From Bacteroidota bacterium (GTDB taxonomy: Bacteria > Bacteroidota > Bacteroidia > B-17B0 > Aurantibacillaceae): a stretch of DNA of 64,000 nt. The notes beneath the pieces were generated by a model, which was given only the letters and a program-made list of their open reading frames with translations, was not told the origin of the DNA and ran no database searches. The translations under genes and the position numbers were made by a program. The stretch is from positions 1-64,000 of the forward strand of contig JAAFIQ010000014.1 of the NCBI GenBank assembly GCA_013298715.1, given 5' to 3'. Positions 1 through 64,000 of the stretch are shown in pieces (position 1 is the stretch's first letter; every line of letters begins with the position of its first letter).

Positions 1-87
1 GAACTATCTGAATTTATTAAATGCCAAACTCAAAGTTTAACTAAAAATATAATAATATCAGCTTGTGCTTATAGCTATATTTTTTCG

Positions 88-327
88 TCAATAGATTGGG
101 CTATATAATATTTGTATTTGGTATAAATTTCTCTTTTCACTTTCAAAACCAACGGTAGTTAAGTTTTTAGCTTCTTTAAAGGTTGGAGAATTTTTTTTGA
201 ATTCATCTTTTGTAGCAACTAAATTTCTTATAATTCGTTTGCCAAAAAGTAAAATTATTATTTTATTTGGTTTAATTTCTCTTTTCTCTAAACCTAATTT
301 TATTGGTATTTGGCAATGTTTTAGCAT
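88..327 (-). CDS. Possible small basic hypothetical protein
   Basis: This is an open frame of 79 aa with no domain I recognise. It is Lys/Asn-rich with no signal peptide or membrane helix. It lies on the same strand as the GDPD operon but is separated from it by about 70 bp of unassigned AT-rich sequence. The composition is close to that of random AT-rich DNA, so it may be a chance ORF or a remnant of a larger gene. Nothing else is seen in bases 1-87. Confidence 0.25.
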   Translation of the reverse strand: MLKHCQIPIKLGLEKREIKPNKIIILLFGKRIIRNLVATKDEFKKNSPTFKEAKNLTTVGFESEKRNLYQIQILYSPIY

Positions 328-399
328 TTAATCTACAATCATAATGCCCCATTGTGCTTTTGAGGAACTTGTTAAATTATTAATTCTGTTAATAATTTT

Positions 400-1263
400 T
401 TAATTCAATTCCTTCACTAAATCTTTTATTTCATCGCTTTGTATAACATCAGGATTTTTTTTGATTGCACTCTTGTTGTCGCTTTGCGTGCGCACATCCC
501 ATAAGGCAATGTATAAATTATTGGCGTGCGCTTCTTCAATTTGGTTGTTGTTTATTTTATCGGTAGATATACTAATTCCAAAGCAGTTCAAGCGTTTGGC
601 CACTTCAAAGCCGCTGTTATAATCATGCGTTAAATAAAATAGTTTTAGTTTCTTGCTCGATTTTTTTTGGAGTAATTCAATTAGTTCTGCGCTTTGTGTT
701 TCAATAAAACAAGTGCTGTGCGATTCATATTTATCTATAATTTTAATTATGGCATTTGCAAATTGATGAACGTATAAATTTCTGTTATCTTCATCAGGAT
801 AGAGTTTGCAATCAAAAGAAAAATAAATTTGTTTGTAATTAGGAATATTATCAAAGATTTCGTTAATGCTAACGAGTGAGTAATTTTTGAATCGTTTTTT
901 GCAATAGTCCGTGTTTTTTAAATCTTCCCAATTCATTGAATTCACAAAACCATTTTTATTGGTATTCTCATTTAATTTTTCGTTATGAAAAGCAACAAGA
1001 ACGCTGTCTTTCGTGAGTTGCACATCAAACTCTGAACCGTTAGAACCTAGGCTTAAACATTTTTTTATTGATTCTAGGCTATTCATAGGGTACTTGCTCT
1101 TCATACCCATGCCGCCGTGGCCTAATGAAATAATTTTCCCATCATTCAAATTAGTAATTTTTTGTTTGTGTTTATTACACGATGAAATAAGTGAATAAAA
1201 AAAAGTAATTAGTAGTAAAATGCAACACTTAGAAATACAGATTATGTGGTGTAATGGCTTCAA
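400..1263 (-). CDS. Glycerophosphodiester phosphodiesterase family lipoprotein
   Basis: The protein probably hydrolyses glycerophosphodiesters, or a related phosphodiester, at the cell envelope. The N-terminus is a lipoprotein signal ending in LISSC. The GDPD TIM-barrel signature follows: LGHGG in place of the usual HRG, then GSEFDVQLTKD, which carries the Glu/Asp metal ligands, and VAFHNEKL with the second catalytic His. The length of 287 aa fits the family. It is the last gene of a leftward operon, starting 1 bp after the preceding secreted-protein gene. The replacement of Arg after the first His is unusual for the family. Substrate specificity cannot be told from the sequence. Confidence 0.85.
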   Translation of the reverse strand: MKPLHHIICISKCCILLLITFFYSLISSCNKHKQKITNLNDGKIISLGHGGMGMKSKYPMNSLESIKKCLSLGSNGSEFDVQLTKDSVLVAFHNEKLNENTNKNGFVNSMNWEDLKNTDYCKKRFKNYSLVSINEIFDNIPNYKQIYFSFDCKLYPDEDNRNLYVHQFANAIIKIIDKYESHSTCFIETQSAELIELLQKKSSKKLKLFYLTHDYNSGFEVAKRLNCFGISISTDKINNNQIEEAHANNLYIALWDVRTQSDNKSAIKKNPDVIQSDEIKDLVKELN

Positions 1264-1264
1264 C

Positions 1265-1714
1265 CTAATTAATAATTATAAATGTATTTTTTAAAATGCT
1301 TTTATTTTCTTTTCGGTTGTAACACTCAAAATTAACTTTGCTTTTTCCCTCCTCGTTTGCTCCGTTAATAAGGCATTGTGGATTATAGGTTTCTATTCTG
1401 CTTTTTTCTATAGCTTTTTCTTCTTTCACAAAAAGCAACTCATAATTTAAACCTGGTAAATAACTTAATTTGTAAATAGAATCATTACCTGTTTTATCAA
1501 AACGGGCGTTGGTAATTTTTAAACTAAAATTTGGTTTTAGACTATCTGGCACTATGAGCAGAAAAAGAGAATTATTTTTTAATGTATCACTTTTTTTACC
1601 GAGTAGATAAAAGGCAAATTGTGTGTTTACTTTTTTAAATTTTAAAGGATATTGTGCAAAAACGAATTGCGCCAAACATAAAAATACGCAAAAGAATATT
1701 TTACTCTTTTTCAA
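1265..1714 (-). CDS. Secreted hypothetical protein, 149 aa
   Basis: I do not recognise a family. A clear Sec signal peptide (MKKSKIFFCVFLCLAQFVFAQ) leads into a small, probably beta-rich domain with two Cys near the C-terminus (NPQCL, FECY) that could form a disulfide. The gene overlaps the end of tatA by 14 bp and is followed 1 bp later by the GDPD lipoprotein gene. It is therefore probably translated from the tatA operon mRNA. The location suggests an envelope or periplasmic role only by association. Confidence 0.7.
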   Translation of the reverse strand: MKKSKIFFCVFLCLAQFVFAQYPLKFKKVNTQFAFYLLGKKSDTLKNNSLFLLIVPDSLKPNFSLKITNARFDKTGNDSIYKLSYLPGLNYELLFVKEEKAIEKSRIETYNPQCLINGANEEGKSKVNFECYNRKENKSILKNTFIIIN

Positions 1715-1955
1715 TTTCTTTTTTCACTTCTTGAATGTGCTCTGTTACTTGATTGGTAAGACTTCCAGTACTTTCCTGAATTTCTCTGCTAATATTGTTT
1801 TGAGCATCCTTAAATTCTCTCATTCCTTTGCCTAATGTTTTTGCAATTGTTGGAATACCTTTGCCTCCAAACAATAGCAAAATCACAAACACTATCAGTA
1901 TTACTTCGCCACCGCCAAGGTTTAAAAAAAGAGGAATAAATAATTGAGAGTTCAT
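1701..1955 (-). CDS. tatA: Twin-arginine translocase subunit TatA/TatE
   Basis: This is the pore-forming subunit of the Tat pathway, which exports folded proteins across the inner membrane. The 84-aa protein has the family layout. A short N-terminal membrane helix (GGGEVILIVFVILLLFGGKG) is followed by the conserved LLFGGKGIP hinge. Then come the amphipathic helix TLGKGMREFKDA and a charged, probably disordered tail. TatC is not in this window. The gene sits between a 34-aa membrane-peptide gene and a secreted-protein gene that overlaps it by 14 bp, all in one leftward operon. Confidence 0.9.
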   Translation of the reverse strand: MNSQLFIPLFLNLGGGEVILIVFVILLLFGGKGIPTIAKTLGKGMREFKDAQNNISREIQESTGSLTNQVTEHIQEVKKEIEKE

Positions 1956-1958
1956 GAT

Positions 1959-2063
1959 TTACTTGTTACGAATAAATTTAATAAGTGTAACGGCACCAAA
2001 AATAAAAACTACAGCTATAAATGCTATAATAAAATAATCGCCATAACTCATTTCTTGTTGCAT
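1959..2063 (-). CDS. 34-aa single-pass membrane peptide upstream of tatA
   Basis: This ORF is too short for the ORF track. It reads MQQEMSYGDYFIIAFIAVVF followed by a hydrophobic stretch, and ends KFIRNK before a TAA stop. The pattern is a short polar N-terminus, one membrane helix of about 20 residues and a positively charged C-terminal end, as expected for an N-out small membrane protein. Its stop lies 3 bp before the tatA start and its own start lies 31 bp after the upstream gene, so it fills an otherwise empty operon slot exactly. The function is unknown. An accessory role near Tat is only a guess. Confidence 0.55.
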   Translation of the reverse strand: MQQEMSYGDYFIIAFIAVVFIFGAVTLIKFIRNK

Positions 2064-2094
2064 AATACAAAGTTACTAAAAATTTACTAATCAC

Positions 2095-2694
2095 TTAGGG
2101 TAATTCAACATCTGTTTCATCATCTGTTATTTCTTCTTCTTTGTATTTGTTTTCGAGTCTTTTTCCTGTTAAAGCCTCTATTTGATCAATTAATTCTTGT
2201 ACATCCCAAGAAGCTAAATTTTTTCCAAACCTATGTTTTGTTTTTGCCGTTTCAATTTCAATTGTTCCCTCTGCAATTAAGTATTGCAATTGTTTTTCGC
2301 CAACTCCAAGTCCAGTAATATCAAACACTTTGCTATCCATGGTGTGATTTGTAAACTCTTGGTAGCCGGCAAAACTAAAATAAAGGATATCATCCAAGTT
2401 AAATGTTGAGGTTCTTTCGCCAAGCGCAGTTTTGCAAATCACCTTTAAGTTATTAGTGTCTACAACTATAGATTCTGAAATAATAACATTTTTAAAGTAA
2501 TTGCGCGATAAATAGAAAACAATACCAAGGGCAATTATAGCATAACAAACTAAGTAAACAGGATTATCAATCAGAGTGCGGATTATAAAAACAAAAAGAA
2601 TAAGTAAAGAAAGATGAATAAACCCATAAAATATAAGTCCAAAATATACATTATTATTCTGTTTGTTTTTTAAAATTATAGTTGTGCTTTGCAT
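2095..2694 (-). CDS. Two-TM membrane protein with PH-like cytoplasmic domain
   Basis: The 199-aa protein has two adjacent hydrophobic helices (about residues 17-40 and 48-65). A predicted beta-rich domain with the rhythm of a bacterial PH-like fold follows (NVIISESIVVDTNNLKVICK, then DDILYFSFAG). It ends in a very acidic tail (KEEEITDDETDVELP). No catalytic motif is visible. It appears to be the first gene of the leftward tatA-GDPD operon, since intergenic gaps after it are short. It is a conserved-hypothetical type of protein and the PH-like assignment is an inference from pattern only. Confidence 0.65.
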   Translation of the reverse strand: MQSTTIILKNKQNNNVYFGLIFYGFIHLSLLILFVFIIRTLIDNPVYLVCYAIIALGIVFYLSRNYFKNVIISESIVVDTNNLKVICKTALGERTSTFNLDDILYFSFAGYQEFTNHTMDSKVFDITGLGVGEKQLQYLIAEGTIEIETAKTKHRFGKNLASWDVQELIDQIEALTGKRLENKYKEEEITDDETDVELP

Positions 2695-3024
2695 GGTTAA
2701 ATTTACGATTTAAAAAGATTTCCATAAATCTCAGCATTTAAAAATAGAATTTTCTTTAATTTCTTTTTCCTTGATGAAAAAGAAACAAACCTGCCTACAG
2801 CAGCTACTGTGTGGACACAAAATTAGGTATTTTTGTTAAAAACTCTATGGAAAAAATTAGCCACAAGCCTAACTATAAAGCCTTTAATCCTTAATATAAT
2901 AGCACTTTTAATTAATATGGCGTTGTTAATTATGAAAAAGGTCTATTATATATATTTGGTATAAGATGATTTGGAGTATAATTCTAAAAGAATTTTGATT
3001 CCATAATCTTAGATAAATGGTATA
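2695..3024. other. Intergenic region with degraded repeat remnant
   Basis: No credible gene is seen in this stretch. Bases 2760-2785 form a 10-bp perfect inverted repeat (TTTCTTTTTC / GAAAAAGAAA). It is followed by AACCTGCCTAC, an 11-mer that also occurs in the GC-rich insert of two MITE copies in this window. The rest is AT-rich and unstructured. The region looks like an eroded dispersed repeat. Confidence 0.4.
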
Positions 3025-3055
3025 AAAAAAGAGGGCTAATTCAACCCTCTTTTTT
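3025..3055 (-). terminator. Rho-independent terminator of the M43 protease gene
   Basis: An 11-bp perfect stem AAAAAAGAGGG / CCCTCTTTTTT with a 9-nt loop lies 3 bp beyond the stop codon of the metalloprotease gene. On the minus strand the stem runs straight into a T tract. The symmetrical A/T flanks mean it could work in both directions. Confidence 0.85.
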
Positions 3056-3057
3056 AT

Positions 3058-4947
3058 TTATTTTTGAAGTATTAATTTCTTAGTTGTTTTTTCACCATTC
3101 ACAACAAGGTTAACAATGTAAATTCCGTTTTGTAAATTTTGTAATTCACTATCCGTTGCAAAATTCATTTCAATATTGTTTTCACCTATGCTTGTATTTT
3201 CTATTGAATAACTTTTAACTTTTCTACCAAACAAATCAAAAATTTCTAAGTTAGATATTGCATTTTCTTCATACACATTAAAACTTAGTGTTACTTTATC
3301 GTTTACTGGGTTAGGGAACAATGAAGTTTGTATTTCTTTTGGCACGGTATTTCCCTCATCTTGCAAACGCGCATTACTTGTTGCGCCAGAGGTTATAACA
3401 CTATTAGTTGAAAGGCTCAATCTAACATTTGGGCGTGCATAACTTTGTGTGCCACTTGTTGTGGTACAAAGCCCACCATTACTAATATCTTGGCGTTTAT
3501 ACAAGGCCATATAATTTGTAGTATTTGTTGAGTAAACACTTGTATTATTGGTATATGATGAATTATTCCAGCAAATATCAATTAAAATATTACTTGTTCC
3601 GTTATAAATAAAAGGGATAGTAAAATTATGTGTATTCCATTGGTTTGAACTAGCAGCAAAATTTGAGCTGTAAACTGTAGTAACGTTAGAACCTGATAAA
3701 AACGACGTACCTGTGAATGATGCATTTGTAATATGCGACATTTTTATTGTAAAATTACTCATGGTTTGCGCATTAGCAGTTAACGCATTAAATGCTAGAG
3801 ATTTTATGAATTTGTTAGTTCCTGTAAAGCCAGCGGCTTGCAATTCAGCTTTGGTAATAATAATTTGAGCGCGTTCATCCATGTAGTAAGTACCATAAGG
3901 AATTACACCCGTAGTATTTACACCATTGCCAATCGTTACAACCTTAGATGTTGGAGCAGTCGTTCCGGTTCCTGATGAAGAAGATGAGCCACAACCTGCC
4001 GATGTTAATAAGCCTGCACGTGCACCGCCATTCGCAAATAAGGCGTTCATGCGCGCTGATTGGCCATTGGTAAACATATACATGCAAGCATCATCTACAT
4101 AATCCATGTAATTCATACTCATATCGCCGCTATTGCTACAGCTAACTTTAGGAAACGTAGGGCAGCCATAATTAGCGGCCTGTTGAGTCGGTGTATCGTT
4201 TACCAAATCGTTTCCACAATTTGCATCGCCCCAAATGTGGCGTAAGTTAAGCCAATGGCCAACTTCGTGCGTTGCTGTTCTACCTTTGTTATATGGCGCA
4301 ACTACATTGCCTGTTCTGCCAAAAGCGGTATATAGCATAACTACACCGTCAGTTGCAACGGGTCCGCCAGGGAATTGAGCATAACCTAATAAACCGCTTC
4401 CTAAATTACAAACCCATATATTCAGGTATTTGCTTGTATTCCAAGCGTTAGATCCGCCAGTAGTAGATGATTTCATTTTATCATCACTTCCAAAAGAACT
4501 AACGGTAGTAGATTTTCTTATGATGCCAGTTGTGTTGTTTCCGTTAGGATCTTTTGATGCTAAACAAAAACTAATATTACAATTTGCTGCTAAGTTTGAA
4601 AACACAGATGGAACAAGCACTTTATCGGCATTCAATTTTTGAAAATCTTCATTTAACACCGCAATTTGTGATTGAATTTGAGCATCAGAAATATTTTGTG
4701 CAGCTGTATTGTACAACACATGCACCACTACAGGAATATTAACTACTGCGGCGATTGTTTTAGCGTTACTTAAAAAATAATCTTTTGAGTGTTCCTCAAT
4801 TGCTTCCTGATTTTTTTTCATTTCTGGATTCAACAATTCTAAACGTGTTTGGTTTTCCATACTACCACACTTACGTGGTTGTTGTGCGCTAATGCAAAGA
4901 CTCAATAAACAAGCAAAGCTAAGTATTGCCATTTTTTTTGTTTTCAT
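3058..4947 (-). CDS. T9SS-exported M43-family (pappalysin-like) zinc metalloprotease
   Basis: This is a secreted endopeptidase. It has a Sec signal peptide (ending ISAQ), a short propeptide-like region, and a catalytic domain with HEVGHWLNLRH around residue 230. That motif is the metzincin HExxHxxGxxH form with Leu-Arg before the third His, and a Met-turn region (SMNYMDY) lies about 50 residues later. Ser/Gly/Thr linkers precede a beta-rich domain. The last ~85 residues are a T9SS type A sorting domain (LFPNPVND, then NGIYIVNL, then KKLILQK). It is a monocistronic gene with its own terminator and a likely -7 box at 5056-5063. The natural substrate is unknown. Confidence 0.9.
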   Translation of the reverse strand: MKTKKMAILSFACLLSLCISAQQPRKCGSMENQTRLELLNPEMKKNQEAIEEHSKDYFLSNAKTIAAVVNIPVVVHVLYNTAAQNISDAQIQSQIAVLNEDFQKLNADKVLVPSVFSNLAANCNISFCLASKDPNGNNTTGIIRKSTTVSSFGSDDKMKSSTTGGSNAWNTSKYLNIWVCNLGSGLLGYAQFPGGPVATDGVVMLYTAFGRTGNVVAPYNKGRTATHEVGHWLNLRHIWGDANCGNDLVNDTPTQQAANYGCPTFPKVSCSNSGDMSMNYMDYVDDACMYMFTNGQSARMNALFANGGARAGLLTSAGCGSSSSSGTGTTAPTSKVVTIGNGVNTTGVIPYGTYYMDERAQIIITKAELQAAGFTGTNKFIKSLAFNALTANAQTMSNFTIKMSHITNASFTGTSFLSGSNVTTVYSSNFAASSNQWNTHNFTIPFIYNGTSNILIDICWNNSSYTNNTSVYSTNTTNYMALYKRQDISNGGLCTTTSGTQSYARPNVRLSLSTNSVITSGATSNARLQDEGNTVPKEIQTSLFPNPVNDKVTLSFNVYEENAISNLEIFDLFGRKVKSYSIENTSIGENNIEMNFATDSELQNLQNGIYIVNLVVNGEKTTKKLILQK

Positions 4948-5055
4948 ACTTTTAAGATTTTTAAGATTTAGCTTTAAATAATTTTAAAAGCGGTTTAAGA
5001 ATTTCTAATTAAGAGTTTAATTTAGAATCTTATAGGGTGTTCACTTTTAAGGTTG

Positions 5056-5063
5056 CAAACTTA
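5056..5063 (-). promoter_or_regulatory. Candidate -7 box (TAAGTTTG) for M43 protease gene
   Basis: The minus-strand octamer TAAGTTTG fits the Bacteroidota -7 consensus TAnnTTTG. It would give a leader of about 100 nt. No TTTG -33 element is seen at the ideal spacing. Confidence 0.4.
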
Positions 5064-5269
5064 TAGCTTTTTTTAAAGTGCTGAATAAAACTGTGTTTAT
5101 ACGCTATATTTTTAAATAATATTTAATTAATATTATTAATTTTATAATTATATTCAAATTTTTAAAAACTAAATCAGTTTATAAAATAGAATATTTAAAG
5201 CTTTTGGTTACTATTGAATAAATGTGATTTTTTTAGCCGAATTTTTAATATTTATTTAATATATTTATA

Positions 5270-5277
5270 TATTTTTG
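5270..5277 (+). promoter_or_regulatory. Candidate -7 box (TATTTTTG) for Lrp/AsnC gene
   Basis: TATTTTTG matches TAnnTTTG and lies 25 bp before the ATG, which would give a leader of about 20 nt. A -33 TTTG is not visible. Confidence 0.4.
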
Positions 5278-5302
5278 AATATTAATTTAAAATTAATACC
5301 AT

Positions 5303-5767
5303 ATGAAGACTAAAATTGAAGAAATTGATGTAGTTGATAAAGAGATCCTATCATTATTATTTAAAAATGCGTCAATGACGTATGCCGAAATTGCAAAAAA
5401 AATTTTAGTATCGCCTGGCACTGTGCATGGCCGAATAAAAAAAATGAATAAATATGGCATTATTAAAGGCACTACCATTCTGGTTGACCCTAAGAAACTT
5501 GGTTACGATATAACTGCGTTTATAGGCATCATACTTGAAAAAAGCTCTTCTTACAACGATGTCATTAAAGTATTAAAACGTTTTCCAGAGGTTATTGAGG
5601 CACATTTTGTTACAGGTTTATACTCTATGCTTGCAAAAATAGTTTGCAAGAACACCGACCAGTTACGCCAAATTTTAAATGACCATATTCGCCCAATTAA
5701 TGGCATACAGCGCACCGAAACATTGTTGGTTTTAGAAGAAAGTATAAAAAGACCTGTAAGTATTTAG
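5303..5767 (+). CDS. Lrp/AsnC family transcriptional regulator
   Basis: This DNA-binding regulator usually senses amino acids. The first ~55 residues form the AsnC-type helix-turn-helix (DKEILSLLFKNASMTYAEIAKK, then SPGTVHGRIKKM). Residues ~70-150 form the ligand-binding/oligomerisation RAM domain (AFIGIILEKSS, then HFVTGLYSMLAKIVC). The length of 154 aa is standard. It is monocistronic and divergent from the M43 protease gene. The effector and targets cannot be read from the sequence. The upstream AT-rich region could be its own target. Confidence 0.92.
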   Translation: MKTKIEEIDVVDKEILSLLFKNASMTYAEIAKKILVSPGTVHGRIKKMNKYGIIKGTTILVDPKKLGYDITAFIGIILEKSSSYNDVIKVLKRFPEVIEAHFVTGLYSMLAKIVCKNTDQLRQILNDHIRPINGIQRTETLLVLEESIKRPVSI

Positions 5768-5801
5768 TATCGATTCAAGATTTTTTTAAAGTTTAATACT
5801 A

Positions 5802-7088
5802 CTAAAAAACAAAACCAATAGCATACAAAGGTATATTTGTTAACCAAGTTTCTTTTCTATACATACTCATCGATGTGCGAATTGCAGTAGTAGAAGAATA
5901 TTTTTCTACAAAAAGTTTTAAACTTTTGGCTTTTAAATTTTCTTCTGCTTTTACTTCTATTGGTATAATTTGGTTTTGGTGTTGAACTAAAAAATCTATT
6001 TCGGCACTTGCGTTTGTTGCAGTCCAGTAATACAATTCCGTTTTCGGCTTTAATTGCTGGCAAACAAATTGCTCGGTTAAAGCGCCTTTAAACTCATGCA
6101 GTATTTTATTTTTTTCGAGTAAAATTTTTTGATCTAAATTTCCTATGGCGTTTAACAAACCTATATCTACCAAAAATAATTTAAAGGCATCGTAATCCAT
6201 GTAAGCATTAAGCGGAAGTTTTGGCGTTTCGGCTCTATTAACTTTTAATATTAAACCTGCTGCCACCAACCAATTTATGGCCAATTCAAAATCTTTTGCA
6301 CGTGCTCCTTGTTTAATTTGACCATAAATAAATTTTCTGTTTTCTTTGGCTAATTGTGCTATTAAGGCTTGCCAAACCAAACGAATTTTAGGTACAACTT
6401 CATTAGGTGCATATTTAGCAAAATCGTTTTCGTAACCTGTAAGTATTTTTTGCTGCAAATCTCTAACAGTTGCTAAATTTTTTTGTTCAATGTAATTGGC
6501 TACAACCTCAGGCATACCGCCAATAAAATAGTACAAGCGTAATTTTTCTACAAGGCGCTCATGAAAACTTGTGAGTACATCCCAATTTTTTAACTGTAAT
6601 TGCTTTGCAAGTTTTTCATCGCCCGTATTTTGCAAAAACTCTGCAAAATTTAAAGGGTACAATTGCATAAAATCTACTTTACCTACCGGGAACGAATTGT
6701 TTTTTTGTAAAGAAACCCCCAGCAAAGAACCAGCCGCTATAATGTAGTACTGTGGCGCAAGTTCATAAAAATATTTTAAGGCCGTCAGTCCTTTTTCTGC
6801 TTCTTGAATTTCATCAAAAATGAGTAAGGTGTTTTTAGGATCTATAATTGTGTTTGTTTCAATTTCAAAAATATTTATTAAGCGTTCAATATTAAAATCA
6901 GGTACGAAAACATCTCTAAGCCTCGCGCTACTTTCAAAATTTAGGTATAGCACTTTTTTAAATTCGTTTTTACCAAATTCTTTCATTACCCACGTTTTAC
7001 CAACTTGCCTTGCCCCTTTTATAATAAGTGGCTTTCTGTTAGTGGATTTTTTCCAACGTTTTAAATCATTTAATAATTCACGTTTCAT
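5802..7088 (-). CDS. AAA family ATPase with DUF4143 domain
   Basis: This is a stand-alone P-loop ATPase of the AAA_14/DUF4143 type. Walker A is GARQVGKT and Walker B is LLIFDEIQ, followed by the sensor-like AAGSLLG. The C-terminal DUF4143 has a PD-(D/E)XK-like segment (SAEIDFLVQ, then IIPIEVKAEE), so a nuclease-like fold is likely. I place the start at 7088 (MKRELLND) rather than the ORF-track start at 7121. A -7 box at 7111-7118 would start transcription near 7105, downstream of the longer start. The biological role of this family is poorly understood. Members are often patchily distributed and probably horizontally moved. Confidence 0.88.
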   Translation of the reverse strand: MKRELLNDLKRWKKSTNRKPLIIKGARQVGKTWVMKEFGKNEFKKVLYLNFESSARLRDVFVPDFNIERLINIFEIETNTIIDPKNTLLIFDEIQEAEKGLTALKYFYELAPQYYIIAAGSLLGVSLQKNNSFPVGKVDFMQLYPLNFAEFLQNTGDEKLAKQLQLKNWDVLTSFHERLVEKLRLYYFIGGMPEVVANYIEQKNLATVRDLQQKILTGYENDFAKYAPNEVVPKIRLVWQALIAQLAKENRKFIYGQIKQGARAKDFELAINWLVAAGLILKVNRAETPKLPLNAYMDYDAFKLFLVDIGLLNAIGNLDQKILLEKNKILHEFKGALTEQFVCQQLKPKTELYYWTATNASAEIDFLVQHQNQIIPIEVKAEENLKAKSLKLFVEKYSSTTAIRTSMSMYRKETWLTNIPLYAIGFVF

Positions 7089-7110
7089 TAAAAGTAACTT
7101 ATTTAAAACA

Positions 7111-7118
7111 CAAATATA
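7111..7118 (-). promoter_or_regulatory. Candidate -7 box (TATATTTG) of AAA/DUF4143 gene
   Basis: The minus-strand TATATTTG is a perfect TAnnTTTG box 22 bp upstream of the chosen start. It abuts a pair of 24-bp direct repeats, which supports a regulated promoter. Confidence 0.5.
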
Positions 7119-7172
7119 CACTTTTTTGTACGAATAAATGCACTTTAATACACTTTTTCAAACGAATAAATG
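7117..7172. repeat. Pair of 24-bp direct repeats, operator-like
   Basis: Bases 7117-7140 and 7149-7172 are 21/24 identical (TACACTTTTT, three variable bases, then ACGAATAAATG). They are exactly 32 bp apart, about three helical turns. They cover the region just upstream of the -7 box of the ATPase gene, where a repressor or activator dimer would be expected to bind. Confidence 0.55.
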
Positions 7173-7421
7173 TTATATATTACATTTTTATGAAGGAAAT
7201 TTTTGATTTGTACGAGCACATTACTATCTAATTTTCTGTTTTACAGGCGTTTAATAAAATAAAGTTTTTGAGATTTATAATAATCGGTATCAGATAAGGT
7301 TTGAATTTTCAATTGATTGTATACGACTTATAAAAAAGAAATGCGATTTTATGCTAACTAATTTTTCAAAAGCATTAAATAATCCTAGCTCATAGCATTG
7401 ATTTATTTCGCTACGGCACTG
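7173..7421. other. Intergenic, nothing recognised
   Basis: Together with the promoter and repeats to its left this makes a gap of over 300 bp. I see no ORF of credible composition, no strong hairpin and no repeat in this part. Confidence 0.4.
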
Positions 7422-8330
7422 TTACCACAATTCACGTTGAATTAACATTTTACCAATAACTGTGATTTTATATGATTTCATTGGTTTCACACCATACATA
7501 AGCCTATTGTTTTCTATTTTTTCTATTTCATTGGTTGTAAGTTTCGAAGGATCAGTAATTGCGTAATAAAAAAATGGTTTTTCTTTTTTAAATTCTTTGC
7601 TCTGGTCATACATCCAAGCAAAGTCTTTAGGAAGGTATTCGCCATTTAAAAGCGCCTTAGTTGCCATTTCAATATATTTTTCATTCTCAGGTAGTCTTAC
7701 GTTGTGATGAAGAATCACAGAAACACTTTCGTAACCTACTGGACCAACTAACTTCTCAGAAGGAAACCCATACTTCCCTATCAAATAAAGGAGATGCCGA
7801 AAAACTAAAGAGTCTGATTTATTTTTTTTAGAAATAGTATCTGGATTAATATGGAAGTGATTTTTAAAAAACGTGTTGCCTCGAATTACATTCTGATCAA
7901 TAAATTGCAAACTGTCAATTTCTCTGGCATAAACCATATTTATACGATTTTTAAAATTGTTTTCAAAAATTTTAGCACTATCTTTTAGCTGAGAATATTT
8001 ATCGCACCTTTTTAATTTCTTAAAGCGTCTTTCCTTTATTATTTCTATATTTTTGCCATTTAAAATTGCTTTACGGAGAAATTGTATGGCTTTGTAAAAT
8101 TGTTTTGTTTTAGTTGCAGCTAAAGCAGCTTTCTCTAAATTAAAACTGTGGCAATAATTAACAAGTGTAAAAGCAGAATCGTAATATTTCAAAGCTGCGA
8201 TATAATTCCTATTGTAAGATTCATTATCTCCTTTATTGCATAAATTATAATACTTAATGTAATCGTTTTGAATTTGTCCAAGATTTAAGGCAGCGCGAAA
8301 TAGAAATAATATGCTGAGTAGTTTTTTCAA
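7422..8330 (-). CDS. Secreted TPR-like protein with DUF6624-type C-terminal domain
   Basis: A signal-peptide-like N-terminus (MKKLLSILFLFRAALNLG) leads into helix-pair repeats resembling TPRs (YNRNYIAALKYYDSAF; KQFYKAIQFLRKAI). The C-terminal half carries a pattern seen in DUF6624 proteins: LIGKYGFPSEKLVG, a conserved ILHHN, then YLPKDFAWMYDQ. No enzymatic function is established for that family. The gene ends 20 bp before the next leftward gene begins in the map, so it is probably co-transcribed downstream of the 114-aa membrane protein. Confidence 0.65.
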   Translation of the reverse strand: MKKLLSILFLFRAALNLGQIQNDYIKYYNLCNKGDNESYNRNYIAALKYYDSAFTLVNYCHSFNLEKAALAATKTKQFYKAIQFLRKAILNGKNIEIIKERRFKKLKRCDKYSQLKDSAKIFENNFKNRINMVYAREIDSLQFIDQNVIRGNTFFKNHFHINPDTISKKNKSDSLVFRHLLYLIGKYGFPSEKLVGPVGYESVSVILHHNVRLPENEKYIEMATKALLNGEYLPKDFAWMYDQSKEFKKEKPFFYYAITDPSKLTTNEIEKIENNRLMYGVKPMKSYKITVIGKMLIQRELW

Positions 8331-8350
8331 GGGCAGTGGTTATATTTAAT

Positions 8351-8695
8351 TCAATGGCTACATAATTTTTTATTCTCAAAGTTATTATTAGTGTCGCAAA
8401 TGCTAACTTTATTGGCTCTGCTTTTGAGCGAATACCTAAATAATAGTATTCCTAAAAAAACAAACAGAGCAGTAGATGCTATTGAACCAGATGCATAACC
8501 TAATTGGTATGCGTCTGCTTCAATTTGTCCAAAAATTGCCATGAATAGGAAAGAAATACTTTTTACAGTTGAACCTAAATTAAATAGAGCGCTTAAAGAA
8601 AGCAATAGGGCGAGGATAAAACTTAGTATTCGTAAAACAGTATTGCCTAAAGAAGGCTTTTTATTACAAGGTTTTTCATGGAAATTGCCAGTCAT
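8351..8695 (-). CDS. Small two-TM membrane protein
   Basis: The 114-aa protein is not recognised. It has two long hydrophobic helices (around residues 20-50 and 68-90) flanked by a polar N-terminus with two Cys and a polar C-terminal tail ending in KLCSH. It lies just upstream of the DUF6624-like gene on the same strand with a 20-bp gap, suggesting one transcript. Confidence 0.6.
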   Translation of the reverse strand: MTGNFHEKPCNKKPSLGNTVLRILSFILALLLSLSALFNLGSTVKSISFLFMAIFGQIEADAYQLGYASGSIASTALFVFLGILLFRYSLKSRANKVSICDTNNNFENKKLCSH

Positions 8696-8782
8696 AATTT
8701 TATTTACATGAGTTTATTTAAGTATTTGGTAATTATCACCAAGTAATTCATTAAGAGAATAAAATTAACTTTCTGCTAAAAC

Positions 8783-10048
8783 TTAAGTCTTCTGCTTCTT
8801 CTTTTTAGCTGCCGGAAATAAAATATTATTTAAAATTAATCTATAACCAGGTGAGTTTGGGTGTAGCGATAAATCAGTTGGCGGCTCCTCAACCCTATGT
8901 TGATAATCTTCTGGATCGTGCCCGCCATAAAATGTCCAAGTGCCTTTGCCATAATCACCATGTATGTAGCGTGCTTCGCCGTATGCTTTTGATTCGCCCA
9001 TAACCAACACATTTTTTTTAACGTATTGTTTATTAAATGCCACTGTTTGTCCCCAAAAACCTTTTACAGTATTGGTATGGTTTTGGCAAAGCATAGTTGG
9101 CACAGGATCCCATTTGGCGCTGAATTCAAACAAAGTAAAAACATCGGTTGCTTCCGTCATTCCATATTGGCTCCGGGTTTGGTAAGTATCAATGGTTGAG
9201 TATTCATACTCAAACGGATTCATGCTAAGTTTATAATTTTCAAAAGCAAATCCTTTAGTAAAATCAATTTTACTATTAGCGTTTTTATCCATAGGGTCAT
9301 GGTCAAAAACACTTTCGCAAATATCAACTCCCTCACTGGCAAGCGCAATATCATAGCTATCGGTAGCACTGCACATGGCAAACAGAAAGCCACCCCCAAA
9401 AACAAATTCTTTAATTTTTTTTGCCGTATGCAATTTCATTTCAGATGTTTTTTTAAAGCCTAATTTTTTTGCCATGGCTTCATTATCTTTTACTTCCTTT
9501 TGGTACCAAGCGGCATATTGAAATTGACTATGAAATTTCCCATACTGGCCAGTAAAATCTTCGTGATGTAAGTGTAACCAATCATAGTCTTTCAATTTAT
9601 CTAAAAATACTTCTTCGTCATAAATTTCATCGTAAGGAATTTCTGCAAATTTTAAAACCAGGGTTACTGCATCATCCCAAGGTTGTTTGCCTTTTGGCGT
9701 GTAAACCGCTATTTTAGGGGCTTTTTCTAATTTAACAGCATCTTGGTTTTGTTCAGGATTTGCAATATCGGCCAAAATAGAATTGCTTTGCGCATCGCTA
9801 ATAACCTCATAACTAACGCCACGCACAGTACATTCGTTACTCACCGTTTTTGAATTCGGAACCATAAAACTGCCACTGCGGTAATTAAGCAACCAATAAA
9901 TTTCTAACTCACCTTTAAGCGCCCAATAAGCAATGCCATAGGCCTTTAAATGATTTTTTTGCGAATCATCCATAGGGATAAGTATATACGAAGCTTTACT
10001 AGAAATTGTTCCTAACAGAATAAAAAATAAAAAAACTATCTTTTTCAT
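8783..10048 (-). CDS. Conserved secreted Bacteroidota protein (database name 'asparagine synthetase B' is unsupported)
   Basis: The signal peptide ends near SSKAS and is followed by the conserved start YILIPMDDSQKNHLKAYGIAYW. The middle has a Rossmann-like, glutamine-amidotransferase-like feel (KIAVYTPKGKQPWDDAV, then YDWLHLHHEDF, then GGGFLFAMCSATDSYD with a possible nucleophilic Cys). The C-terminus has GHDPEDYQH. To my knowledge homologues are widely labelled asparagine synthetase B. I see neither an N-terminal Cys glutaminase nor a PP-loop motif, and the protein is exported, so that name looks wrong. A class I amidotransferase-like fold is my inference. Confidence 0.7.
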   Translation of the reverse strand: MKKIVFLFFILLGTISSKASYILIPMDDSQKNHLKAYGIAYWALKGELEIYWLLNYRSGSFMVPNSKTVSNECTVRGVSYEVISDAQSNSILADIANPEQNQDAVKLEKAPKIAVYTPKGKQPWDDAVTLVLKFAEIPYDEIYDEEVFLDKLKDYDWLHLHHEDFTGQYGKFHSQFQYAAWYQKEVKDNEAMAKKLGFKKTSEMKLHTAKKIKEFVFGGGFLFAMCSATDSYDIALASEGVDICESVFDHDPMDKNANSKIDFTKGFAFENYKLSMNPFEYEYSTIDTYQTRSQYGMTEATDVFTLFEFSAKWDPVPTMLCQNHTNTVKGFWGQTVAFNKQYVKKNVLVMGESKAYGEARYIHGDYGKGTWTFYGGHDPEDYQHRVEEPPTDLSLHPNSPGYRLILNNILFPAAKKKKQKT

Positions 10049-10135
10049 TAAAGTAAAGGTAATGATAGAAAAAGTTTTATTTAAGAATTAGTGAAAATTT
10101 AACAACTTGTAAAGATTTAAATTAAAGCAGAAAAC

Positions 10136-10723
10136 TTATGATTTTAAAAATTCCACTAGTCCTCTTAATGCCATCACTCTGTGGCTAATTTCATTTTTTA
10201 CTTCTTGCCCCAATTCTGCAAAGGTGCTTCTGTACCCTTGCGGAATAAATAGCGGGTCGTAACCAAAACCTGCTGTACCCTTCGCTTCAAAAGCAATGGT
10301 CCCTTTTATTTCTCCTTCAAAATAATGTGTTTGATTATTAATTAAAAGGGTAATAACAGTAACAAAACGCGCTTGTCGTTTGGTTTCGTTTTTTAAATCA
10401 CCTAGCAGCTTTAAATTATTTTTTTCATCATTTTTTGGCAAACCTGCATAGTAAGCGCTATGAACGCCTGGCGCATTTTTTAAACTAAATACTTCTAAGC
10501 CACTATCATCGGCAAATACGGGATAGTTTAGATTATTGGTTGCTAAATAATCTTTTACGTATATGGCTTTTAGATAAGAATTTTCTTTTATAGTTAATCC
10601 TGGCTCAGGAATTTCGTGAGTAAGTCCAATATCTTTCAAGCCAATTAGTTCAATTGTTGGAGGGATTAAAGCACTAATTTCTTTTATTTTATTTGGATTG
10701 GCAGATGCAAAAAGAAGTTTCAT
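10136..10723 (-). CDS. rdgB: RdgB/HAM1 family non-canonical purine NTP pyrophosphatase
   Basis: This house-cleaning enzyme hydrolyses dITP, dXTP and ITP to monophosphates, keeping deaminated purines out of DNA. It has the family motifs FASANPNKIKEI at the N-terminus, FADDSGLEV with the acidic metal ligands, and GFGYDPLF near residue 155. It ends in SHRVMALRGL. The length of 195 aa is typical. It is transcribed divergently from mqnC with about 145 bp between them. Confidence 0.95.
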   Translation of the reverse strand: MKLLFASANPNKIKEISALIPPTIELIGLKDIGLTHEIPEPGLTIKENSYLKAIYVKDYLATNNLNYPVFADDSGLEVFSLKNAPGVHSAYYAGLPKNDEKNNLKLLGDLKNETKRQARFVTVITLLINNQTHYFEGEIKGTIAFEAKGTAGFGYDPLFIPQGYRSTFAELGQEVKNEISHRVMALRGLVEFLKS

Positions 10724-10848
10724 AAATTTTGAAACAAAAATACAATTTAAACGTTAGTGAATCGAAGAGTTATTAGAAGCATATTAAACTTCATGTAATC
10801 TTTTTTCAATGTTATAAAACAACTCTTCTAATAGGAAATAATATTCCG

Positions 10849-10856
10849 TAATTTTG
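10849..10856 (+). promoter_or_regulatory. Candidate -7 box (TAATTTTG) of mqnC
   Basis: TAATTTTG fits TAnnTTTG and lies 11 bp before the mqnC ATG, implying a very short leader. In the same gap GAAGAGTT (about 10756) and AACTCTTC (about 10821) form an 8-bp inverted repeat about 60 bp apart. Confidence 0.4.
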
Positions 10857-10867
10857 AATACTAAATT

Positions 10868-11995
10868 ATGAATGTAAACCAACTCTTAAAGCGCGCAATT
10901 AATTTCGAATTTCTTTCTATTGAAGAAGGTATTTTTTTATTTGAAAATGCTAACACATCTGAACTCATGTTTGTTGCAAACGAACTACGTAAAATTCAAA
11001 AAAATAATTCAAACAAAGTTACTTGGCAAATAGATAGAAACTTGAATACAACAAATGTATGCATTGCCAACTGTAAATTCTGTAATTTTTACCGCATACC
11101 TGGCCACGCAGAGGCTTATATCACTGACATGCCAACCTACATCAAAAAAATTGAAGAAACAATAAAATATGGTGGCGACCAATTATTGCTGCAAGGTGGG
11201 CATCACCCAGATTTAGGTTTATCATTTTACGTCAACCTATTTAAAGAAATTAAAAAACACTTTCCTCAAATAAAATTACACTCTTTAGGACCGCCAGAAA
11301 TTGCACACATAACTAAATTAGAAAAAAGCACACACACTGAAGTTTTAAAAGCCCTTTTAGATGCAGGATTAGATAGCTTACCAGGAGCAGGTGCCGAAAT
11401 TTTAAACGACAGAGTACGTCGACTAATTAGTAAAGGAAAATGTACTGGACGCGAGTGGTTAGAGGTTATGAAAGCTGCGCACCAACTTAATATAACTACC
11501 AGCGCTACAATGATGTTTGGACATGTAGAAACCATTTACGAACGATTTGAACACTTAGTGTGGCTTAGAGAAGTGCAAGCACAAAAACCACAATATGCAA
11601 AAGGTTTCTTAGCTTTCATTCCTTGGCCTTTTCAAGATGATGGTACACTTCTTAATCGTGTAAAAGGTGTAAAAAACAATGTAAGTTCTGATGAATACAT
11701 AAGAATGTTAGCACTTAGCAGAATTATGCTACCGAACGTAATTAACATTCAAGCAAGTTGGCTTACAGTTGGGAAGGCAACAGCTCAAATATGTTTGCAT
11801 GGTGGCGCTAATGATTTTGGAAGTATAATGATTGAAGAAAATGTGGTAAGTGCCGCAGGTGCCCCACATCGCTTTACTTACAAAACTATTCAAGATGCTA
11901 TTCGCGAAGTTGGCTTCGAACCTCAATTGCGCAACCAGCAATACGAAAAACGCATATTGCCAGAAAATATTGTAGAGCAGGTTGTAGAGTACTAG
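10868..11995 (+). CDS. mqnC: Cyclic dehypoxanthinyl futalosine synthase (MqnC), radical SAM
   Basis: The enzyme cyclises dehypoxanthinyl futalosine in the futalosine route to menaquinone. Its radical SAM cluster motif is CIANCKFC (CxxxCxxC) near residue 65. GGDQLLLQGGHHPDLGL follows and then the family-typical C-terminal GGANDFGSIMIEENVVSAAG, which distinguishes MqnC/MqnE/CofH from other radical SAM proteins. The best overall match is MqnC, with a length of 375 aa. CofH is a less likely alternative because no F420 genes are nearby. No other mqn genes lie in the window. Confidence 0.92.
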   Translation: MNVNQLLKRAINFEFLSIEEGIFLFENANTSELMFVANELRKIQKNNSNKVTWQIDRNLNTTNVCIANCKFCNFYRIPGHAEAYITDMPTYIKKIEETIKYGGDQLLLQGGHHPDLGLSFYVNLFKEIKKHFPQIKLHSLGPPEIAHITKLEKSTHTEVLKALLDAGLDSLPGAGAEILNDRVRRLISKGKCTGREWLEVMKAAHQLNITTSATMMFGHVETIYERFEHLVWLREVQAQKPQYAKGFLAFIPWPFQDDGTLLNRVKGVKNNVSSDEYIRMLALSRIMLPNVINIQASWLTVGKATAQICLHGGANDFGSIMIEENVVSAAGAPHRFTYKTIQDAIREVGFEPQLRNQQYEKRILPENIVEQVVEY

Positions 11996-12052
11996 AGTCT
12001 TTTTTTACAATCAAATCTCATTTGAAACACATTTGGGATTAACCATCGTTAT

Positions 12053-12083
12053 TTTGAAACCACTATAATATTTAGTATATTTG
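12053..12083 (+). promoter_or_regulatory. Full Bacteroidota promoter: TTTG-N19-TATATTTG
   Basis: A -33 element TTTG (12053-12056) and a -7 element TATATTTG (12076-12083) are separated by exactly 19 bp. This is the textbook arrangement for the primary sigma factor of Bacteroidota. Transcription would start near 12089, about 18 nt before the ATG of the T9SS Omp28-like gene. Confidence 0.75.
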
Positions 12084-12106
12084 ATTACACCTTATTCTAT
12101 AATTAA

Positions 12107-14053
12107 ATGAAAAACAATTACTTTAAACTTATTGCAATGGCTACTCTTTTTTCAAACGCAATAAATTCACAAACACCTCGTAAAGTTTTATACGAAGAAT
12201 TTACTGGCGAGAATTGCCCACCATGTGCCTCTACCAACCCTGGTTTAGACGCCTTATTAAAGTCTGGAAATAATCCAACAAAAATAATTCCTATAAAATG
12301 GCAAGTGCCCATTCCTAGTGCACCAAGTGCCACATGGTCGCTTTACCAAACTAATAAATCTGATATTAACTGGCGTTATCAAACAATAGGATATGGTTAT
12401 GGCATTAACTCTGCGCCTAGTAGTAAAATAGATGGACAAAATGCAACAGTGTTTGGTGCTTCATCAAATCACCCAGCTAATTTGAATAACAATGTAATTA
12501 ATAACGCTGCAGCGGCAACTTCTCCTTTTTCTATAATAATTTCTCCAATTTGGGATGCAGGGTATAACTCAGCCACTGTATCTGTAACCCTTGCAACCAC
12601 TGCAAATTTTGCGCCTGTTGGCACCGCTAGATTTAGGTTAGTTCTTATTGAGAGAGAAATCATCTTCCCAACTTCACCAGGCACAAATGGTGAAAAAGAA
12701 TTTAATTGGGTGGTTCGTAGCGCTTATCCTACCATCCAATTTGGCACCGCGCTAACCGCAGGTAACTGGACAAATGGTCAAACACAAACGTTTACGGTTG
12801 CTTGCCCAGTGCCTTCTTATATCAATGATAAAGGTCAAATTTCATTTGTTGGTTTTATTCAAGATGACGGCGATAAAAAAGTATGGCAAACTGAAAAAGC
12901 AGATTTAGTGGGTTTAGCAAACGATGCCAAGGCATTAGGAATTATAAATATACAAAATCATAATTGCTCGGCAAGTGTTACACCAAACGCTATTGTTTAC
13001 AACAACGGTGTAAACGCAATTACCGCTTTAACGCTAACCCCACGCATCAACCTTACTAATCTTACCCCAGTTACCTGGAGTGGTAATCTTGCACCAGCTC
13101 AAACAGCCACAATTACATTAAACACATCTACACTAACAAATACCTCATACACCTATTCTTACAACATTACTGGCGTAAGTGGTGGTGATATGAGTAACTA
13201 CAACAACAAAGCAGTTTCATCCTTTGTAAATACTTCCAATTATAACTCAACTTCTGTTAATGAAGGTTTTGTATTAGGTGCATTTCCACCTGTAAATTGG
13301 TCGCGATTAAATAGTGACTTAGGAGTGAACACTTGGGTACGCTCTTCTTCTTGCGGCGCTTATGATTTAGATTCTGATTGTGCTAAATACGATTTTTACA
13401 ACAATGCAGTTGTAGGCGACGTGGATGAATTATATCTACCACCAATGGATTTAAGTTCAACGCCAAGTCCATCATTAACTTTTGATTATGCACATGCACA
13501 ATACTCCGCAAACTATTTCGACAGTTTAGAAGTTTATACATCTACCAACTGTGGCGCTAATTGGACAAAAATTTTCAGTAAAGGTGGCGCTTCTTTGGCT
13601 ACTGCTCCAACTACAACTGCAAATTATGTTGCAGCAGCCGCGCACTGGAGCACCGTTACAATTCCATTAACAGGCTTAACTAACCCTGCTACAACACTTG
13701 TTAAGTTTGTTGCATTAAACGATAATGGAAACAATGTGTACGTTGATAATATCAATGTTCAAGGGGCTGGCGTTGGTATAAAATCAAACCTGCCATTTGC
13801 TAACGAACTTAACTTATTTCCAAATCCTACAAATGCTGTTAGTTTTATATCCCTAAGTGCAAATTACTCAACTAATGCCAACATAAATATTTACAACACC
13901 TTGGGTCAGATTATTTACAAAAAAAGTGTAGATGTTACCTATGGTATAAACACAATTACTTTACCTACAGAAAACTTTGGAACTGGTGTTTACAATGTAA
14001 TTATTGAAAGCAAAGAGGGTAAAATCACAAAAAAACTTAATGTGATTAAATAA
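12107..14053 (+). CDS. T9SS-exported Omp28-like thioredoxin-fold protein
   Basis: The signal peptide ends near INSQ. The next ~100 residues form an Omp28-related thioredoxin-like domain with a CPPC redox-type motif (FTGENCPPC) and the conserved NSAPSSKIDG. A CARDB/Ig-like stretch and a MAM/jelly-roll-like domain (VNEGFVLGAFPPVNWSRL, then SLEVYTSTNCGANWTKIF) follow. The final ~80 residues are a type A T9SS sorting domain (LNLFPNPTNA, then GTGVYNVII, then KKLNVIK). It is likely placed on the cell surface or released. It is monocistronic, with its own promoter and terminator. Whether the CPPC is active outside the cell is unknown. Confidence 0.88.
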   Translation: MKNNYFKLIAMATLFSNAINSQTPRKVLYEEFTGENCPPCASTNPGLDALLKSGNNPTKIIPIKWQVPIPSAPSATWSLYQTNKSDINWRYQTIGYGYGINSAPSSKIDGQNATVFGASSNHPANLNNNVINNAAAATSPFSIIISPIWDAGYNSATVSVTLATTANFAPVGTARFRLVLIEREIIFPTSPGTNGEKEFNWVVRSAYPTIQFGTALTAGNWTNGQTQTFTVACPVPSYINDKGQISFVGFIQDDGDKKVWQTEKADLVGLANDAKALGIINIQNHNCSASVTPNAIVYNNGVNAITALTLTPRINLTNLTPVTWSGNLAPAQTATITLNTSTLTNTSYTYSYNITGVSGGDMSNYNNKAVSSFVNTSNYNSTSVNEGFVLGAFPPVNWSRLNSDLGVNTWVRSSSCGAYDLDSDCAKYDFYNNAVVGDVDELYLPPMDLSSTPSPSLTFDYAHAQYSANYFDSLEVYTSTNCGANWTKIFSKGGASLATAPTTTANYVAAAAHWSTVTIPLTGLTNPATTLVKFVALNDNGNNVYVDNINVQGAGVGIKSNLPFANELNLFPNPTNAVSFISLSANYSTNANINIYNTLGQIIYKKSVDVTYGINTITLPTENFGTGVYNVIIESKEGKITKKLNVIK

Positions 14054-14076
14054 TAGTTATTGGAAATAATACGGAT

Positions 14077-14110
14077 AAAAAATCCTAGCTAACTTAGTTA
14101 GGATTTTTTT
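14077..14110 (+). terminator. Rho-independent terminator
   Basis: An 11-bp stem AAAAAATCCTA / TAGGATTTTTT with an 11-nt loop ends in a run of Ts. It lies 24 bp after the stop of the T9SS Omp28-like gene and 14 bp before the ABC ATPase gene. Confidence 0.8.
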
Positions 14111-14123
14111 TAATCATTTAATA

Positions 14124-15308
14124 ATGAAATTTTCAGAATATAAACAACAACTTCAAACAGCTTTACAAAATTCAGATTATAGTTTGTTCACCAGAAGAAG
14201 TTTGGATGCATGTAGAGATTACAATCTTTCTAAATCATTAGAAGAAGAAGTTTTTGAATTAAGAAAAAATTACCTTTACTTATCTATTGCTGAAACACCT
14301 GATTTTACTGACTTTAATGCAAAGTGCGTAGAACTAGTTGGTAAGTTTAATGAACAAAACGATTTTCCTGAAAAAGATTTCGAAAATAAATTAGTTGTTA
14401 AAGCACAAGATATTAGCAAACAATTTTATAAAGGCAAATCACCATTTAAATTGCACACTGTTTCGTTTGAATTATACACTGGCCAAATTACTGGCGTAGT
14501 TGGTGAAAATGGAAATGGTAAAACCACATTATTAAGAATTGTTGCAGGGCAGTTGAGTACAGACACGGGAAGTATTACTTACCCTTATTTAAGTTCAAAA
14601 AATAGTTTTTACGATTCAAAAAATCAATTTGCATTTATACCACAGCGCATTGCAAAATGGCACGGCACCTTAATGGAGAATTTGCAGTTTTTTGCAAGTA
14701 TTCATAACATAGTAGGTAGCGAAAATTACAGGCAGATTGATTTTATTTTATACCGCCTCGGTTTAGATAGATTTAGAGATTTAACCTGGAACGAGATTAG
14801 TAGCGGTTACCGCATGCGTTTTGAACTAGCAAAAATGTTGCTGTGGCGACCAAAGCTATTAATACTTGATGAGCCCCTGGCTAATCTGGATATCAACGCC
14901 CAACAATTATTACTTCAAGACTTAAAATTTTTTACGCAATCAAGTACAAATCCAATAAGTATTATTTTAAGTTCGCAGCAACTGCACGAAATTGAACGTG
15001 TGGCAGATAATATTATTTTTATTCGTCAAGGAAAAACAATTTATAATGGTAAACAACAAAACTTTGGTCAAGATAGAGTATTGAACAGTTTTGAGTTGGC
15101 TGGTAATTTTAATTTAGCGCAATTACAAGCGGTTGTTAAAAATTTAGGTATAAAAGTTGAAGATGCCGGAACCTCATTTATTATTGAGTCCAGTAAGGAT
15201 ACAAACTGGTTTTCAATTTTAGAAGTTTTAAATCAAAATAATTTTGAGGTAAATTATTTTAGAAACATTAGTCAAAGCACACGTCAATTATTTCATAAAG
15301 ATATTTAA
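14124..15308 (+). CDS. ABC transporter ATP-binding protein with helical N-terminal extension
   Basis: This is a single nucleotide-binding domain preceded by about 90 mostly helical residues not found in ordinary ABC ATPases. Motifs are Walker A GENGNGKTT, Q-loop FIPQ, a degenerate signature EISSGYRMR in place of LSGGQ, and Walker B LLILDEP with D-loop LANLD. The switch histidine position reads ILSSQQLHE, so the canonical His is Gln. A C-terminal ~80-residue domain follows. It is separated by only 1 bp from a polytopic membrane protein, which is the obvious transmembrane partner. The substrate is unknown. Confidence 0.88.
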   Translation: MKFSEYKQQLQTALQNSDYSLFTRRSLDACRDYNLSKSLEEEVFELRKNYLYLSIAETPDFTDFNAKCVELVGKFNEQNDFPEKDFENKLVVKAQDISKQFYKGKSPFKLHTVSFELYTGQITGVVGENGNGKTTLLRIVAGQLSTDTGSITYPYLSSKNSFYDSKNQFAFIPQRIAKWHGTLMENLQFFASIHNIVGSENYRQIDFILYRLGLDRFRDLTWNEISSGYRMRFELAKMLLWRPKLLILDEPLANLDINAQQLLLQDLKFFTQSSTNPISIILSSQQLHEIERVADNIIFIRQGKTIYNGKQQNFGQDRVLNSFELAGNFNLAQLQAVVKNLGIKVEDAGTSFIIESSKDTNWFSILEVLNQNNFEVNYFRNISQSTRQLFHKDI

Positions 15309-15309
15309 A

Positions 15310-16797
15310 ATGTTTAAAAAATTAGTACCAAAATTTTTAATAAGATTAGATGACTATTTAGTAGTTAACTCCCCAACAATTTGGATTAGTAAAATCCATT
15401 ATGTGCTTTGGTGGGGCTTATTTTTACATGCGTTCTCTGCCTTATTAGGTTTTTTAATGCCGCTAAACCTCACCCGTTCGGGCGATGATGGGTTGTGGTT
15501 TGCCTTAATTAGTATCGTGAGTTTTATCTTATCATGGTTTTGGGGCTATAGGTACATTGTATTTAATACACATAAAAATTTTGGAATAAAAAAAGTAAAA
15601 GATGCATATCTCAACTTTATACTTTGTTTTTTTTGTATTGCTCTATTTAGCACCGCTGGGTATTTATACGTGCTAGTGAAACAAAAACGCACTGCTAATT
15701 ATGTAAGCACAAATGTATTGTTACAAGATATTTATAAATTAAATGCTTTAGAACCATATGTACCAACTAATTATTACGACTACCAAAACCAGTACGATAC
15801 ACTGCATAAGGAAACAATTTTTAATTTATTGTTGCCAGCGCAAGATGAGGTTTATTCGCCTTATTCATTAACAAATTACTACAGAAATTTGAAGTATTTG
15901 ATTGAAGGATCTCAAAAAGAGATTAAACCAAAAAAAATTAACCCTTGCAAAACACTTGAGGATGTAAAAAATAAAATTGGTGAGCATATTCAAATTTGTG
16001 AGAAGTACAATATTACCGCGTATTGGCTCGATGTAAACGCCACAGCAACTTTCTTTTTTAAATACCAAACACAAGGCTGGATTAGTTCGAGTCTTGAAAA
16101 TGGCTTTATTAATAACGGAAAGGGTTACTATAAAGAAGATGTAAAAACTGCTTTACGAATGATTTATGAAGCAAAAAATGAGTCTGCATTTGTATTTGAT
16201 AAAAATTTTTTATGGGCAGTTTTTTATGTGGTATTTTGTTTAACACTATTAGTTACTTTATTTAAATTAATTAATTGGCAACAGTATTTAATTACTGCTA
16301 TTGGAATGGCACTCTACCCTTTAATAGCCTTTATCATTAGTCAAATTTTTTTCAGGCATGAAAGTGATGATTGTTTCACTTGGTTAATATTTTTGTTGTT
16401 TGGCGCAAGTGCTTTGTCCTTATTTATTTCGGCTAGGCAAAATCAATTGTTTAAACCAATACCAAATATTCTTAATGCTGTGTTTTATTTGTTATTGGCT
16501 TTTATCCCCATGTTAGCCATAACCTATTTACGTTCAGAAACTAACCTATTTCATTCTAATGATTATGCCTACTATAACACCGATTATAAGGTAAATGAGG
16601 TGATAATAAATAATATTAAACATCAAATTTACGATTGGAAATATTATTACTCCGAAGGTTTAAGAACTTATTGGGAAAAAGAATTCGATAGGTGGTTTAC
16701 ATCTGTAAAATATTTTTCAATTCTACTTGTATTTTTACTTCAACCTTTCTTTACAAGTTTGTTTGCAAAACAATTAGCCTTGCCAAGAAAGACTTAG
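15310..16797 (+). CDS. Polytopic membrane protein, probable ABC permease partner
   Basis: The 495-aa protein has about eight hydrophobic helices: three in the first 130 residues, then a large extracytoplasmic region rich in Tyr/Asn (about residues 135-295), then four more helices and a last one near the C-terminus. I do not recognise a permease family. The 1-bp gap to the ABC ATPase gene argues that both make one complex. The big Tyr-rich loop between TM3 and TM4 could be a substrate or partner domain. The start codon follows directly after the ATPase stop. Confidence 0.7.
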   Translation: MFKKLVPKFLIRLDDYLVVNSPTIWISKIHYVLWWGLFLHAFSALLGFLMPLNLTRSGDDGLWFALISIVSFILSWFWGYRYIVFNTHKNFGIKKVKDAYLNFILCFFCIALFSTAGYLYVLVKQKRTANYVSTNVLLQDIYKLNALEPYVPTNYYDYQNQYDTLHKETIFNLLLPAQDEVYSPYSLTNYYRNLKYLIEGSQKEIKPKKINPCKTLEDVKNKIGEHIQICEKYNITAYWLDVNATATFFFKYQTQGWISSSLENGFINNGKGYYKEDVKTALRMIYEAKNESAFVFDKNFLWAVFYVVFCLTLLVTLFKLINWQQYLITAIGMALYPLIAFIISQIFFRHESDDCFTWLIFLLFGASALSLFISARQNQLFKPIPNILNAVFYLLLAFIPMLAITYLRSETNLFHSNDYAYYNTDYKVNEVIINNIKHQIYDWKYYYSEGLRTYWEKEFDRWFTSVKYFSILLVFLLQPFFTSLFAKQLALPRKT

Positions 16798-16904
16798 TAA
16801 TAAACACAAACAATTTAACTTTAAATTTACCTAATATCCTTAAATAACAATTTGGTAATATTGGCTTAATTGTAAGTTTAATCCTTACGCTTAGCTTTGC
16901 TTTT

Positions 16905-17231
16905 ATGAGAAACTTAGTTATCATATTAGTAACTTTAATTTTCCCTTTCAGTCTTTTTGCGCACAACAATAAAGATTCTGAAAAAGCAAAATCAAAAGTA
17001 GTTATCTTAACTGTTACTGATGAAGCCGGCGAATCTATTGCAGGTGCTAAAATAAAATTACAAGGTTTTGATAAAGATTTTTTTACCGATTTTGAAGGGA
17101 AAATACAACTTTCATTATCTACGGGTAACAATCCACAAATACACATTAATTCTGTAGGTTTTAAACCTCTGCAACTAAATGCTGCCTCACTTAGCACATT
17201 TTCTTCTGTAACTCTTAATAAGCTTAATTAA
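16905..17231 (+). CDS. Small secreted protein with carboxypeptidase-like regulatory (CarboxypepD_reg) domain
   Basis: A signal peptide (MRNLVIILVTLIFPFSLFAH) is followed by one Ig-like CarboxypepD_reg module (VTDEAGESIAGAKIKLQGF, then FTDFEGKIQLSL, then NSVGFKPLQL). This is the module normally found at the N-terminus of TonB receptors, here standing alone at 108 aa. It probably acts in the periplasm as a carbohydrate- or partner-binding domain. A TAGCTTTG -7-like box lies at 16892-16899, only 5 bp before the ATG. The minus-strand ORF over the same DNA is a shadow. Confidence 0.75.
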   Translation: MRNLVIILVTLIFPFSLFAHNNKDSEKAKSKVVILTVTDEAGESIAGAKIKLQGFDKDFFTDFEGKIQLSLSTGNNPQIHINSVGFKPLQLNAASLSTFSSVTLNKLN

Positions 17232-17349
17232 TTCTTAAAAAATGCCATTCAAGTCATTATCAGTAAGGCTTTAATATCATTTTTTGATATTTTAAGTAAA
17301 TTTAATGTTAAATATTTGTTTTCTTAACGTAACCAAATAGTTATTTTAA

Positions 17350-17357
17350 TAATTTTG
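17350..17357 (+). promoter_or_regulatory. Candidate -7 box (TAATTTTG) of MORN-repeat gene
   Basis: TAATTTTG fits TAnnTTTG and lies 41 bp before the start of the MORN-repeat gene. No ideal -33 partner is seen. Confidence 0.4.
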
Positions 17358-17398
17358 TAGTGAGAAATGTTCTCGTTTAACTTTTAAAATTACTTATT

Positions 17399-17854
17399 AT
17401 GAAAAATTTAGCTGTTCTTGTTTTTTGCTTACTAATTAGTAACGCATTTAACGCCCAAAAATTAAACGATAAAGGTTTGTACCTTGATGAAAATAACAAC
17501 TTATACACTGGCGTAGTAACGCTTTTAAAGGAAAATTTAAAACAAGAACTTGAAATCAAGAATGGTATTGCTAATGGTGTGGCTAATTACTACCATAACA
17601 GCATACTTTTTGAAACAGGTAAATTTACCAATGGAGAAAAAGATAATAAATGGGAACGTTTTAATACAAACGGCACTACTTCAGCAATTGCTTTTTATAA
17701 CCTTGGAAAAAAAACAGGTACTTGGTTAGTTTTTGATGAAAGTGGTAAAAAACGTTTCGAGATGAACTATTCAAACGGAGAAAAAACAGGTACTTGGACC
17801 AGCTGGGATGAAACAGGCGCTGTTGCGAGTACAAAAGTGTACTCAGCAAATTAG
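17399..17854 (+). CDS. Secreted MORN-repeat protein (YwqK-like)
   Basis: A signal peptide (MKNLAVLVFCLLISNAFNAQ) is followed by four to five MORN_2-type beta-hairpin repeats of about 23 residues, for example NGIANGVANYYHN, then GEKDNKWERFNTNG, then GKKTGTWLVFDESG, then GEKTGTWTSWDETG. Such proteins are often auto-annotated as toxin-antitoxin YwqK family antitoxins. Nothing here supports a toxin-antitoxin role, since the protein is exported and has no toxin neighbour. It more likely works as a surface or periplasmic binding scaffold. Confidence 0.75.
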   Translation: MKNLAVLVFCLLISNAFNAQKLNDKGLYLDENNNLYTGVVTLLKENLKQELEIKNGIANGVANYYHNSILFETGKFTNGEKDNKWERFNTNGTTSAIAFYNLGKKTGTWLVFDESGKKRFEMNYSNGEKTGTWTSWDETGAVASTKVYSAN

Positions 17855-17897
17855 TCCATTTTAACAATAAAAATAACCAATTAGGCGTTTAATTATT

Positions 17898-17905
17898 TAG
17901 TTTTG
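17898..17905 (+). promoter_or_regulatory. Candidate -7 box (TAGTTTTG) of T9SS plug gene
   Basis: TAGTTTTG fits TAnnTTTG and ends 10 bp before the ATG of the plug protein gene. No -33 TTTG is seen at 19 bp. Confidence 0.35.
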
Positions 17906-17915
17906 CTAATACATT

Positions 17916-19226
17916 ATGCGCCTTTTTCTTTTCACTATATTTTTAGTTTCTAGTTTAGCTCTTCTATCTCAAAATCAAAAAGAGGAAGATGATTACGTAA
18001 ATGATAACGTACTTAAATACGATGATTACATTTACAAACCAAACATTAAAACCGTACAAATGCACGAATCAAGTTGGGAAGGTGCACCCGCAATACTTGA
18101 TTTAAATACCAACCAACAACTCGATTTAGAATTTGATGACCTTGATGCCGATCAAAAGCAATATTCAATTACCTTTGCGCATTGCAATGCCGACTGGACT
18201 CCGAGCGATTTAATGATTAGCGAATACCTAAGTGGTTTTTTTGATTTGAATATTCTTAATTTTAATTTTTCGGTTAATACAGCCCAAAAATACACACACT
18301 ACAAAATAAGTTTCCCACAACAAAATTTACACTTTTCAAAAAGTGGTAATTACGTTATGTATGTGTATTTAAATGGTGATAAAAAAGATTTAGTGCTTAG
18401 CCGTCGCTTTTTAGTGTTCGATAATCAGGTAACAGTAGCTACCACGTTTAGGCAAGCCATGGGAAACGACGAGCAATACAACAAACAACATTTAGATTTT
18501 ACAATATACCACAGCACCTATAATCTTACAAATCCTTTTGTAGATTTAAAAGTTGTTATTTCGCAAAACAACCGATTTGATAATGCCGTTACCAATATCA
18601 AACCCACATTTTTAGCTAATAATTCGCTAACGTATTCGTTAGATGATAAAAGTACATTCAACGGCGGCAACGAATTTCGTTTTTTTGATATTAGAAGTTT
18701 ACGGTTTGTAACCGAAAAAGTAAAAAAAATTTACATGGATGAAAATTTAAAAAATCATGCCGTTTTAAATAGCGAAGAAAACAGATTGGTAAAACCATAT
18801 CTCCTTTATCCAGATTTAAACGGCGGCTTTTTAATTAGAAATAGCAACGCGCTTGGAAGTGTGAACATGGATGTGGAAGCAGATTACGTGTATGTTGACT
18901 TTTTTTTACCATACACCACGCCTGAAGCTAATGGCAACTTTTATGTAATGGGCAAACTAACAGATTGGCGCATGACCAAGCTCAGTAAAATGAAATACAA
19001 CGAACAACGCTTTGGCTATGAGGCACAGCTTTATTTAAAACAAGGTTATTACAATTATAATTTTGTTTTAAGCAACGATAAAGATAAAAGCGGCGACGAA
19101 ACCAAAACAGAAGGCAACCACTGGGAAACAGAAAACGATTATTACTTTTTAGTTTACCACCGCAAAATAGGCACTTACTACGATGCACTTATTGGGTATA
19201 AAAAAGTGAATTCTTTAAAGAGGTAA
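17916..19226 (+). CDS. Type IX secretion system plug protein (DUF5103)
   Basis: This periplasmic/outer-membrane-associated protein, from family knowledge, caps the giant SprA translocon when no substrate is present. It has a signal peptide, then the typical start of the DUF5103 N-terminal domain (YIYKPNIKTVQMHESSWEGAPAILDL, read in pieces). The middle has the conserved ITFAHCNADWTPSDLMISEYLSG. The C-terminal domain resembles an early-set/glycogen-binding fold (FYVMGKLTDWRMT, then GYYNYNFVL). The length of 436 aa fits. The three T9SS cargo proteins elsewhere in this window are consistent with a working system. The other T9SS core genes are not here. Confidence 0.88.
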   Translation: MRLFLFTIFLVSSLALLSQNQKEEDDYVNDNVLKYDDYIYKPNIKTVQMHESSWEGAPAILDLNTNQQLDLEFDDLDADQKQYSITFAHCNADWTPSDLMISEYLSGFFDLNILNFNFSVNTAQKYTHYKISFPQQNLHFSKSGNYVMYVYLNGDKKDLVLSRRFLVFDNQVTVATTFRQAMGNDEQYNKQHLDFTIYHSTYNLTNPFVDLKVVISQNNRFDNAVTNIKPTFLANNSLTYSLDDKSTFNGGNEFRFFDIRSLRFVTEKVKKIYMDENLKNHAVLNSEENRLVKPYLLYPDLNGGFLIRNSNALGSVNMDVEADYVYVDFFLPYTTPEANGNFYVMGKLTDWRMTKLSKMKYNEQRFGYEAQLYLKQGYYNYNFVLSNDKDKSGDETKTEGNHWETENDYYFLVYHRKIGTYYDALIGYKKVNSLKR

Positions 19227-19300
19227 ACGAACTTTTTCCTTGAAAAAAATTAACGGAAACAAAAAGTACGAAGTTTTGCTCAAATTTTTTTAGCTAACTA

Positions 19301-19540
19301 GGGTTCACTCAAAATGTATAAAAATTAACTGAATCGAGGCAGCGAAGTGAAGATGTATATAAATACTTTGAACTGAGCTAACGACGAGTCAGTTAATTTT
19401 TATCAAGCTAAAAACGCAAAGGAAACTAAGTTTTATCTGTAAGGATTTTCCTTAAAAAGTCCAAAAACGTTTGCACTTAAAAAGAGATTTAACCCTCCGA
19501 GCTCTTGTCAATTGGCATATTTGCGTTTTTGAGTGAACCC
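19301..19540 (+). mobile_element. MITE-like element, copy 1 (240 bp)
   Basis: The element begins GGGTTCACTCAAAA and ends TTTTGAGTGAACCC, a perfect 14-bp terminal inverted repeat. It is flanked by the 6-bp direct repeat TAACTA at 19295-19300 and 19541-19546. There is no ORF or transposase. An internal inverted pair TAAAAATTAACTGA / TCAGTTAATTTTTA lies in the left half. It lacks the ~21-bp GC-rich palindromic insert of the other copies, and its right half has diverged. A second inner pair AAAAACGCAAA / TTTGCGTTTTT is peculiar to this copy. The right-hand target duplication overlaps the stop codon of the Cys-rich ORF. Confidence 0.85.
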
Positions 19541-19543
19541 TAA

Positions 19544-19690
19544 CTACTTCCTCCCCGGACATTTCTTGCACCTATCGCCTTTTTTAAAATTTTTACAACA
19601 ATCTTTTTTCTTTTTGCAACATTCAGCAAACACTTGTAGCGGACAATTGTTTTGAAAAATTTTTGGTTTTGTTGTAAGTTCAATTAGCAT
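19544..19690 (-). CDS. 48-aa Cys/Lys-rich small protein
   Basis: This ORF is missed by the ORF track. It reads MLIELTTKPKIFQNNCPLQ..., then an ECC/DCC/RCKKC-type tail ending CPGRK, with seven Cys in 48 residues. The clustered CC pairs and CxxC suggest a metal-binding or disulfide-rich micro-protein. The composition is far from random AT-rich DNA. The ORF fills the otherwise empty gap between MITE copy 1 and the DAHP synthase gene, divergent from the latter. Its TAG stop lies inside the MITE target duplication, so the insertion left the reading frame intact. The function is unknown. Confidence 0.6.
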   Translation of the reverse strand: MLIELTTKPKIFQNNCPLQVFAECCKKKKDCCKNFKKGDRCKKCPGRK

Positions 19691-19750
19691 AGTGTAAAAC
19701 TATTCACTTACTTTTACATCGTAAATACCACAAAAAAGGTATTTTAAAAA

Positions 19751-20830
19751 ATGACAATAGATTCACTACACAGTTGGCTGGTTCTGCATAACCAACCCCT
19801 CTTAATTTCAGGCCCATGCGGCGCCGAAAGTCTAGAGCAATTGCAAAAAACTGCAACAGGTTTAGCCACTAACTCGCACAAAATTTCTTTATTTCGCTCT
19901 GGTGTTTGGAAACCACGTACCCGCCCAAATGCCTTTGAAGGCAAAGGTGAAGAAGCACTCATTTGGCTTAAAGAAATTAAAAAAGAATTTGGGTTTAAAA
20001 CCACCGTTGAGGTTGCCAATGCGCAACATGCAGAGCTAGCCCTAAAGCACAATGTAGATGTTTTATGGATTGGCGCTCGCACCACGGTGAATCCGTTTTC
20101 TGTTCAAGAAATAGCAGATGTGCTTAAAGGAACAAACATTCCTGTAATGATAAAAAACCCAATACATGCCGATGTGCAATTGTGGTTAGGTGCAATAGAA
20201 AGAATTAGCAATGCCGGCATTACCAAGCTAGCCGCTATACACCGAGGATTTTATGTTTACGGAAAAACCAAATACCGCAACAAACCCTTATGGCAAGCGG
20301 CTATTGAATTAAGAACGCTTTTGCCAAATTTACCCATCATCTGCGATCCAAGCCACATAAGCGGTAACCGAGATTTAATTTTACCCGTTTCGCAAAAAGC
20401 TATTGATTTAGGCATGGATGGATTAATGATAGAAAGTCATTATAATCCTGATATAGCTTTGAGTGACGCACAACAGCAATTAACACCTAAAGCATTAGAT
20501 GAATTAATTTCGAAGATTATTATTCGAAAAGGCGATGCAAGCTCTTTACAACATAGTGATAAACTCAGCGAACTACGAAATGCTATTGATGAAATTGATG
20601 ATGAATTAATTAATCTTTTAAAAAAACGATTACTTGTAATTGAACAAATTGGTGAATATAAAAAGGAACACCACATTGCTATTTTTCAATTAGAGCGTTG
20701 GCAACAAATTTTAAAAACGCGCGCGCAATTAGGCGATAAACTTGGTATCTCAAGGCAGCACGTAGAAAAAATTTGTCAACTGTTACACGAAGAGAGTATT
20801 CGTTTACAAAATACAGTAATGAACAAATAG
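19751..20830 (+). CDS. aroF: Bifunctional DAHP synthase / chorismate mutase
   Basis: This enzyme catalyses the first step of the shikimate pathway and also converts chorismate to prephenate, linking entry and the Phe/Tyr branch. Residues ~1-260 form a KDO8P-synthase-like DAHP synthase (LISGPCGAES, SGVWKPRTRPNAFEGKG, IHRGFY, CDPSHISG). Residues ~270-350 form an AroQ-type chorismate mutase (LRNAIDEIDDELINLLKKRL, then IGEYKK). This order is common in Bacteroidota, where the mutase domain can mediate feedback inhibition. It is 7 bp upstream of the polX gene and probably co-transcribed with it. The symbol is given by function; aroA/aroG naming varies. Confidence 0.93.
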   Translation: MTIDSLHSWLVLHNQPLLISGPCGAESLEQLQKTATGLATNSHKISLFRSGVWKPRTRPNAFEGKGEEALIWLKEIKKEFGFKTTVEVANAQHAELALKHNVDVLWIGARTTVNPFSVQEIADVLKGTNIPVMIKNPIHADVQLWLGAIERISNAGITKLAAIHRGFYVYGKTKYRNKPLWQAAIELRTLLPNLPIICDPSHISGNRDLILPVSQKAIDLGMDGLMIESHYNPDIALSDAQQQLTPKALDELISKIIIRKGDASSLQHSDKLSELRNAIDEIDDELINLLKKRLLVIEQIGEYKKEHHIAIFQLERWQQILKTRAQLGDKLGISRQHVEKICQLLHEESIRLQNTVMNK

Positions 20831-20837
20831 TTTTTTT

Positions 20838-22445
20838 ATGACAAACGATGAAGTAATAGAAGCTCTAGAACTTACCGCAAAACTATCTGAACTGCATGGC
20901 GAAAACCCTTTTAAGGTGAGGGCTCTAACAAATGCAGCATATAAATTATCTAAAATTCGTTTTGATTTTAATAACAAAACTTTGTCTGATATTCAAGATA
21001 TTGATGGCATTGGCGGAGGGATTGCATCGAAAATTTTTGATTTAATTACACACGGGAGCACAAAAGAATTAGATGAGCTAAAGGAAAAAACACCTTCTGG
21101 AGTAATTGATATGCTAGGCGTGAAGGGTTTAGGTCCTAAAAAAGTAAAACAATTATGGCAAGGCTTAGAAATTGAAAGTATTGGAGAATTGCTTTACGCA
21201 TGTAACAAAAACCGATTAATTACCTTAAAGGGTTTTGGCGAAAAAACACAGCAAGGTGTAAAACAAAGTATAGAATTTTTAATAGCCAACAATAATAAAT
21301 TTCATTTTGCAACGATAGAAAAACCTGTACTAAATTTATTAAACCAAATAAAAAAAGATTTTCCAGGCATCAGAATTGAAGCAGTAGGCCAATTAGCGCG
21401 TAAATGCGAGGTAATAGATAAAGTTGAGATTCTAGTAAACCAACCCATAAATAAAAACTATTCAGAATTAGTTGCTCAAATTCCGTTGCCATTAAATTTT
21501 TATGGTAGTAACAACGAAAAATTTGCACACAAACAATTGCAACTAAGCAGTACCGAAGAGCACTTAAAACAAATTAATTTTTCTTCACTCACAACAAGTA
21601 ATTTTAAAACAGAAGAAGAAATTTATAATGCTTTAAATTTACCTTTTGTTTGTGCTGAGTTACGCGAAGGTTTGGGTGAAGTAGATTTAGCAAAACAAAA
21701 CAAATTACCAAAGCTTATTGAGTACAGCGATTTGCGAGGAACACTACACAACCACACAAACTGCAGCGATGGCGTCAACACGTTAAAAGAAATGGCCGAT
21801 TATTGTATTAAGTTAGGTTACGAATATTTTGGAGTTTGCGATCATTCAAAAACAGCAGTGTACGCATCTGGTTTATCAATAGAAAAAGTTATACAACAAC
21901 ATATAGAAATTGATGAACTTAATTTAAACTACACAAATTTTAAAATTTTAAAAGGAATTGAAAGCGACATATTAGGAGATGGTTCTTTAGACTATCCCGA
22001 AGAAATTTTGAAAACCTTTGATTTTATTGTGGCCTCTGTACATTCTAACTTAAAAATGAATAAGGAAAAGGCAACAGAACGTTTAATCAAAGCCATCGAA
22101 AATCCTTACACAACAATATTAGGACATCCTACGGGGCGCTTGTTATTAGCCCGACCAGGCTATCCAATCAACCATAAAAAAGTAATTGATGCTTGTGCTG
22201 CAAACAATGTGGTAATAGAACTCAATGCACACCCCTACCGTTTAGATATTGATTGGCGCTGGATTTATTACTGTATACAAAAAAATGTAATGATTTCAAT
22301 TAATCCCGATGCCCATGTGGCCGAAGGCCTGTTAGATATGTATTACGGTATTTGCGCGGCAAGAAAGGGAATGCTTACCAAAGAAATGTGTTTAAATACC
22401 TATTCGTTAAACGACTTAGAGAAAAAGTTTTTACAGAAAAAGTAA
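20838..22445 (+). CDS. polX: PolX-type protein: HhH/Pol-X region with degenerate palm plus PHP phosphoesterase domain
   Basis: This is a DNA repair protein of the family X polymerase/PHP fusion type. Residues ~1-150 contain helix-hairpin-helix segments (IDGIGGGIASKI, VKGLGPKKVKQLW, LKGFGEKTQQGV). The palm-like stretch (about 160-290) has lost the DxD motif; where GDIDIL is expected it reads DKVEIL. The C-terminal PHP domain from ~300 keeps its metal ligands: LHNHTNCSDG, CDHSK, GIESDIL, SVHS, LGHPTGR, NAHPYRLD and NPDAH. It is therefore probably a PHP exonuclease/phosphoesterase without polymerase activity. MITE copy 2 begins 7 bp after its stop. Confidence 0.88.
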   Translation: MTNDEVIEALELTAKLSELHGENPFKVRALTNAAYKLSKIRFDFNNKTLSDIQDIDGIGGGIASKIFDLITHGSTKELDELKEKTPSGVIDMLGVKGLGPKKVKQLWQGLEIESIGELLYACNKNRLITLKGFGEKTQQGVKQSIEFLIANNNKFHFATIEKPVLNLLNQIKKDFPGIRIEAVGQLARKCEVIDKVEILVNQPINKNYSELVAQIPLPLNFYGSNNEKFAHKQLQLSSTEEHLKQINFSSLTTSNFKTEEEIYNALNLPFVCAELREGLGEVDLAKQNKLPKLIEYSDLRGTLHNHTNCSDGVNTLKEMADYCIKLGYEYFGVCDHSKTAVYASGLSIEKVIQQHIEIDELNLNYTNFKILKGIESDILGDGSLDYPEEILKTFDFIVASVHSNLKMNKEKATERLIKAIENPYTTILGHPTGRLLLARPGYPINHKKVIDACAANNVVIELNAHPYRLDIDWRWIYYCIQKNVMISINPDAHVAEGLLDMYYGICAARKGMLTKEMCLNTYSLNDLEKKFLQKK

Positions 22446-22452
22446 ATAATTA

Positions 22453-22712
22453 GGATTCACTCAAAATGTATAAAAATTAACTGAATCAACCTGCCTACGG
22501 CGGGCACGGGCAGCGAGGTGAAGATGTATATAAATACTTCGAACTGAACTAACGACGAGTCAGTTAATTTTTATCAAGCCAAGAGGAATAAAACTACTCT
22601 ATTTTTTAGTGCAAGGATTTTCTCAAAAAATTTCAAAAAGCTTTGCACATAAAAAGGGATTTAAGCCTCAAATCTATTGTTAATTGGCAAATTTGCGTTT
22701 TTGAGTGAATCC
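22453..22712 (+). mobile_element. MITE-like element, copy 2 (260 bp)
   Basis: The element has termini GGATTCACTCAAAA and TTTTGAGTGAATCC, again perfectly inverted, and 6-bp target duplications TAATTA (22447-22452 and 22713-22718). It is near-identical to copy 3 and has the same internal TAAAAATTAACTGA / TCAGTTAATTTTTA pair. A GC-rich palindromic insert (22488-22513, CTGCC...GGCAG) interrupts the AT-rich body. Compared with copies 1 and 3, the third base of both termini has changed in step (G to A on the left, C to T on the right), preserving pairing. It has no coding capacity. Confidence 0.88.
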
Positions 22713-22810
22713 TAATTAGTTAATTGAAAACAAGTTTAGCTAAATGTGTAACAAATCGAAATCTTTGTAAACCAAGCTCTGCAGTTTTTTTACTACTTTA
22801 GCCTAGCTAT

Positions 22811-24400
22811 ATGCGCCTTACAATTTTTATATTTCTATTTTCGCTCACGCTCAAAGCGCAGTATGAACCATTGGCAAAAAATGCGTTTATGGGTGCAGAT
22901 ATTCAACAGGCGTTTGATTATTGGAACATTTCTAAACCACAACTAAATTTTCATTCATCGTTTAGGCCCTATTTAAGTACACAGTATTATGCTAACGGTG
23001 ACACTAACGTACCGTTTAAATTTTATGCCTTTAACAATTTTTATTTAAGTAAAATGCTTAACGAAAAACCTGAAAAGCGCATTTGGTACAACATACAGCT
23101 TCACCCTATTATTGATGCAGAAATTGGTTTTGATGCACTTACTAACAAACCTTTATTTAATTCTATTGGGGGGATGCACTTAAAAACCAACATTAATAAC
23201 GATTTTACTTTTGCAGGAACCTTTATTGGCGCACGTTTGCAGCAACCATTTTTTATTGACACAAGTTTTTCTGGGCAAAAAATTAGTCCTGAATTTGGGC
23301 AGACTTATGGCAGTAATAAAACAGGATATGGTGTAGCAGATTATCAAGGTTATTTATCTTACTCACCAAATAAAAGTAAGTATTTTAATTTACAGCTTGG
23401 TCGCGATAAACACTTTATTGGTGATGGCTATCGCAGCGTTTTATTAAGCGATTTTGCTCCGGCTTATCCGTTTATTAGAGTAAATGCTAACGTTTGGCGG
23501 ATGCAATACCATGTTTGGTACACATGGATGAACGACCCAACACAAGCAAACGGAATTAAACAGAATTTCACAAATAAATTTGGCACCTTTCATTATTTAA
23601 GTTTTAATATCTTAAAAGAATTGAATTTAGGAATCTTTGAAAACGTTGTTTGGCGTGGAACTGACACTAACCAAGTAAGAACTTTTGATGTAAATTACTT
23701 AAACCCCGTAGTGTTTTATAGGCCACAAGAATATTCAGTCGGTTCGCCAGACAATTCTTTTATTGGGTTAAATTTGAATGCAAAATTATTTAAATGCCTT
23801 AAACTTTATGGTCAACTTGGGTTGGATGAATTTCTTTTAAAAGAAATAAGAGCAAGGCGCGGCTGGTGGGCAAACAAGCAAGCTTGGCAACTTGGTGCCA
23901 AATACATTAATGCATTTAATGTAAAAGGTTTGTCGGTTACCGCAGAATACAATCAGGTTAGACCATACACATACACGCATGGGGTTGTTGAGCAAAATTA
24001 CGCGCATTACGGCTATTCACTCGCACATCCATTAGGTGCTAATTTTAAAGAGTACATAGGCTTTATTAATTACCGCAAAAATAATTGGCAGTTGAGTTGG
24101 CAAGGCATGTATGCCAATATTGGTAAAGATAGTACAGGAAGTAATTTGGGTCAAAATGTATATTTGAGTTATACAACACGTCCGTTTGAGTACGGACACA
24201 AAACCGGACAAGGAGTTAATACTACTATTTTACAAAGCGATTTAAAATTTACCTATTACTTAATTGCTGACATGAATTTAAGGGCAGAAATTGGCTACAT
24301 ACAGCGTTCGGTAAGTAATGCAAAAGGCTATGGCTTACAAAATCCGTACATTTATTTCGCAATAAAAAGTAGTTTTTGGAATCAGTACAGAGATTATTAG
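22811..24400 (+). CDS. Wzi/RemB-like outer-membrane beta-barrel protein
   Basis: A signal peptide (MRLTIFIFLFSLTLKAQ) is followed by about 510 residues with the alternating aromatic pattern of a large outer-membrane barrel. The central motif GRDKHFIGDGYRSVLLSD is typical of the capsule-assembly Wzi family. It is also found, as I recall, in the Flavobacterium gliding-associated protein RemB. It likely anchors or exports surface polysaccharide. The convergent TPR gene ends only 3 bp beyond its stop, an unusual junction discussed in the findings. Confidence 0.7.
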   Translation: MRLTIFIFLFSLTLKAQYEPLAKNAFMGADIQQAFDYWNISKPQLNFHSSFRPYLSTQYYANGDTNVPFKFYAFNNFYLSKMLNEKPEKRIWYNIQLHPIIDAEIGFDALTNKPLFNSIGGMHLKTNINNDFTFAGTFIGARLQQPFFIDTSFSGQKISPEFGQTYGSNKTGYGVADYQGYLSYSPNKSKYFNLQLGRDKHFIGDGYRSVLLSDFAPAYPFIRVNANVWRMQYHVWYTWMNDPTQANGIKQNFTNKFGTFHYLSFNILKELNLGIFENVVWRGTDTNQVRTFDVNYLNPVVFYRPQEYSVGSPDNSFIGLNLNAKLFKCLKLYGQLGLDEFLLKEIRARRGWWANKQAWQLGAKYINAFNVKGLSVTAEYNQVRPYTYTHGVVEQNYAHYGYSLAHPLGANFKEYIGFINYRKNNWQLSWQGMYANIGKDSTGSNLGQNVYLSYTTRPFEYGHKTGQGVNTTILQSDLKFTYYLIADMNLRAEIGYIQRSVSNAKGYGLQNPYIYFAIKSSFWNQYRDY

Positions 24401-24403
24401 GAA

Positions 24404-25654
24404 TTATTTTTTATTTATCAGCTTTTTAATATAATTATCTGGCGGCAACAACGCTTTTTGAATTTTTTGCGCATAATTTAAAGAACTCTTCATTTCCGAC
24501 TGCCTTGTAGATAACTCTGAAATTTTTTCTTCAATGATTTTACTTTTTTCTTCGCTTAAATTTTTTAGTTTAATAACTTTTAAATAGTAGTATGCCAAGG
24601 CAAAAAGTAATATTATAAAACCAATAATAACAACAATGAGGAAAGTATTTTGCTTCTGTATTCGTTGTGTTCGGATTTGTTCTATTTCCATTCTCTTTTC
24701 ATTTTCCGAAACAAGTAACTTTTTTTCGAGCAAATTAATTTTATTTAATTTTTCCAGACTCAAAATCTCATTCTTTTTATCATTTTGTAATTTTAATAAA
24801 TTAAAGGCCAGCGGATAATTTCCCATTAATTTGTATGTTTCAATTAACACATCGTACGTTTCAACTAACTCATGTTCTAAATTATTACTTAAACAAACTT
24901 CCTCACTTTTTTTAAGCATTTTAAGCGCGCTTTCAAAATCTCCAGTTTCGTTATAAACCTCAGCTATCGTTTTTAAAATAGTAGCTTTACTATCAATCAT
25001 GGCATTGCTATCAGCAACCGCCAAGGCGCAGTTTAGATCCACAAGTGCTTCCTTATGGTAATTCATTTCAGCCAAAAGAAGACCTTTGTTTTGATGGTAA
25101 AAGTAAAAATCTACTTTTCTAAAACTATTTTTAAAAGCTAGAACGTCATTCAAAGATTTTTGTGATTCCAATAACAATCTTGCTTCCAAATAATCATTCG
25201 ATAAATTAAGTAGCACTTTAATACATCCTTTTCTATCGTTAATTTTTTTAAAAATTGAGAGTGCTTCCAAACTAAATTCAATGCCTTCTTTCTCCTTTTT
25301 TAAACGCTTAAACAAAATTGCCTTTAAAGATAAGGCATTTCCTAATTCTTCGTTTTCATTATGTTTTCTGAAAATAAGAATTGCAGCATCCAAATTAATT
25401 AATGAACTGTTTAAATCTGATTTAAGAAGATTATAGCGTCCAATTCTCCGCAGAGCAAGTCCTTGCAAAAGCTCGTCTCCATCGTTCTTTGCTTTTTGTA
25501 ACAATTGTTCCGCAATTTTCAAAGAGGAATCCGGATTTGAATAGTAAACAGAATCACAAATTACAATTTGCTGTTTTGTATTTGTTTGGGCAAAAAATCC
25601 AAGAGTAAGTATAAAAACTAGGAATAGATATGTGTACTTTTCATTAATAATCAA
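24404..25654 (-). CDS. TPR membrane protein, truncated before its SpoIIE/PP2C phosphatase domain
   Basis: The signal peptide ends near FFAQT. Then come about seven TPR-type helix pairs (residues 30-290), one membrane helix (FLIVVIIGFIILLFALAYYYL, about 330-352), and a coiled coil ending in LNYAQKIQKALLPPDNYIKKL. In Bacteroidota that last motif is the standard lead-in to a ~200-residue SpoIIE-type PP2C phosphatase, which here is absent. The ORF stops four codons later, 3 bp from the stop of the convergent barrel gene. It may still act as a sensor scaffold but cannot have the usual output domain. The truncation is likely a deletion. Confidence 0.75.
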   Translation of the reverse strand: MIINEKYTYLFLVFILTLGFFAQTNTKQQIVICDSVYYSNPDSSLKIAEQLLQKAKNDGDELLQGLALRRIGRYNLLKSDLNSSLINLDAAILIFRKHNENEELGNALSLKAILFKRLKKEKEGIEFSLEALSIFKKINDRKGCIKVLLNLSNDYLEARLLLESQKSLNDVLAFKNSFRKVDFYFYHQNKGLLLAEMNYHKEALVDLNCALAVADSNAMIDSKATILKTIAEVYNETGDFESALKMLKKSEEVCLSNNLEHELVETYDVLIETYKLMGNYPLAFNLLKLQNDKKNEILSLEKLNKINLLEKKLLVSENEKRMEIEQIRTQRIQKQNTFLIVVIIGFIILLFALAYYYLKVIKLKNLSEEKSKIIEEKISELSTRQSEMKSSLNYAQKIQKALLPPDNYIKKLINKK

Positions 25655-25757
25655 AAACGAATTTATTGTGTTTGTTGTATTATAGGCTAAAGTAACAATA
25701 AAACTAGCATTTTACAAGCTCCAAAAAAATTATTAAATTCGCTCTTCTTTAAAAAAA

Positions 25758-28700
25758 ATGAGCAAGTATCCCGAATATAAAAAATTAGATTTACCACAAA
25801 TCTCAAAAGAGATTTTAGATTTTTGGAAACAAAACAATACGTTTAATGAATCTATTACCTCTCGCCCTAACGATAAACCTTGGGTGTTTTACGAGGGGCC
25901 GCCTAGCGCCAATGGCATGCCAGGCATACACCACGTTATGGCACGGACTATTAAAGACATTTTCTGTCGCTTTAAAACATTACAAGGTTACCAAGTAAAC
26001 CGCAAGGCAGGTTGGGATACGCACGGCTTGCCAATAGAATTAGGTGTTGAAAAAACATTGGGTATCACGAAAGAAGATATTGGAAATAAAAACTCACCAA
26101 AATACATTAGTGTAGAAGATTACAATAAAGCGTGTCGCAAAGAGGTAATGAAGTATACCGATAAGTGGGAAGAACTTACCGCGCAAATGGGTTATTGGGT
26201 TGATATGGGCGATCCTTACATTACTTATGACAATAAATACATTGAAAGTGTTTGGTATTTACTAAAGGATTTGTATAACAAAAATTTGTTATATAAAGGT
26301 TACACCATACAGCCATACTCACCCGCAGCCGGCACAGGGCTTTCAAGCGCAGAGTTAAATCAACCAGGATGTTATAGAAATGTGAAGGATAGAACAGCGA
26401 CCGTTCAGTTTAAGATTTCAAATTTTAATAGTAAAAACGATAAGCTTAACGCTGAAATCTCAACAATTAAGTCTGAAATTTTTGCATTAGCCTGGACAAC
26501 TACACCTTGGACTTTACCTTCAAACACAGCGCTTGCCGTTGGTAAAGATATTGATTATGTGTTTGTAGAAACCTTTAATCCATTTAGCGGAACTGTTCAA
26601 ACCGTTATATTGGCAAAAGATTTATTGAATAAATATTTTCCTGAAAAAAATGCTGACCTTAATTTCGCAGACTTTAAACTTGGTGATAAAAACATTCCAT
26701 TTAAAATTAGCACAACTTGCAAAGGCTCAGATTTAGCGGGAATTCAATATATACAACTTCTACCATTTGTTCAACTGCAAGAAAAAGCATTTGAAATTTT
26801 GTGTGGCGATTTTGTAACAACTACAGATGGTACAGGAATTGTTCACATTGCTCCTAGCTTTGGTGCAGATGATTACCGTGTTGCCAAAGAAAACGGAATT
26901 GGCGCATTAACCTTAGTTGATAAGCGCGGAAAATTTTTGCCAGAAGTAAAAGACGGTATCTTTTTATTTGGAGAAGAATATGTGAAAGAAGCTTACTTAA
27001 GCGATGAAGAAAAGGAAATCGAATTCAAAAAGCAAAAACAGGTTTTAGAAAAAGAAGGAAAAATAAAAGACCTTAAAGTTTATTTAAGTGTTGACGAACG
27101 CATTGTTTTAAAACTTCAAGAAGAGGGGAAATTATTTAAAAAAGAAACCTACGAACACAGCTACCCCCACTGCTGGCGAACCGATAAACCCGTGTTATAT
27201 TACCCATTGGATAGTTGGTTTGTAAAGGTGGCAGATAATCGCCATAAATTAGTTGAATTAAATAAAAAAATCAATTGGAAGCCAGAAGCCACGGGTACTG
27301 GGCGTTTTGGTAATTGGTTAGAAAATGCCCTAGATTGGAATTTATCGCGCTCGCGCTTTTGGGGCGTGCCTTTACCTATTTGGCGTAGCGAAGATAACAG
27401 CGAACAAATTTGTATTGGAAGTGTAGAAGAATTGCAAAAAGAAATTGAAAATGCAATTGACAAAGGAGTAATGAAATCAAATCCTTTAGCGAAATTTACA
27501 GCTGGCAATTTCGCAGCAGATAACTATAATACATTCGATTTACACAAACCTTACGCCGATGAAATTGCTTTAGAACGAAACGGAAAAACACTTTTCCGCG
27601 AAAGCGATTTAATTGATGTATGGTTTGATAGTGGCGCTATGCCTTATGCACAGTTGCATTATCCATTTGAAAACAAAGAATTAATTGAGAATAGAAAAAA
27701 TTATCCTGCCGATTTTATTGCTGAAGGTGTAGATCAAACACGTGGATGGTTTTATACACTGCACGTAATTGGAGCTTTATGTTTTGATTCTGTTGCTTAT
27801 AAAAACGTTGTGAGCAATGGTTTGGTGCTTGATAAAGTTGGCAACAAAATGAGCAAACGCTTGGGCAATGCCGTTAACCCGTTTGAAACGCTTGATAAAT
27901 ATGGCGCTGATGCCACGCGCTGGTACATGATTGCAAATGCAGCACCTTGGGATAATTTAAAATTTGATACCGAAGGAATTGCAGAAGTACAACGAAAATT
28001 ATTTGGCACACTTTACAACACGTACAATTTTTATGCTATTTATGCTAACGTGGATGGTTTTTTAATTGATGAGCAAAATATAGTACCAGTAGCTAAACGT
28101 GAAGAATTAGATAGATGGATTTTATCTAAATTGCATTCTCTGGTGAAAGATGTGAGCGATTGCTATGAGCAATTTGAACCACACCGTGCAGCACGTTTTA
28201 TTGAAGATTTTGTTGATGAGCATTTAAGCAATTGGTACGTGCGCCTTAGCCGCAGAAGATTTTGGAAAGGTGAAATGAGCGACGATAAAAAAGCCGCTTA
28301 TGAAACATTACACGAATGTTTGATGGTGGTTGGTCAGTTAATGAGCCCAATAGCACCGTTTTTTGCAGAATGGTTATATCAAAATTTAACCAATCCAATA
28401 AAAGAAAAAGCAATTGAAAGTAAAACGCCATTGCAATACAAATCGGTTCATTTAACTTACCTCACAAAATCAGAATCTCAATCCATTAATGGCGAATTAG
28501 AACAACGTATGGAGTTAGCACAAAAAATTTCATCTATGATTTTATCTATTCGCAAAAAGGAGAATATAAAAGTACGCCAACCTTTACAAAAAATTCAAAT
28601 TCCGATACTAAATCCAGAGGTTCAAAAAAATATTGAAGCGGTAAAAGATTTAATTTTAGGTGAAGTAAATGTTAAGGAAATTGAATTTGTTACAGAGGAA

Positions 28701-29246
28701 AAAGTTCAAATTGTAAAAAACTTAAAATTAAATTTTAAAACCTTAGGAAAAAAATGTGGTCAACACATGAAAGCTGTACAAGCATTTGGGCAAGAAAACC
28801 CACAACAAATAATTAAAGGATTAGAAAGTATTGGTAAATTTGAAATTGATGTTTCAGGAACTAAAATTGTTTTAGAGACAGAAGATGTAGAAATTATTCC
28901 AGTGGATATTCCAGGCTGGAAGGTAGCAAATAATGGCCCTTTAACCGTGGCCTTGGATGTTACACTAACCGAAGCGCTTAAAGAGGAAGGACTGGCAAGG
29001 GAGTTGGTAAATCGGATTCAAAATATTCGTAAGGAAAGTGGATTTGAACTTACTGATAAAATTTTAGTAAAAATTAATCAAAATGATTTACTAGATTCTG
29101 CTATAAAAACAAATTTAAGTTATATTTGTAATGAAACTTTAACTGATAATCTACAATTAGTTACTAACTTAGACGCTTCAACTGCTACTCTTATTGAAGT
29201 GGATGAACTAATTAAAACATTAATAAAAATTGATAAATTAAATTGA
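25758..29246 (+). CDS. ileS: Isoleucine--tRNA ligase
   Basis: This cytoplasmic class I aminoacyl-tRNA synthetase charges tRNA-Ile. Motifs are PPSANGMPGIHHVM with the HIGH-type HxxH near residue 55, a CP1 editing domain (WTTTPWTLPSNTALAV; DGTGIVHIAPSFGADD), and KMSKR at about residue 695 (GNKMSKRLGN). The anticodon-binding domain and C-terminal extension follow. The length of 1162 aa fits the longer (eukaryote-like, IleS2-type) forms; no C-terminal zinc-finger cysteines are obvious. It lies 6 bp upstream of the DksA-like gene and probably shares a transcript. Confidence 0.97.
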   Translation: MSKYPEYKKLDLPQISKEILDFWKQNNTFNESITSRPNDKPWVFYEGPPSANGMPGIHHVMARTIKDIFCRFKTLQGYQVNRKAGWDTHGLPIELGVEKTLGITKEDIGNKNSPKYISVEDYNKACRKEVMKYTDKWEELTAQMGYWVDMGDPYITYDNKYIESVWYLLKDLYNKNLLYKGYTIQPYSPAAGTGLSSAELNQPGCYRNVKDRTATVQFKISNFNSKNDKLNAEISTIKSEIFALAWTTTPWTLPSNTALAVGKDIDYVFVETFNPFSGTVQTVILAKDLLNKYFPEKNADLNFADFKLGDKNIPFKISTTCKGSDLAGIQYIQLLPFVQLQEKAFEILCGDFVTTTDGTGIVHIAPSFGADDYRVAKENGIGALTLVDKRGKFLPEVKDGIFLFGEEYVKEAYLSDEEKEIEFKKQKQVLEKEGKIKDLKVYLSVDERIVLKLQEEGKLFKKETYEHSYPHCWRTDKPVLYYPLDSWFVKVADNRHKLVELNKKINWKPEATGTGRFGNWLENALDWNLSRSRFWGVPLPIWRSEDNSEQICIGSVEELQKEIENAIDKGVMKSNPLAKFTAGNFAADNYNTFDLHKPYADEIALERNGKTLFRESDLIDVWFDSGAMPYAQLHYPFENKELIENRKNYPADFIAEGVDQTRGWFYTLHVIGALCFDSVAYKNVVSNGLVLDKVGNKMSKRLGNAVNPFETLDKYGADATRWYMIANAAPWDNLKFDTEGIAEVQRKLFGTLYNTYNFYAIYANVDGFLIDEQNIVPVAKREELDRWILSKLHSLVKDVSDCYEQFEPHRAARFIEDFVDEHLSNWYVRLSRRRFWKGEMSDDKKAAYETLHECLMVVGQLMSPIAPFFAEWLYQNLTNPIKEKAIESKTPLQYKSVHLTYLTKSESQSINGELEQRMELAQKISSMILSIRKKENIKVRQPLQKIQIPILNPEVQKNIEAVKDLILGEVNVKEIEFVTEEKVQIVKNLKLNFKTLGKKCGQHMKAVQAFGQENPQQIIKGLESIGKFEIDVSGTKIVLETEDVEIIPVDIPGWKVANNGPLTVALDVTLTEALKEEGLARELVNRIQNIRKESGFELTDKILVKINQNDLLDSAIKTNLSYICNETLTDNLQLVTNLDASTATLIEVDELIKTLIKIDKLN

Positions 29247-29252
29247 TAGAAC

Positions 29253-30293
29253 ATGGCTAAGAAGAATGATAAGAAAGCAGCTAAAAAAACAAAACCTGCT
29301 GCAAAACCTGTTGCGAAAAAACCTGCTGCAAAACCAGCAAAAAAAGTAACAAAGCCAGTAGCCAAAAAGCCTGTTGCTAAACCAAGCAAACCAGCTGCAA
29401 AGCCAGCTAAAAAAGTTGCGAAGCCAATTGCTAAGCCAGCTGTTAAGAAAAAAGAAGAGCCAAAAAAAGCTGGCAAACCAATTGATGCAATAGCAAAAAA
29501 AGGAAAAGATAAAAAATCTGCAAAATCGGTCAAAGCCAAAAAGGGAAAAGCGACAGACGATGATGACGAGGAAGAAGATATTGAAGAGGAAGAAGAAGAA
29601 GAAGAAGATAGTGATGTTGAGGTAAAAGATGATTATGAAAAAAGTGATGACGATGATGTTGCAGAAGTAGACCTTGATGGCGGTGACTTAGAAGGTGGCA
29701 TGATAGATTTAGAAGGTGGTGCGCCAGAAATTGATGAAGACGATGACGAAATTCCTGAGAAACGCGGACGTGGAAGAAGAAAGAAAAACGATGGAAAATC
29801 AAGCGGCGGAAGCATGGAAGCATACATACGCAACCGACCGTTGCAAATAGATATTAATAAACCACTTATCAAAAAAAGCGCAACTGTTGCCCCTAAACCT
29901 TTTGTAAATACCCAAGATAACCGCTCACGCTATACTGATAAGGAATTACAAGAGTTTAAAGAGTTAATTTTATTCAAGTTAAAAGAAGCTCAAACCGATT
30001 ACGATTTATTAAAACAAACCTTGAGTAATGAAGACGATCATGGAACTGATGATACATCGCCAAGTTTTAAATTATTAGAAGATGGTAGTGATGTTATGAG
30101 TAAAGAAGAAACAGCCCAGTTAGCGCAACGTCAAGAAAAATACATCATCAACCTAAAAAATGCCTTGGTGCGTATAGAAAATAAAACCTATGGTATTTGC
30201 AGAGTTACAGGTAAACTAATACCAAAAGAACGTTTACGCTCTGTACCGCACGCTACGTTGGGGATTGATGCTAAATTAGGTCAAAACAATTAA
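29253..30293 (+). CDS. DksA/TraR-like protein with histone-H1-like and polyacidic N-terminal region
   Basis: The first ~110 residues are a Lys/Ala/Pro repeat tail built from AAKPAKKVxKPVAKK-type units, as in bacterial H1-like proteins. An acidic block follows (about 110-175, runs of E and D). The last ~125 residues are a DksA/TraR-like domain: the coiled coil KELQEFKELILFKLKEAQ, then YGICRVTGKLIPKERLRSVPHAT. The zinc-finger keeps a single Cys, as is usual in Bacteroidota homologues. The domain suggests binding in the RNA polymerase secondary channel, and the tail suggests nucleic-acid binding. It is co-transcribed with ileS. A strong hairpin follows. Confidence 0.85.
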   Translation: MAKKNDKKAAKKTKPAAKPVAKKPAAKPAKKVTKPVAKKPVAKPSKPAAKPAKKVAKPIAKPAVKKKEEPKKAGKPIDAIAKKGKDKKSAKSVKAKKGKATDDDDEEEDIEEEEEEEEDSDVEVKDDYEKSDDDDVAEVDLDGGDLEGGMIDLEGGAPEIDEDDDEIPEKRGRGRRKKNDGKSSGGSMEAYIRNRPLQIDINKPLIKKSATVAPKPFVNTQDNRSRYTDKELQEFKELILFKLKEAQTDYDLLKQTLSNEDDHGTDDTSPSFKLLEDGSDVMSKEETAQLAQRQEKYIINLKNALVRIENKTYGICRVTGKLIPKERLRSVPHATLGIDAKLGQNN

Positions 30294-30301
30294 AATATTT
30301 T

Positions 30302-30351
30302 AGGATAATCAATATTGGTACGTAATAAAATAATCCGATATTGATTATCCT
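30302..30351 (+). terminator. Terminator hairpin after ileS-dksA-like operon
   Basis: A 17-bp stem AGGATAATCAATATTGG / CCGATATTGATTATCCT with one G-T pair and a 16-nt loop lies 8 bp after the stop and is followed by TTTAATTT. The T tract is imperfect but the stem is very strong. Confidence 0.75.
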
Positions 30352-30407
30352 TTAATTTAAACTAGTTTCTTAAATTTTACAGGAGTTAAAAAACTTACAT
30401 CAAAATC

Positions 30408-30632
30408 ATGAACTCCATTTCAAAAACAATATCCTTTTGGTTTGCAATTTTAATGGTATTACTTACCCTTGGGCTGGGCATTGCATTTGTATTTACAGAC
30501 TTAATGAAGGAAACAATGTATGGCAACAAGCGATTAATTTTTATTGCCCTTATGTTTGGTTACGCCATTTATCGCGGATACAGAATTTATCTAACTTTTC
30601 AGCAAAATAAAATAAATGGAGAGAATAATTAA
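30408..30632 (+). CDS. Small two-TM membrane protein
   Basis: This 74-aa protein has two hydrophobic helices (SFWFAILMVLLTLGLGIAFVF and LIFIALMFGYAIYRGYRIYL) and a short polar tail. It precedes and overlaps by 17 bp the PstS-like lipoprotein gene, so the two are translationally coupled. Proteins of this kind commonly precede such genes in Bacteroidota. No function is known. Confidence 0.7.
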   Translation: MNSISKTISFWFAILMVLLTLGLGIAFVFTDLMKETMYGNKRLIFIALMFGYAIYRGYRIYLTFQQNKINGENN

Positions 30633-31575
30633 CTTTTTTCGATTGCCTAAATTTCAAATCAACAGTCTTTTAGTACTAATTTCAATCGTATTTTTTTCAT
30701 GTAGCGATTATTATAAAAATGATTTTAATGATAACACACCAACATCGGGCAAACTAAATGTTTATTACGACGAGGCGCTTCAACTCCATGTAAAATCACA
30801 GACTTATGGGTTTTTGAGCAGATACAAAGGTGCCGAAATTAATTTATATGCTAGTAATAATGACATGGCAGTACAAAAATTATTTACTGATAGTTGTCGT
30901 GCTATAATCATATCACGTCCTTTGAATAAAGAAGAGTTAGCTGCCTTTCGTTCAAAACAAATGAACCCAGAATTTAGTATTGTTGCAAAAAGTGGCGTTG
31001 CTTTAATTACAAATATTAATACACCATTAAGTGCGTTAAATACGCAACAAGTTTATGAGCTCCTCACAAAACCCTTTGTTTGCAAAGATTCTATAAGCAA
31101 CGATACTAAAATTACTGTTTTGCTCGACAATAATAATTCCTCAGTAATGCATTATCTTAAAGATTCTGTATTAAAAGGAACGGCTTTCTCTGCCAACTGC
31201 AACGTTCTAAAGTCTAGTTACGACGCAATAAATTATGTGGCTAAAACCAAAAACACCATTGCTTTTATTGATTTTGCTTGGCTCAGCGATATTGATGATT
31301 CTTTATATAAAGCAAATAAGGATTTGATAAAATACGTTTCGGTAGGTAAAGTTGGTAATGATACGTGTTACGCCCCTAATCAAAGTAGTTTTAAATTAGG
31401 CAAATACCCATACACCACCAGTATTTATATTTACCGCAGCACTGGCGATTTTGCCCTTGCCAAGGGCTTTGAAAGCTTTATTGCCAGCCCTGTTGGTCAA
31501 ACCACTTTTTTAAAACAAGGCTTACTTCCAACAAAACAGCAGGAGCGCGTGATTACTGTTAATTTAGGTCAGTAA
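30616..31575 (+). CDS. PstS-like periplasmic substrate-binding lipoprotein
   Basis: The N-terminus has a hydrophobic segment ending FFSCSDYY, a probable lipoprotein signal. The rest is a type II periplasmic binding protein related to phosphate-binding PstS: GKLNVYYDEALQ, then AIIISRPLNKEE, VALITNINTPLSALNTQQVYELLT, and YTTSIYIYRS. The 319-aa length fits. There are no pst transporter genes nearby, so it may not serve an ABC importer; solitary members in Bacteroidota are known. It overlaps the upstream small membrane-protein gene. Confidence 0.78.
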   Translation: MERIINFFRLPKFQINSLLVLISIVFFSCSDYYKNDFNDNTPTSGKLNVYYDEALQLHVKSQTYGFLSRYKGAEINLYASNNDMAVQKLFTDSCRAIIISRPLNKEELAAFRSKQMNPEFSIVAKSGVALITNINTPLSALNTQQVYELLTKPFVCKDSISNDTKITVLLDNNNSSVMHYLKDSVLKGTAFSANCNVLKSSYDAINYVAKTKNTIAFIDFAWLSDIDDSLYKANKDLIKYVSVGKVGNDTCYAPNQSSFKLGKYPYTTSIYIYRSTGDFALAKGFESFIASPVGQTTFLKQGLLPTKQQERVITVNLGQ

Positions 31576-31736
31576 TAAGTTATTTAACTTTCTTTTGATT
31601 AGTTCCTTGTTGTGTTTAACTGCAATTAGACCGTAGAATTCGAGTTATCTACGAAATCTCTGTCTTATTGCAGGTTATCCTGATTTAGCAAGATTTATGA
31701 TTTCTGACAAAGACTTTTTATGGAAATCCTCACCGC
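31576..31736. other. Intergenic, nothing recognised
   Basis: This sequence lies between the PstS-like gene and MITE copy 3. I found no credible ORF or strong hairpin. Confidence 0.4.
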
Positions 31737-31742
31737 TACTTA

Positions 31743-32002
31743 GGGTTCACTCAAAAACGCAAATGTGTTGATTAACAACAGATTTGAGGCTTAAATCCTT
31801 TTTTATGTGCAAAGCTTTTTGAAATTTTTTGAGAAAATCCGTACACTAAAAAATAGAGTAGCTTTATTCCTTTTGGCTTGATAAAAATTAACTGACTCGT
31901 CGTTAGCTCAGTTCGAAGTATTTATATACATCTTTACTTCGCTGCCCGTGCCCGCCGTAGGCAGGTTGATTCAGTTAATTTTTATACATTTTGAGTGAAC
32001 CC
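31743..32002 (-). mobile_element. MITE-like element, copy 3 (260 bp, inverted)
   Basis: This copy is in the opposite orientation to copies 1 and 2. Termini are GGGTTCACTCAAAA and TTTTGAGTGAACCC, with 6-bp target duplications TACTTA at 31737-31742 and 32003-32008. It carries the same GC-rich insert (31942-31967) and is nearly identical to copy 2 along its whole length. It lies 33 bp past the stop codon of the DUF1653 gene. It has no transposase. Confidence 0.88.
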
Positions 32003-32040
32003 TACTTAATCGCAGACAGTAATTTTTTTGATCTATATGT

Positions 32041-32259
32041 TCAGGGTTTAAGCTTCTCGAACCGTAAAACCTCTTTACCATCAACAACAATTGTTTCGGT
32101 AAACATATTTAATGGCCTTAGCCATAAATTATCGGCTTCACTCATGTATGTTGCTTTATAAACAACTAATTTTTCTAATGTTTCGCTGTGGGTGGCAATA
32201 CCAACTACCTCGTAAATTTTGCCTTTGTAATGTTTATACAAACCCAATTCCACCATCAA
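32041..32259 (-). CDS. DUF1653 domain-containing protein
   Basis: The 72-aa protein is a single DUF1653 domain: GLYKHYKGKIYEVVGIATHSETLEKLVVYKA (read in pieces), then WLRPLNMF. The fold is a small beta barrel and the biochemical function is unknown. Its start lies 3 bp after the end of the metallophosphoesterase gene, so the two form an operon. Confidence 0.88.
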   Translation of the reverse strand: MMVELGLYKHYKGKIYEVVGIATHSETLEKLVVYKATYMSEADNLWLRPLNMFTETIVVDGKEVLRFEKLKP

Positions 32260-32262
32260 ACC

Positions 32263-33510
32263 TTACACGTTTTTTAATTCAATTACCGTAATTTCGGGCC
32301 AAATACCTAGCCTTCCGGGGTAACCCAAAAAGCCCAAACCACGGTTCACATAAAGCATTTGCTCGCCATCTTTGTACAATCCTGCCCAATTTTTATACAA
32401 ATACTTTACCGGACTCCATTTTAAGCCAGGGATTTCGATTCCAAATTGCATCCCGTGTGTATGCCCACTTAACGTTAAATCCACATCCTTATAATCCTTT
32501 ACAACCTGCACATCCCAATGGCTAGGGTCGTGGCTCATCAATATTTTAAAAGGATATTCGCCTGTATCTTTATGTGCTAAATGCATTTTTCCGTAGCGTG
32601 CAAATCCGCCTTTTCCGCCCCAATTCTCAATTCCAAGCAACCCAATTTTTGCACCGTCTTTTTCAATGGCTACATGCTCGTTCATAAGCAAGCGCCATCC
32701 ACAATTACGCTGCACTTCAAGTAACTTATTAAAATTTTGTTGTTTTTGTTCTTTACTTTCCCAGTCAAACCGGTAATCACCATAATCGTGGTTCCCTAAA
32801 ACTGAAAACACGCCGTAAGGGGCTTTTAGTTTTTTATATGTTTCTTCAAAACCCTCCGTTTCTTTTGCTTCGTTGTTTACTAGGTCTCCTGTAAATAAAA
32901 TCAAATCGGGTTTTAGTTGCACTACCATATCAAACGCTTTATCTAATGCATTTGTATTTAAAAAAGAGCCAGTATGTATATCGCTTAGCTGTACAATTCT
33001 AAAACCATTAAATCCTTTCGGTATTTTTTTAGATGAAATAGGCACGTTATGAATCCTGTATTTGTAAGCTCCTCGAATCATTCCATATACAAAACCGGCT
33101 AAAGGAACCACAGTAAACGTAACCGCCAACTGACTCAAAAATTTAATTCGGGGTATTCCGCTCGATTCTTGAGTAACTTGTTCTGGCTGTGCAGTAATTA
33201 AATGTATAATCCATCTGAATAAGCGAATTACATCATCAATTATAAGAAAGCTACAGCCAAGTAATTTACAAATCAATAACATCAATCCAATTGACGATAT
33301 ATATCTAAAGAAATTATTCCATTGCGGCGGTGGGTAAAATAAGGAAACCAAACCTATTGAGATATTAAAAAACGCAAAGCCGTAAGCTGTATACAAAATA
33401 ACTTTTTTTTTGGAATCAGAAAAATCCGATGCAAATAGTTTTATTGCTTGGAAAAAGTACCACTCAACTAATAAAATAAGGAAGAAAAAGAATAAAAAAC
33501 GAAAAAACAT
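32263..33510 (-). CDS. Membrane-anchored metallophosphoesterase (YkuE/calcineurin-like)
   Basis: Three to four membrane helices fill the first ~150 residues, followed by a calcineurin-like phosphoesterase domain. Metal-site motifs are QLSDIHTGSF, LFTGDLVN, GNHDYGD and LSGHTHG, all intact. Proteins of this architecture are thought to act on membrane-related phosphoesters, but the substrate is not established. The gene is divergent from the double Ddl gene and upstream of DUF1653. Confidence 0.9.
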   Translation of the reverse strand: MFFRFLFFFFLILLVEWYFFQAIKLFASDFSDSKKKVILYTAYGFAFFNISIGLVSLFYPPPQWNNFFRYISSIGLMLLICKLLGCSFLIIDDVIRLFRWIIHLITAQPEQVTQESSGIPRIKFLSQLAVTFTVVPLAGFVYGMIRGAYKYRIHNVPISSKKIPKGFNGFRIVQLSDIHTGSFLNTNALDKAFDMVVQLKPDLILFTGDLVNNEAKETEGFEETYKKLKAPYGVFSVLGNHDYGDYRFDWESKEQKQQNFNKLLEVQRNCGWRLLMNEHVAIEKDGAKIGLLGIENWGGKGGFARYGKMHLAHKDTGEYPFKILMSHDPSHWDVQVVKDYKDVDLTLSGHTHGMQFGIEIPGLKWSPVKYLYKNWAGLYKDGEQMLYVNRGLGFLGYPGRLGIWPEITVIELKNV

Positions 33511-33727
33511 AATAGAGTAAAGACTTTAAAATTAGCAATAAAATCGAGGCAACTATTTACAAATCATTGTTAATTAATATCAAATTTTACCAGTGGTACA
33601 AAAGCGCTTTATCTTTACATTTAATGAGGTTAGACGTAGACAGAGAAATAAGTTAAGGATATACTAAACATTAAATAGAAAAATAAAACGAAATTCACTA
33701 CATAAGAATTATAAAACATTTTTTGGT

Positions 33728-36436
33728 ATGATAAAATTAAAAATAGGAATTATTTTTGGCGGACAAAGTAAAGAGCGCGAAATTTCTTTTGCGGGTGGTC
33801 GTACTGTTTATGATAATTTAAATAAATCCTTATTTGAAGCGGTTCCTATTTTTGTAGATAGTTTTGGAAATTTTATTGAGCTTAATTGGGAATTTGTTTA
33901 TAAAGGAACAATACGTGATTTTTATCCACCAGTAGAGTTTTTGCCTAACGAGGCAAATCAACATTTTCAATTGTATGCCGAACAGTTGGGAGAACTAAGC
34001 GAAGCACAGCAATTAGAAATGAATTCTAAAATTGGGAAACAACTTACGCTACAAGAATTAAAACAAAAAATTGATGTTGCCTTTTTATGTTTACATGGCA
34101 CAAACGGAGAAGATGGCCGCATACAAGGCTTTCTCGAATTTTTAGGCATTGCATATACAGGTTCGGGTTTACTTGCCTCGTCAATTGGCATGGATAAAGG
34201 CGTTCAAAAGGAGCTGATGGTAAACAAAGGATTTAATAGCCCTAACTTTTTAACCATTAACCGACAAGATTATATTGATGGAAAATTAAAAGATTTATTC
34301 AGTAGCGTCAAAACAAAAATAGGATTGCCTTGTGTTGTAAAACCTGCTAACCAAGGTAGCAGCATAGGCGTTAGTATTTTATCAAACGAGAATGAGCTTG
34401 AGTTTATGAGTGCCATTGAAAAGGCGTTTTTTACAAAATGGATTGATGCAAAAGAATGGAAAGCTTTAACAGAAGAGGAAAAAATTAATTCAGTAAAAAC
34501 TATGGCTGATATTCGCGAAGGAATAGGAATGCCATTATGCATTAGTTACCCTCAAGTGGTTGCAGGAACAGTTCTTTACCAGCCACAACAATTAATTAAT
34601 TTTTTAAATAATGCAGAAAGCGCTGACGGCTTTATTTTAGAAGCATTAGATGGCGAGAGTAAGGTTTTGGTGGAAGGATTTATTGAAGGAAAAGAATTTA
34701 GTTGCATAGTGTTAGAAGATGAAAGCGGCACTGCAATAGCCTTACCACCAACTGAAATTAGAAAAGGAAAAGAGTTATTTGATTACCGCAGTAAGTATTT
34801 ACCAGGATTATCGCGCAAAATAACGCCAATAGACTTACCTAAAGAACAAATTGAAAATATAAGAAAAGATTGTGAGCGTTTATTTTACGAATTGCATTTT
34901 GATGTGTATGCGCGCATAGATGGTTTCTTAAGTAAAGATGGAAAAATATTTTTAAATGATCCAAACACAACAAGTGGCATGATGCCTTCATCTTTTTTCT
35001 TTCATCAAGCAGCTGAGATTGGCTTAAACCCTTCACAATTTTTAAGTTTCATTATTCGCACTTCCCTTTATAAACGACACATTCAAAGCAAGGGTCAATT
35101 AAAGTTTAAAAAATTATTGCTTCAATTAGATAGCTTAATTGTAAAAGAAAAAAATGCAGCTAACAACAAAAAGCGCGTGGCTGTTGTACTAGGAGGTTAT
35201 TCAAGCGAACGCCATATTTCTGTTGAAAGTGGTAGAAATGTATTTGAGAAATTAGCCTCCTCCGAAAAATATGCCCCTTTCCCAGTTTTTTTAACAGGAA
35301 GCAACGAGGAGCATTTACTTTATCAAATACCAATAAACCTATTGCTTAAAGATAACGCAGACGATATAAAAGAGAAAGTAGAAAATTATAAAGTACACGA
35401 AGTAATAAAAAACATCATGTATCAATGCGCTTCAATTACTCATAAATATGCAAGTGCAAATTCAATTACTGAGCCAATTAAAATTTCTTACACTCAATTA
35501 AAAGAAAGAGCAGATGAGGTGTTTATTGCTTTGCATGGTCGCCCTGGCGAAGATGGCGCAATACAAGAAAAATTAAATGAATTAAATTTGCCGTATAACG
35601 GCAGTAGCAAAGAAAGCTCGAGCATAACCATTGATAAATATACTACCAACGAAATTTTAAAGCAAAATGGTTTTTTAGTTGCTGAACATGTTTTAATTAG
35701 CGCTAGTGATTGGCAAACAAATAAAGAGCAAATAGAACAAGCCCTACAAAACAAAATTAAGTACCCCTTTATTGCCAAGCCAGTAGATGATGGGTGCAGC
35801 AGTGCAGTAAAAAAAATAAAAACGTTTGAGGAGTTTGAAGCATTTTGTAAACTCTTGTTCAGAAAAACAGAGGATTTAGATACTGTTGCGGCAAACACAC
35901 TTCATATAAAGCCAAAAGAAGAATTCCCTATTAAGCAAGTTGTTTTGGTTGAAGAACTTATTTCTAAAAAAGATGCAAAACATTTTTTAGAAATTACAGG
36001 AGGTATGCTTACCAAATACAATAGCATTGGTGAAATAACTTATGAAGTATTTGAAGCCAGTGAAGCTTTAGCTGATGGGGATGTACTGAGTTTAGAAGAA
36101 AAATTTTTAGCTGGGCAAGGACAAAATATAACACCCGCTAGGTATTCAAAAAACAATAAAGAAAGGCAAACCGTTAGCAATCAAGTTAAGGAAACATTAG
36201 GCGCTGCAGCCAAAGTGCTTGGTGTAACTGGCTATTGCAGAATAGACGCTTTTGTACGTGTGTTTGATGATTGCAGAACTGAAGTTATTTTTATTGAAGT
36301 AAACTCGTTGCCGGGTATGACGCCTGCAACGTGTATCTTTCATCAGGCTGCTATTAATAATTATAAGCCATACGAATTCATTGACAAGATATTAGAATTT
36401 GGAGAACTGAAACTCAAAAAATTAGCAGAAGCCTAG
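33728..36436 (+). CDS. Tandem fusion of two D-alanine--D-alanine ligase (ATP-grasp) modules
   Basis: Each half has Ddl architecture and the halves meet near residue 480. Half 1 has GGQSKEREIS, LHGTNGEDGRIQG, GMDKG, the canonical KPANQGSSIGVS loop and RIDGF. However, the metal-site motif reads LNDPNTTSGM instead of EVNTxPGM. It also has a ~40-residue insertion after the loop. Half 2 has GGYSSERHIS, LHGRPGEDGAIQ and IDKY. There the loop reads KPVDDGCSSAV, but the C-terminal metal motif IEVNSLPGMT is canonical. The enzyme presumably makes D-Ala-D-Ala or a related dipeptide for peptidoglycan. The ordinary length is about 320-360 aa, so 902 aa is a true double. Confidence 0.88.
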   Translation: MIKLKIGIIFGGQSKEREISFAGGRTVYDNLNKSLFEAVPIFVDSFGNFIELNWEFVYKGTIRDFYPPVEFLPNEANQHFQLYAEQLGELSEAQQLEMNSKIGKQLTLQELKQKIDVAFLCLHGTNGEDGRIQGFLEFLGIAYTGSGLLASSIGMDKGVQKELMVNKGFNSPNFLTINRQDYIDGKLKDLFSSVKTKIGLPCVVKPANQGSSIGVSILSNENELEFMSAIEKAFFTKWIDAKEWKALTEEEKINSVKTMADIREGIGMPLCISYPQVVAGTVLYQPQQLINFLNNAESADGFILEALDGESKVLVEGFIEGKEFSCIVLEDESGTAIALPPTEIRKGKELFDYRSKYLPGLSRKITPIDLPKEQIENIRKDCERLFYELHFDVYARIDGFLSKDGKIFLNDPNTTSGMMPSSFFFHQAAEIGLNPSQFLSFIIRTSLYKRHIQSKGQLKFKKLLLQLDSLIVKEKNAANNKKRVAVVLGGYSSERHISVESGRNVFEKLASSEKYAPFPVFLTGSNEEHLLYQIPINLLLKDNADDIKEKVENYKVHEVIKNIMYQCASITHKYASANSITEPIKISYTQLKERADEVFIALHGRPGEDGAIQEKLNELNLPYNGSSKESSSITIDKYTTNEILKQNGFLVAEHVLISASDWQTNKEQIEQALQNKIKYPFIAKPVDDGCSSAVKKIKTFEEFEAFCKLLFRKTEDLDTVAANTLHIKPKEEFPIKQVVLVEELISKKDAKHFLEITGGMLTKYNSIGEITYEVFEASEALADGDVLSLEEKFLAGQGQNITPARYSKNNKERQTVSNQVKETLGAAAKVLGVTGYCRIDAFVRVFDDCRTEVIFIEVNSLPGMTPATCIFHQAAINNYKPYEFIDKILEFGELKLKKLAEA

Positions 36437-36519
36437 GGTCTAATAATAAATATAAAATTCTACTAATCTTGTTAAACAAAAAAATAATCATAAATTTACA
36501 CTAACTAAAACCTAATCAA

Positions 36520-37050
36520 ATGAAAAAACGAGTACACATGATAGTCCTAGCCTCTGTTGCATTATTTGTAACAAGTTGTGGCGATAAAAAAGTTGAAGAA
36601 GCAATAGTTGCACCAGAAGGAATGAGTGTGTTAGATTTATCTAAATTTGGCAAACCCTTTGCAATTTTTGTACCTGATACTACTAAAGCAAAATTAATTG
36701 TGCAAGAACAAACAAGCGGTGGTTTAGATGTGAAAGTTGGTAACAATTTTGCAATCACAATTAATGAGCAAGCTACGGATATAGAGTTAAAAAAATCAGA
36801 TATAAAAACAGATGAAATAAATAAATTCAAAGCATTTGTTAGTGAAGAACCTACGGGAATTATGTGGGAAAGTGAAATTACAAAACCAGAATTTCATTTT
36901 ATTCTAAATCAAAAAATTGGAACTTCAGAATACAGTTTTGAAGACCTAAAATCTACTGAAAGCGAACCTTTTGGAAAAGAAGCCGTACAAAAAATGTTTG
37001 ATAGTGCTAAACAAATTAAAGAGGTTAAGAAGAATAAAGAAAACGCTTAA
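36520..37050 (+). CDS. Lipoprotein of unknown function, 176 aa
   Basis: The lipoprotein signal ends in LFVTSCGDKK. The mature part is mixed alpha/beta with a Lys/Glu-rich C-terminal helix (MFDSAKQIKEVKKNKENA). I do not recognise a domain. It is monocistronic with its own terminator at 37077. The shadow ORF on the opposite strand was discarded. Confidence 0.72.
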   Translation: MKKRVHMIVLASVALFVTSCGDKKVEEAIVAPEGMSVLDLSKFGKPFAIFVPDTTKAKLIVQEQTSGGLDVKVGNNFAITINEQATDIELKKSDIKTDEINKFKAFVSEEPTGIMWESEITKPEFHFILNQKIGTSEYSFEDLKSTESEPFGKEAVQKMFDSAKQIKEVKKNKENA

Positions 37051-37076
37051 TTGATTTTAATAAAACAAAATTACAG

Positions 37077-37108
37077 AAAGTGATAGCAGATTTGTTATCG
37101 CTTTTTTT
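37077..37108 (+). terminator. Rho-independent terminator of the lipoprotein gene
   Basis: A 9-bp stem AAAGTGATA / TATCGCTTT (one G-U pair) with a 10-nt loop is followed by seven Ts, 26 bp after the lipoprotein stop codon. Confidence 0.75.
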
Positions 37109-37166
37109 GTGGGTTGAATTTTTTTAAGAGCTAATGGTTTTCGCTTGTGATATTTTTGTAAAAACA

Positions 37167-37200
37167 AAAATCCTCAATTCCATTTAAGAAATTGAGGATT
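37167..37200 (-). terminator. Rho-independent terminator of the glycine-rich T9SS gene
   Basis: A perfect 12-bp stem AAATCCTCAATT / AATTGAGGATTT with a 10-nt loop is followed on the minus strand by TTTTGTTTTT. It lies 26 bp beyond the stop of the minus-strand gene. Confidence 0.82.
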
Positions 37201-37225
37201 TAATCCTAAAATTTATCTAACAAAA

Positions 37226-39658
37226 TTATTGTTTCACAATTTTTTGATTGCTAAGAACTTTGTTGCCACTGTAAACTTGAATAAAGTAAACGCCGTTTTC
37301 TAAATTCAGAGTATTAATTTTAGAAATTATTGTTGTTAATTTTTCATTTAATATTACTTGTCCTAGTGCGTTTGTAATAGTTACATATTCATTGTTAGTT
37401 AAGCTTTCGCATTTAACGTTTAATACGCCTGTTGTTGGATTTGGATACATTTCTATTCCGCTAGCAGAATTTAATCGCTCATTAATTCCGGTACAGTTCA
37501 GAACTGTAATACTTGTTGATGCTGTATTCGAACATCCAGTAACTGTGTTTGTAAACGCATACGTTTGTATAAAGTTACCTAATGAAGCACCAGGTGTAAA
37601 CACGTTGTTTGCTACATTAGAGCCTGTAAACACACCACCAGTTGGGCTTCCTATTAAAGCTATTGTGCCCCCGTTTGCACAAATACTATTACTAGCAACA
37701 CTTGCACTTACTGTTGGCAAAGCGTTTACTGTAACATTACTTGTTGCAACATTACCAATACAACCTTGTGCGCTTGAACCTGAAACCGTATAAGCACCTG
37801 TAGCGGTAGGACTTACTACTGTATTACCACCTTGAATAGTGTAAGTAGTTGCTCCAGTAGGAATAAGTGTAAAGCTATTCCCAACGCATATTGCACCACT
37901 ATTAACGGTTATTGTTGGTGTAATTCCTATTGAAACGTTACTAGTAGCAACATTTCCAATGCAACCTTGAGCGCTTGTTCCTGTAACTGTATAAGATGTA
38001 TTAACACTTGGACTCACAACTGTATTACCACCCTGAATGGTGTATGTACTTGCGCCACTAGGAACAATTGTGAAACTATTTCCCGAGCAAACAGCACCGC
38101 TATTTACAGAAATTGTAGGAAGTGTATTTACTGTAACATTACTGGTTGCAGTATTTCCAACACAGCCGTTTGTAGCCGTTCCAACAATTGTATAAATGGA
38201 AGTTGCGGTTGGGCTAACAACCGCGTTACCACCTTGAATTGTATAGGTGCTTGCACCACTTGGAGTAATTGTAAAGTTTGAGCCACTACAAATTTGTCCG
38301 CTATTTGCAGTAATTGTAGGATTAGAATTAACGTTGATGCTACTTGTTACAACATTACTAATACAACCCGCAGTGTTTGTTCCAACAACAGTGTAGGTAG
38401 AGTTTGTAGTTGGGTTAACAACTAAATTTCCGCCTTGCACTGTGTATGTACTTGCGCCACTTGGTGATAACGTAAAATTACTTCCACTACATATTGTACC
38501 GTTATTTACGCTTACAGTAGGATTTGGACTTACCGTTACTGTAACAGGTATTCTTGTTGAATTTGCACATGTTCCTTGATAAGTTAATATTACTTGGCCA
38601 TTACCCGTACGAATACCAGCAGTTGTTGAAGCTAAAGCCAGTGTTCCTAAAAAGCTAGAACCACCAGCACCACTTTGTCCAGTAAAGTTACCTGCAAATA
38701 CTCCAATAGCACCAACTGTGCCTCCACCAACACCACCAGGTGAGGCGGTTTGCGCGCCAGCTTGATTAGAACCAACTTCAACGCCACCTGCACCACCAAT
38801 GCCAAATGCACCCGCCGAACCATTATTTCCAGGTACACTTGTAAAAGCTGAAGTACCACCAGCTCCACCCGTAGTTTGATCGCCACCTAATGGCACTATA
38901 AGAGAGGCTTGAGGCCAAGCTGCGCCACCACCACCACCGTAGTAGCCGCCACCACCGCCACCGCCAGTTCCGCGTCCGCATGCACTAACACGATCGCCAG
39001 CTGCGCCACCACCGCCAGCACCAACAATAATACGGTTAGCTAAGCCTATGCCTCCAACTCTTACATCGCTGGCACCACCACCGCCACCACCAACGGCTTG
39101 TGTGCAGCCAGTATTACTTCCTGCTGCACCTCCACCATTGTAACCACCTGAGGCTGTAACAGAACCGCCGCCGCCAACTTCAATAAATAAGGTAGAGCCG
39201 GGTGTTACGGTTAATATTCCTTTTGCATAACCTCCTAAACCACCAGGAACACTATTAGCATTAAAATTTCCTTGAGCACCCCAGGCCTCTACCTGAAGAG
39301 TAGTAACACCAGCAGGTACAACAAATGTTTGTGTATTCCCAGTAAATGAGAATGTGTTTGTAATAGTGCCACCAAGTGCAATTGCCTCGGCGTAATAGGT
39401 TGTTGTTGTAACTGCATTAACAGAATAATTTGAAGCGCTTGCCGAAAAACCAAATGGCGAACCACCAGAAGGAACAGTGTACCAGTTGATACCAGCGCCT
39501 GTGGTGGTTGCGTTTAAGTTAGTTGTGCCGCCAGAAATGGAACAAATTTTGTTTGGCGTAGCCGACACCAAAGTTGGTGGTGGAGGTGTTACACATTGGG
39601 CTGCTAATTGGCCACCTAATGCCATTGCTAATGTTTGAAGAAGTAATTGTTTTTTCAT
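37226..39658 (-). CDS. T9SS-exported glycine-rich, repeat-containing adhesin-like protein
   Basis: A signal peptide (ending LAAQC) is followed by an Ig-like SprB/PKD-type segment. About residues 100-370 form a glycine-rich domain with long Gly runs and GGASDVRVGG...NRIIVGAGGGG, resembling the Gly_rich domain of ALK/LTK receptors. Four 67-residue repeats follow (GxICSGxxFTxxPSGASTYTIQGG type, each ending GCxxNxATSNVTV). Then come one diverged repeat and a type A T9SS sorting domain (MYPNPTTGVLNV, NGVYFIQVY, QKIVKQ). It is likely a surface-displayed binding protein. The ligand is unknown. Confidence 0.85.
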   Translation of the reverse strand: MKKQLLLQTLAMALGGQLAAQCVTPPPPTLVSATPNKICSISGGTTNLNATTTGAGINWYTVPSGGSPFGFSASASNYSVNAVTTTTYYAEAIALGGTITNTFSFTGNTQTFVVPAGVTTLQVEAWGAQGNFNANSVPGGLGGYAKGILTVTPGSTLFIEVGGGGSVTASGGYNGGGAAGSNTGCTQAVGGGGGGASDVRVGGIGLANRIIVGAGGGGAAGDRVSACGRGTGGGGGGGYYGGGGGAAWPQASLIVPLGGDQTTGGAGGTSAFTSVPGNNGSAGAFGIGGAGGVEVGSNQAGAQTASPGGVGGGTVGAIGVFAGNFTGQSGAGGSSFLGTLALASTTAGIRTGNGQVILTYQGTCANSTRIPVTVTVSPNPTVSVNNGTICSGSNFTLSPSGASTYTVQGGNLVVNPTTNSTYTVVGTNTAGCISNVVTSSINVNSNPTITANSGQICSGSNFTITPSGASTYTIQGGNAVVSPTATSIYTIVGTATNGCVGNTATSNVTVNTLPTISVNSGAVCSGNSFTIVPSGASTYTIQGGNTVVSPSVNTSYTVTGTSAQGCIGNVATSNVSIGITPTITVNSGAICVGNSFTLIPTGATTYTIQGGNTVVSPTATGAYTVSGSSAQGCIGNVATSNVTVNALPTVSASVASNSICANGGTIALIGSPTGGVFTGSNVANNVFTPGASLGNFIQTYAFTNTVTGCSNTASTSITVLNCTGINERLNSASGIEMYPNPTTGVLNVKCESLTNNEYVTITNALGQVILNEKLTTIISKINTLNLENGVYFIQVYSGNKVLSNQKIVKQ
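37721..38524 (-). repeat. Four tandem 201-bp coding repeats
   Basis: Landmark sequences recur at 37831, 38032, 38233 and 38434, an exact period of 201 bp (67 codons), inside the glycine-rich T9SS gene. The copies differ mainly by scattered substitutions and keep two Cys per unit, as expected for a tandem Ig-like domain array. Confidence 0.85.
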
Positions 39659-39785
39659 ATAGTTTTTATTTGTTCCACAATTATATAGCTAATTTTTTTT
39701 AGAAACCAAAAAATGTGATGAAAGTGCCGTTTTTTGTGGTTGAAATTGGCTTGTTCTAAAAATGAAATTTATAGTATAAACTATT

Positions 39786-40568
39786 TTAGAGTAATGAATC
39801 GGATGACTCAAAAATAGCTTGTGCGTTTTGAGAGGTTATATTGGCAACTTCAGAGATAGAAATTTGTTTTATCTCTGCAATTTTTTTTGCCACTTCAAGT
39901 AAATAAACTGGCTCATTACGCTTTCCTCTAAAAGGTACTGGTGCCAAGTAAGGGGCGTCGGTTTCTAATACCAAATGTTGTAAATCAATTGCTTCAACTA
40001 CTTTATCTAAACCTGAGTTTTTAAAAGTAACAACACCCCCAATTCCTAACTTAAATGTGTTGAAGGCTAAAATTTTTTCAGCTTGTTCAATGTTTCCGCT
40101 AAAGCAATGAAAAATACCAAGAGGCAATTCTTTAAAAGATTCAAGTACTTCGTATATTTCATCAAAAGCTTCTCGGCAATGTATTACGATAGGTAGTTTA
40201 TAAGCAAGCGCCCAATTTATTTGTGTAAAAAAGGCGTGTTGTTGTTCTTTTAAAAAAGTTTTATCCCAATACAAATCAATACCAATCTCACCTACTGCTT
40301 TAAAATCCCTCTGCTTAAGCCACTTCTCTACAATTGCCAATTCTTCGTTTACAGTTTGATTAACGCTACAGGGGTGAAGACCCATCATAGCGAAACAATT
40401 ATTTGGAAATTTTTTTTCTAATTCCAACATTGGTAAAATAGATTCAGAATCTATATTAGGCATGTAGAATTTTGTTATGCCATTTTTAAGTGCTTTTTCA
40501 ATTAAAGAATTTCTATCGGCATCAAATTCTTTTGAGTATAAATGTGTGTGCGTTTCGGTAAATTGCAT
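39786..40568 (-). CDS. TatD family hydrolase (metal-dependent DNase-like)
   Basis: This is a cytoplasmic TIM-barrel hydrolase. Metal and active-site motifs are TETHTHLY, GEIGIDLYWD, VIHCREA, FHCFSGN and ETDAPYLAP, all intact. The length of 260 aa is standard. TatD proteins are 3'-5' exonucleases or related hydrolases and are not part of Tat transport. It is the last gene of the leftward operon, starting 9 bp after the OppC-like gene. Confidence 0.93.
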   Translation of the reverse strand: MQFTETHTHLYSKEFDADRNSLIEKALKNGITKFYMPNIDSESILPMLELEKKFPNNCFAMMGLHPCSVNQTVNEELAIVEKWLKQRDFKAVGEIGIDLYWDKTFLKEQQHAFFTQINWALAYKLPIVIHCREAFDEIYEVLESFKELPLGIFHCFSGNIEQAEKILAFNTFKLGIGGVVTFKNSGLDKVVEAIDLQHLVLETDAPYLAPVPFRGKRNEPVYLLEVAKKIAEIKQISISEVANITSQNAQAIFESSDSLL

Positions 40569-40577
40569 TTGTGAATT

Positions 40578-41840
40578 TTAATTGCCTGCTGCAATTGGCT
40601 TATCATCAAGGTTTCGTGTATCTAGGGCATCGCGCAGACCGTTACCAACCAACATAAAAGCCAGTACCATAACCATTATAGAAATACCAGGGATAAATGC
40701 CAAATAGGCTTTTTCCATTAAGATATAACCTTGGTGTGTGTTAGTCATTTCGCCCCAACTTGGCACTGGTGGCTGCGCGCCAATACCTAAAAAGCTTAAT
40801 CCTGCTTCGGTTAAAATTGCCGCGGCAAAATTACTGGCAGCCATTACAACCATTGGTCCCATTACGTTTGGCAACACGTGTTTCATAACAATGCGCATGT
40901 TTTTGTAACCTAATGCTCGCCCAGCCTCAACAAATTCTTTTTCTCTAATACTCATAATTTGTCCGCGTACTATACGTGCCACATCTACCCACATGGTTAA
41001 TCCAACAGCAATAAATACTTGAATAATTCCTTTTCCCAAAACCAAGGTAATGGCAATTACAAGTAACAAGGTTGGTATACTCCATACAACATTGATTAGC
41101 CACATAATCGCTGTATCCAGTTTGCCACGGTAATAACCAGCAATGGCGCCTAAAAATACGCCGATTACAATTGAAATAATAACAGAAACTAATCCAACAC
41201 TAATGCTGATGCGGGTGCCAATTATTAATCTGCTTAAAATATCTCTACCTAAAATGTCTGTACCTAAGAAATATTTTTTATGCACAATGTTTTCTTGCTG
41301 AAGTTGTTTTCTTAATTCGACGATTGATTTTGTGATTTTGTTTGGATTGCCAATTTCATAAAAGGATAATGTGGCTTTTAGAGTATCGTATTGAATTGGC
41401 GATTTATTATCTAAGGCATAAATTACATCTGCAATATTATATTTCGTAATTCCGCCCTTATTAGGCTGGCTACCTGTAAATTCCTCTACTAATACGTTAT
41501 CACCATTAAAAAAATAATTGTAAACTGTAAAGGATATGTAATCATCTTGTTTTCCGAATAACATTTTACCGAAAAACGAATTACTTTCCTTTTCTGCATT
41601 TTTTCGAACTAATAATAATTTGCTAATAAATCCTGGAGATTTAATGTGTAGTTCTGGCTTTTGGTCGTTGGCGTAAGGAGTTGAATCAAGTGTGATGGTA
41701 TAGCCTAAAATAGAAATGATAATTGCAAAAATAATAATAAATAAACCTAGCATACTTAGTTTATTTTTTTTGAATCTACGCCATGTTGCAGCGCTTAATG
41801 ACTCCGATTCAAAATCTATTTTTTTCTTTTTAAATAACAC
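40578..41840 (-). CDS. OppC/DppC-type ABC transporter permease
   Basis: This is a peptide/nickel-family inner membrane permease. An N-terminal helix (LSMLGLFIIIFAIIISILGY) is followed by a ~125-residue extracytoplasmic insertion, typical of Bacteroidota members. The conserved FLGTDILGRDILSRLIIGTRIS follows, then five further helices and the EAA loop EAGRALGYKNMRIVMKHVLPN. It ends GLRDALDTRNLD. The OppB partner, binding protein and ATPases are not in the window. It is in an operon with GT2 and TatD genes. Confidence 0.9.
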   Translation of the reverse strand: MLFKKKKIDFESESLSAATWRRFKKNKLSMLGLFIIIFAIIISILGYTITLDSTPYANDQKPELHIKSPGFISKLLLVRKNAEKESNSFFGKMLFGKQDDYISFTVYNYFFNGDNVLVEEFTGSQPNKGGITKYNIADVIYALDNKSPIQYDTLKATLSFYEIGNPNKITKSIVELRKQLQQENIVHKKYFLGTDILGRDILSRLIIGTRISISVGLVSVIISIVIGVFLGAIAGYYRGKLDTAIMWLINVVWSIPTLLLVIAITLVLGKGIIQVFIAVGLTMWVDVARIVRGQIMSIREKEFVEAGRALGYKNMRIVMKHVLPNVMGPMVVMAASNFAAAILTEAGLSFLGIGAQPPVPSWGEMTNTHQGYILMEKAYLAFIPGISIMVMVLAFMLVGNGLRDALDTRNLDDKPIAAGN

Positions 41841-41843
41841 AAT

Positions 41844-42956
41844 TTATTTCCATTTTGGTTTTAAAAACAAAGTGCTTATTGCTAGCACTAACACATAAAA
41901 AGGATAAATTAATCCAATTGTGAAAGCGTAGGCTAAAACGCTGCTGTTTTTAATAAAACCAGAAGTTAAAAATAGTAATAAACTATCAAAAATCAACTTA
42001 AATAGCACAAAAAATAAGCTTAAGCTTTGATTTTGGGGTACAAAAAAGCAAACACAAAAGCTTAATAACCATACTATATTTGTAACAAATACTAAGACTG
42101 ATAATAAAGTATTGGTTTTGTTGGGATTTTTTGAGTGCTTGTTAGCCCAGCGAATTTTTTGTAAAAGCAAAGATTTGAAAGAGGGCAAGGCATACGTATA
42201 AACCAATGCGCTTTGTGATTTTAAATAAGAAATAGTTACATCTTTTAATTTTTTTACATCTTCTAGAAAAAGTACATCGTCGCCAGAGGCAATATTTGCA
42301 TGCGATTGAAAGCCATTTGTTTGTTGAAATATATTTTTGGTAAATGCCAAATTAGCAGCACTACACAAAAACGGTTTCTTATAGTAAGCACTTCCAATAG
42401 TAAGTAACGCTAAAATATTATTTTCTATTACTTGTAAAGCCCAAAGCAAACCGCTGTTTTGCTTAAAAGCAATAGGAGCAATAATAAAATTACTTTTAGT
42501 TTCAAGATAAAAATCACAAATTGTTTGCAACCATATTTTAGAACTTGTAAAGGTATCAGCATCGCGCAGAACTATTAAGTCAGTATTACAAGAGTTTACC
42601 GCACTTGTTATACTATGTTTTTTTCCAATTTGTTTTGTGTTTGTAATAATTCTATAATTCAAATTCGAATTTTTAAGTATTCTTTCTGCAACATTTACCG
42701 TACCATCAGAACTAGCATCATTAACAATAATAATGGATATGTTTTCTTTTTTGTAATCTTGTTCAATTAGTGAGATTAAGCAGGCCGGTAAATTTTTTTC
42801 TTCGTTTCGGGCACAGATAATTATAGTAATGGGAATTGAGTTTGAACTTGCAAATGAATAAAAATACGGATGTTTATAAAAACCAACAAGATAATATAGA
42901 AAAAGAGTAGCATATAAAATAGTAACGACTATAATTATAAAATCTAACACTAGCAT
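41844..42956 (-). CDS. Membrane-bound family 2 glycosyltransferase
   Basis: One N-terminal helix precedes a GT-A domain: ITIIICARNEEKNL, IIVNDASSDGT, VLRDADTFT (DxD) and SGDDVLFLEDV. It then has QKIRWANKHSK, in the region of the QxxRW motif (here QKIRW), and three C-terminal helices. The layout is that of processive or polyprenyl-linked GT2 enzymes. The substrate is unknown. It starts 1 bp after the flippase-like gene, suggesting joint work on a lipid or glycan envelope component. Confidence 0.88.
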   Translation of the reverse strand: MLVLDFIIIVVTILYATLFLYYLVGFYKHPYFYSFASSNSIPITIIICARNEEKNLPACLISLIEQDYKKENISIIIVNDASSDGTVNVAERILKNSNLNYRIITNTKQIGKKHSITSAVNSCNTDLIVLRDADTFTSSKIWLQTICDFYLETKSNFIIAPIAFKQNSGLLWALQVIENNILALLTIGSAYYKKPFLCSAANLAFTKNIFQQTNGFQSHANIASGDDVLFLEDVKKLKDVTISYLKSQSALVYTYALPSFKSLLLQKIRWANKHSKNPNKTNTLLSVLVFVTNIVWLLSFCVCFFVPQNQSLSLFFVLFKLIFDSLLLFLTSGFIKNSSVLAYAFTIGLIYPFYVLVLAISTLFLKPKWK

Positions 42957-42957
42957 T

Positions 42958-43917
42958 TTAGTTTTTCGAAAATTTGAAATTAAACTTTTGGTTAATTAAA
43001 ATTAGGTATCCCGCAATACTTGGTAAAACAATATTTAAAAGCCAAATTAAGATACCGCTTAATACCATTTCTAAATTGCTTAAACCACAATTGCTAAATA
43101 CTATTAGGGCTATAGATGCTCTAATTGCAGGTTCTATAAAACTTATCATTGGAATAATAGTCGTAATTAAAAAATACATGGCAATTCCAACAACTAAATT
43201 AACTGAAAAATCAATCGCTGAGATTGCAAAAATAACTAGTAAAAATTGTGCGATAAATACAAAATAACGTAATATTGAGTAGCCGAATAAAAGCGAGATC
43301 AGTTTTCTTGAAAGGGAAAATTCAAAATGTTCGTTTGTTTTATTAATTTTTTTTGTAACAAACTTTAGCAACCATTTTATTTTAACCAACGAAATAACAA
43401 ATGCTATAAATACAATAACAGCAAGGCTTAGCGTAACATAAACTATAATTTTGTTTTGCGAAAAAGTACCCAAACTTATTAGAATCGAAGCGCTTCCGGC
43501 AAGTATGGTTATGCATAATTGAAACATGCCATTTACAAAATGCAGAACGGTAATTTTACTTCTATTTTGTTGCTGAAAAAAGAAAATTTTGGCAACAAAT
43601 TCTGTCGCTCTACCTGGCGCTAAGTTTCCCAAGCAAATTCCAGACAATATACTTTTGTATGCCGTTGTAAAACTAATCTCTTCTATTTGCTCTGTAATTT
43701 TTTTCCACTTTAGTGCTTCCATCCCCCAATTTATGGGAATTAAAAGCGCCGCAAGAACAAGTAATAGAATATTACTTGGATGTAAAAATGTGTTCGCTAA
43801 AATAGAGAGATTTTCTACTGTAAAATCTTTTTGTAGTTTGTACCCAATTACTCCTAAACAAAGTAAACCAAGCAAGAGTTTTAAAGCTATTGAAAGTATT
43901 TTTTTATTGCCTAACAA
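42958..43917 (-). CDS. Lysylphosphatidylglycerol synthase TM-like / flippase-like membrane protein (UPF0104)
   Basis: The protein has about eight membrane helices and the family hallmarks [12 protein letters not shown] near the N-terminus and [18 protein letters not shown], followed by [15 protein letters not shown] near the C-terminus. The ORF track extends to 44043, but that part is antisense to the conserved ruvC N-terminus. I prefer the TTG at 43915-43917 ([10 protein letters not shown]), which leaves 22 bp to ruvC. It is probably the first gene of the four-gene leftward operon. The start is uncertain. Confidence 0.78.
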
Positions 43918-43939
43918 ATTCGTTAAATTTACACTAATT

Positions 43940-44497
43940 ATGCCACTTAACGATAGAATTATTTTAGGAATAGACCCTGGAACGGTGATAATGGGATATG
44001 GCATTATACATATTGAAAGTAATATTGTAAAACCTATAGGCATTGGTGTTATTAAGCTTGATAAATATGAAGAACACGCGGATAGGTTAAAAAAGATATT
44101 TGAACGTACAGTTGGAATAATAGAAGAGTTTAAACCAGATGAACTAGCAATTGAAGCCCCCTTTTTTGGAAAAAATGTTCAATCCATGCTTAAATTAGGA
44201 AGAGCTCAAGGCGTGGCAATTGCGGCAGCTTTGAGTAAAAATATACCAATTACAGAGTATTCTCCTAAAAAAATTAAAATGAGTATTACCGGTAATGGTA
44301 ATGCAAGTAAAGAACAAGTTGCCGCCATGCTACAACAAATTTTAGGTATTAAAAAAGAACAAGAGTATTTAGATGCTACAGATGCCTTGGGCGCTGCATT
44401 GTGCCATTTCTATCAAAACAAAAACCCACAAGCCGGACAAAAATCATACACAGGCTGGAAGGCATTTTTAGCAGATAATCCTAAAAGGAAGGGTTAA
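43940..44497 (+). CDS. ruvC: Crossover junction endodeoxyribonuclease RuvC
   Basis: This enzyme is the Holliday-junction resolvase. The start is set at the ATG before [14 protein letters not shown], because the family begins there; the longer ORF-track start would add 117 foreign residues. Catalytic acidic residues lie in GIDPGT, AIEAPFF and [10 protein letters not shown], all present. The length of 185 aa is normal. The gene is head-to-head with the flippase-like gene and 22 bp from its proposed start. Confidence 0.95.
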
Positions 44498-44619
44498 GGT
44501 ATTTTTAATTTCAAATAATACGTAAAATCTTGCACTTAATAAACAAGTCCCTTCGTCTTATAGAACACTCCATTTTTATCTTTTTAATCAGTGCACCTTT
44601 GATTAAAATTTTAATAAAA

Positions 44620-47600
44620 ATGAAAAAGTTAAATGGTATTTGTGTTTTGCTAATTAGTGTTATAACATTTTTTGTTATTCAAGCATGTTCTCAATTTCGT
44701 CCAAAAGTTAAAGATATCAATCCAGCTTTTGGGCAATACATTTCTGGCTATACATCAGGCATGGTTAGCCGAAAAACCACAATCAGAATAGAATTAACTA
44801 ACAGTTTTACTTTTGCAAGTACTAAAAAAAATGGTGTTGCACAAACTACATTAGCAATAAATGCAATCTTACCAGATTCCAATTTGGTAAAAGATATTTT
44901 TTCGTTTAGCCCTTCAATTAAAGGAAGAACAATTTGGGTAAGTGATAGGGTTATAGAATTTATTCCTGATAATCCATTAGCCATTAATCAGTTTTATCAA
45001 GCTGAGTTTAAACTTGATGAACTTTTAGATGTGAGCAGCGAATTTGAAACGTTTCATTTTCAATTCTCCACTTTCCCTCAAAATTTATTTGTTACAACAG
45101 ATGGTTTAAGGGCTTACGATGAATACAATATTGAGTGGCAAAAAATTTCTGGAAAAATTACTACATCCGATTATGAAGACACCGCAGCAATAAGAAAAAC
45201 TATTACCGCTAAACAAGATGGAAAACTATTGCCTATAGATTTAGCTTTTAGTTATACAGCCAACGAATACTATTTTCAAATTGATAGTATTGAGCGTAGA
45301 ACCAGAGCAGGTAAAGTGACCGTTTCGTGGGATGGCGCGTTAATTAATGCACAGCAGAAAGGAAGTAAAGAAATAATAGTACCTGGTTTAGGCGATTTCT
45401 CTGTAACAGAGGCTAAAGTAATCGATAACGAAGACCAACATATAGAAATAACACTTAGCGATCCGATTTATTACAATCAAAATTTAAAAGGAATTATAGC
45501 ACTTGCTGGTATTGATAATTTAACCTATGCTATAGAGGCCAATATTGTAAAAGTATTTTTACCAAACCGAATTGTAGGTGTAAAAGAACTTAATGTAAAC
45601 ACCGGAATTAAAAATTTTAAAGGTTATAAAATGAATAACGCATTTATTACTGTACTTGAGTTTCAAGAGCCTCGCCCATTGGTGCGTATTAAAGGTAACG
45701 GTTGTATTCTGCCAAATTCAAATGGTTTAATTTTTCCTTTTGAAGCAATTAGTTTAAAAGCTGTAGATGTTCGCATTGTTAAAATTTATGAAAACAATGT
45801 TCACCAATTTTTGCAAGTAAACGATTTGAACGGAGAGTCGGGTTTGGCGCGAGTTGGAAAAGTAATTACAGAAAAGAAAATTGATTTAAACACAGATAAA
45901 AGAATAAATTTAAAACAATGGAATACACATGTAATAGATTTAGGAAAATTAATAACCCCCGACCCAGGTTCAATTTATAGAGTAAGTATTAAGTACAATA
46001 AATCGTATGCACTATGTGATTGTGACACAACAGAAAATACTTCTAGTAACGAAACTGGTTTGTTAAGTAGTTTGCGAGATTCTTGGAACGAAGACGATTG
46101 GCACAGCTATAGTTTTGAAAACGGATATGATACCTGGGATTATTCTGATAATTACGAACCATGCAATGAAAATTATTATTATGGGAAAGCGGTTAGCAGA
46201 AATATTTTAGCGTCAGATATTGGTTTAATTTACAAATTGGATGATAATAAAACCGCACATGCATTTGCAACAAATATGGTTACAGCAAAACCATTAGCAG
46301 GAACAGTGATTGAATATTACGACTACACAAAACAACTAATTGGTTCTGGGACTTGCGATGCAAGCGGTATGTTAGCCGTGCAGCTAAAGCGGAAACCGTT
46401 TTTAATGCTTGCAAAATATGGCAAACAGCGTGGCTATTTAAAATTACAAGATGGCGAGGCAAACTCGTTAAGCAAATTTGATGTTGATGGAGAGGTTGTA
46501 CAAAAAGGCATTAAAGGTTTTATATATGGCGAACGGGGCGTTTGGCGTCCAGGTGATTCTTTATACCTTAATTTTATTTTGGAAGATAAAGAAAATGGTT
46601 TACCACAAAATCACCCTGTAAAATTTGAATTACAAGATCCTAACGGACAAATAATTTATCAAACTACAAAAACTAATCACGTAAATAGAACATACAGTTT
46701 TAGAATTTCTACTTCTACCGAAGCTATTACAGGAAATTACAACGCAACAGTAAAAGTTGGTAACCGAACTTTTTCTGAAAACATTAAAATAGAAACAATA
46801 AAACCTAATCGCTTAAAAATAAATTTAAATTTTGGTGATAATGTATTAGCTGACACTACCGCCAAACTGCAGGTAAAATGGCTGCATGGCGCAATAGCAA
46901 AAAATTTACACGCCTTAGTTAACGTTTCTGTTAATCAAACTAAAACAACTTTCGTAAGTTATTCTGACTATGTATTTGATTCACCACTTAGAAATTATTA
47001 TTCTGATGCTGATTATGTGTTTGATGGAAATTTAAATGATAAAGGTGAGGCAACTATCAAAACGTCTTTATCAAAAAAAATTGCAGCACCAGGTATGTTA
47101 AGAGCAACATACATTACAAAAGTATTTGAAGAGGGCGGAGATTTTAGTATTGATAGATTTACCACAAAATACTCTCCTTATAACACTTATGTTGGTTTGC
47201 ATGTACCAAAAAATAAAGGTTATGATGAAGCGCTTGAAACCGGTGTAAATTACAAATTTGATGTAGCAACAGTAAATCGATTAGGAAAACCCGCACAAGC
47301 AAAAAAATTGCAGATAAAAATTTATAAAATGGAATGGCGTTGGTGGTACGAAAAGGGAAGTGAAGAGCTTTCAAGCTATATTTCTCGTTCAAGCACCATC
47401 GTATTAAAAGACACGCTTTTAAAATCAATTGATGGTAAAGCAACTTTCAATTTTAAAGTAAATTATCCTGAGTATGGTCGTTATTTAATTACGGCAACAG
47501 ATTTGGAAGGTGGTCACCAAACAGGACAAGTTATTTATATAGACTGGCCATACTGGAATCGTGCCAATAGAAGTGAAAATGAAAACGCATCAATGCTTAA

Positions 47601-50235
47601 TTTTTCATGCGATAAAGAAAAATACAGTACTGGTGAAAACGTAAAACTTTCCTTCCCTTCTCCATCAGAAGGATTGGCGCTAGTAAGCATAGAATCTGTT
47701 ACCAAAGTGATTAAGAAATTTTGGATTCCTACCAAGAAAGGAGAAACTACCTATCAATTCCCAGTTACAGCAGATATGACTCCCAATGCCTATGTGCATG
47801 TTACCTTAATGCAACCCCATGCCAATACAAAAAACGATTTACCTATTCGCATGTATGGTTTAGTGCCTATAAGCGTTGATAATCCTGCAACTCATTTATT
47901 CCCTGAAATAAAAATGAATGATGTGATAAAACCAGAAAGTATAACGCATATAAAAATAAAAGAAAAAACAGGTAAAAAAATGACTTATACTGTTGCAATG
48001 GTTGATGAAGGGTTATTAGACTTAACACGCTATAAAACACCGCAACCACACACTACATTTTATGCCAAAGAAGCATTAGGCGTAAAAACGTGGGACATGT
48101 TTAATTCGGTTATTGGAGCGTTTGCAGGCAAACTAGATAAATTAATAAGCATTGGCGGAGATGGTGATGGTGCTGGCGGGAAAGGGATTAAAGCAAATAG
48201 ATTTAATCCAATGGTTAAATTTATGGGACCTTTTGTTTTAGAAGCTGGTTCAGAAAATGAACATAAAATCGAAATTCCAAATTATGTGGGTTCGGTAAGA
48301 GTAATGGTAGTTGCAAATTACAACGGCGCGTATGGTAGTTCTGAAAAAGCTGTTGCTGTTAGAAAACCTTTAATGGTGCTTGCTACACTACCTCGCGTGT
48401 TGGGACCAAAAGAAACCGTGAGCCTACCTGTAACTATTTTCGCAATGGAAAAACACGTGAAAGATGTAAAAGTAAATATTGAAGTAAATAATTTATTGTT
48501 GCCAGAAGGTGCTATTGAGCAAACTATTCATTTTAGTGAAGTTGGCGATGAGGTTATAAACTTTAAATTAAATGTTGCCGAAAAAACTGGCATAGCAAAA
48601 GTAAAGGTTACTGCAATTAGCGGAAAAGAAAAAGCAACACAAGAAATAGAATTAGATGTAAGGACTGCAAACCCAAAAGTTGTAGAAGGTTTTGAAACAG
48701 TTGTTGAATCAGGCAATACATGGGATGCGGCTGTTGCTTTGAAAGGGGTTTATGGAACAAACAAAGTAACATTAGAGCTTTCAAGTATACCAGCATTGGG
48801 ATTAGAAAAACGATTGGATTATTTAATTCAATACCCACATGGTTGTATTGAACAAACAATATCATCAATTTTTCCGCAACTATTTGTAATTAATTTAATG
48901 GAGTTAAACGCAGAGCAAAAGAAAAAAATTAATGCGCATGTTAAAGCAGGATTAAAACGTTTACAGTTGTTTCAAACAGCTAATGGTGGCTTTTCTTATT
49001 GGCCAGGTGAAGCTTACGAAAGTGATTGGGGCAGTAACTATGCAGGACATTTTATGATTGAGGCAGAAAAAGCGGGTTTTAGTTTGCCTGTGAATATGAA
49101 AAGCAAATGGATTAATTACCAACAAAGTCAAGCAAAAAATTGGTCAATGTCTAACACAACTTATTCTCATCCTCATGGTTCTGAGTCTAATCAACTCATT
49201 CAAGCATATAGGCTGTATGTGTTGGCGCTTAGTGGTAATGCAGAATTGGGAGCAATGAACAGATTGCGTGAAGAAAAAAATGTAGCCCTAGCCGCCAAAT
49301 GGCGATTAGCAGCAGCTTATGAACTAATTGGTCAGCACGAGGTAGCCTTGCAATTAATAAAAGGCTTACCTATTAAAGTTAATCCTTATAAAGAATTAAC
49401 ATGTGCTTATGGTTCTGAAAGAAGGGATGCCGCAATGATTTTGGAAACATTGAGTTTATTAAATGAAAATTTTAAAGCAAATGAAATTGCAAAAGAAGTA
49501 ACCTTGAACTTAAATTCTGATAAATGGATGAGTACACAAGAAACTGCTTACTCCTTATTGGCTATGTGTGTGTATGCAGGTGTGAAGAATACCACTACGG
49601 AGTTAAATTTTTCTTATTCATTAAATGGCGGTGCTGAAACAAACAAAAGTGCGAATAGTAGAATTAGTCAAGTTAAATTTTCTGATGCGGAAATAAATAA
49701 AACGGCTACAATCAAGTTTAAAAACACTGGGAAATCGAAATTATATGCAAAACTACTTGTTGAGGGTGTTCCGTTAATAGATGATAAATCAAGTAGCGCA
49801 AATAATTTAAAAATGGAGGTCGTTTACAAGAATATGAAAGGCCAAGTAATACAACCAGATAAAATTATTCAAGGCACCGATTTTATGGCAGTAGTAACTA
49901 TTTCAAACCTAGGCACAAAAGGTAATTTACATGAAATGGCCTTGAATCAAATTTTTCCGAGTGGTTGGGAGATTCATAACAGTAGAATGGATGATAACGG
50001 TACAGCGAGCATGGCAAGGTATGAGGATATAAGGGATGATAGAGTTTTCAGTTATTATGAATTAAGTAAAAATACCAGCAAAACATTTGTTGTAAAATTA
50101 AATGCAACATACTTAGGAAAATTTTATTTACCAACAGTATACAGCGAAGCCATGTATGATAATTTAATTAATGCTAAAGTGCCAGGCAGATGGGTAGAGG
50201 TGGTGAAGGAGGATGTAACCGTTGCAAAGAAGTAG
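44620..50235 (+). CDS. Alpha-2-macroglobulin family lipoprotein
   Basis: This is a giant periplasmic protease trap (about 1870 aa). I choose the ATG at 44620 (MKKLNGICVLLISV...) because it gives a lipoprotein signal ending VIQACSQF; the upstream ORF extension is not signal-like. Several MG-type beta-sandwich domains and the bait region come first. A complement-like thioester domain follows, with YPHGCIEQTISSIFPQL supplying the CxEQ thioester, then a TED alpha-toroid (QTANGGFSYWPGE). Bacterial A2M often accompanies PBP1C, and pbpC lies 5 kb downstream. It likely guards the envelope against exogenous proteases. Confidence 0.93.
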   Translation: MKKLNGICVLLISVITFFVIQACSQFRPKVKDINPAFGQYISGYTSGMVSRKTTIRIELTNSFTFASTKKNGVAQTTLAINAILPDSNLVKDIFSFSPSIKGRTIWVSDRVIEFIPDNPLAINQFYQAEFKLDELLDVSSEFETFHFQFSTFPQNLFVTTDGLRAYDEYNIEWQKISGKITTSDYEDTAAIRKTITAKQDGKLLPIDLAFSYTANEYYFQIDSIERRTRAGKVTVSWDGALINAQQKGSKEIIVPGLGDFSVTEAKVIDNEDQHIEITLSDPIYYNQNLKGIIALAGIDNLTYAIEANIVKVFLPNRIVGVKELNVNTGIKNFKGYKMNNAFITVLEFQEPRPLVRIKGNGCILPNSNGLIFPFEAISLKAVDVRIVKIYENNVHQFLQVNDLNGESGLARVGKVITEKKIDLNTDKRINLKQWNTHVIDLGKLITPDPGSIYRVSIKYNKSYALCDCDTTENTSSNETGLLSSLRDSWNEDDWHSYSFENGYDTWDYSDNYEPCNENYYYGKAVSRNILASDIGLIYKLDDNKTAHAFATNMVTAKPLAGTVIEYYDYTKQLIGSGTCDASGMLAVQLKRKPFLMLAKYGKQRGYLKLQDGEANSLSKFDVDGEVVQKGIKGFIYGERGVWRPGDSLYLNFILEDKENGLPQNHPVKFELQDPNGQIIYQTTKTNHVNRTYSFRISTSTEAITGNYNATVKVGNRTFSENIKIETIKPNRLKINLNFGDNVLADTTAKLQVKWLHGAIAKNLHALVNVSVNQTKTTFVSYSDYVFDSPLRNYYSDADYVFDGNLNDKGEATIKTSLSKKIAAPGMLRATYITKVFEEGGDFSIDRFTTKYSPYNTYVGLHVPKNKGYDEALETGVNYKFDVATVNRLGKPAQAKKLQIKIYKMEWRWWYEKGSEELSSYISRSSTIVLKDTLLKSIDGKATFNFKVNYPEYGRYLITATDLEGGHQTGQVIYIDWPYWNRANRSENENASMLNFSCDKEKYSTGENVKLSFPSPSEGLALVSIESVTKVIKKFWIPTKKGETTYQFPVTADMTPNAYVHVTLMQPHANTKNDLPIRMYGLVPISVDNPATHLFPEIKMNDVIKPESITHIKIKEKTGKKMTYTVAMVDEGLLDLTRYKTPQPHTTFYAKEALGVKTWDMFNSVIGAFAGKLDKLISIGGDGDGAGGKGIKANRFNPMVKFMGPFVLEAGSENEHKIEIPNYVGSVRVMVVANYNGAYGSSEKAVAVRKPLMVLATLPRVLGPKETVSLPVTIFAMEKHVKDVKVNIEVNNLLLPEGAIEQTIHFSEVGDEVINFKLNVAEKTGIAKVKVTAISGKEKATQEIELDVRTANPKVVEGFETVVESGNTWDAAVALKGVYGTNKVTLELSSIPALGLEKRLDYLIQYPHGCIEQTISSIFPQLFVINLMELNAEQKKKINAHVKAGLKRLQLFQTANGGFSYWPGEAYESDWGSNYAGHFMIEAEKAGFSLPVNMKSKWINYQQSQAKNWSMSNTTYSHPHGSESNQLIQAYRLYVLALSGNAELGAMNRLREEKNVALAAKWRLAAAYELIGQHEVALQLIKGLPIKVNPYKELTCAYGSERRDAAMILETLSLLNENFKANEIAKEVTLNLNSDKWMSTQETAYSLLAMCVYAGVKNTTTELNFSYSLNGGAETNKSANSRISQVKFSDAEINKTATIKFKNTGKSKLYAKLLVEGVPLIDDKSSSANNLKMEVVYKNMKGQVIQPDKIIQGTDFMAVVTISNLGTKGNLHEMALNQIFPSGWEIHNSRMDDNGTASMARYEDIRDDRVFSYYELSKNTSKTFVVKLNATYLGKFYLPTVYSEAMYDNLINAKVPGRWVEVVKEDVTVAKK

Positions 50236-50251
50236 TTAAAAAGAATTTTGG

Positions 50252-50261
50252 AAAGGAGGTG
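50252..50261 (+). promoter_or_regulatory. Perfect Shine-Dalgarno (AAAGGAGGTG)
   Basis: GAAAGGAGGTG complements at least ten bases of the conserved 3' end of 16S rRNA and lies 8 nt before the ATG of a 48-codon ORF. Strong Shine-Dalgarno sites are very rare in Bacteroidota; I saw no other start-proximal one in this window. Confidence 0.75.
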
Positions 50262-50269
50262 TATAATTT

Positions 50270-50416
50270 ATGAGTAAAGTAAATCAAAATAGTAGAGGAG
50301 ATAATAGTCAACGTTCTATTGTAAAGAATCCCAATAATAATGACTATAAACTGAACAACGATAAGAGATCAGTTCAATTAAATAACACTAAAGCAACTTC
50401 AAAAAAAGGAAAGTAG
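50270..50416 (+). CDS. 48-aa Asn-rich basic micro-protein
   Basis: This ORF is missed by the ORF track. It begins MSKVNQNSRGDNSQRS, contains KNPNNNDYK, and ends TSKKGK before TAG. It is strongly hydrophilic with about 20% Asn and many Lys/Arg, no Cys and no membrane helix, so it is likely disordered. It starts 8 nt after an unusually perfect Shine-Dalgarno, 34 bp after the alpha-2-macroglobulin stop, and ends 46 bp before the CHAP gene. The function is unknown. High-level translation is the main inference. Confidence 0.65.
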   Translation: MSKVNQNSRGDNSQRSIVKNPNNNDYKLNNDKRSVQLNNTKATSKKGK

Positions 50417-50449
50417 TTAAACCACTAAAGAGGGGGCGCAAGTCCTATC

Positions 50450-50467
50450 TGCATTTAGTTCAATGCA
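50450..50467 (+). promoter_or_regulatory. Small hairpin covering the CHAP gene start
   Basis: TGCATT (50450-50455) and AATGCA (50462-50467) form a 6-bp stem with a 6-nt loop. The first ATG of the CHAP ORF (50463) lies inside the stem and the alternative ATG (50469) just after it, so the structure could affect start choice. Confidence 0.3.
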
Positions 50468-51065
50468 AATGAAAAAAAGAATAAAAATAGTTGTTATACT
50501 AGTAAGCCTTGTGGCGCTTTCTTATGGCGTTTTTAAATTTGTTACCAACATCAATCCAAACCCAAAACATTTTGTTGGTGAAAAATTAGATAGCTTGCAT
50601 GGTGTTTATGTTTTTTACAATGGTGGTATTGGAAATGTTGAAGGACGTAACCTTGCTGCAGATGGCTACAATTTAGGTTTGAGGTATCAATGTGTGGAAT
50701 TTGTTAAACGTTATTACTACCAACATTTCAACCATAAAATGCCTGACACTTATGGTAATGCAAAAGATTTTTTCGATACCAATGTTTTAGATGGAAAGCT
50801 AAACACGAAGCGTGATTTAATTCAGTTTACAAATCCTAGTATAACACAACCACAAATAGGCGATTTGCTTATCATGGCTGGAAATGGAGGAAATCCATAC
50901 GGACACGTAGCAATTATTTCTGAAGTTAATTCTAGTTCTATAGAAATAATTCAACAAAACCCAGGCCCATATGCCGATTCAAGAGCTACGTTTTCGTTAA
51001 GTAAAAATAACATTACTTTTTTGATTGAAAGCGATAGAATATTGGGATGGCTTAGAATGAAGTAG
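50463..51065 (+). CDS. CHAP-domain amidase/peptidase
   Basis: An N-terminal membrane anchor or signal (IKIVVILVSLVALSYGVFKFV) is followed by a CHAP domain. Catalytic Cys lies in RYQCVEFVKRYY and His in YGHVAIISEV, with GDLLIMAG between them and a supporting IIQQNPG. CHAP enzymes cleave peptidoglycan cross-peptides or related amides. The start could be 50463 or, six bases on, 50469 (MKKRIKIV). It lies downstream of the A2M gene and micro-ORF and converges on the LytTR gene. Confidence 0.85.
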   Translation: MQMKKRIKIVVILVSLVALSYGVFKFVTNINPNPKHFVGEKLDSLHGVYVFYNGGIGNVEGRNLAADGYNLGLRYQCVEFVKRYYYQHFNHKMPDTYGNAKDFFDTNVLDGKLNTKRDLIQFTNPSITQPQIGDLLIMAGNGGNPYGHVAIISEVNSSSIEIIQQNPGPYADSRATFSLSKNNITFLIESDRILGWLRMK

Positions 51066-51075
51066 AATTAATTTT

Positions 51076-51819
51076 TTACAACTCCTCTAACATTTTAATT
51101 ACCTCAGGTCGTTTTCTTGTAGATACGGGAACAGTGCTTCCATCGGTCATGCTTATATAGCCGCCATCTGTTTTTACAAATTCTTTAATGTATTTTGTAT
51201 TTACTAAATGCGATTGATGTACTCTGTAAAACCCTTGTTCACTCAATAAATCTTCAAATTCTTTTAGTGTTTTTGTAACCAACATTTTTTTACCATTCGT
51301 AAAAAAGAATTCAGTATAATTTACATTGCTTTCGCAACGAATAATATCGCTTATGTTTACAATATGTATTTTGTCTTGCGAATGTAGCGCCAAACGTTGA
51401 TGCGCTTTATGTGTATTTTTTAAAGTTTCGTTTAGTAATTTATAGTTTGCATTTTCGTTTGGTCTTTGTAACTTAAATTTTTCTAAAGCGCTTACTAATT
51501 CGTCTGGGTCTACCGGTTTTAATAAGTAGTCTATTGCAGCATAACGAAAAGCTTTAATGGCATGCGCATCAGAAGCAGTTATAAAAATTATTTTAAAATT
51601 AATTTCACCTAAAATGTCTAGTAAATCAAAGCCACTCCCATCTTGCATTTGTATATCTAAAAACAAAATATCTGGTTTTGTGGTTTTTAAAAGTTTCGCG
51701 CCTTCTACTACACCGTTAGCTTCACCAATTATTGTAATATCTGGAGCGTAAACATTCAAATCTTTTTTTAAGGTTATGCGTGCTTGTTCTATATCGTCTA
51801 TTATAATTGCTTTAATCAT
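51076..51819 (-). CDS. LytTR-family response regulator
   Basis: A receiver domain (residues 1-120) has the phosphoacceptor in ILFLDIQMQDGSGF and the conserved Lys in YLLKPVDPDE. A LytTR DNA-binding domain follows (about 145-247; FYRVHQSHLVNTKYIKEF). The length of 247 aa is standard. It sits 11 bp downstream of the sensor kinase gene on the same strand, making a two-component pair. Targets are not identifiable; the flanking cell-wall genes are candidates by position only. Confidence 0.93.
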   Translation of the reverse strand: MIKAIIIDDIEQARITLKKDLNVYAPDITIIGEANGVVEGAKLLKTTKPDILFLDIQMQDGSGFDLLDILGEINFKIIFITASDAHAIKAFRYAAIDYLLKPVDPDELVSALEKFKLQRPNENANYKLLNETLKNTHKAHQRLALHSQDKIHIVNISDIIRCESNVNYTEFFFTNGKKMLVTKTLKEFEDLLSEQGFYRVHQSHLVNTKYIKEFVKTDGGYISMTDGSTVPVSTRKRPEVIKMLEEL

Positions 51820-51830
51820 ATACTTGTTTT

Positions 51831-54800
51831 TTATCCTAACGGAATTCTAATTATCACTTTCGTTCCTGTTGCATGATTTTCTTCGTCATACAAATCTACT
51901 ATTTCAAGCGAATTGGTAAAAGCACTACTTTGCATTAAATCTAATCGTTCTTGGGTAACAATTAAAGCAGTAGATTGGTGGTAAGTTTCTTTACTCTTTT
52001 CATTTAGTTCACTCGCTTTTTTTCTGCCAATTCCATTATCAAGTACAACACATTCTAATACGTCATTTTCTTCCATAAAACTTATATGTATGCACCCTCT
52101 TTTTTTGTTGTCATACTTTAAACCGTGTTTAATCGCATTTTCTATGAAGGGTTGCAACAACATTGGCGGAACTTTTATGTAGTCCTTTTCAATTTTATTA
52201 TCAACTGTTATTTGATAATCAAACCTATCACCATTACAAAATTTTTCAATGAGTAAATAATTTTCTAAAGTATTTATTTCTTCTTCTAAAGTAATACTAC
52301 TTTGCCTTGAATTATCCAGTATTTGGCGCATTAACCTAGAAAACTTAGCTAAATAATATCTGGCTTTTTGCTCATTATCTGTTCCAATTTGCGATTGTAT
52401 TGAGTTTAATGCATTAAAAATAAAATGAGGATTCATTTGCAAGCGCAATGCTTTTTGTTCGAGTTCTAGTACTTCTTTTTCGAGCAATGTTTTTTTCTGA
52501 GCTTCAGCAGCCTTTGATTTAACAAGATTCACACGCCACTTAAAGATGAAAATCACTAAGGCTATACTAGCTAGTGCAACAAGAAGAATAAACCACCACC
52601 TTAACCAATACGGTGGAGCAATGTAAAATTTAATAGTTGCAGGATTTTTATTCCAAACGCCATCTTCGTTACATGCTTTTACTTTAAATACATAATTGCC
52701 ATAACTTAAATTTGGATACGAAAAAGTATGCTGCGTTGAAACTGGCGACCAGTCTTTATCAAATCCTTCAAGCATCCATTGGTATTTTACTGCGTAGGGA
52801 TTACTAAAATTTATTGAAATAAAATCGAAGGTTAAATGATTTTGATTGTAGGGAAGATTAAGGTTAGAAACCTTATTCCAATCACCAATAAAATTTTTAT
52901 AACTTGTATTTGAAATTGGTTCGTAAAACAACTTCACATTAGTAATACTTGTAATTGGCTCGTTTAAATTTAATACGGTGTTTGCTGGATTATACTTAAT
53001 TAAACCGTTTATGGTGCCAAACCAAATACTACCATCCTCATCTTTAAAAACAGCATTTTGACAAGTTTCAATTCCTGTAAATCCTTCACCTTTGCCGTAA
53101 TGTTTAATTTCTTTAATAGTCGATTCTTTATCCAAAAATAAATGGTCCAAGCCCGTTTCGCTTCCAGCTAAAATGTTTCCATTGTTATCTTTACTAATTA
53201 AATAGATATTGGATGAGGTTAATCCTTTCGTGTGATTGTAGTTTTTTATTTTTAATTCGTTATTCAGTTCTATGCAGGCTAATCCTTCGCCAGCTGTGCC
53301 CACCCATAAATTTCCATTATTGTCGTTTTCTAAACATTTAATGTTGTTCGAGGGCAATCCCTCTCTTTTGGTAAAAGATTTATCCAGAAGCCTATTTTTA
53401 ATAATTCTTCCAATTCCTTCTGTTTCTGTGCCATACCATAAGCCGTGCTTATTATCTTGCAATAAACATGTAATCCTATTTGATAGTAAACCATCCTTAA
53501 CTGTATAATTAATTAAGTTAATTTTTTCATTATTAAATGTTAGTTTGTAAATGCCAGAGCCAGCGGTAGCAACCCATAAATTTTCATTTTCATCTGTTGT
53601 CATTGCTCTTATATATTTTTTATCAAGCCCTTCAACTTTTTTAAATTCAAAACCATTATAAGAAAATAATCCTTCACCATCTGCACCAAAATATAACGTC
53701 CCATCTTTACTTTGCGCAATGGCTTTTATTTTAGCATTAATAAAGCCATTTGTGGCATTGTAGTTATAAAACTTAGAGCTGTCGTAAAGTGAAATTCCTT
53801 TATCTGCAGTTCCAATCCATAAGCGTTTATTATTATCTCTAAAAACACTGTAAACAAAATTTCCTGCCATGCCTGATGATTTATCAAACACTGTGAATTG
53901 TTTTCCAAAATAATTGCAAATACCACCGCCCGATGTACCAAACCAGTAATTACCACTTTTGTCTTTTATGGCGCACCTTACATGGTTGTTACTCAATCCT
54001 TCCTGTTCAGTTAACCAAGTAAATAGTTTAGTACGTGTATTATACTGAGCAACACCACTATTCAAGGTAGTTAACCAAACATTATCATTATCCATACAAA
54101 AGTTCAAAACCGTTTGTTTGTATAACTCTTGCTTTAAATCTATTCTGTAAAATTTTTTGTGATTAAACAGGTAGGCACCATCACCATAAGTGCCAATCCA
54201 AATAGTACCATTTAAATCCTGACTAATACAAGTAACGGAGTTGTTATTAAAGCCATCTTCTTTAGTAAATTTTTTTAATGAAAATTGACTATTGATTTCT
54301 GAAATTTTACCAAGTCCTTCTGAACTACCAAACCAAATAACTCCATCATTATCGGCAAAAATTGAAAGAACTGAAATTTTTCTATAGTTTAACTCATCAG
54401 TTACGTAATGTATTCCTTTTTCATCAATCATTACAACTCCCATATTAGTAGCTAGCCATTTTCTATTTTTTTTATCAATAGATATTCCATAAATAGTAAC
54501 TTGGTCATTAATAGTTTTTAAGTTTATTTTTTTAAACGTTATTCCATTATAAACTGATACGCCGTTGTTTGTACCAATCCATAAATTATGATTTAAATCT
54601 TCTTGAATAGAAAAAATGTAATTATTCGTAAGACCATCTTTTACAGTAAATGTTTTAAACTCTATGCCATCGTATCTTGTAATACCACCACCTCTGGTAC
54701 CTAACCATAAATAGCCTCGGGAATCTTGCAACAATGAATAAACTTGCGATTGGGCCACACCGTCTTTTACAGAATAGTTGTGAAAGTTGTACTGTTGACC

Positions 54801-54872
54801 TAAAAATGGTTGAGACAAAATAAGTAGCAAAAAAACAATACTGTTTTTAAAAATTAAATTCTTTTTCTCCAA
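51831..54872 (-). CDS. Two-component sensor kinase with Reg_prop propellers, Y_Y_Y domain and LytS-type kinase
   Basis: The periplasmic part is two seven-bladed Reg_prop propellers of repeated DGL(T/S)NNxI...(L/I)W(I/F)GT blades, then a Y_Y_Y domain (YKWMLEGFDKDW-like). One membrane helix (FILLVALASIALVIFIFKW) and a HisKA_7TM/LytS-type kinase follow (NPHFIFNALNSIQSQ, PFIENAIKHGLKY, DNGIGRKKA). The ORF track starts at 54980. The TTG at 54872 would put the signal peptide (EKKNLIFKNSIVFLLLILSQ) at the N-terminus, which I prefer. It pairs with the downstream LytTR regulator. The ligand is unknown. Confidence 0.88.
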   Translation of the reverse strand: MEKKNLIFKNSIVFLLLILSQPFLGQQYNFHNYSVKDGVAQSQVYSLLQDSRGYLWLGTRGGGITRYDGIEFKTFTVKDGLTNNYIFSIQEDLNHNLWIGTNNGVSVYNGITFKKINLKTINDQVTIYGISIDKKNRKWLATNMGVVMIDEKGIHYVTDELNYRKISVLSIFADNDGVIWFGSSEGLGKISEINSQFSLKKFTKEDGFNNNSVTCISQDLNGTIWIGTYGDGAYLFNHKKFYRIDLKQELYKQTVLNFCMDNDNVWLTTLNSGVAQYNTRTKLFTWLTEQEGLSNNHVRCAIKDKSGNYWFGTSGGGICNYFGKQFTVFDKSSGMAGNFVYSVFRDNNKRLWIGTADKGISLYDSSKFYNYNATNGFINAKIKAIAQSKDGTLYFGADGEGLFSYNGFEFKKVEGLDKKYIRAMTTDENENLWVATAGSGIYKLTFNNEKINLINYTVKDGLLSNRITCLLQDNKHGLWYGTETEGIGRIIKNRLLDKSFTKREGLPSNNIKCLENDNNGNLWVGTAGEGLACIELNNELKIKNYNHTKGLTSSNIYLISKDNNGNILAGSETGLDHLFLDKESTIKEIKHYGKGEGFTGIETCQNAVFKDEDGSIWFGTINGLIKYNPANTVLNLNEPITSITNVKLFYEPISNTSYKNFIGDWNKVSNLNLPYNQNHLTFDFISINFSNPYAVKYQWMLEGFDKDWSPVSTQHTFSYPNLSYGNYVFKVKACNEDGVWNKNPATIKFYIAPPYWLRWWFILLVALASIALVIFIFKWRVNLVKSKAAEAQKKTLLEKEVLELEQKALRLQMNPHFIFNALNSIQSQIGTDNEQKARYYLAKFSRLMRQILDNSRQSSITLEEEINTLENYLLIEKFCNGDRFDYQITVDNKIEKDYIKVPPMLLQPFIENAIKHGLKYDNKKRGCIHISFMEENDVLECVVLDNGIGRKKASELNEKSKETYHQSTALIVTQERLDLMQSSAFTNSLEIVDLYDEENHATGTKVIIRIPLG

Positions 54873-54985
54873 TACAATACAGGTAAATTTTACTGTTAAG
54901 AATAGATTTGCCAACGGTGGAACTAACAAGCTTAACACAACATTTGTTAAAAAATTCCTTATAGAATTGGGAATAAACATTTAAT

Positions 54986-54993
54986 CAAATATA
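54986..54993 (-). promoter_or_regulatory. Candidate -7 box (TATATTTG) of the sensor kinase gene
   Basis: The minus-strand TATATTTG fits TAnnTTTG. Its expected start site near 54980 coincides with the ORF-track ATG, which would make that start leaderless. This supports the internal TTG start at 54872 with a leader of about 110 nt. Confidence 0.45.
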
Positions 54994-55058
54994 GAAAACA
55001 CTTTCAATTAAATTAACAGCGAATAATAAAAGCCTCAAATTTTCTTTAAACCTAAGAG

Positions 55059-55066
55059 TAATTTTG
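55059..55066 (+). promoter_or_regulatory. Candidate -7 box (TAATTTTG) of pbpC
   Basis: TAATTTTG lies 20 bp before the pbpC ATG, in the same position class as the mqnC box, and shares the extended form TAATTTTGAA with it. Confidence 0.45.
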
Positions 55067-55086
55067 AACATGATTAGTAAAAAGCA

Positions 55087-57504
55087 ATGTTACCACAATT
55101 AGAAGTATTAAGAAGTTCGACTACGTTTTTAGTTTACAAAAGAGTTAAGGGATTTTTGTTTTACATATTTACAGTGCTTAAATATTGGAAGAAGCGCATA
55201 CTACTAGTTGGCTTTACGATTTTTATAATATGGTATATTAATTGCTTACCAAGCGTGTTGTTTAATTGTCCTTATTCAACTGTATTGTTTGATGGGAATG
55301 GAAATTTGTTAGGTGCTAAAATTGCTAAAGACGGGCAATGGAGATTTAAAGCCGAGAAAACTATTCCAGAAAAAATGGAAAAATGTTTAATTGAATTTGA
55401 GGATAGGAATTTTTATAAACATTATGGTATCAGTGCAAAAGGTATTGGAAGAGCTATTTACCAAAACATTAAAAGTAAGAAGGTGGTAAGTGGCGGAAGC
55501 ACATTAACCATGCAAGTTGCAAGAATGATGCGTAAAAATCCACCACGTACAGTTGCTGAAAAAATTATTGAAATGATAATTGCTACAAGGTTAGAAATAA
55601 GGTATAGCAAAAAGGAATTATTAAAAAATTATTTAGCTAACGCTCCTTTCGGAAATAACGTAGTTGGCATGGAAGCTGCTGCTTGGCGTTATTTTGGTAG
55701 AAAGCCAGAGCAATTAAGTTGGGCGGAAAGCGCTATGTTGGCAGTATTGCCTAATGCCCCGGGACTAATTTATCCTGGAAGAAATCACCAACGATTATTA
55801 GAAAAGCGTAACCGATTATTAAAACGTTTATTCGAAGCCAAACAGTTTGATAAAACAACATATAACCTATCTCTGCAAGAACCCTTGCCTAATAAACCAT
55901 TACCACTACCTCAATTCGCGCCACATTTGCTCAATAAATTTATAAAAGATGGCTACGAAGGAAAAACAATTTATTCAAGTATTGATTATAATCTACAATT
56001 AAAAGCAATTGAGTTGATAAACGCGCACAGTTTAATACTTCAGCAAAACAAAATTTACAATGGAGCATTACTAATAACATCCGTTAAAACAGGAAAAATT
56101 TTAGCGTATGTTGGTAATACAAATTTAATAGATGCAGAACAAGGTTGTGCTGTAGATTGCATACAGGCTGCAAGAAGTACTGGAAGTATTTTAAAGCCAT
56201 TTCTATTTGAAAAATGTTTAGAAGACGGTTTAATAACACCAACAACTCTGCTTCCTGATATTCCTACTCAGTATGGAAGTTTTTCTCCAAAAAATTTTAC
56301 TAAACAATACGATGGCGCAATACCCGCAAATAAGGCCTTGGCGCGAAGTTTAAATATTCCTATGGTACGGTTATTAAATGAATATGGTTTAGAGAAATTT
56401 CACCGAGAGTTAAAATTAATGGGATTAACCACATTGAAGCGAAATGCCAAACATTACGGTTTATCTTTAATATTGGGAGGTGCAGAGGCAAAGCTATGGG
56501 ATTTGAATTTGGCGTACACACAAATGGCGCAGCAGTTGAAGTATAATGCCACAAAAAAAATAACTTTTCTCAAAGATGAAACGGATAAAAAAACGAAAAC
56601 GCAAGTAATTAAAATGGATGAAGGCTGCATTTACGCAACGTTTGAGGCTATGGTGGATGCCAACCGACCCGATGAAGATGGTAATTGGCGCGCCTTTTCG
56701 TCGCAACAAAAAATTGCATGGAAAACAGGAACAAGTTTTGGATACAGAGATGCATGGGCTATTGGAGTAACTCCAGATTACGTAGTATCTATATGGGTTG
56801 GAAACGCAGACGGAGAAGGCAGACCTGGTCTAACTGGTTTAAACGCTGCGGCACCATTATTGTTTGATGTGTTTTCAAAATTGCCAACAACGGTTAATTG
56901 GTTTACAAAGCCAACAGATGAATTAGAAAAAGTTGCCATTTGCAGAGAGAGCGGTCATAGGGCATCATCTTTGTGTAATAATAGTGATATGATGCAAATT
57001 CCTAAACCATGTTTAAATACAATAGCTTGTCCTTACCATCAATTAGTTCATTTGAATGTGAGCAGAACTCACAGGGTAGATAGCGAGTGTGAGACAATTT
57101 TTAACATGCGCCACGAAGCTTGGTTTGTATTACCACCTTTAATTGAAAAGTATTATAAATTTAATCATCCAAACTACAAAGAGTTACCAAGTTATAAGTT
57201 AGAATGCATGGTTAAACTAGCAGATAAAGCAATGGCCTTGCTATATCCAAAACCCAATAGTAAAATTTATGTACCTATAGAAATTGATGGAAAAATAGGA
57301 AGAACAATTTTTGAGGCAACACACCGCAACTTAAACTCTAGTATCTATTGGCATTTAGATGATGCTTACATTGGCGAAACGAAGGAGATACATCAATTAG
57401 CCTTAAATCCTAGTGTTGGTAAACATAAATTACTACTTGTGGATGAAAACGGCATAAGCATACAACTGAAATTTGAAATATTAGGAAAAGATTTAGGTTT
57501 GTAA
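55087..57504 (+). CDS. pbpC: Penicillin-binding protein 1C
   Basis: This is a bifunctional peptidoglycan synthase. After a membrane anchor it has a GT51 transglycosylase domain (EFEDRNFYKHYGIS; GGSTLTMQVARM; NAPFGNNVVGMEAAAWRYFG). The transpeptidase domain has the SxxK nucleophile in STGSILKPF and KTGTSFGYRDAW. A C-terminal BiPBP_C domain follows (PNSKIYVPIEIDG, then YWHLDDAYIG). The 805-aa length fits PBP1C. Its association with alpha-2-macroglobulin is a known genomic pairing, here with regulatory genes in between. It is divergent from the kinase gene. Confidence 0.94.
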   Translation: MLPQLEVLRSSTTFLVYKRVKGFLFYIFTVLKYWKKRILLVGFTIFIIWYINCLPSVLFNCPYSTVLFDGNGNLLGAKIAKDGQWRFKAEKTIPEKMEKCLIEFEDRNFYKHYGISAKGIGRAIYQNIKSKKVVSGGSTLTMQVARMMRKNPPRTVAEKIIEMIIATRLEIRYSKKELLKNYLANAPFGNNVVGMEAAAWRYFGRKPEQLSWAESAMLAVLPNAPGLIYPGRNHQRLLEKRNRLLKRLFEAKQFDKTTYNLSLQEPLPNKPLPLPQFAPHLLNKFIKDGYEGKTIYSSIDYNLQLKAIELINAHSLILQQNKIYNGALLITSVKTGKILAYVGNTNLIDAEQGCAVDCIQAARSTGSILKPFLFEKCLEDGLITPTTLLPDIPTQYGSFSPKNFTKQYDGAIPANKALARSLNIPMVRLLNEYGLEKFHRELKLMGLTTLKRNAKHYGLSLILGGAEAKLWDLNLAYTQMAQQLKYNATKKITFLKDETDKKTKTQVIKMDEGCIYATFEAMVDANRPDEDGNWRAFSSQQKIAWKTGTSFGYRDAWAIGVTPDYVVSIWVGNADGEGRPGLTGLNAAAPLLFDVFSKLPTTVNWFTKPTDELEKVAICRESGHRASSLCNNSDMMQIPKPCLNTIACPYHQLVHLNVSRTHRVDSECETIFNMRHEAWFVLPPLIEKYYKFNHPNYKELPSYKLECMVKLADKAMALLYPKPNSKIYVPIEIDGKIGRTIFEATHRNLNSSIYWHLDDAYIGETKEIHQLALNPSVGKHKLLLVDENGISIQLKFEILGKDLGL

Positions 57505-57531
57505 TTGATTAAAGATTTTGTGTCTTCTGCC

Positions 57532-57560
57532 AAACAGGAATTTAAAGGTTCCTGTTTTTT
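57532..57560 (+). terminator. Rho-independent terminator of pbpC
   Basis: A 9-bp stem AAACAGGAA / TTCCTGTTT with an 8-nt loop is followed by Ts, 28 bp beyond the pbpC stop. Confidence 0.8.
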
Positions 57561-57566
57561 AAACCT

Positions 57567-57632
57567 TGGCTGAACTGAGGCCCTCGAAGGTGGCTGAGGC
57601 TCTCGAAGGTGGCTGAGGCTCTCGAAGCCACC
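57567..57632. repeat. Tandem/REP-like repeat TGGCTGAGGCTCTCGAAGG
   Basis: Three adjacent units are present. The first (57567-57590) has a 5-bp insertion, and the others (57591-57609, 57610-57627) are 19/18 bp. The last unit folds with the following CCACC into GGTGGCT / AGCCACC around an inner GAG/CTC. The C of the final pair is the first base of the stop triplet of the minus-strand gene. The GC-rich composition contrasts with the surroundings. Confidence 0.75.
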
Positions 57633-58213
57633 TAAAACCCAAGCATAAATCCTACTTGTATAATAGGATTCCTATAAATACTTAATTGATTTGGAATAAA
57701 ATTATAGAGAATTGTTACTGAACTGCCGAAATTATCCCCAAATCGTTGCATATAACCCCCGCCACCCATCAAATATGGTACCCATGTTCGCTCATTTATA
57801 TTTGTAGAACTAAAAATGTTTTGTTGATTTAACAACTCTCCCTGAGCTTGTAGAAAGAAAGATTGACCAAACATATAACGTGCAAAACTAAAAGGGCCAT
57901 AAATACTTTGTCTATATACACTACTTCCTATGCGCTGACTAATATATGTGAAGTTTCCTCCAAAGCCTACTGCAAGTTTGTCTGTTACCCTATACCCTAA
58001 ATGAGGATTACCAGTAGCGTAAAACGTATTATTAAAAAAACCAGGCATTACCATTCCACCAAAAAAGAATTTTTTTCTCCACTCTGTATTTCTGGGCTTT
58101 TCTTTAATTTTTTCTTTTACTTTCGATGTATCTCCAGTATAAACTTCATCTACCTGAGCATTAACAAAGATACTTAATAATAGAAAAAGTAATAGAACGT
58201 GTAATTTATACAT
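57632..58213 (-). CDS. Secreted outer-membrane beta-barrel-like protein, 193 aa
   Basis: A signal peptide (MYKLHVLLLFLLLSIFVNAQ) is followed by a short charged linker and then alternating aromatic beta strands ending in IQVGFMLGF, an aromatic C-terminal end typical of barrels. I would class it as a small eight-stranded outer-membrane barrel. The function is unknown. It is divergent from the SDR gene, with facing -7 boxes in the 31-bp gap. Confidence 0.7.
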   Translation of the reverse strand: MYKLHVLLLFLLLSIFVNAQVDEVYTGDTSKVKEKIKEKPRNTEWRKKFFFGGMVMPGFFNNTFYATGNPHLGYRVTDKLAVGFGGNFTYISQRIGSSVYRQSIYGPFSFARYMFGQSFFLQAQGELLNQQNIFSSTNINERTWVPYLMGGGGYMQRFGDNFGSSVTILYNFIPNQLSIYRNPIIQVGFMLGF

Positions 58214-58217
58214 TGCT

Positions 58218-58238
58218 TATATTTGTAAAACAAATTTA
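58218..58238. promoter_or_regulatory. Face-to-face -7 boxes between two divergent genes
   Basis: TATATTTG (58218-58225, plus) and TAAATTTG (58231-58238, minus) are separated by 5 bp and form an imperfect palindrome. Plus transcription would start about 14 nt before the SDR ATG, and minus transcription about 12 nt before the barrel gene. Confidence 0.5.
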
Positions 58239-58244
58239 CAAAAT

Positions 58245-58943
58245 ATGTTGGTTATTATTACAGGCGCATCTAAAGGAATTGGCTATGAACTCACTAAATT
58301 ATTTATGCAACAGCCTAATTATGCTGTTATGGGAATTGCACGTAATTGTGATTCGTTAATTAAACTTAATAAAAACAAGGCATATTCTAATTTACTTCCA
58401 ATACAGGCAGATATTACAAAAGAACAAGATATTCTAAAAATATACAAGCAAGTTAAATTGCTAAACTTACCAGTGGTATCGCTTGTAAATAATGCAGGCC
58501 AAATTGTAAATAAATCTTTCGAAAAGATTTCTAAAAAAGAGTTGCACAACGTTTATTCTACTAATGTGTTTGCTCCGTTTATTTTGGTTCAAAAACTTTT
58601 GCCTTTTTTAGGAAAAAAAGTTCGTACACATGTTGTGAATATAAGCAGCATGGGCGGTTTTCAAGGTAGCTCAAAATTTTCAGGATTAAGCGCTTATAGC
58701 AGTAGTAAAGCTGCCTTGAGTGGGCTAACGGAATGCTTAGCAGAAGAGTTTAAAAGTAAAAATATTGCAGTTAATTGTTTAGCAATTGGTGCGGTGCAAA
58801 CCCAAATGCTCAGCAAGGCATTTCCGGGCTATCAAGCACCCTTAACGCCAACTCAAATGGCGAGTTATATTTTTGAATTTACAATAAATGGACATAATTA
58901 TTTTAACGGTAAAATTTTACCAGTATCTTTATCGACCCCATAA
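58245..58943 (+). CDS. Short-chain dehydrogenase/reductase
   Basis: This is an NAD(P)-dependent oxidoreductase of the classical SDR type: TGASKGIG cofactor loop, VNNAGQ, the catalytic Ser region NISSMGG and the YxxxK motif YSSSK. The length of 232 aa is normal. The substrate cannot be inferred. It is followed 9 bp later by a secreted-protein gene and then the TonB receptor gene, so it may head a three-gene transcript. Confidence 0.9.
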   Translation: MLVIITGASKGIGYELTKLFMQQPNYAVMGIARNCDSLIKLNKNKAYSNLLPIQADITKEQDILKIYKQVKLLNLPVVSLVNNAGQIVNKSFEKISKKELHNVYSTNVFAPFILVQKLLPFLGKKVRTHVVNISSMGGFQGSSKFSGLSAYSSSKAALSGLTECLAEEFKSKNIAVNCLAIGAVQTQMLSKAFPGYQAPLTPTQMASYIFEFTINGHNYFNGKILPVSLSTP

Positions 58944-58952
58944 TTTAAAAAA

Positions 58953-59444
58953 ATGAAAAATTATTTATTTCTTTTCGTAAGTATTCTTTCTCTTAATTCA
59001 ATTGCGCAAAAAAAATTTAAAGTTGAGTTAGAATTCAAATACAAACAACCCTATTGTGGAGCAGCAAAACCAAATGCGCAACAAATAGCAGAAGCTGAAA
59101 TAGAGCGCCCGCTAGACAAACAAACATTTTATGTTTATCTAAATAATATTTGTGTTGATACTTTGCTTACCAACGATAGTGGCAGAGTAGTCATAAAATA
59201 TTTACCGGGTGTTTATAATTTATTTGAGCCTTGGAAAATTTTGAAAAAAACACCTGATGGCTCACCTGTTACCGATTTTCATAAACCGTGTTTGGCAAAA
59301 GAGTGGGCCAAACCGAATTACGAACTCACCATTAAAGAAGACGATTTTAATTTAAAGTATTTTGAAATTAGTGCAAGTCGTTGTTCAAACCAATTGGCAT
59401 GTTTAAAGGTGCGCCATTTGCCTTCACTTATAAAACGAAAGTAA
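58953..59444 (+). CDS. Secreted hypothetical protein, 163 aa
   Basis: A signal peptide (ending NSIAQ) is followed by a beta-rich domain with Cys pairs (PYCGAAKP, NICVDTL, HKPCLAKEW, SRCSNQLAC) that could form two disulfides. It starts as KKFKVELEFKYKQPYCGAAKP. I do not recognise a family. It lies 9 bp after the SDR gene and 1 bp before the TonB receptor, so a periplasmic or surface partner role for the receptor is plausible. Confidence 0.65.
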   Translation: MKNYLFLFVSILSLNSIAQKKFKVELEFKYKQPYCGAAKPNAQQIAEAEIERPLDKQTFYVYLNNICVDTLLTNDSGRVVIKYLPGVYNLFEPWKILKKTPDGSPVTDFHKPCLAKEWAKPNYELTIKEDDFNLKYFEISASRCSNQLACLKVRHLPSLIKRK

Positions 59445-59445
59445 T

Positions 59446-61821
59446 ATGTTATCAAAAAAATATTTACTTTTCGTTTTTATTTTTTTAAAATGTTACGCTT
59501 TTGCCCAAACAACAATTACCCAAACCATAAAAGGAGTGGTGCTTGATAAGCAAAGCCAAACACCACTGCCAGGAGTTATCGTACAGGTTTTAAATTCATC
59601 TCCATTACTTGGCGCTAGCACTAACGACAAAGGGGAATTTAAAATTATGAATGTTCCTATTGGCAGATGGCAATTAAAATTTCAAGCAATTAGTTACAAA
59701 GAAAAATATATTACAGTTATTTTAAATTCAGGTAAAGAAAGTATAAGTGTAATTGAACTTGAGGAGAGCGTAATACAAGGGCAAGAAGTTGTTGTAGTTG
59801 CGGAGCAAGATAAAACTAAAACAAACAACAAAATGAGCACCGTTAGCTCGCGCGTATTTAGTGCAGAAGAGGCCGCACGCTATGCTGGTAGTAGAAATGA
59901 TCCTGCGCGAATGGCAGCAAATTTTGCTGGTGTAAGTGGTGCTAACGATAGTAGAAATGATATTGTAATTAGAGGAAATTCGCCCATTGGTATATTATGG
60001 CGCTTAAATGGACTAGATATTCCTAATCCAAATCACTTTGGAAATGCAGGTAGTACAGGCGGACCAATAAGTATTTTAAATAACAACACGCTTGATAATA
60101 GCGATTTTATGAGTGGAGCATTTGCTTCCGATTACGGAAATGCAACCTCGGGCGTATTTGATTTACGCATGCGACAAGGCAATAACGAGAAGTTCGAATT
60201 TATGAGTCAGGTTGGTTTTAATGGTTTTGAGCTGGGAGCAGAAGGGCCGTTAAGTAAAAAGAAGAACGCTTCATTTATGGTAAATTATCGCTATTCTACA
60301 TTGTCAATTTTTAATGCTTTAAATATTGATTTTGGCACTGGAGACGCAATACCACAATATCAAGACGTAACTTTTAAAACAGATTTTAGTACCGAAAAAT
60401 TTGGGAAATTTTCTTTTTGGGGAATTGGTGGACTGAGCTATGTTGCTCTCTTGGAAAGCGATAAAAAAGGCGATCAAGCACTTTACGGCTATAGCGCACG
60501 CGATACGTATTTCCGCTCAAACGTAGGCGCTACAGGAGTTTCACACACCCTGCTTTTTAAAAACAATTCTTATTTAAAAACAAATTTTGGTGTAAATGGC
60601 AATTACAATAAAATTATTACTGATAGAATTGATACGGCTTTTAAAACACCAAAAAATTTGAAACCTGAATACAGGCAAACAACTCAAACAATAAAATATT
60701 CTTTCAACACAACCTATAATAAAAAATTTAATGCCCGTAATTTTTTAAATACAGGCGTGTATGCCGATTTCTTTAACACACTTTTTGTTGACAGTGTTGA
60801 TGACTTTTTTGGTGTAAACACATTTGTTACTCTGCGTAATTTTAAGGGCGAGGCTGCGCTGCTAAGAGGCTTTGTACAATGGCAACATAAATTTTCAGAT
60901 AAACTATCTTTAAATACTGGCATAAGTAATCAGTTTTTTCAGCTAAATAATAGCAATGCCGTTGAGCCACGTTTAGGATTAAAATACAGCATTAATCAAA
61001 AACAAAGTATAAGTTTAGGTGGGGGTTTGCACTCGCAGCTGCAGCCAATGTATGTTTATTTTGCTAGCGAAACTAAAAATGGAATAAGAACAGAAACGAA
61101 TAGAGGTCTTGATTTTACAAGAGCAGCGCATGCTGTGCTTGCTTACGATAATAATTTTTCTTCTAACTTTAGAATTAAGAGTGAACTCTATTACCAGTAC
61201 ATTTACAATGCGCCAGTAAAAAATACGCCTAACTATTTTTCAGCATTAAATTTAGGGGCAGATTTTGAAAGCCCGAATGTAAATTATTTGGTGAGCACGG
61301 GCACAGGGTATAATTACGGATTAGAATTAACCTTAGAAAAATTTTACAGCAAAGGATTTTATTTTTTAATTACAAGCAGTTTATTTGAAAGTAAATACAA
61401 AGGCAGCGACGGCGTATTAAGAAACACAGCCTTTAATGGCAACTATGTATTTAACGCATTAGGAGGAAAAGAATTTAAATTAAGTCAGAAATTATGCATT
61501 AGTTTAGATGTTAGAGGAACGTATGCAGGTGGAAAACGTTATGTGCCAATAGATTTAGAGGCCAGCATAGCAGCAAATGAAGAGAGAAGAAATGGTAACG
61601 AGGCATTTAATTTAAAGTATAAAGATTATTTCAGGTTAGATGTAAAGCCAGGATTTAGAATAAACTCCAAGCGCGTTACTCAAGAATTTAGTGTTGATAT
61701 TCAAAACATAACAAAAAACGAAAATGTGTTTCAGCAAAGTTACGACATTAAAAATAAAGTAATAAGAACGGATTACCAATTACGTTTTTTCGTATTGCCA
61801 CAGTATAGAATTTTGTTTTAG
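59446..61821 (+). CDS. TonB-dependent outer-membrane receptor with CarboxypepD_reg domain
   Basis: A signal peptide is followed by an N-terminal CarboxypepD_reg module (IKGVVLDKQSQTPLPGVIVQVL). A plug domain follows (SAEEAARYAGSRNDPARMAANFAGV, then IVIRGNSPIGILWRLNG) and then a ~550-residue barrel ending in LPQYRILF. The length of 791 aa suits a small-molecule or peptide receptor rather than the 1000-aa SusC type, and no SusD gene is nearby. It is in an apparent operon with the SDR and a secreted protein. The ligand is unknown. Confidence 0.88.
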   Translation: MLSKKYLLFVFIFLKCYAFAQTTITQTIKGVVLDKQSQTPLPGVIVQVLNSSPLLGASTNDKGEFKIMNVPIGRWQLKFQAISYKEKYITVILNSGKESISVIELEESVIQGQEVVVVAEQDKTKTNNKMSTVSSRVFSAEEAARYAGSRNDPARMAANFAGVSGANDSRNDIVIRGNSPIGILWRLNGLDIPNPNHFGNAGSTGGPISILNNNTLDNSDFMSGAFASDYGNATSGVFDLRMRQGNNEKFEFMSQVGFNGFELGAEGPLSKKKNASFMVNYRYSTLSIFNALNIDFGTGDAIPQYQDVTFKTDFSTEKFGKFSFWGIGGLSYVALLESDKKGDQALYGYSARDTYFRSNVGATGVSHTLLFKNNSYLKTNFGVNGNYNKIITDRIDTAFKTPKNLKPEYRQTTQTIKYSFNTTYNKKFNARNFLNTGVYADFFNTLFVDSVDDFFGVNTFVTLRNFKGEAALLRGFVQWQHKFSDKLSLNTGISNQFFQLNNSNAVEPRLGLKYSINQKQSISLGGGLHSQLQPMYVYFASETKNGIRTETNRGLDFTRAAHAVLAYDNNFSSNFRIKSELYYQYIYNAPVKNTPNYFSALNLGADFESPNVNYLVSTGTGYNYGLELTLEKFYSKGFYFLITSSLFESKYKGSDGVLRNTAFNGNYVFNALGGKEFKLSQKLCISLDVRGTYAGGKRYVPIDLEASIAANEERRNGNEAFNLKYKDYFRLDVKPGFRINSKRVTQEFSVDIQNITKNENVFQQSYDIKNKVIRTDYQLRFFVLPQYRILF

Positions 61822-61833
61822 TAATGTATTAAA

Positions 61834-63120
61834 CTATTTCTTCTCAATAATATTTCTACCAATAGCGCATTGCAAGCACTTTCTTTTTGTGCAATAATTA
61901 TCATACAATTCAATTTGTGCTTGACCTTCAATTGCGCTAAATTCTTTTGAGTACTTACTTGCAAATAATTTTGTTTTATTGTTTTTTTCGTAAGCGCATT
62001 TTCCTAACAATTCAAAAGCATGTTCAGCAATTTCTTCTTTTTGAGTTTGTTTTCCATAGTAAAACAAAAAGGGAACTACTGCATTTATAATAATTATTTC
62101 AATAGAACTAGTTCCTAGTTGAAGTTGTTTCGTTGTTTGTTCTGCGGCATCAATACTATAGTGTGTTTTCCAATAAGCGCTTACATCATTAGTAAAAATT
62201 TCTTTTAAATTCTCAAACGATAAAATTTTATATGGTGCTCTTAAATAATTTGGGTGTTTGTTTACAAATGCAGCAAACTGCATCAATCTTAAATCAGGGA
62301 AATTTGCCGGTCTCATTTTACTTCGCTTAAATAATTTATTATTTAGTGGAATTAATTTGTATTTGTTTTTTAAAAATTCAAATTCATTTTGCAATTGCAT
62401 GCAATAAGCATCATCCACATAATTTTCTAAAAAACCACTTACGCCTAATAACAGACTCTCTAATTGTAAACAATTGTCTGCGTGTTTTAAAAGTATTTGT
62501 ATAGGTAAATGTTTGGCTAATAGCTCAAAGGGTAGTGCGTTTACATTAAAACCAAATGTACGCAAGAGCATTGCGTAATAGGATTGTAAATAATCGCCAT
62601 TAAACTCTTTAAAATAATTGTGCAAGCGCGTAGTCTTAGTCTCTAGGCGCTCAATTGCAAGGCGTTGCATCCAGGTAGAAAAAATAAACTCATTAACTTC
62701 AGGCAATAATTTAATGCAAGGTAAATTGTCCTTGCTTTCAATCAATTTGGTGTATTTAGTAATCAACTCCAAAGAAACATAGTCTTTTAACTCTACCACT
62801 TCTACATTGTGATTCAAATTCTGCTCAATGTTTTTATCATGCTCATAAACCAAATGCAAAATTATAGTATTGTAATTGCTATCGTTTTGATGTCTATGCC
62901 TTAACCAATCACTTGTTTTTAAATGTATTTCAATGTTACCAGCAAGAGTAATACCATCTATATTAATTCTTGCATTCAGAAAATCTGGACCAGAATCTTT
63001 ATTTAAATCTCCAAATTTTAAAACTTCAATCGTTTTTCCGCTTACACTTTGTAAAATGGTTGTAGAAATTAATTTATGAAGCCAAATAAACTGTAAAATA
63101 TTTTCTTTAAAATTAAGCAT
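61834..63120 (-). CDS. DUF2851 family protein
   Basis: The 428-aa protein begins MLNFKENILQFIWLHKL and has the family-typical GDLNKDSGPDFLNARINID, GNIEIHLKTSDWLRHRHQND and LHLVYEHD. The C-terminus contains CTKRKCLQCAIG, a CxxC-type element. The N-terminal motif set suggests a nuclease-like or nucleic-acid-related fold, but no function is established. It overlaps the YdcF gene by 8 bp, so the two are translationally coupled, and it converges on the TonB receptor gene. Confidence 0.85.
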   Translation of the reverse strand: MLNFKENILQFIWLHKLISTTILQSVSGKTIEVLKFGDLNKDSGPDFLNARINIDGITLAGNIEIHLKTSDWLRHRHQNDSNYNTIILHLVYEHDKNIEQNLNHNVEVVELKDYVSLELITKYTKLIESKDNLPCIKLLPEVNEFIFSTWMQRLAIERLETKTTRLHNYFKEFNGDYLQSYYAMLLRTFGFNVNALPFELLAKHLPIQILLKHADNCLQLESLLLGVSGFLENYVDDAYCMQLQNEFEFLKNKYKLIPLNNKLFKRSKMRPANFPDLRLMQFAAFVNKHPNYLRAPYKILSFENLKEIFTNDVSAYWKTHYSIDAAEQTTKQLQLGTSSIEIIIINAVVPFLFYYGKQTQKEEIAEHAFELLGKCAYEKNNKTKLFASKYSKEFSAIEGQAQIELYDNYCTKRKCLQCAIGRNIIEKK

Positions 63121-63880
63121 AGCCTTTTAACTTATAAGTTAAATAACCAACCCATTCATGAATTAAAAATTGCCAACTAAATAAGGCATCAGGATTAGGC
63201 AATAACAAATGATCTAAAGTAAACCGCCTTAAGCCACTTTTACGATTAACGCAATAGGGTGTAAGGTTTTTGTAACCGGCTTTTTTAAAAACTGCTAAAC
63301 TACGTGGCATGTGATACGCTGATGTTACTAATAAAAAATTTCCATCAATTTTTAAACTGTCAAGTATTTTTTTTGTGAAGATTGCGTTTTCATAAGTGTT
63401 TTTACTTTTGCTTTCAATAATTAAACAGCTATCTGGCACATTTATACTCTTTAGGTATTTTTTTACATACAAAGCTTCGCGATGTTCTGGAAACTCAATA
63501 CTACCGCTTCCCCCACTAAAAATTAATTTTTTTATTCGTCCATTAGTTAAGTAAGGCAACATTTGAAATAATCTATCGCCACTATATCCAAAATTTATTT
63601 TTTGTACTCGAATATCAATAGATCCAATACCTCCCAATATAATTGCGCCATCATATTTCGTAGTTTGTAAATCATAATCAGGTGTTGTGAATTCGTAAGC
63701 CCTGTAACATTCATCGGCTAAAAATGAGTTGCTGAAGATGTAAAGTACTATGAGCGTGCCTATTCGTATTTTTTTTGCTCGCCCTTCAATTTTAGTTTTA
63801 AATGAATAGAGTAATAAAACAAAAACCCAAAATAAAGGATTAATAACAAAAGCTAAAATTTTTGAAAGAATAAAAAACAT
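63113..63880 (-). CDS. YdcF/ElyC-type DUF218 membrane protein
   Basis: Two N-terminal membrane helices precede a DUF218 domain: YDGAIILGGIGSID, KLIFSGGSGS, ESKSKNTYENAIF and LLVTSAYHMPRS. A relative, ElyC/YcbC of E. coli, affects peptidoglycan and undecaprenyl-phosphate metabolism. The molecular role here is inferred only by family. It overlaps the DUF2851 gene by 8 bp. Confidence 0.88.
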   Translation of the reverse strand: MFFILSKILAFVINPLFWVFVLLLYSFKTKIEGRAKKIRIGTLIVLYIFSNSFLADECYRAYEFTTPDYDLQTTKYDGAIILGGIGSIDIRVQKINFGYSGDRLFQMLPYLTNGRIKKLIFSGGSGSIEFPEHREALYVKKYLKSINVPDSCLIIESKSKNTYENAIFTKKILDSLKIDGNFLLVTSAYHMPRSLAVFKKAGYKNLTPYCVNRKSGLRRFTLDHLLLPNPDALFSWQFLIHEWVGYLTYKLKGYA

Positions 63881-63902
63881 AATTTAAAAATACGAAATAA
63901 TT

Positions 63903-64000
63903 ATGTTTGATAAGTTGTCAAAACTTCTACCTAAATCTAAAGTTAAGTTCTACAACTTTCATACAATAACTTTTAGGTTTTGTAAAACATATTGCCATAA
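63903..64000 (+). CDS. Possible start of a gene cut by the window edge
   Basis: An ATG at 63903 opens a frame (MFDKLSKLLPKSKVKFYNFH...) that runs to the window end without a stop. A TATGTTTG -7-like box overlaps the ATG, so the real start may lie elsewhere or the ORF may be chance. Confidence 0.2.
   Translation, partial: MFDKLSKLLPKSKVKFYNFHTITFRFCKTYCH

Follow-up and report, generated by a model that had tools for sequence, protein, structure and literature searches.

The question raised by this locus is why a very small open reading frame (ORF) in a member of the Bacteroidota should be preceded by a Shine-Dalgarno (SD) sequence of exceptional strength. The original prediction, which drew attention to the site, had stated that Bacteroidota ribosomes sequester their anti-SD and that the known exceptions are regulatory, and the literature on Bacteroidia supports both points, the strong SDs being regulatory at rpsU (PMC9976891). 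The ribosomes of F. johnsoniae hold their 16S tail by means of bS21, bS18 and bS6, and strong-SD reporters respond to bS21 loss (PMC9976891). In Flavobacteriales and other Bacteroidota, rpsU, the gene for bS21, has an extended SD through which ribosomes that lack bS21 bring about autoregulation of this protein (PMC9976891). The published survey takes exceptionally strong SDs to be distinctive of rpsU among Bacteroidia and argues that, within Flavobacteriales, SD-dependent control does not extend beyond this gene (PMC9976891). Mutation of Y54 in bS21 raises strong-SD translation in F. johnsoniae. Here, we ask whether a non-ribosomal gene found in a 64,000-nucleotide stretch of DNA (the window) might be under control of the same kind.

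A micro-protein gene behind a macroglobulin gene

The features of the locus are listed in Table 1. A strong SD upstream of a 48-aa ORF had been predicted, and it is indeed there, forming 12 consecutive pairs with the 16S tail of congeners; its site was correctly placed, except that it starts at 50251, one base earlier than claimed. The leader reads, in order, TTTTG, GAAAGGAGGTGT, ATAATTT, ATG and AGT, and the SD GAAAGGAGGTG (50251 to 50261) is separated by 8 bases from the ATG at 50270. No SD-sequestering RNA structure was found by structure prediction at the leader.

Table 1. Features of the micro-protein locus (window coordinates)
Feature	Position	Strand	Basis or remark
Bacterial alpha-2-macroglobulin-like protein	44530..50235	+	Pfam; start codon uncertain
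34-base spacer holding the SD	50236..50269	+	Without stable predicted structure over the SD
Extended Shine-Dalgarno GAAAGGAGGTGT	50251..50262	+	12-base complement of congeners' 16S 3' tail AACACCUCCUUUCU
48-aa micro-protein gene, VKNPNN family, MSKVNQNSRGDNSQRSIVKNPNNNDYKLNNDKRSVQLNNTKATSKKGK	50270..50416	+	ORF, profile, 20-member family alignment
CHAP-domain protein, next gene downstream	50463..51065	+	Pfam

The macroglobulin gene (Pfam domains MG2, bMG3, bMG5, bMG6, A2M_BRD, A2M, TED and bMG10) is the probable upstream cistron of the micro-protein. Co-transcription of the two is suggested by their spacing, with 34 bases from stop codon to ATG, and by the position of a terminator-like hairpin, which the ORF precedes in congener G006 and which several congeners have after the macroglobulin gene. 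A scan of the plus strand for sigma-70-type promoters returned none, which says little since Bacteroidota promoters are of another type. The description of the surroundings as an envelope-stress cluster is a loose one: the neighbours are the alpha-2-macroglobulin gene, the CHAP-domain gene and, beyond the latter on the other strand, a gene for a LytTR response regulator (Pfam), and the CHAP gene, which occupies the same place in most congeners, is absent there in G006.

Pairing with the 16S tail

The 16S gene of this organism was not found in its assembly, and the anti-SD tail was thus taken from congeners G001 and G030, in both of which it reads GGAACACCTCCTTTCT. Pairing of the SD with this tail was estimated by RNA duplex folding at -22.1 kcal/mol over 12 consecutive bases. 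Of the window's ORFs, 41 are 150 aa or longer, and the best value among these is -5.1 kcal/mol (the rest are weaker), and no other ATG of the 1033 scored on the plus strand reaches -18 kcal/mol. By chance, under a first-order Markov model, 4e-4 such sites before an ATG would be expected per 64 kb and 0.03 per 4 Mb.

Searched as AAAGGAGGTG-N4-11-ATG, the pattern occurs once in the 4.0-Mb genome, at the micro-protein ORF, against two occurrences of a reversed control pattern, and about 48 times across 40 congeners against about 54 for the control. The looser AAGGAGG-N4-12-ATG gave 45 occurrences, compared with 60 for its control. Such sites are therefore in general a matter of chance, and the micro-protein SD stands apart from them because a conserved peptide lies behind it and because G006 has the same SD at its orthologous locus. 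AAAGGAGGTG SDs also precede genes for serine recombinases in G012, G017 and G061 (L102, L106 and L108), which may lie on a mobile element that brings its own SD.

Conservation at the macroglobulin locus

The original prediction called for a search of related genomes for SD and peptide and would have been refuted by lack of the ORF among relatives; both are kept in G006, where the gene is syntenic, 32 bases past the stop codon of the orthologous macroglobulin gene. This ortholog, together with the family described below, bears out the view that the micro-protein is genuine. Over their 48 residues, the two peptides align without gaps at 48% identity, synonymous codons differ at 10 of the 23 residues that they have in common, and the SD block AAAGGAGGTGTA is identical. 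In both genomes, the SD is continued by GGTGT, which fits the AACACC of the genus tail, and the G006 pairing is estimated at -22.2 kcal/mol.

How unexpected this identity is can be gauged from the 4-fold degenerate sites of the macroglobulin genes, which are 42% identical between the window genome and G006, that is, near saturation. The probability of 12 identical bases without selection would be about 3e-5, a rough figure given that the alignment was chosen around the block, that the two SD-to-ATG spacers differ by two bases and that a plain global alignment of the leaders puts the SD blocks out of register.

The combination of SD and peptide is limited to these two loci. In nine other congeners, the orthologous macroglobulin gene is present and no such ORF follows it. 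In a tree of macroglobulin C-termini, G006 pairs with one of the nine, G018, and G000 lies elsewhere, so that gain or loss of the gene must come easily. It may be ancestral and often lost, or may have been gained repeatedly at this locus, perhaps via recombination between congeners; under either history, the sequences suggest that the copies separated early enough to diverge widely, with the SD kept.

A peptide family found in bacteria and archaea

We defined the family as proteins of 40-60 aa with a Q-R-[SA]-x-VKNPNN core followed by D-N-[RK]-[SA]-x-Q. In full, the core reads Q-R-[SA]-x-VKNPNN and then DN[RK][SA]xQxNPN (abbreviated VKNPNN...DNRSNQLNPN), which looks like two related half-motifs, and in an alignment of 20 members V18, N20, P21, N22, N23 and Q36 are invariant. 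The window protein belongs to it (QRSIVKNPNN...DKRSVQ), its second motif being partly degenerate (DKRSVQLNN).

A profile search matched congeners G006, G007, G017 and G034 as well as other families of the class. At E 0.01, the first profile matched 7 of 395 class genomes (two weak matches included); the window protein, itself among the six sequences that make up the profile, matched with an E of 3e-19. A match in G014 was dropped because it reads an ATP synthase gene out of frame, and other weak matches from the single-sequence search were set aside. With a broader profile, 3 of 396 phylum genomes were matched, and the family is rare in the Bacteroidota sampled.

A single-sequence search of bacterial and archaeal genome contigs returned no match, but an alignment search did, with 17 loci in Methanoculleus, Methanoregula, a Thermoplasmata archaeon, Acinetobacter, Mycoplasma leonicaptivi, Archangium, Paraliomyxa (Myxococcota), a Chloroflexi metagenome-assembled genome (MAG) and a Chitinophagales MAG, among others; MAG records may contain foreign contigs, and isolates are represented too. 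Archaeal and unrelated bacterial members retain Q-R-[SA]-x-VKNPNN. The family is also carried by 24 Acinetobacter plasmids, where it is mostly annotated as hypothetical protein. Two such plasmid proteins (RefSeq WP_004969301.1 and WP_277095676.1) belong to the same family as the window micro-protein but are unlinked to a macroglobulin gene, in hosts that use SDs generally. The family is absent from phage records, and two IMG/VR contigs carry it, the one that was read (L188) encoding an Acinetobacter-type peptide. None of the 20 members matched a profile in Pfam, NCBIfam or PHROGs (E 0.1), PDB sequences gave no match to the family, and literature searches on its motif returned nothing about it. 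As judged from sequence, the gene is real and unannotated, and its family is absent from the protein-family libraries searched.

No neighbour is conserved family-wide among the genome-contig loci, except for a downstream gene common to Acinetobacter. At three loci of that genus (L167, L173 and L178), the micro-protein gene faces a convergent uncharacterised gene at most a few hundred bases downstream (MNLLSFYSLILKNMDKNLAKK... in L167, with a clear relative in L173 and a looser one in L178). The members in G007 (L161 near 4078) and G017 (L162 near 6946), which are without SD, lie near a common uncharacterised protein (MRITTKNYFKAVSEVGFENLPE...), with a serine recombinase gene also nearby in G017, a setting that suggests a mobile element.

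The peptide had been described as small, basic and disordered. Basic it is, but it is not merely disordered: it is a member of a cross-domain family, and AlphaFold2 predicts, at moderate confidence (mean pLDDT 65.8), that its residues 24-41 form a helix. The product would be a short basic, partly helical peptide.

SDs elsewhere in the genus and the family

That the phylum hardly uses SDs is true in general, but a few genes of this genus do use them, and those of rplE and rplF are conserved across it (an AAGGAGG-type SD in 25 of 29 rplE loci read and an SD in 22 of 23 rplF loci read, counted from listings). This is an already published pattern, ordinary SDs at rpsR, rplE, rplF, rplI and other genes having been reported in certain Bacteroidia (PMC9976891). 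The SD of rplE overlaps the 3' end of rplX (stop and start codons overlapping as TAATG), and coding constraint may thus contribute to its conservation. Like the micro-protein SD, those of rplE, rplF and rplI (the last in the window's own genome) sit at operon junctions, but SDs of this class are weaker, with 7-8 pairs and -12.2 to -13.5 kcal/mol for these three genes in the own genome compared with 12 pairs and -22.1 kcal/mol.

No extended SD precedes rpsU in the 30 congeners examined, where the best values are near -6.5 kcal/mol, and the known autoregulatory loop is therefore absent; bS21 of the genus retains Y54. Within the family, members in SD-using hosts have SDs, such as AGGAGGTG in Methanoculleus L168, and other Bacteroidota members have none. 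The extended SD is thus a feature of the macroglobulin-linked locus rather than of the family.

How might the SD work?

Taking at least nine consecutive pairs and an energy below -13 kcal/mol as the mark of an rpsU-class extended SD, the micro-protein SD, with its 12 pairs, belongs to that class. It has in common with the rpsU SD the length of pairing (9-13 consecutive pairs in rpsU), a similar estimated energy and a class of organisms that otherwise avoids SDs. The values at the two loci lie at the strong end of the range reported for rpsU (-14 to -21 kcal/mol; PMC9976891), a rough comparison since a different program was used there. The differences are that the gene is not ribosomal (the peptide is unrelated to bS21, and rpsU lies elsewhere, on C42, without SD), that it is probably a 3' cistron rather than separately transcribed, that rpsU of this genus is itself without extended SD and that nothing in the arrangement points to autoregulation.

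The original prediction proposed that the SD may mark SD-dependent control, ribosome state sensing or very high expression. The explanation that we favour, and consider probable, is that the SD is functional and selectively maintained and would drive initiation on the 3' cistron of the macroglobulin mRNA. A long SD-anti-SD helix could pull the normally sequestered 16S tail from its pocket, or the SD could catch subunits whose tail is already free, either right after finishing the macroglobulin cistron or for lack of bS21; in each case, 30S subunits would be recruited to the micro-protein start codon. That the SD is a chance string ahead of a meaningless ORF is scarcely credible in view of a peptide family conserved across domains, a syntenic ortholog and an identical SD, even if the genus shows no excess of such strings upstream of its ATGs. 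Nor is it likely that the gene was horizontally acquired from an SD-using organism, with a leftover SD of little effect in its present host. The scattered distribution in archaea and bacteria, the Acinetobacter plasmids, the recombinase neighbour in G017, the SDs of members in SD-using hosts and the difference in gene presence between G006 and G018 would all suit such an origin, but the SD block has stayed identical while protein identity fell to 48%, its fit to the genus 16S tail extends through GGTGT in both copies, and the remaining Bacteroidota members, of which some lie in mobile contexts, are without SD.

Functional maintenance, the reading that we prefer, could take two specific forms. 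The SD may serve plain reinitiation after termination on the macroglobulin cistron, giving a fixed product ratio without any sensing, which is possible if not likely: the spacers of 34 and 32 bases and the operon-junction SDs of rplE, rplF and rplI speak for it, but the latter are far weaker and 12-13 pairs are not needed for coupling. By analogy with rpsU in F. johnsoniae, the micro-protein might instead be a target of bS21-lacking (or anti-SD-exposing) ribosomes, made when these accumulate. We regard this as appealing but somewhat unlikely; pairing strength in the rpsU class, retention of Y54 in the bS21 of the genus and the response of F. johnsoniae reporters to bS21 loss (PMC9976891) are in its favour, but rpsU is without such an SD in 30 congeners and nothing indicates variation in bS21. 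In a wider version, which we hold to be unlikely, specialised ribosomes would have the micro-protein as a non-ribosomal output, and exposure of the anti-SD would translate the state of the 30S platform into peptide synthesis.

What is new here is the association of a gene from an undescribed family with an rpsU-class SD, which in the sequences compared rests on two loci and makes the micro-protein gene a candidate for the second gene, after rpsU, to be controlled by such an SD. Whether the extended SD is a general switch could be tested on such a second gene, unrelated to rpsU. The family also deserves description in its own right, since it is found in archaea, Acinetobacter plasmids, a mycoplasma and Bacteroidota and the libraries searched contain no model for it.
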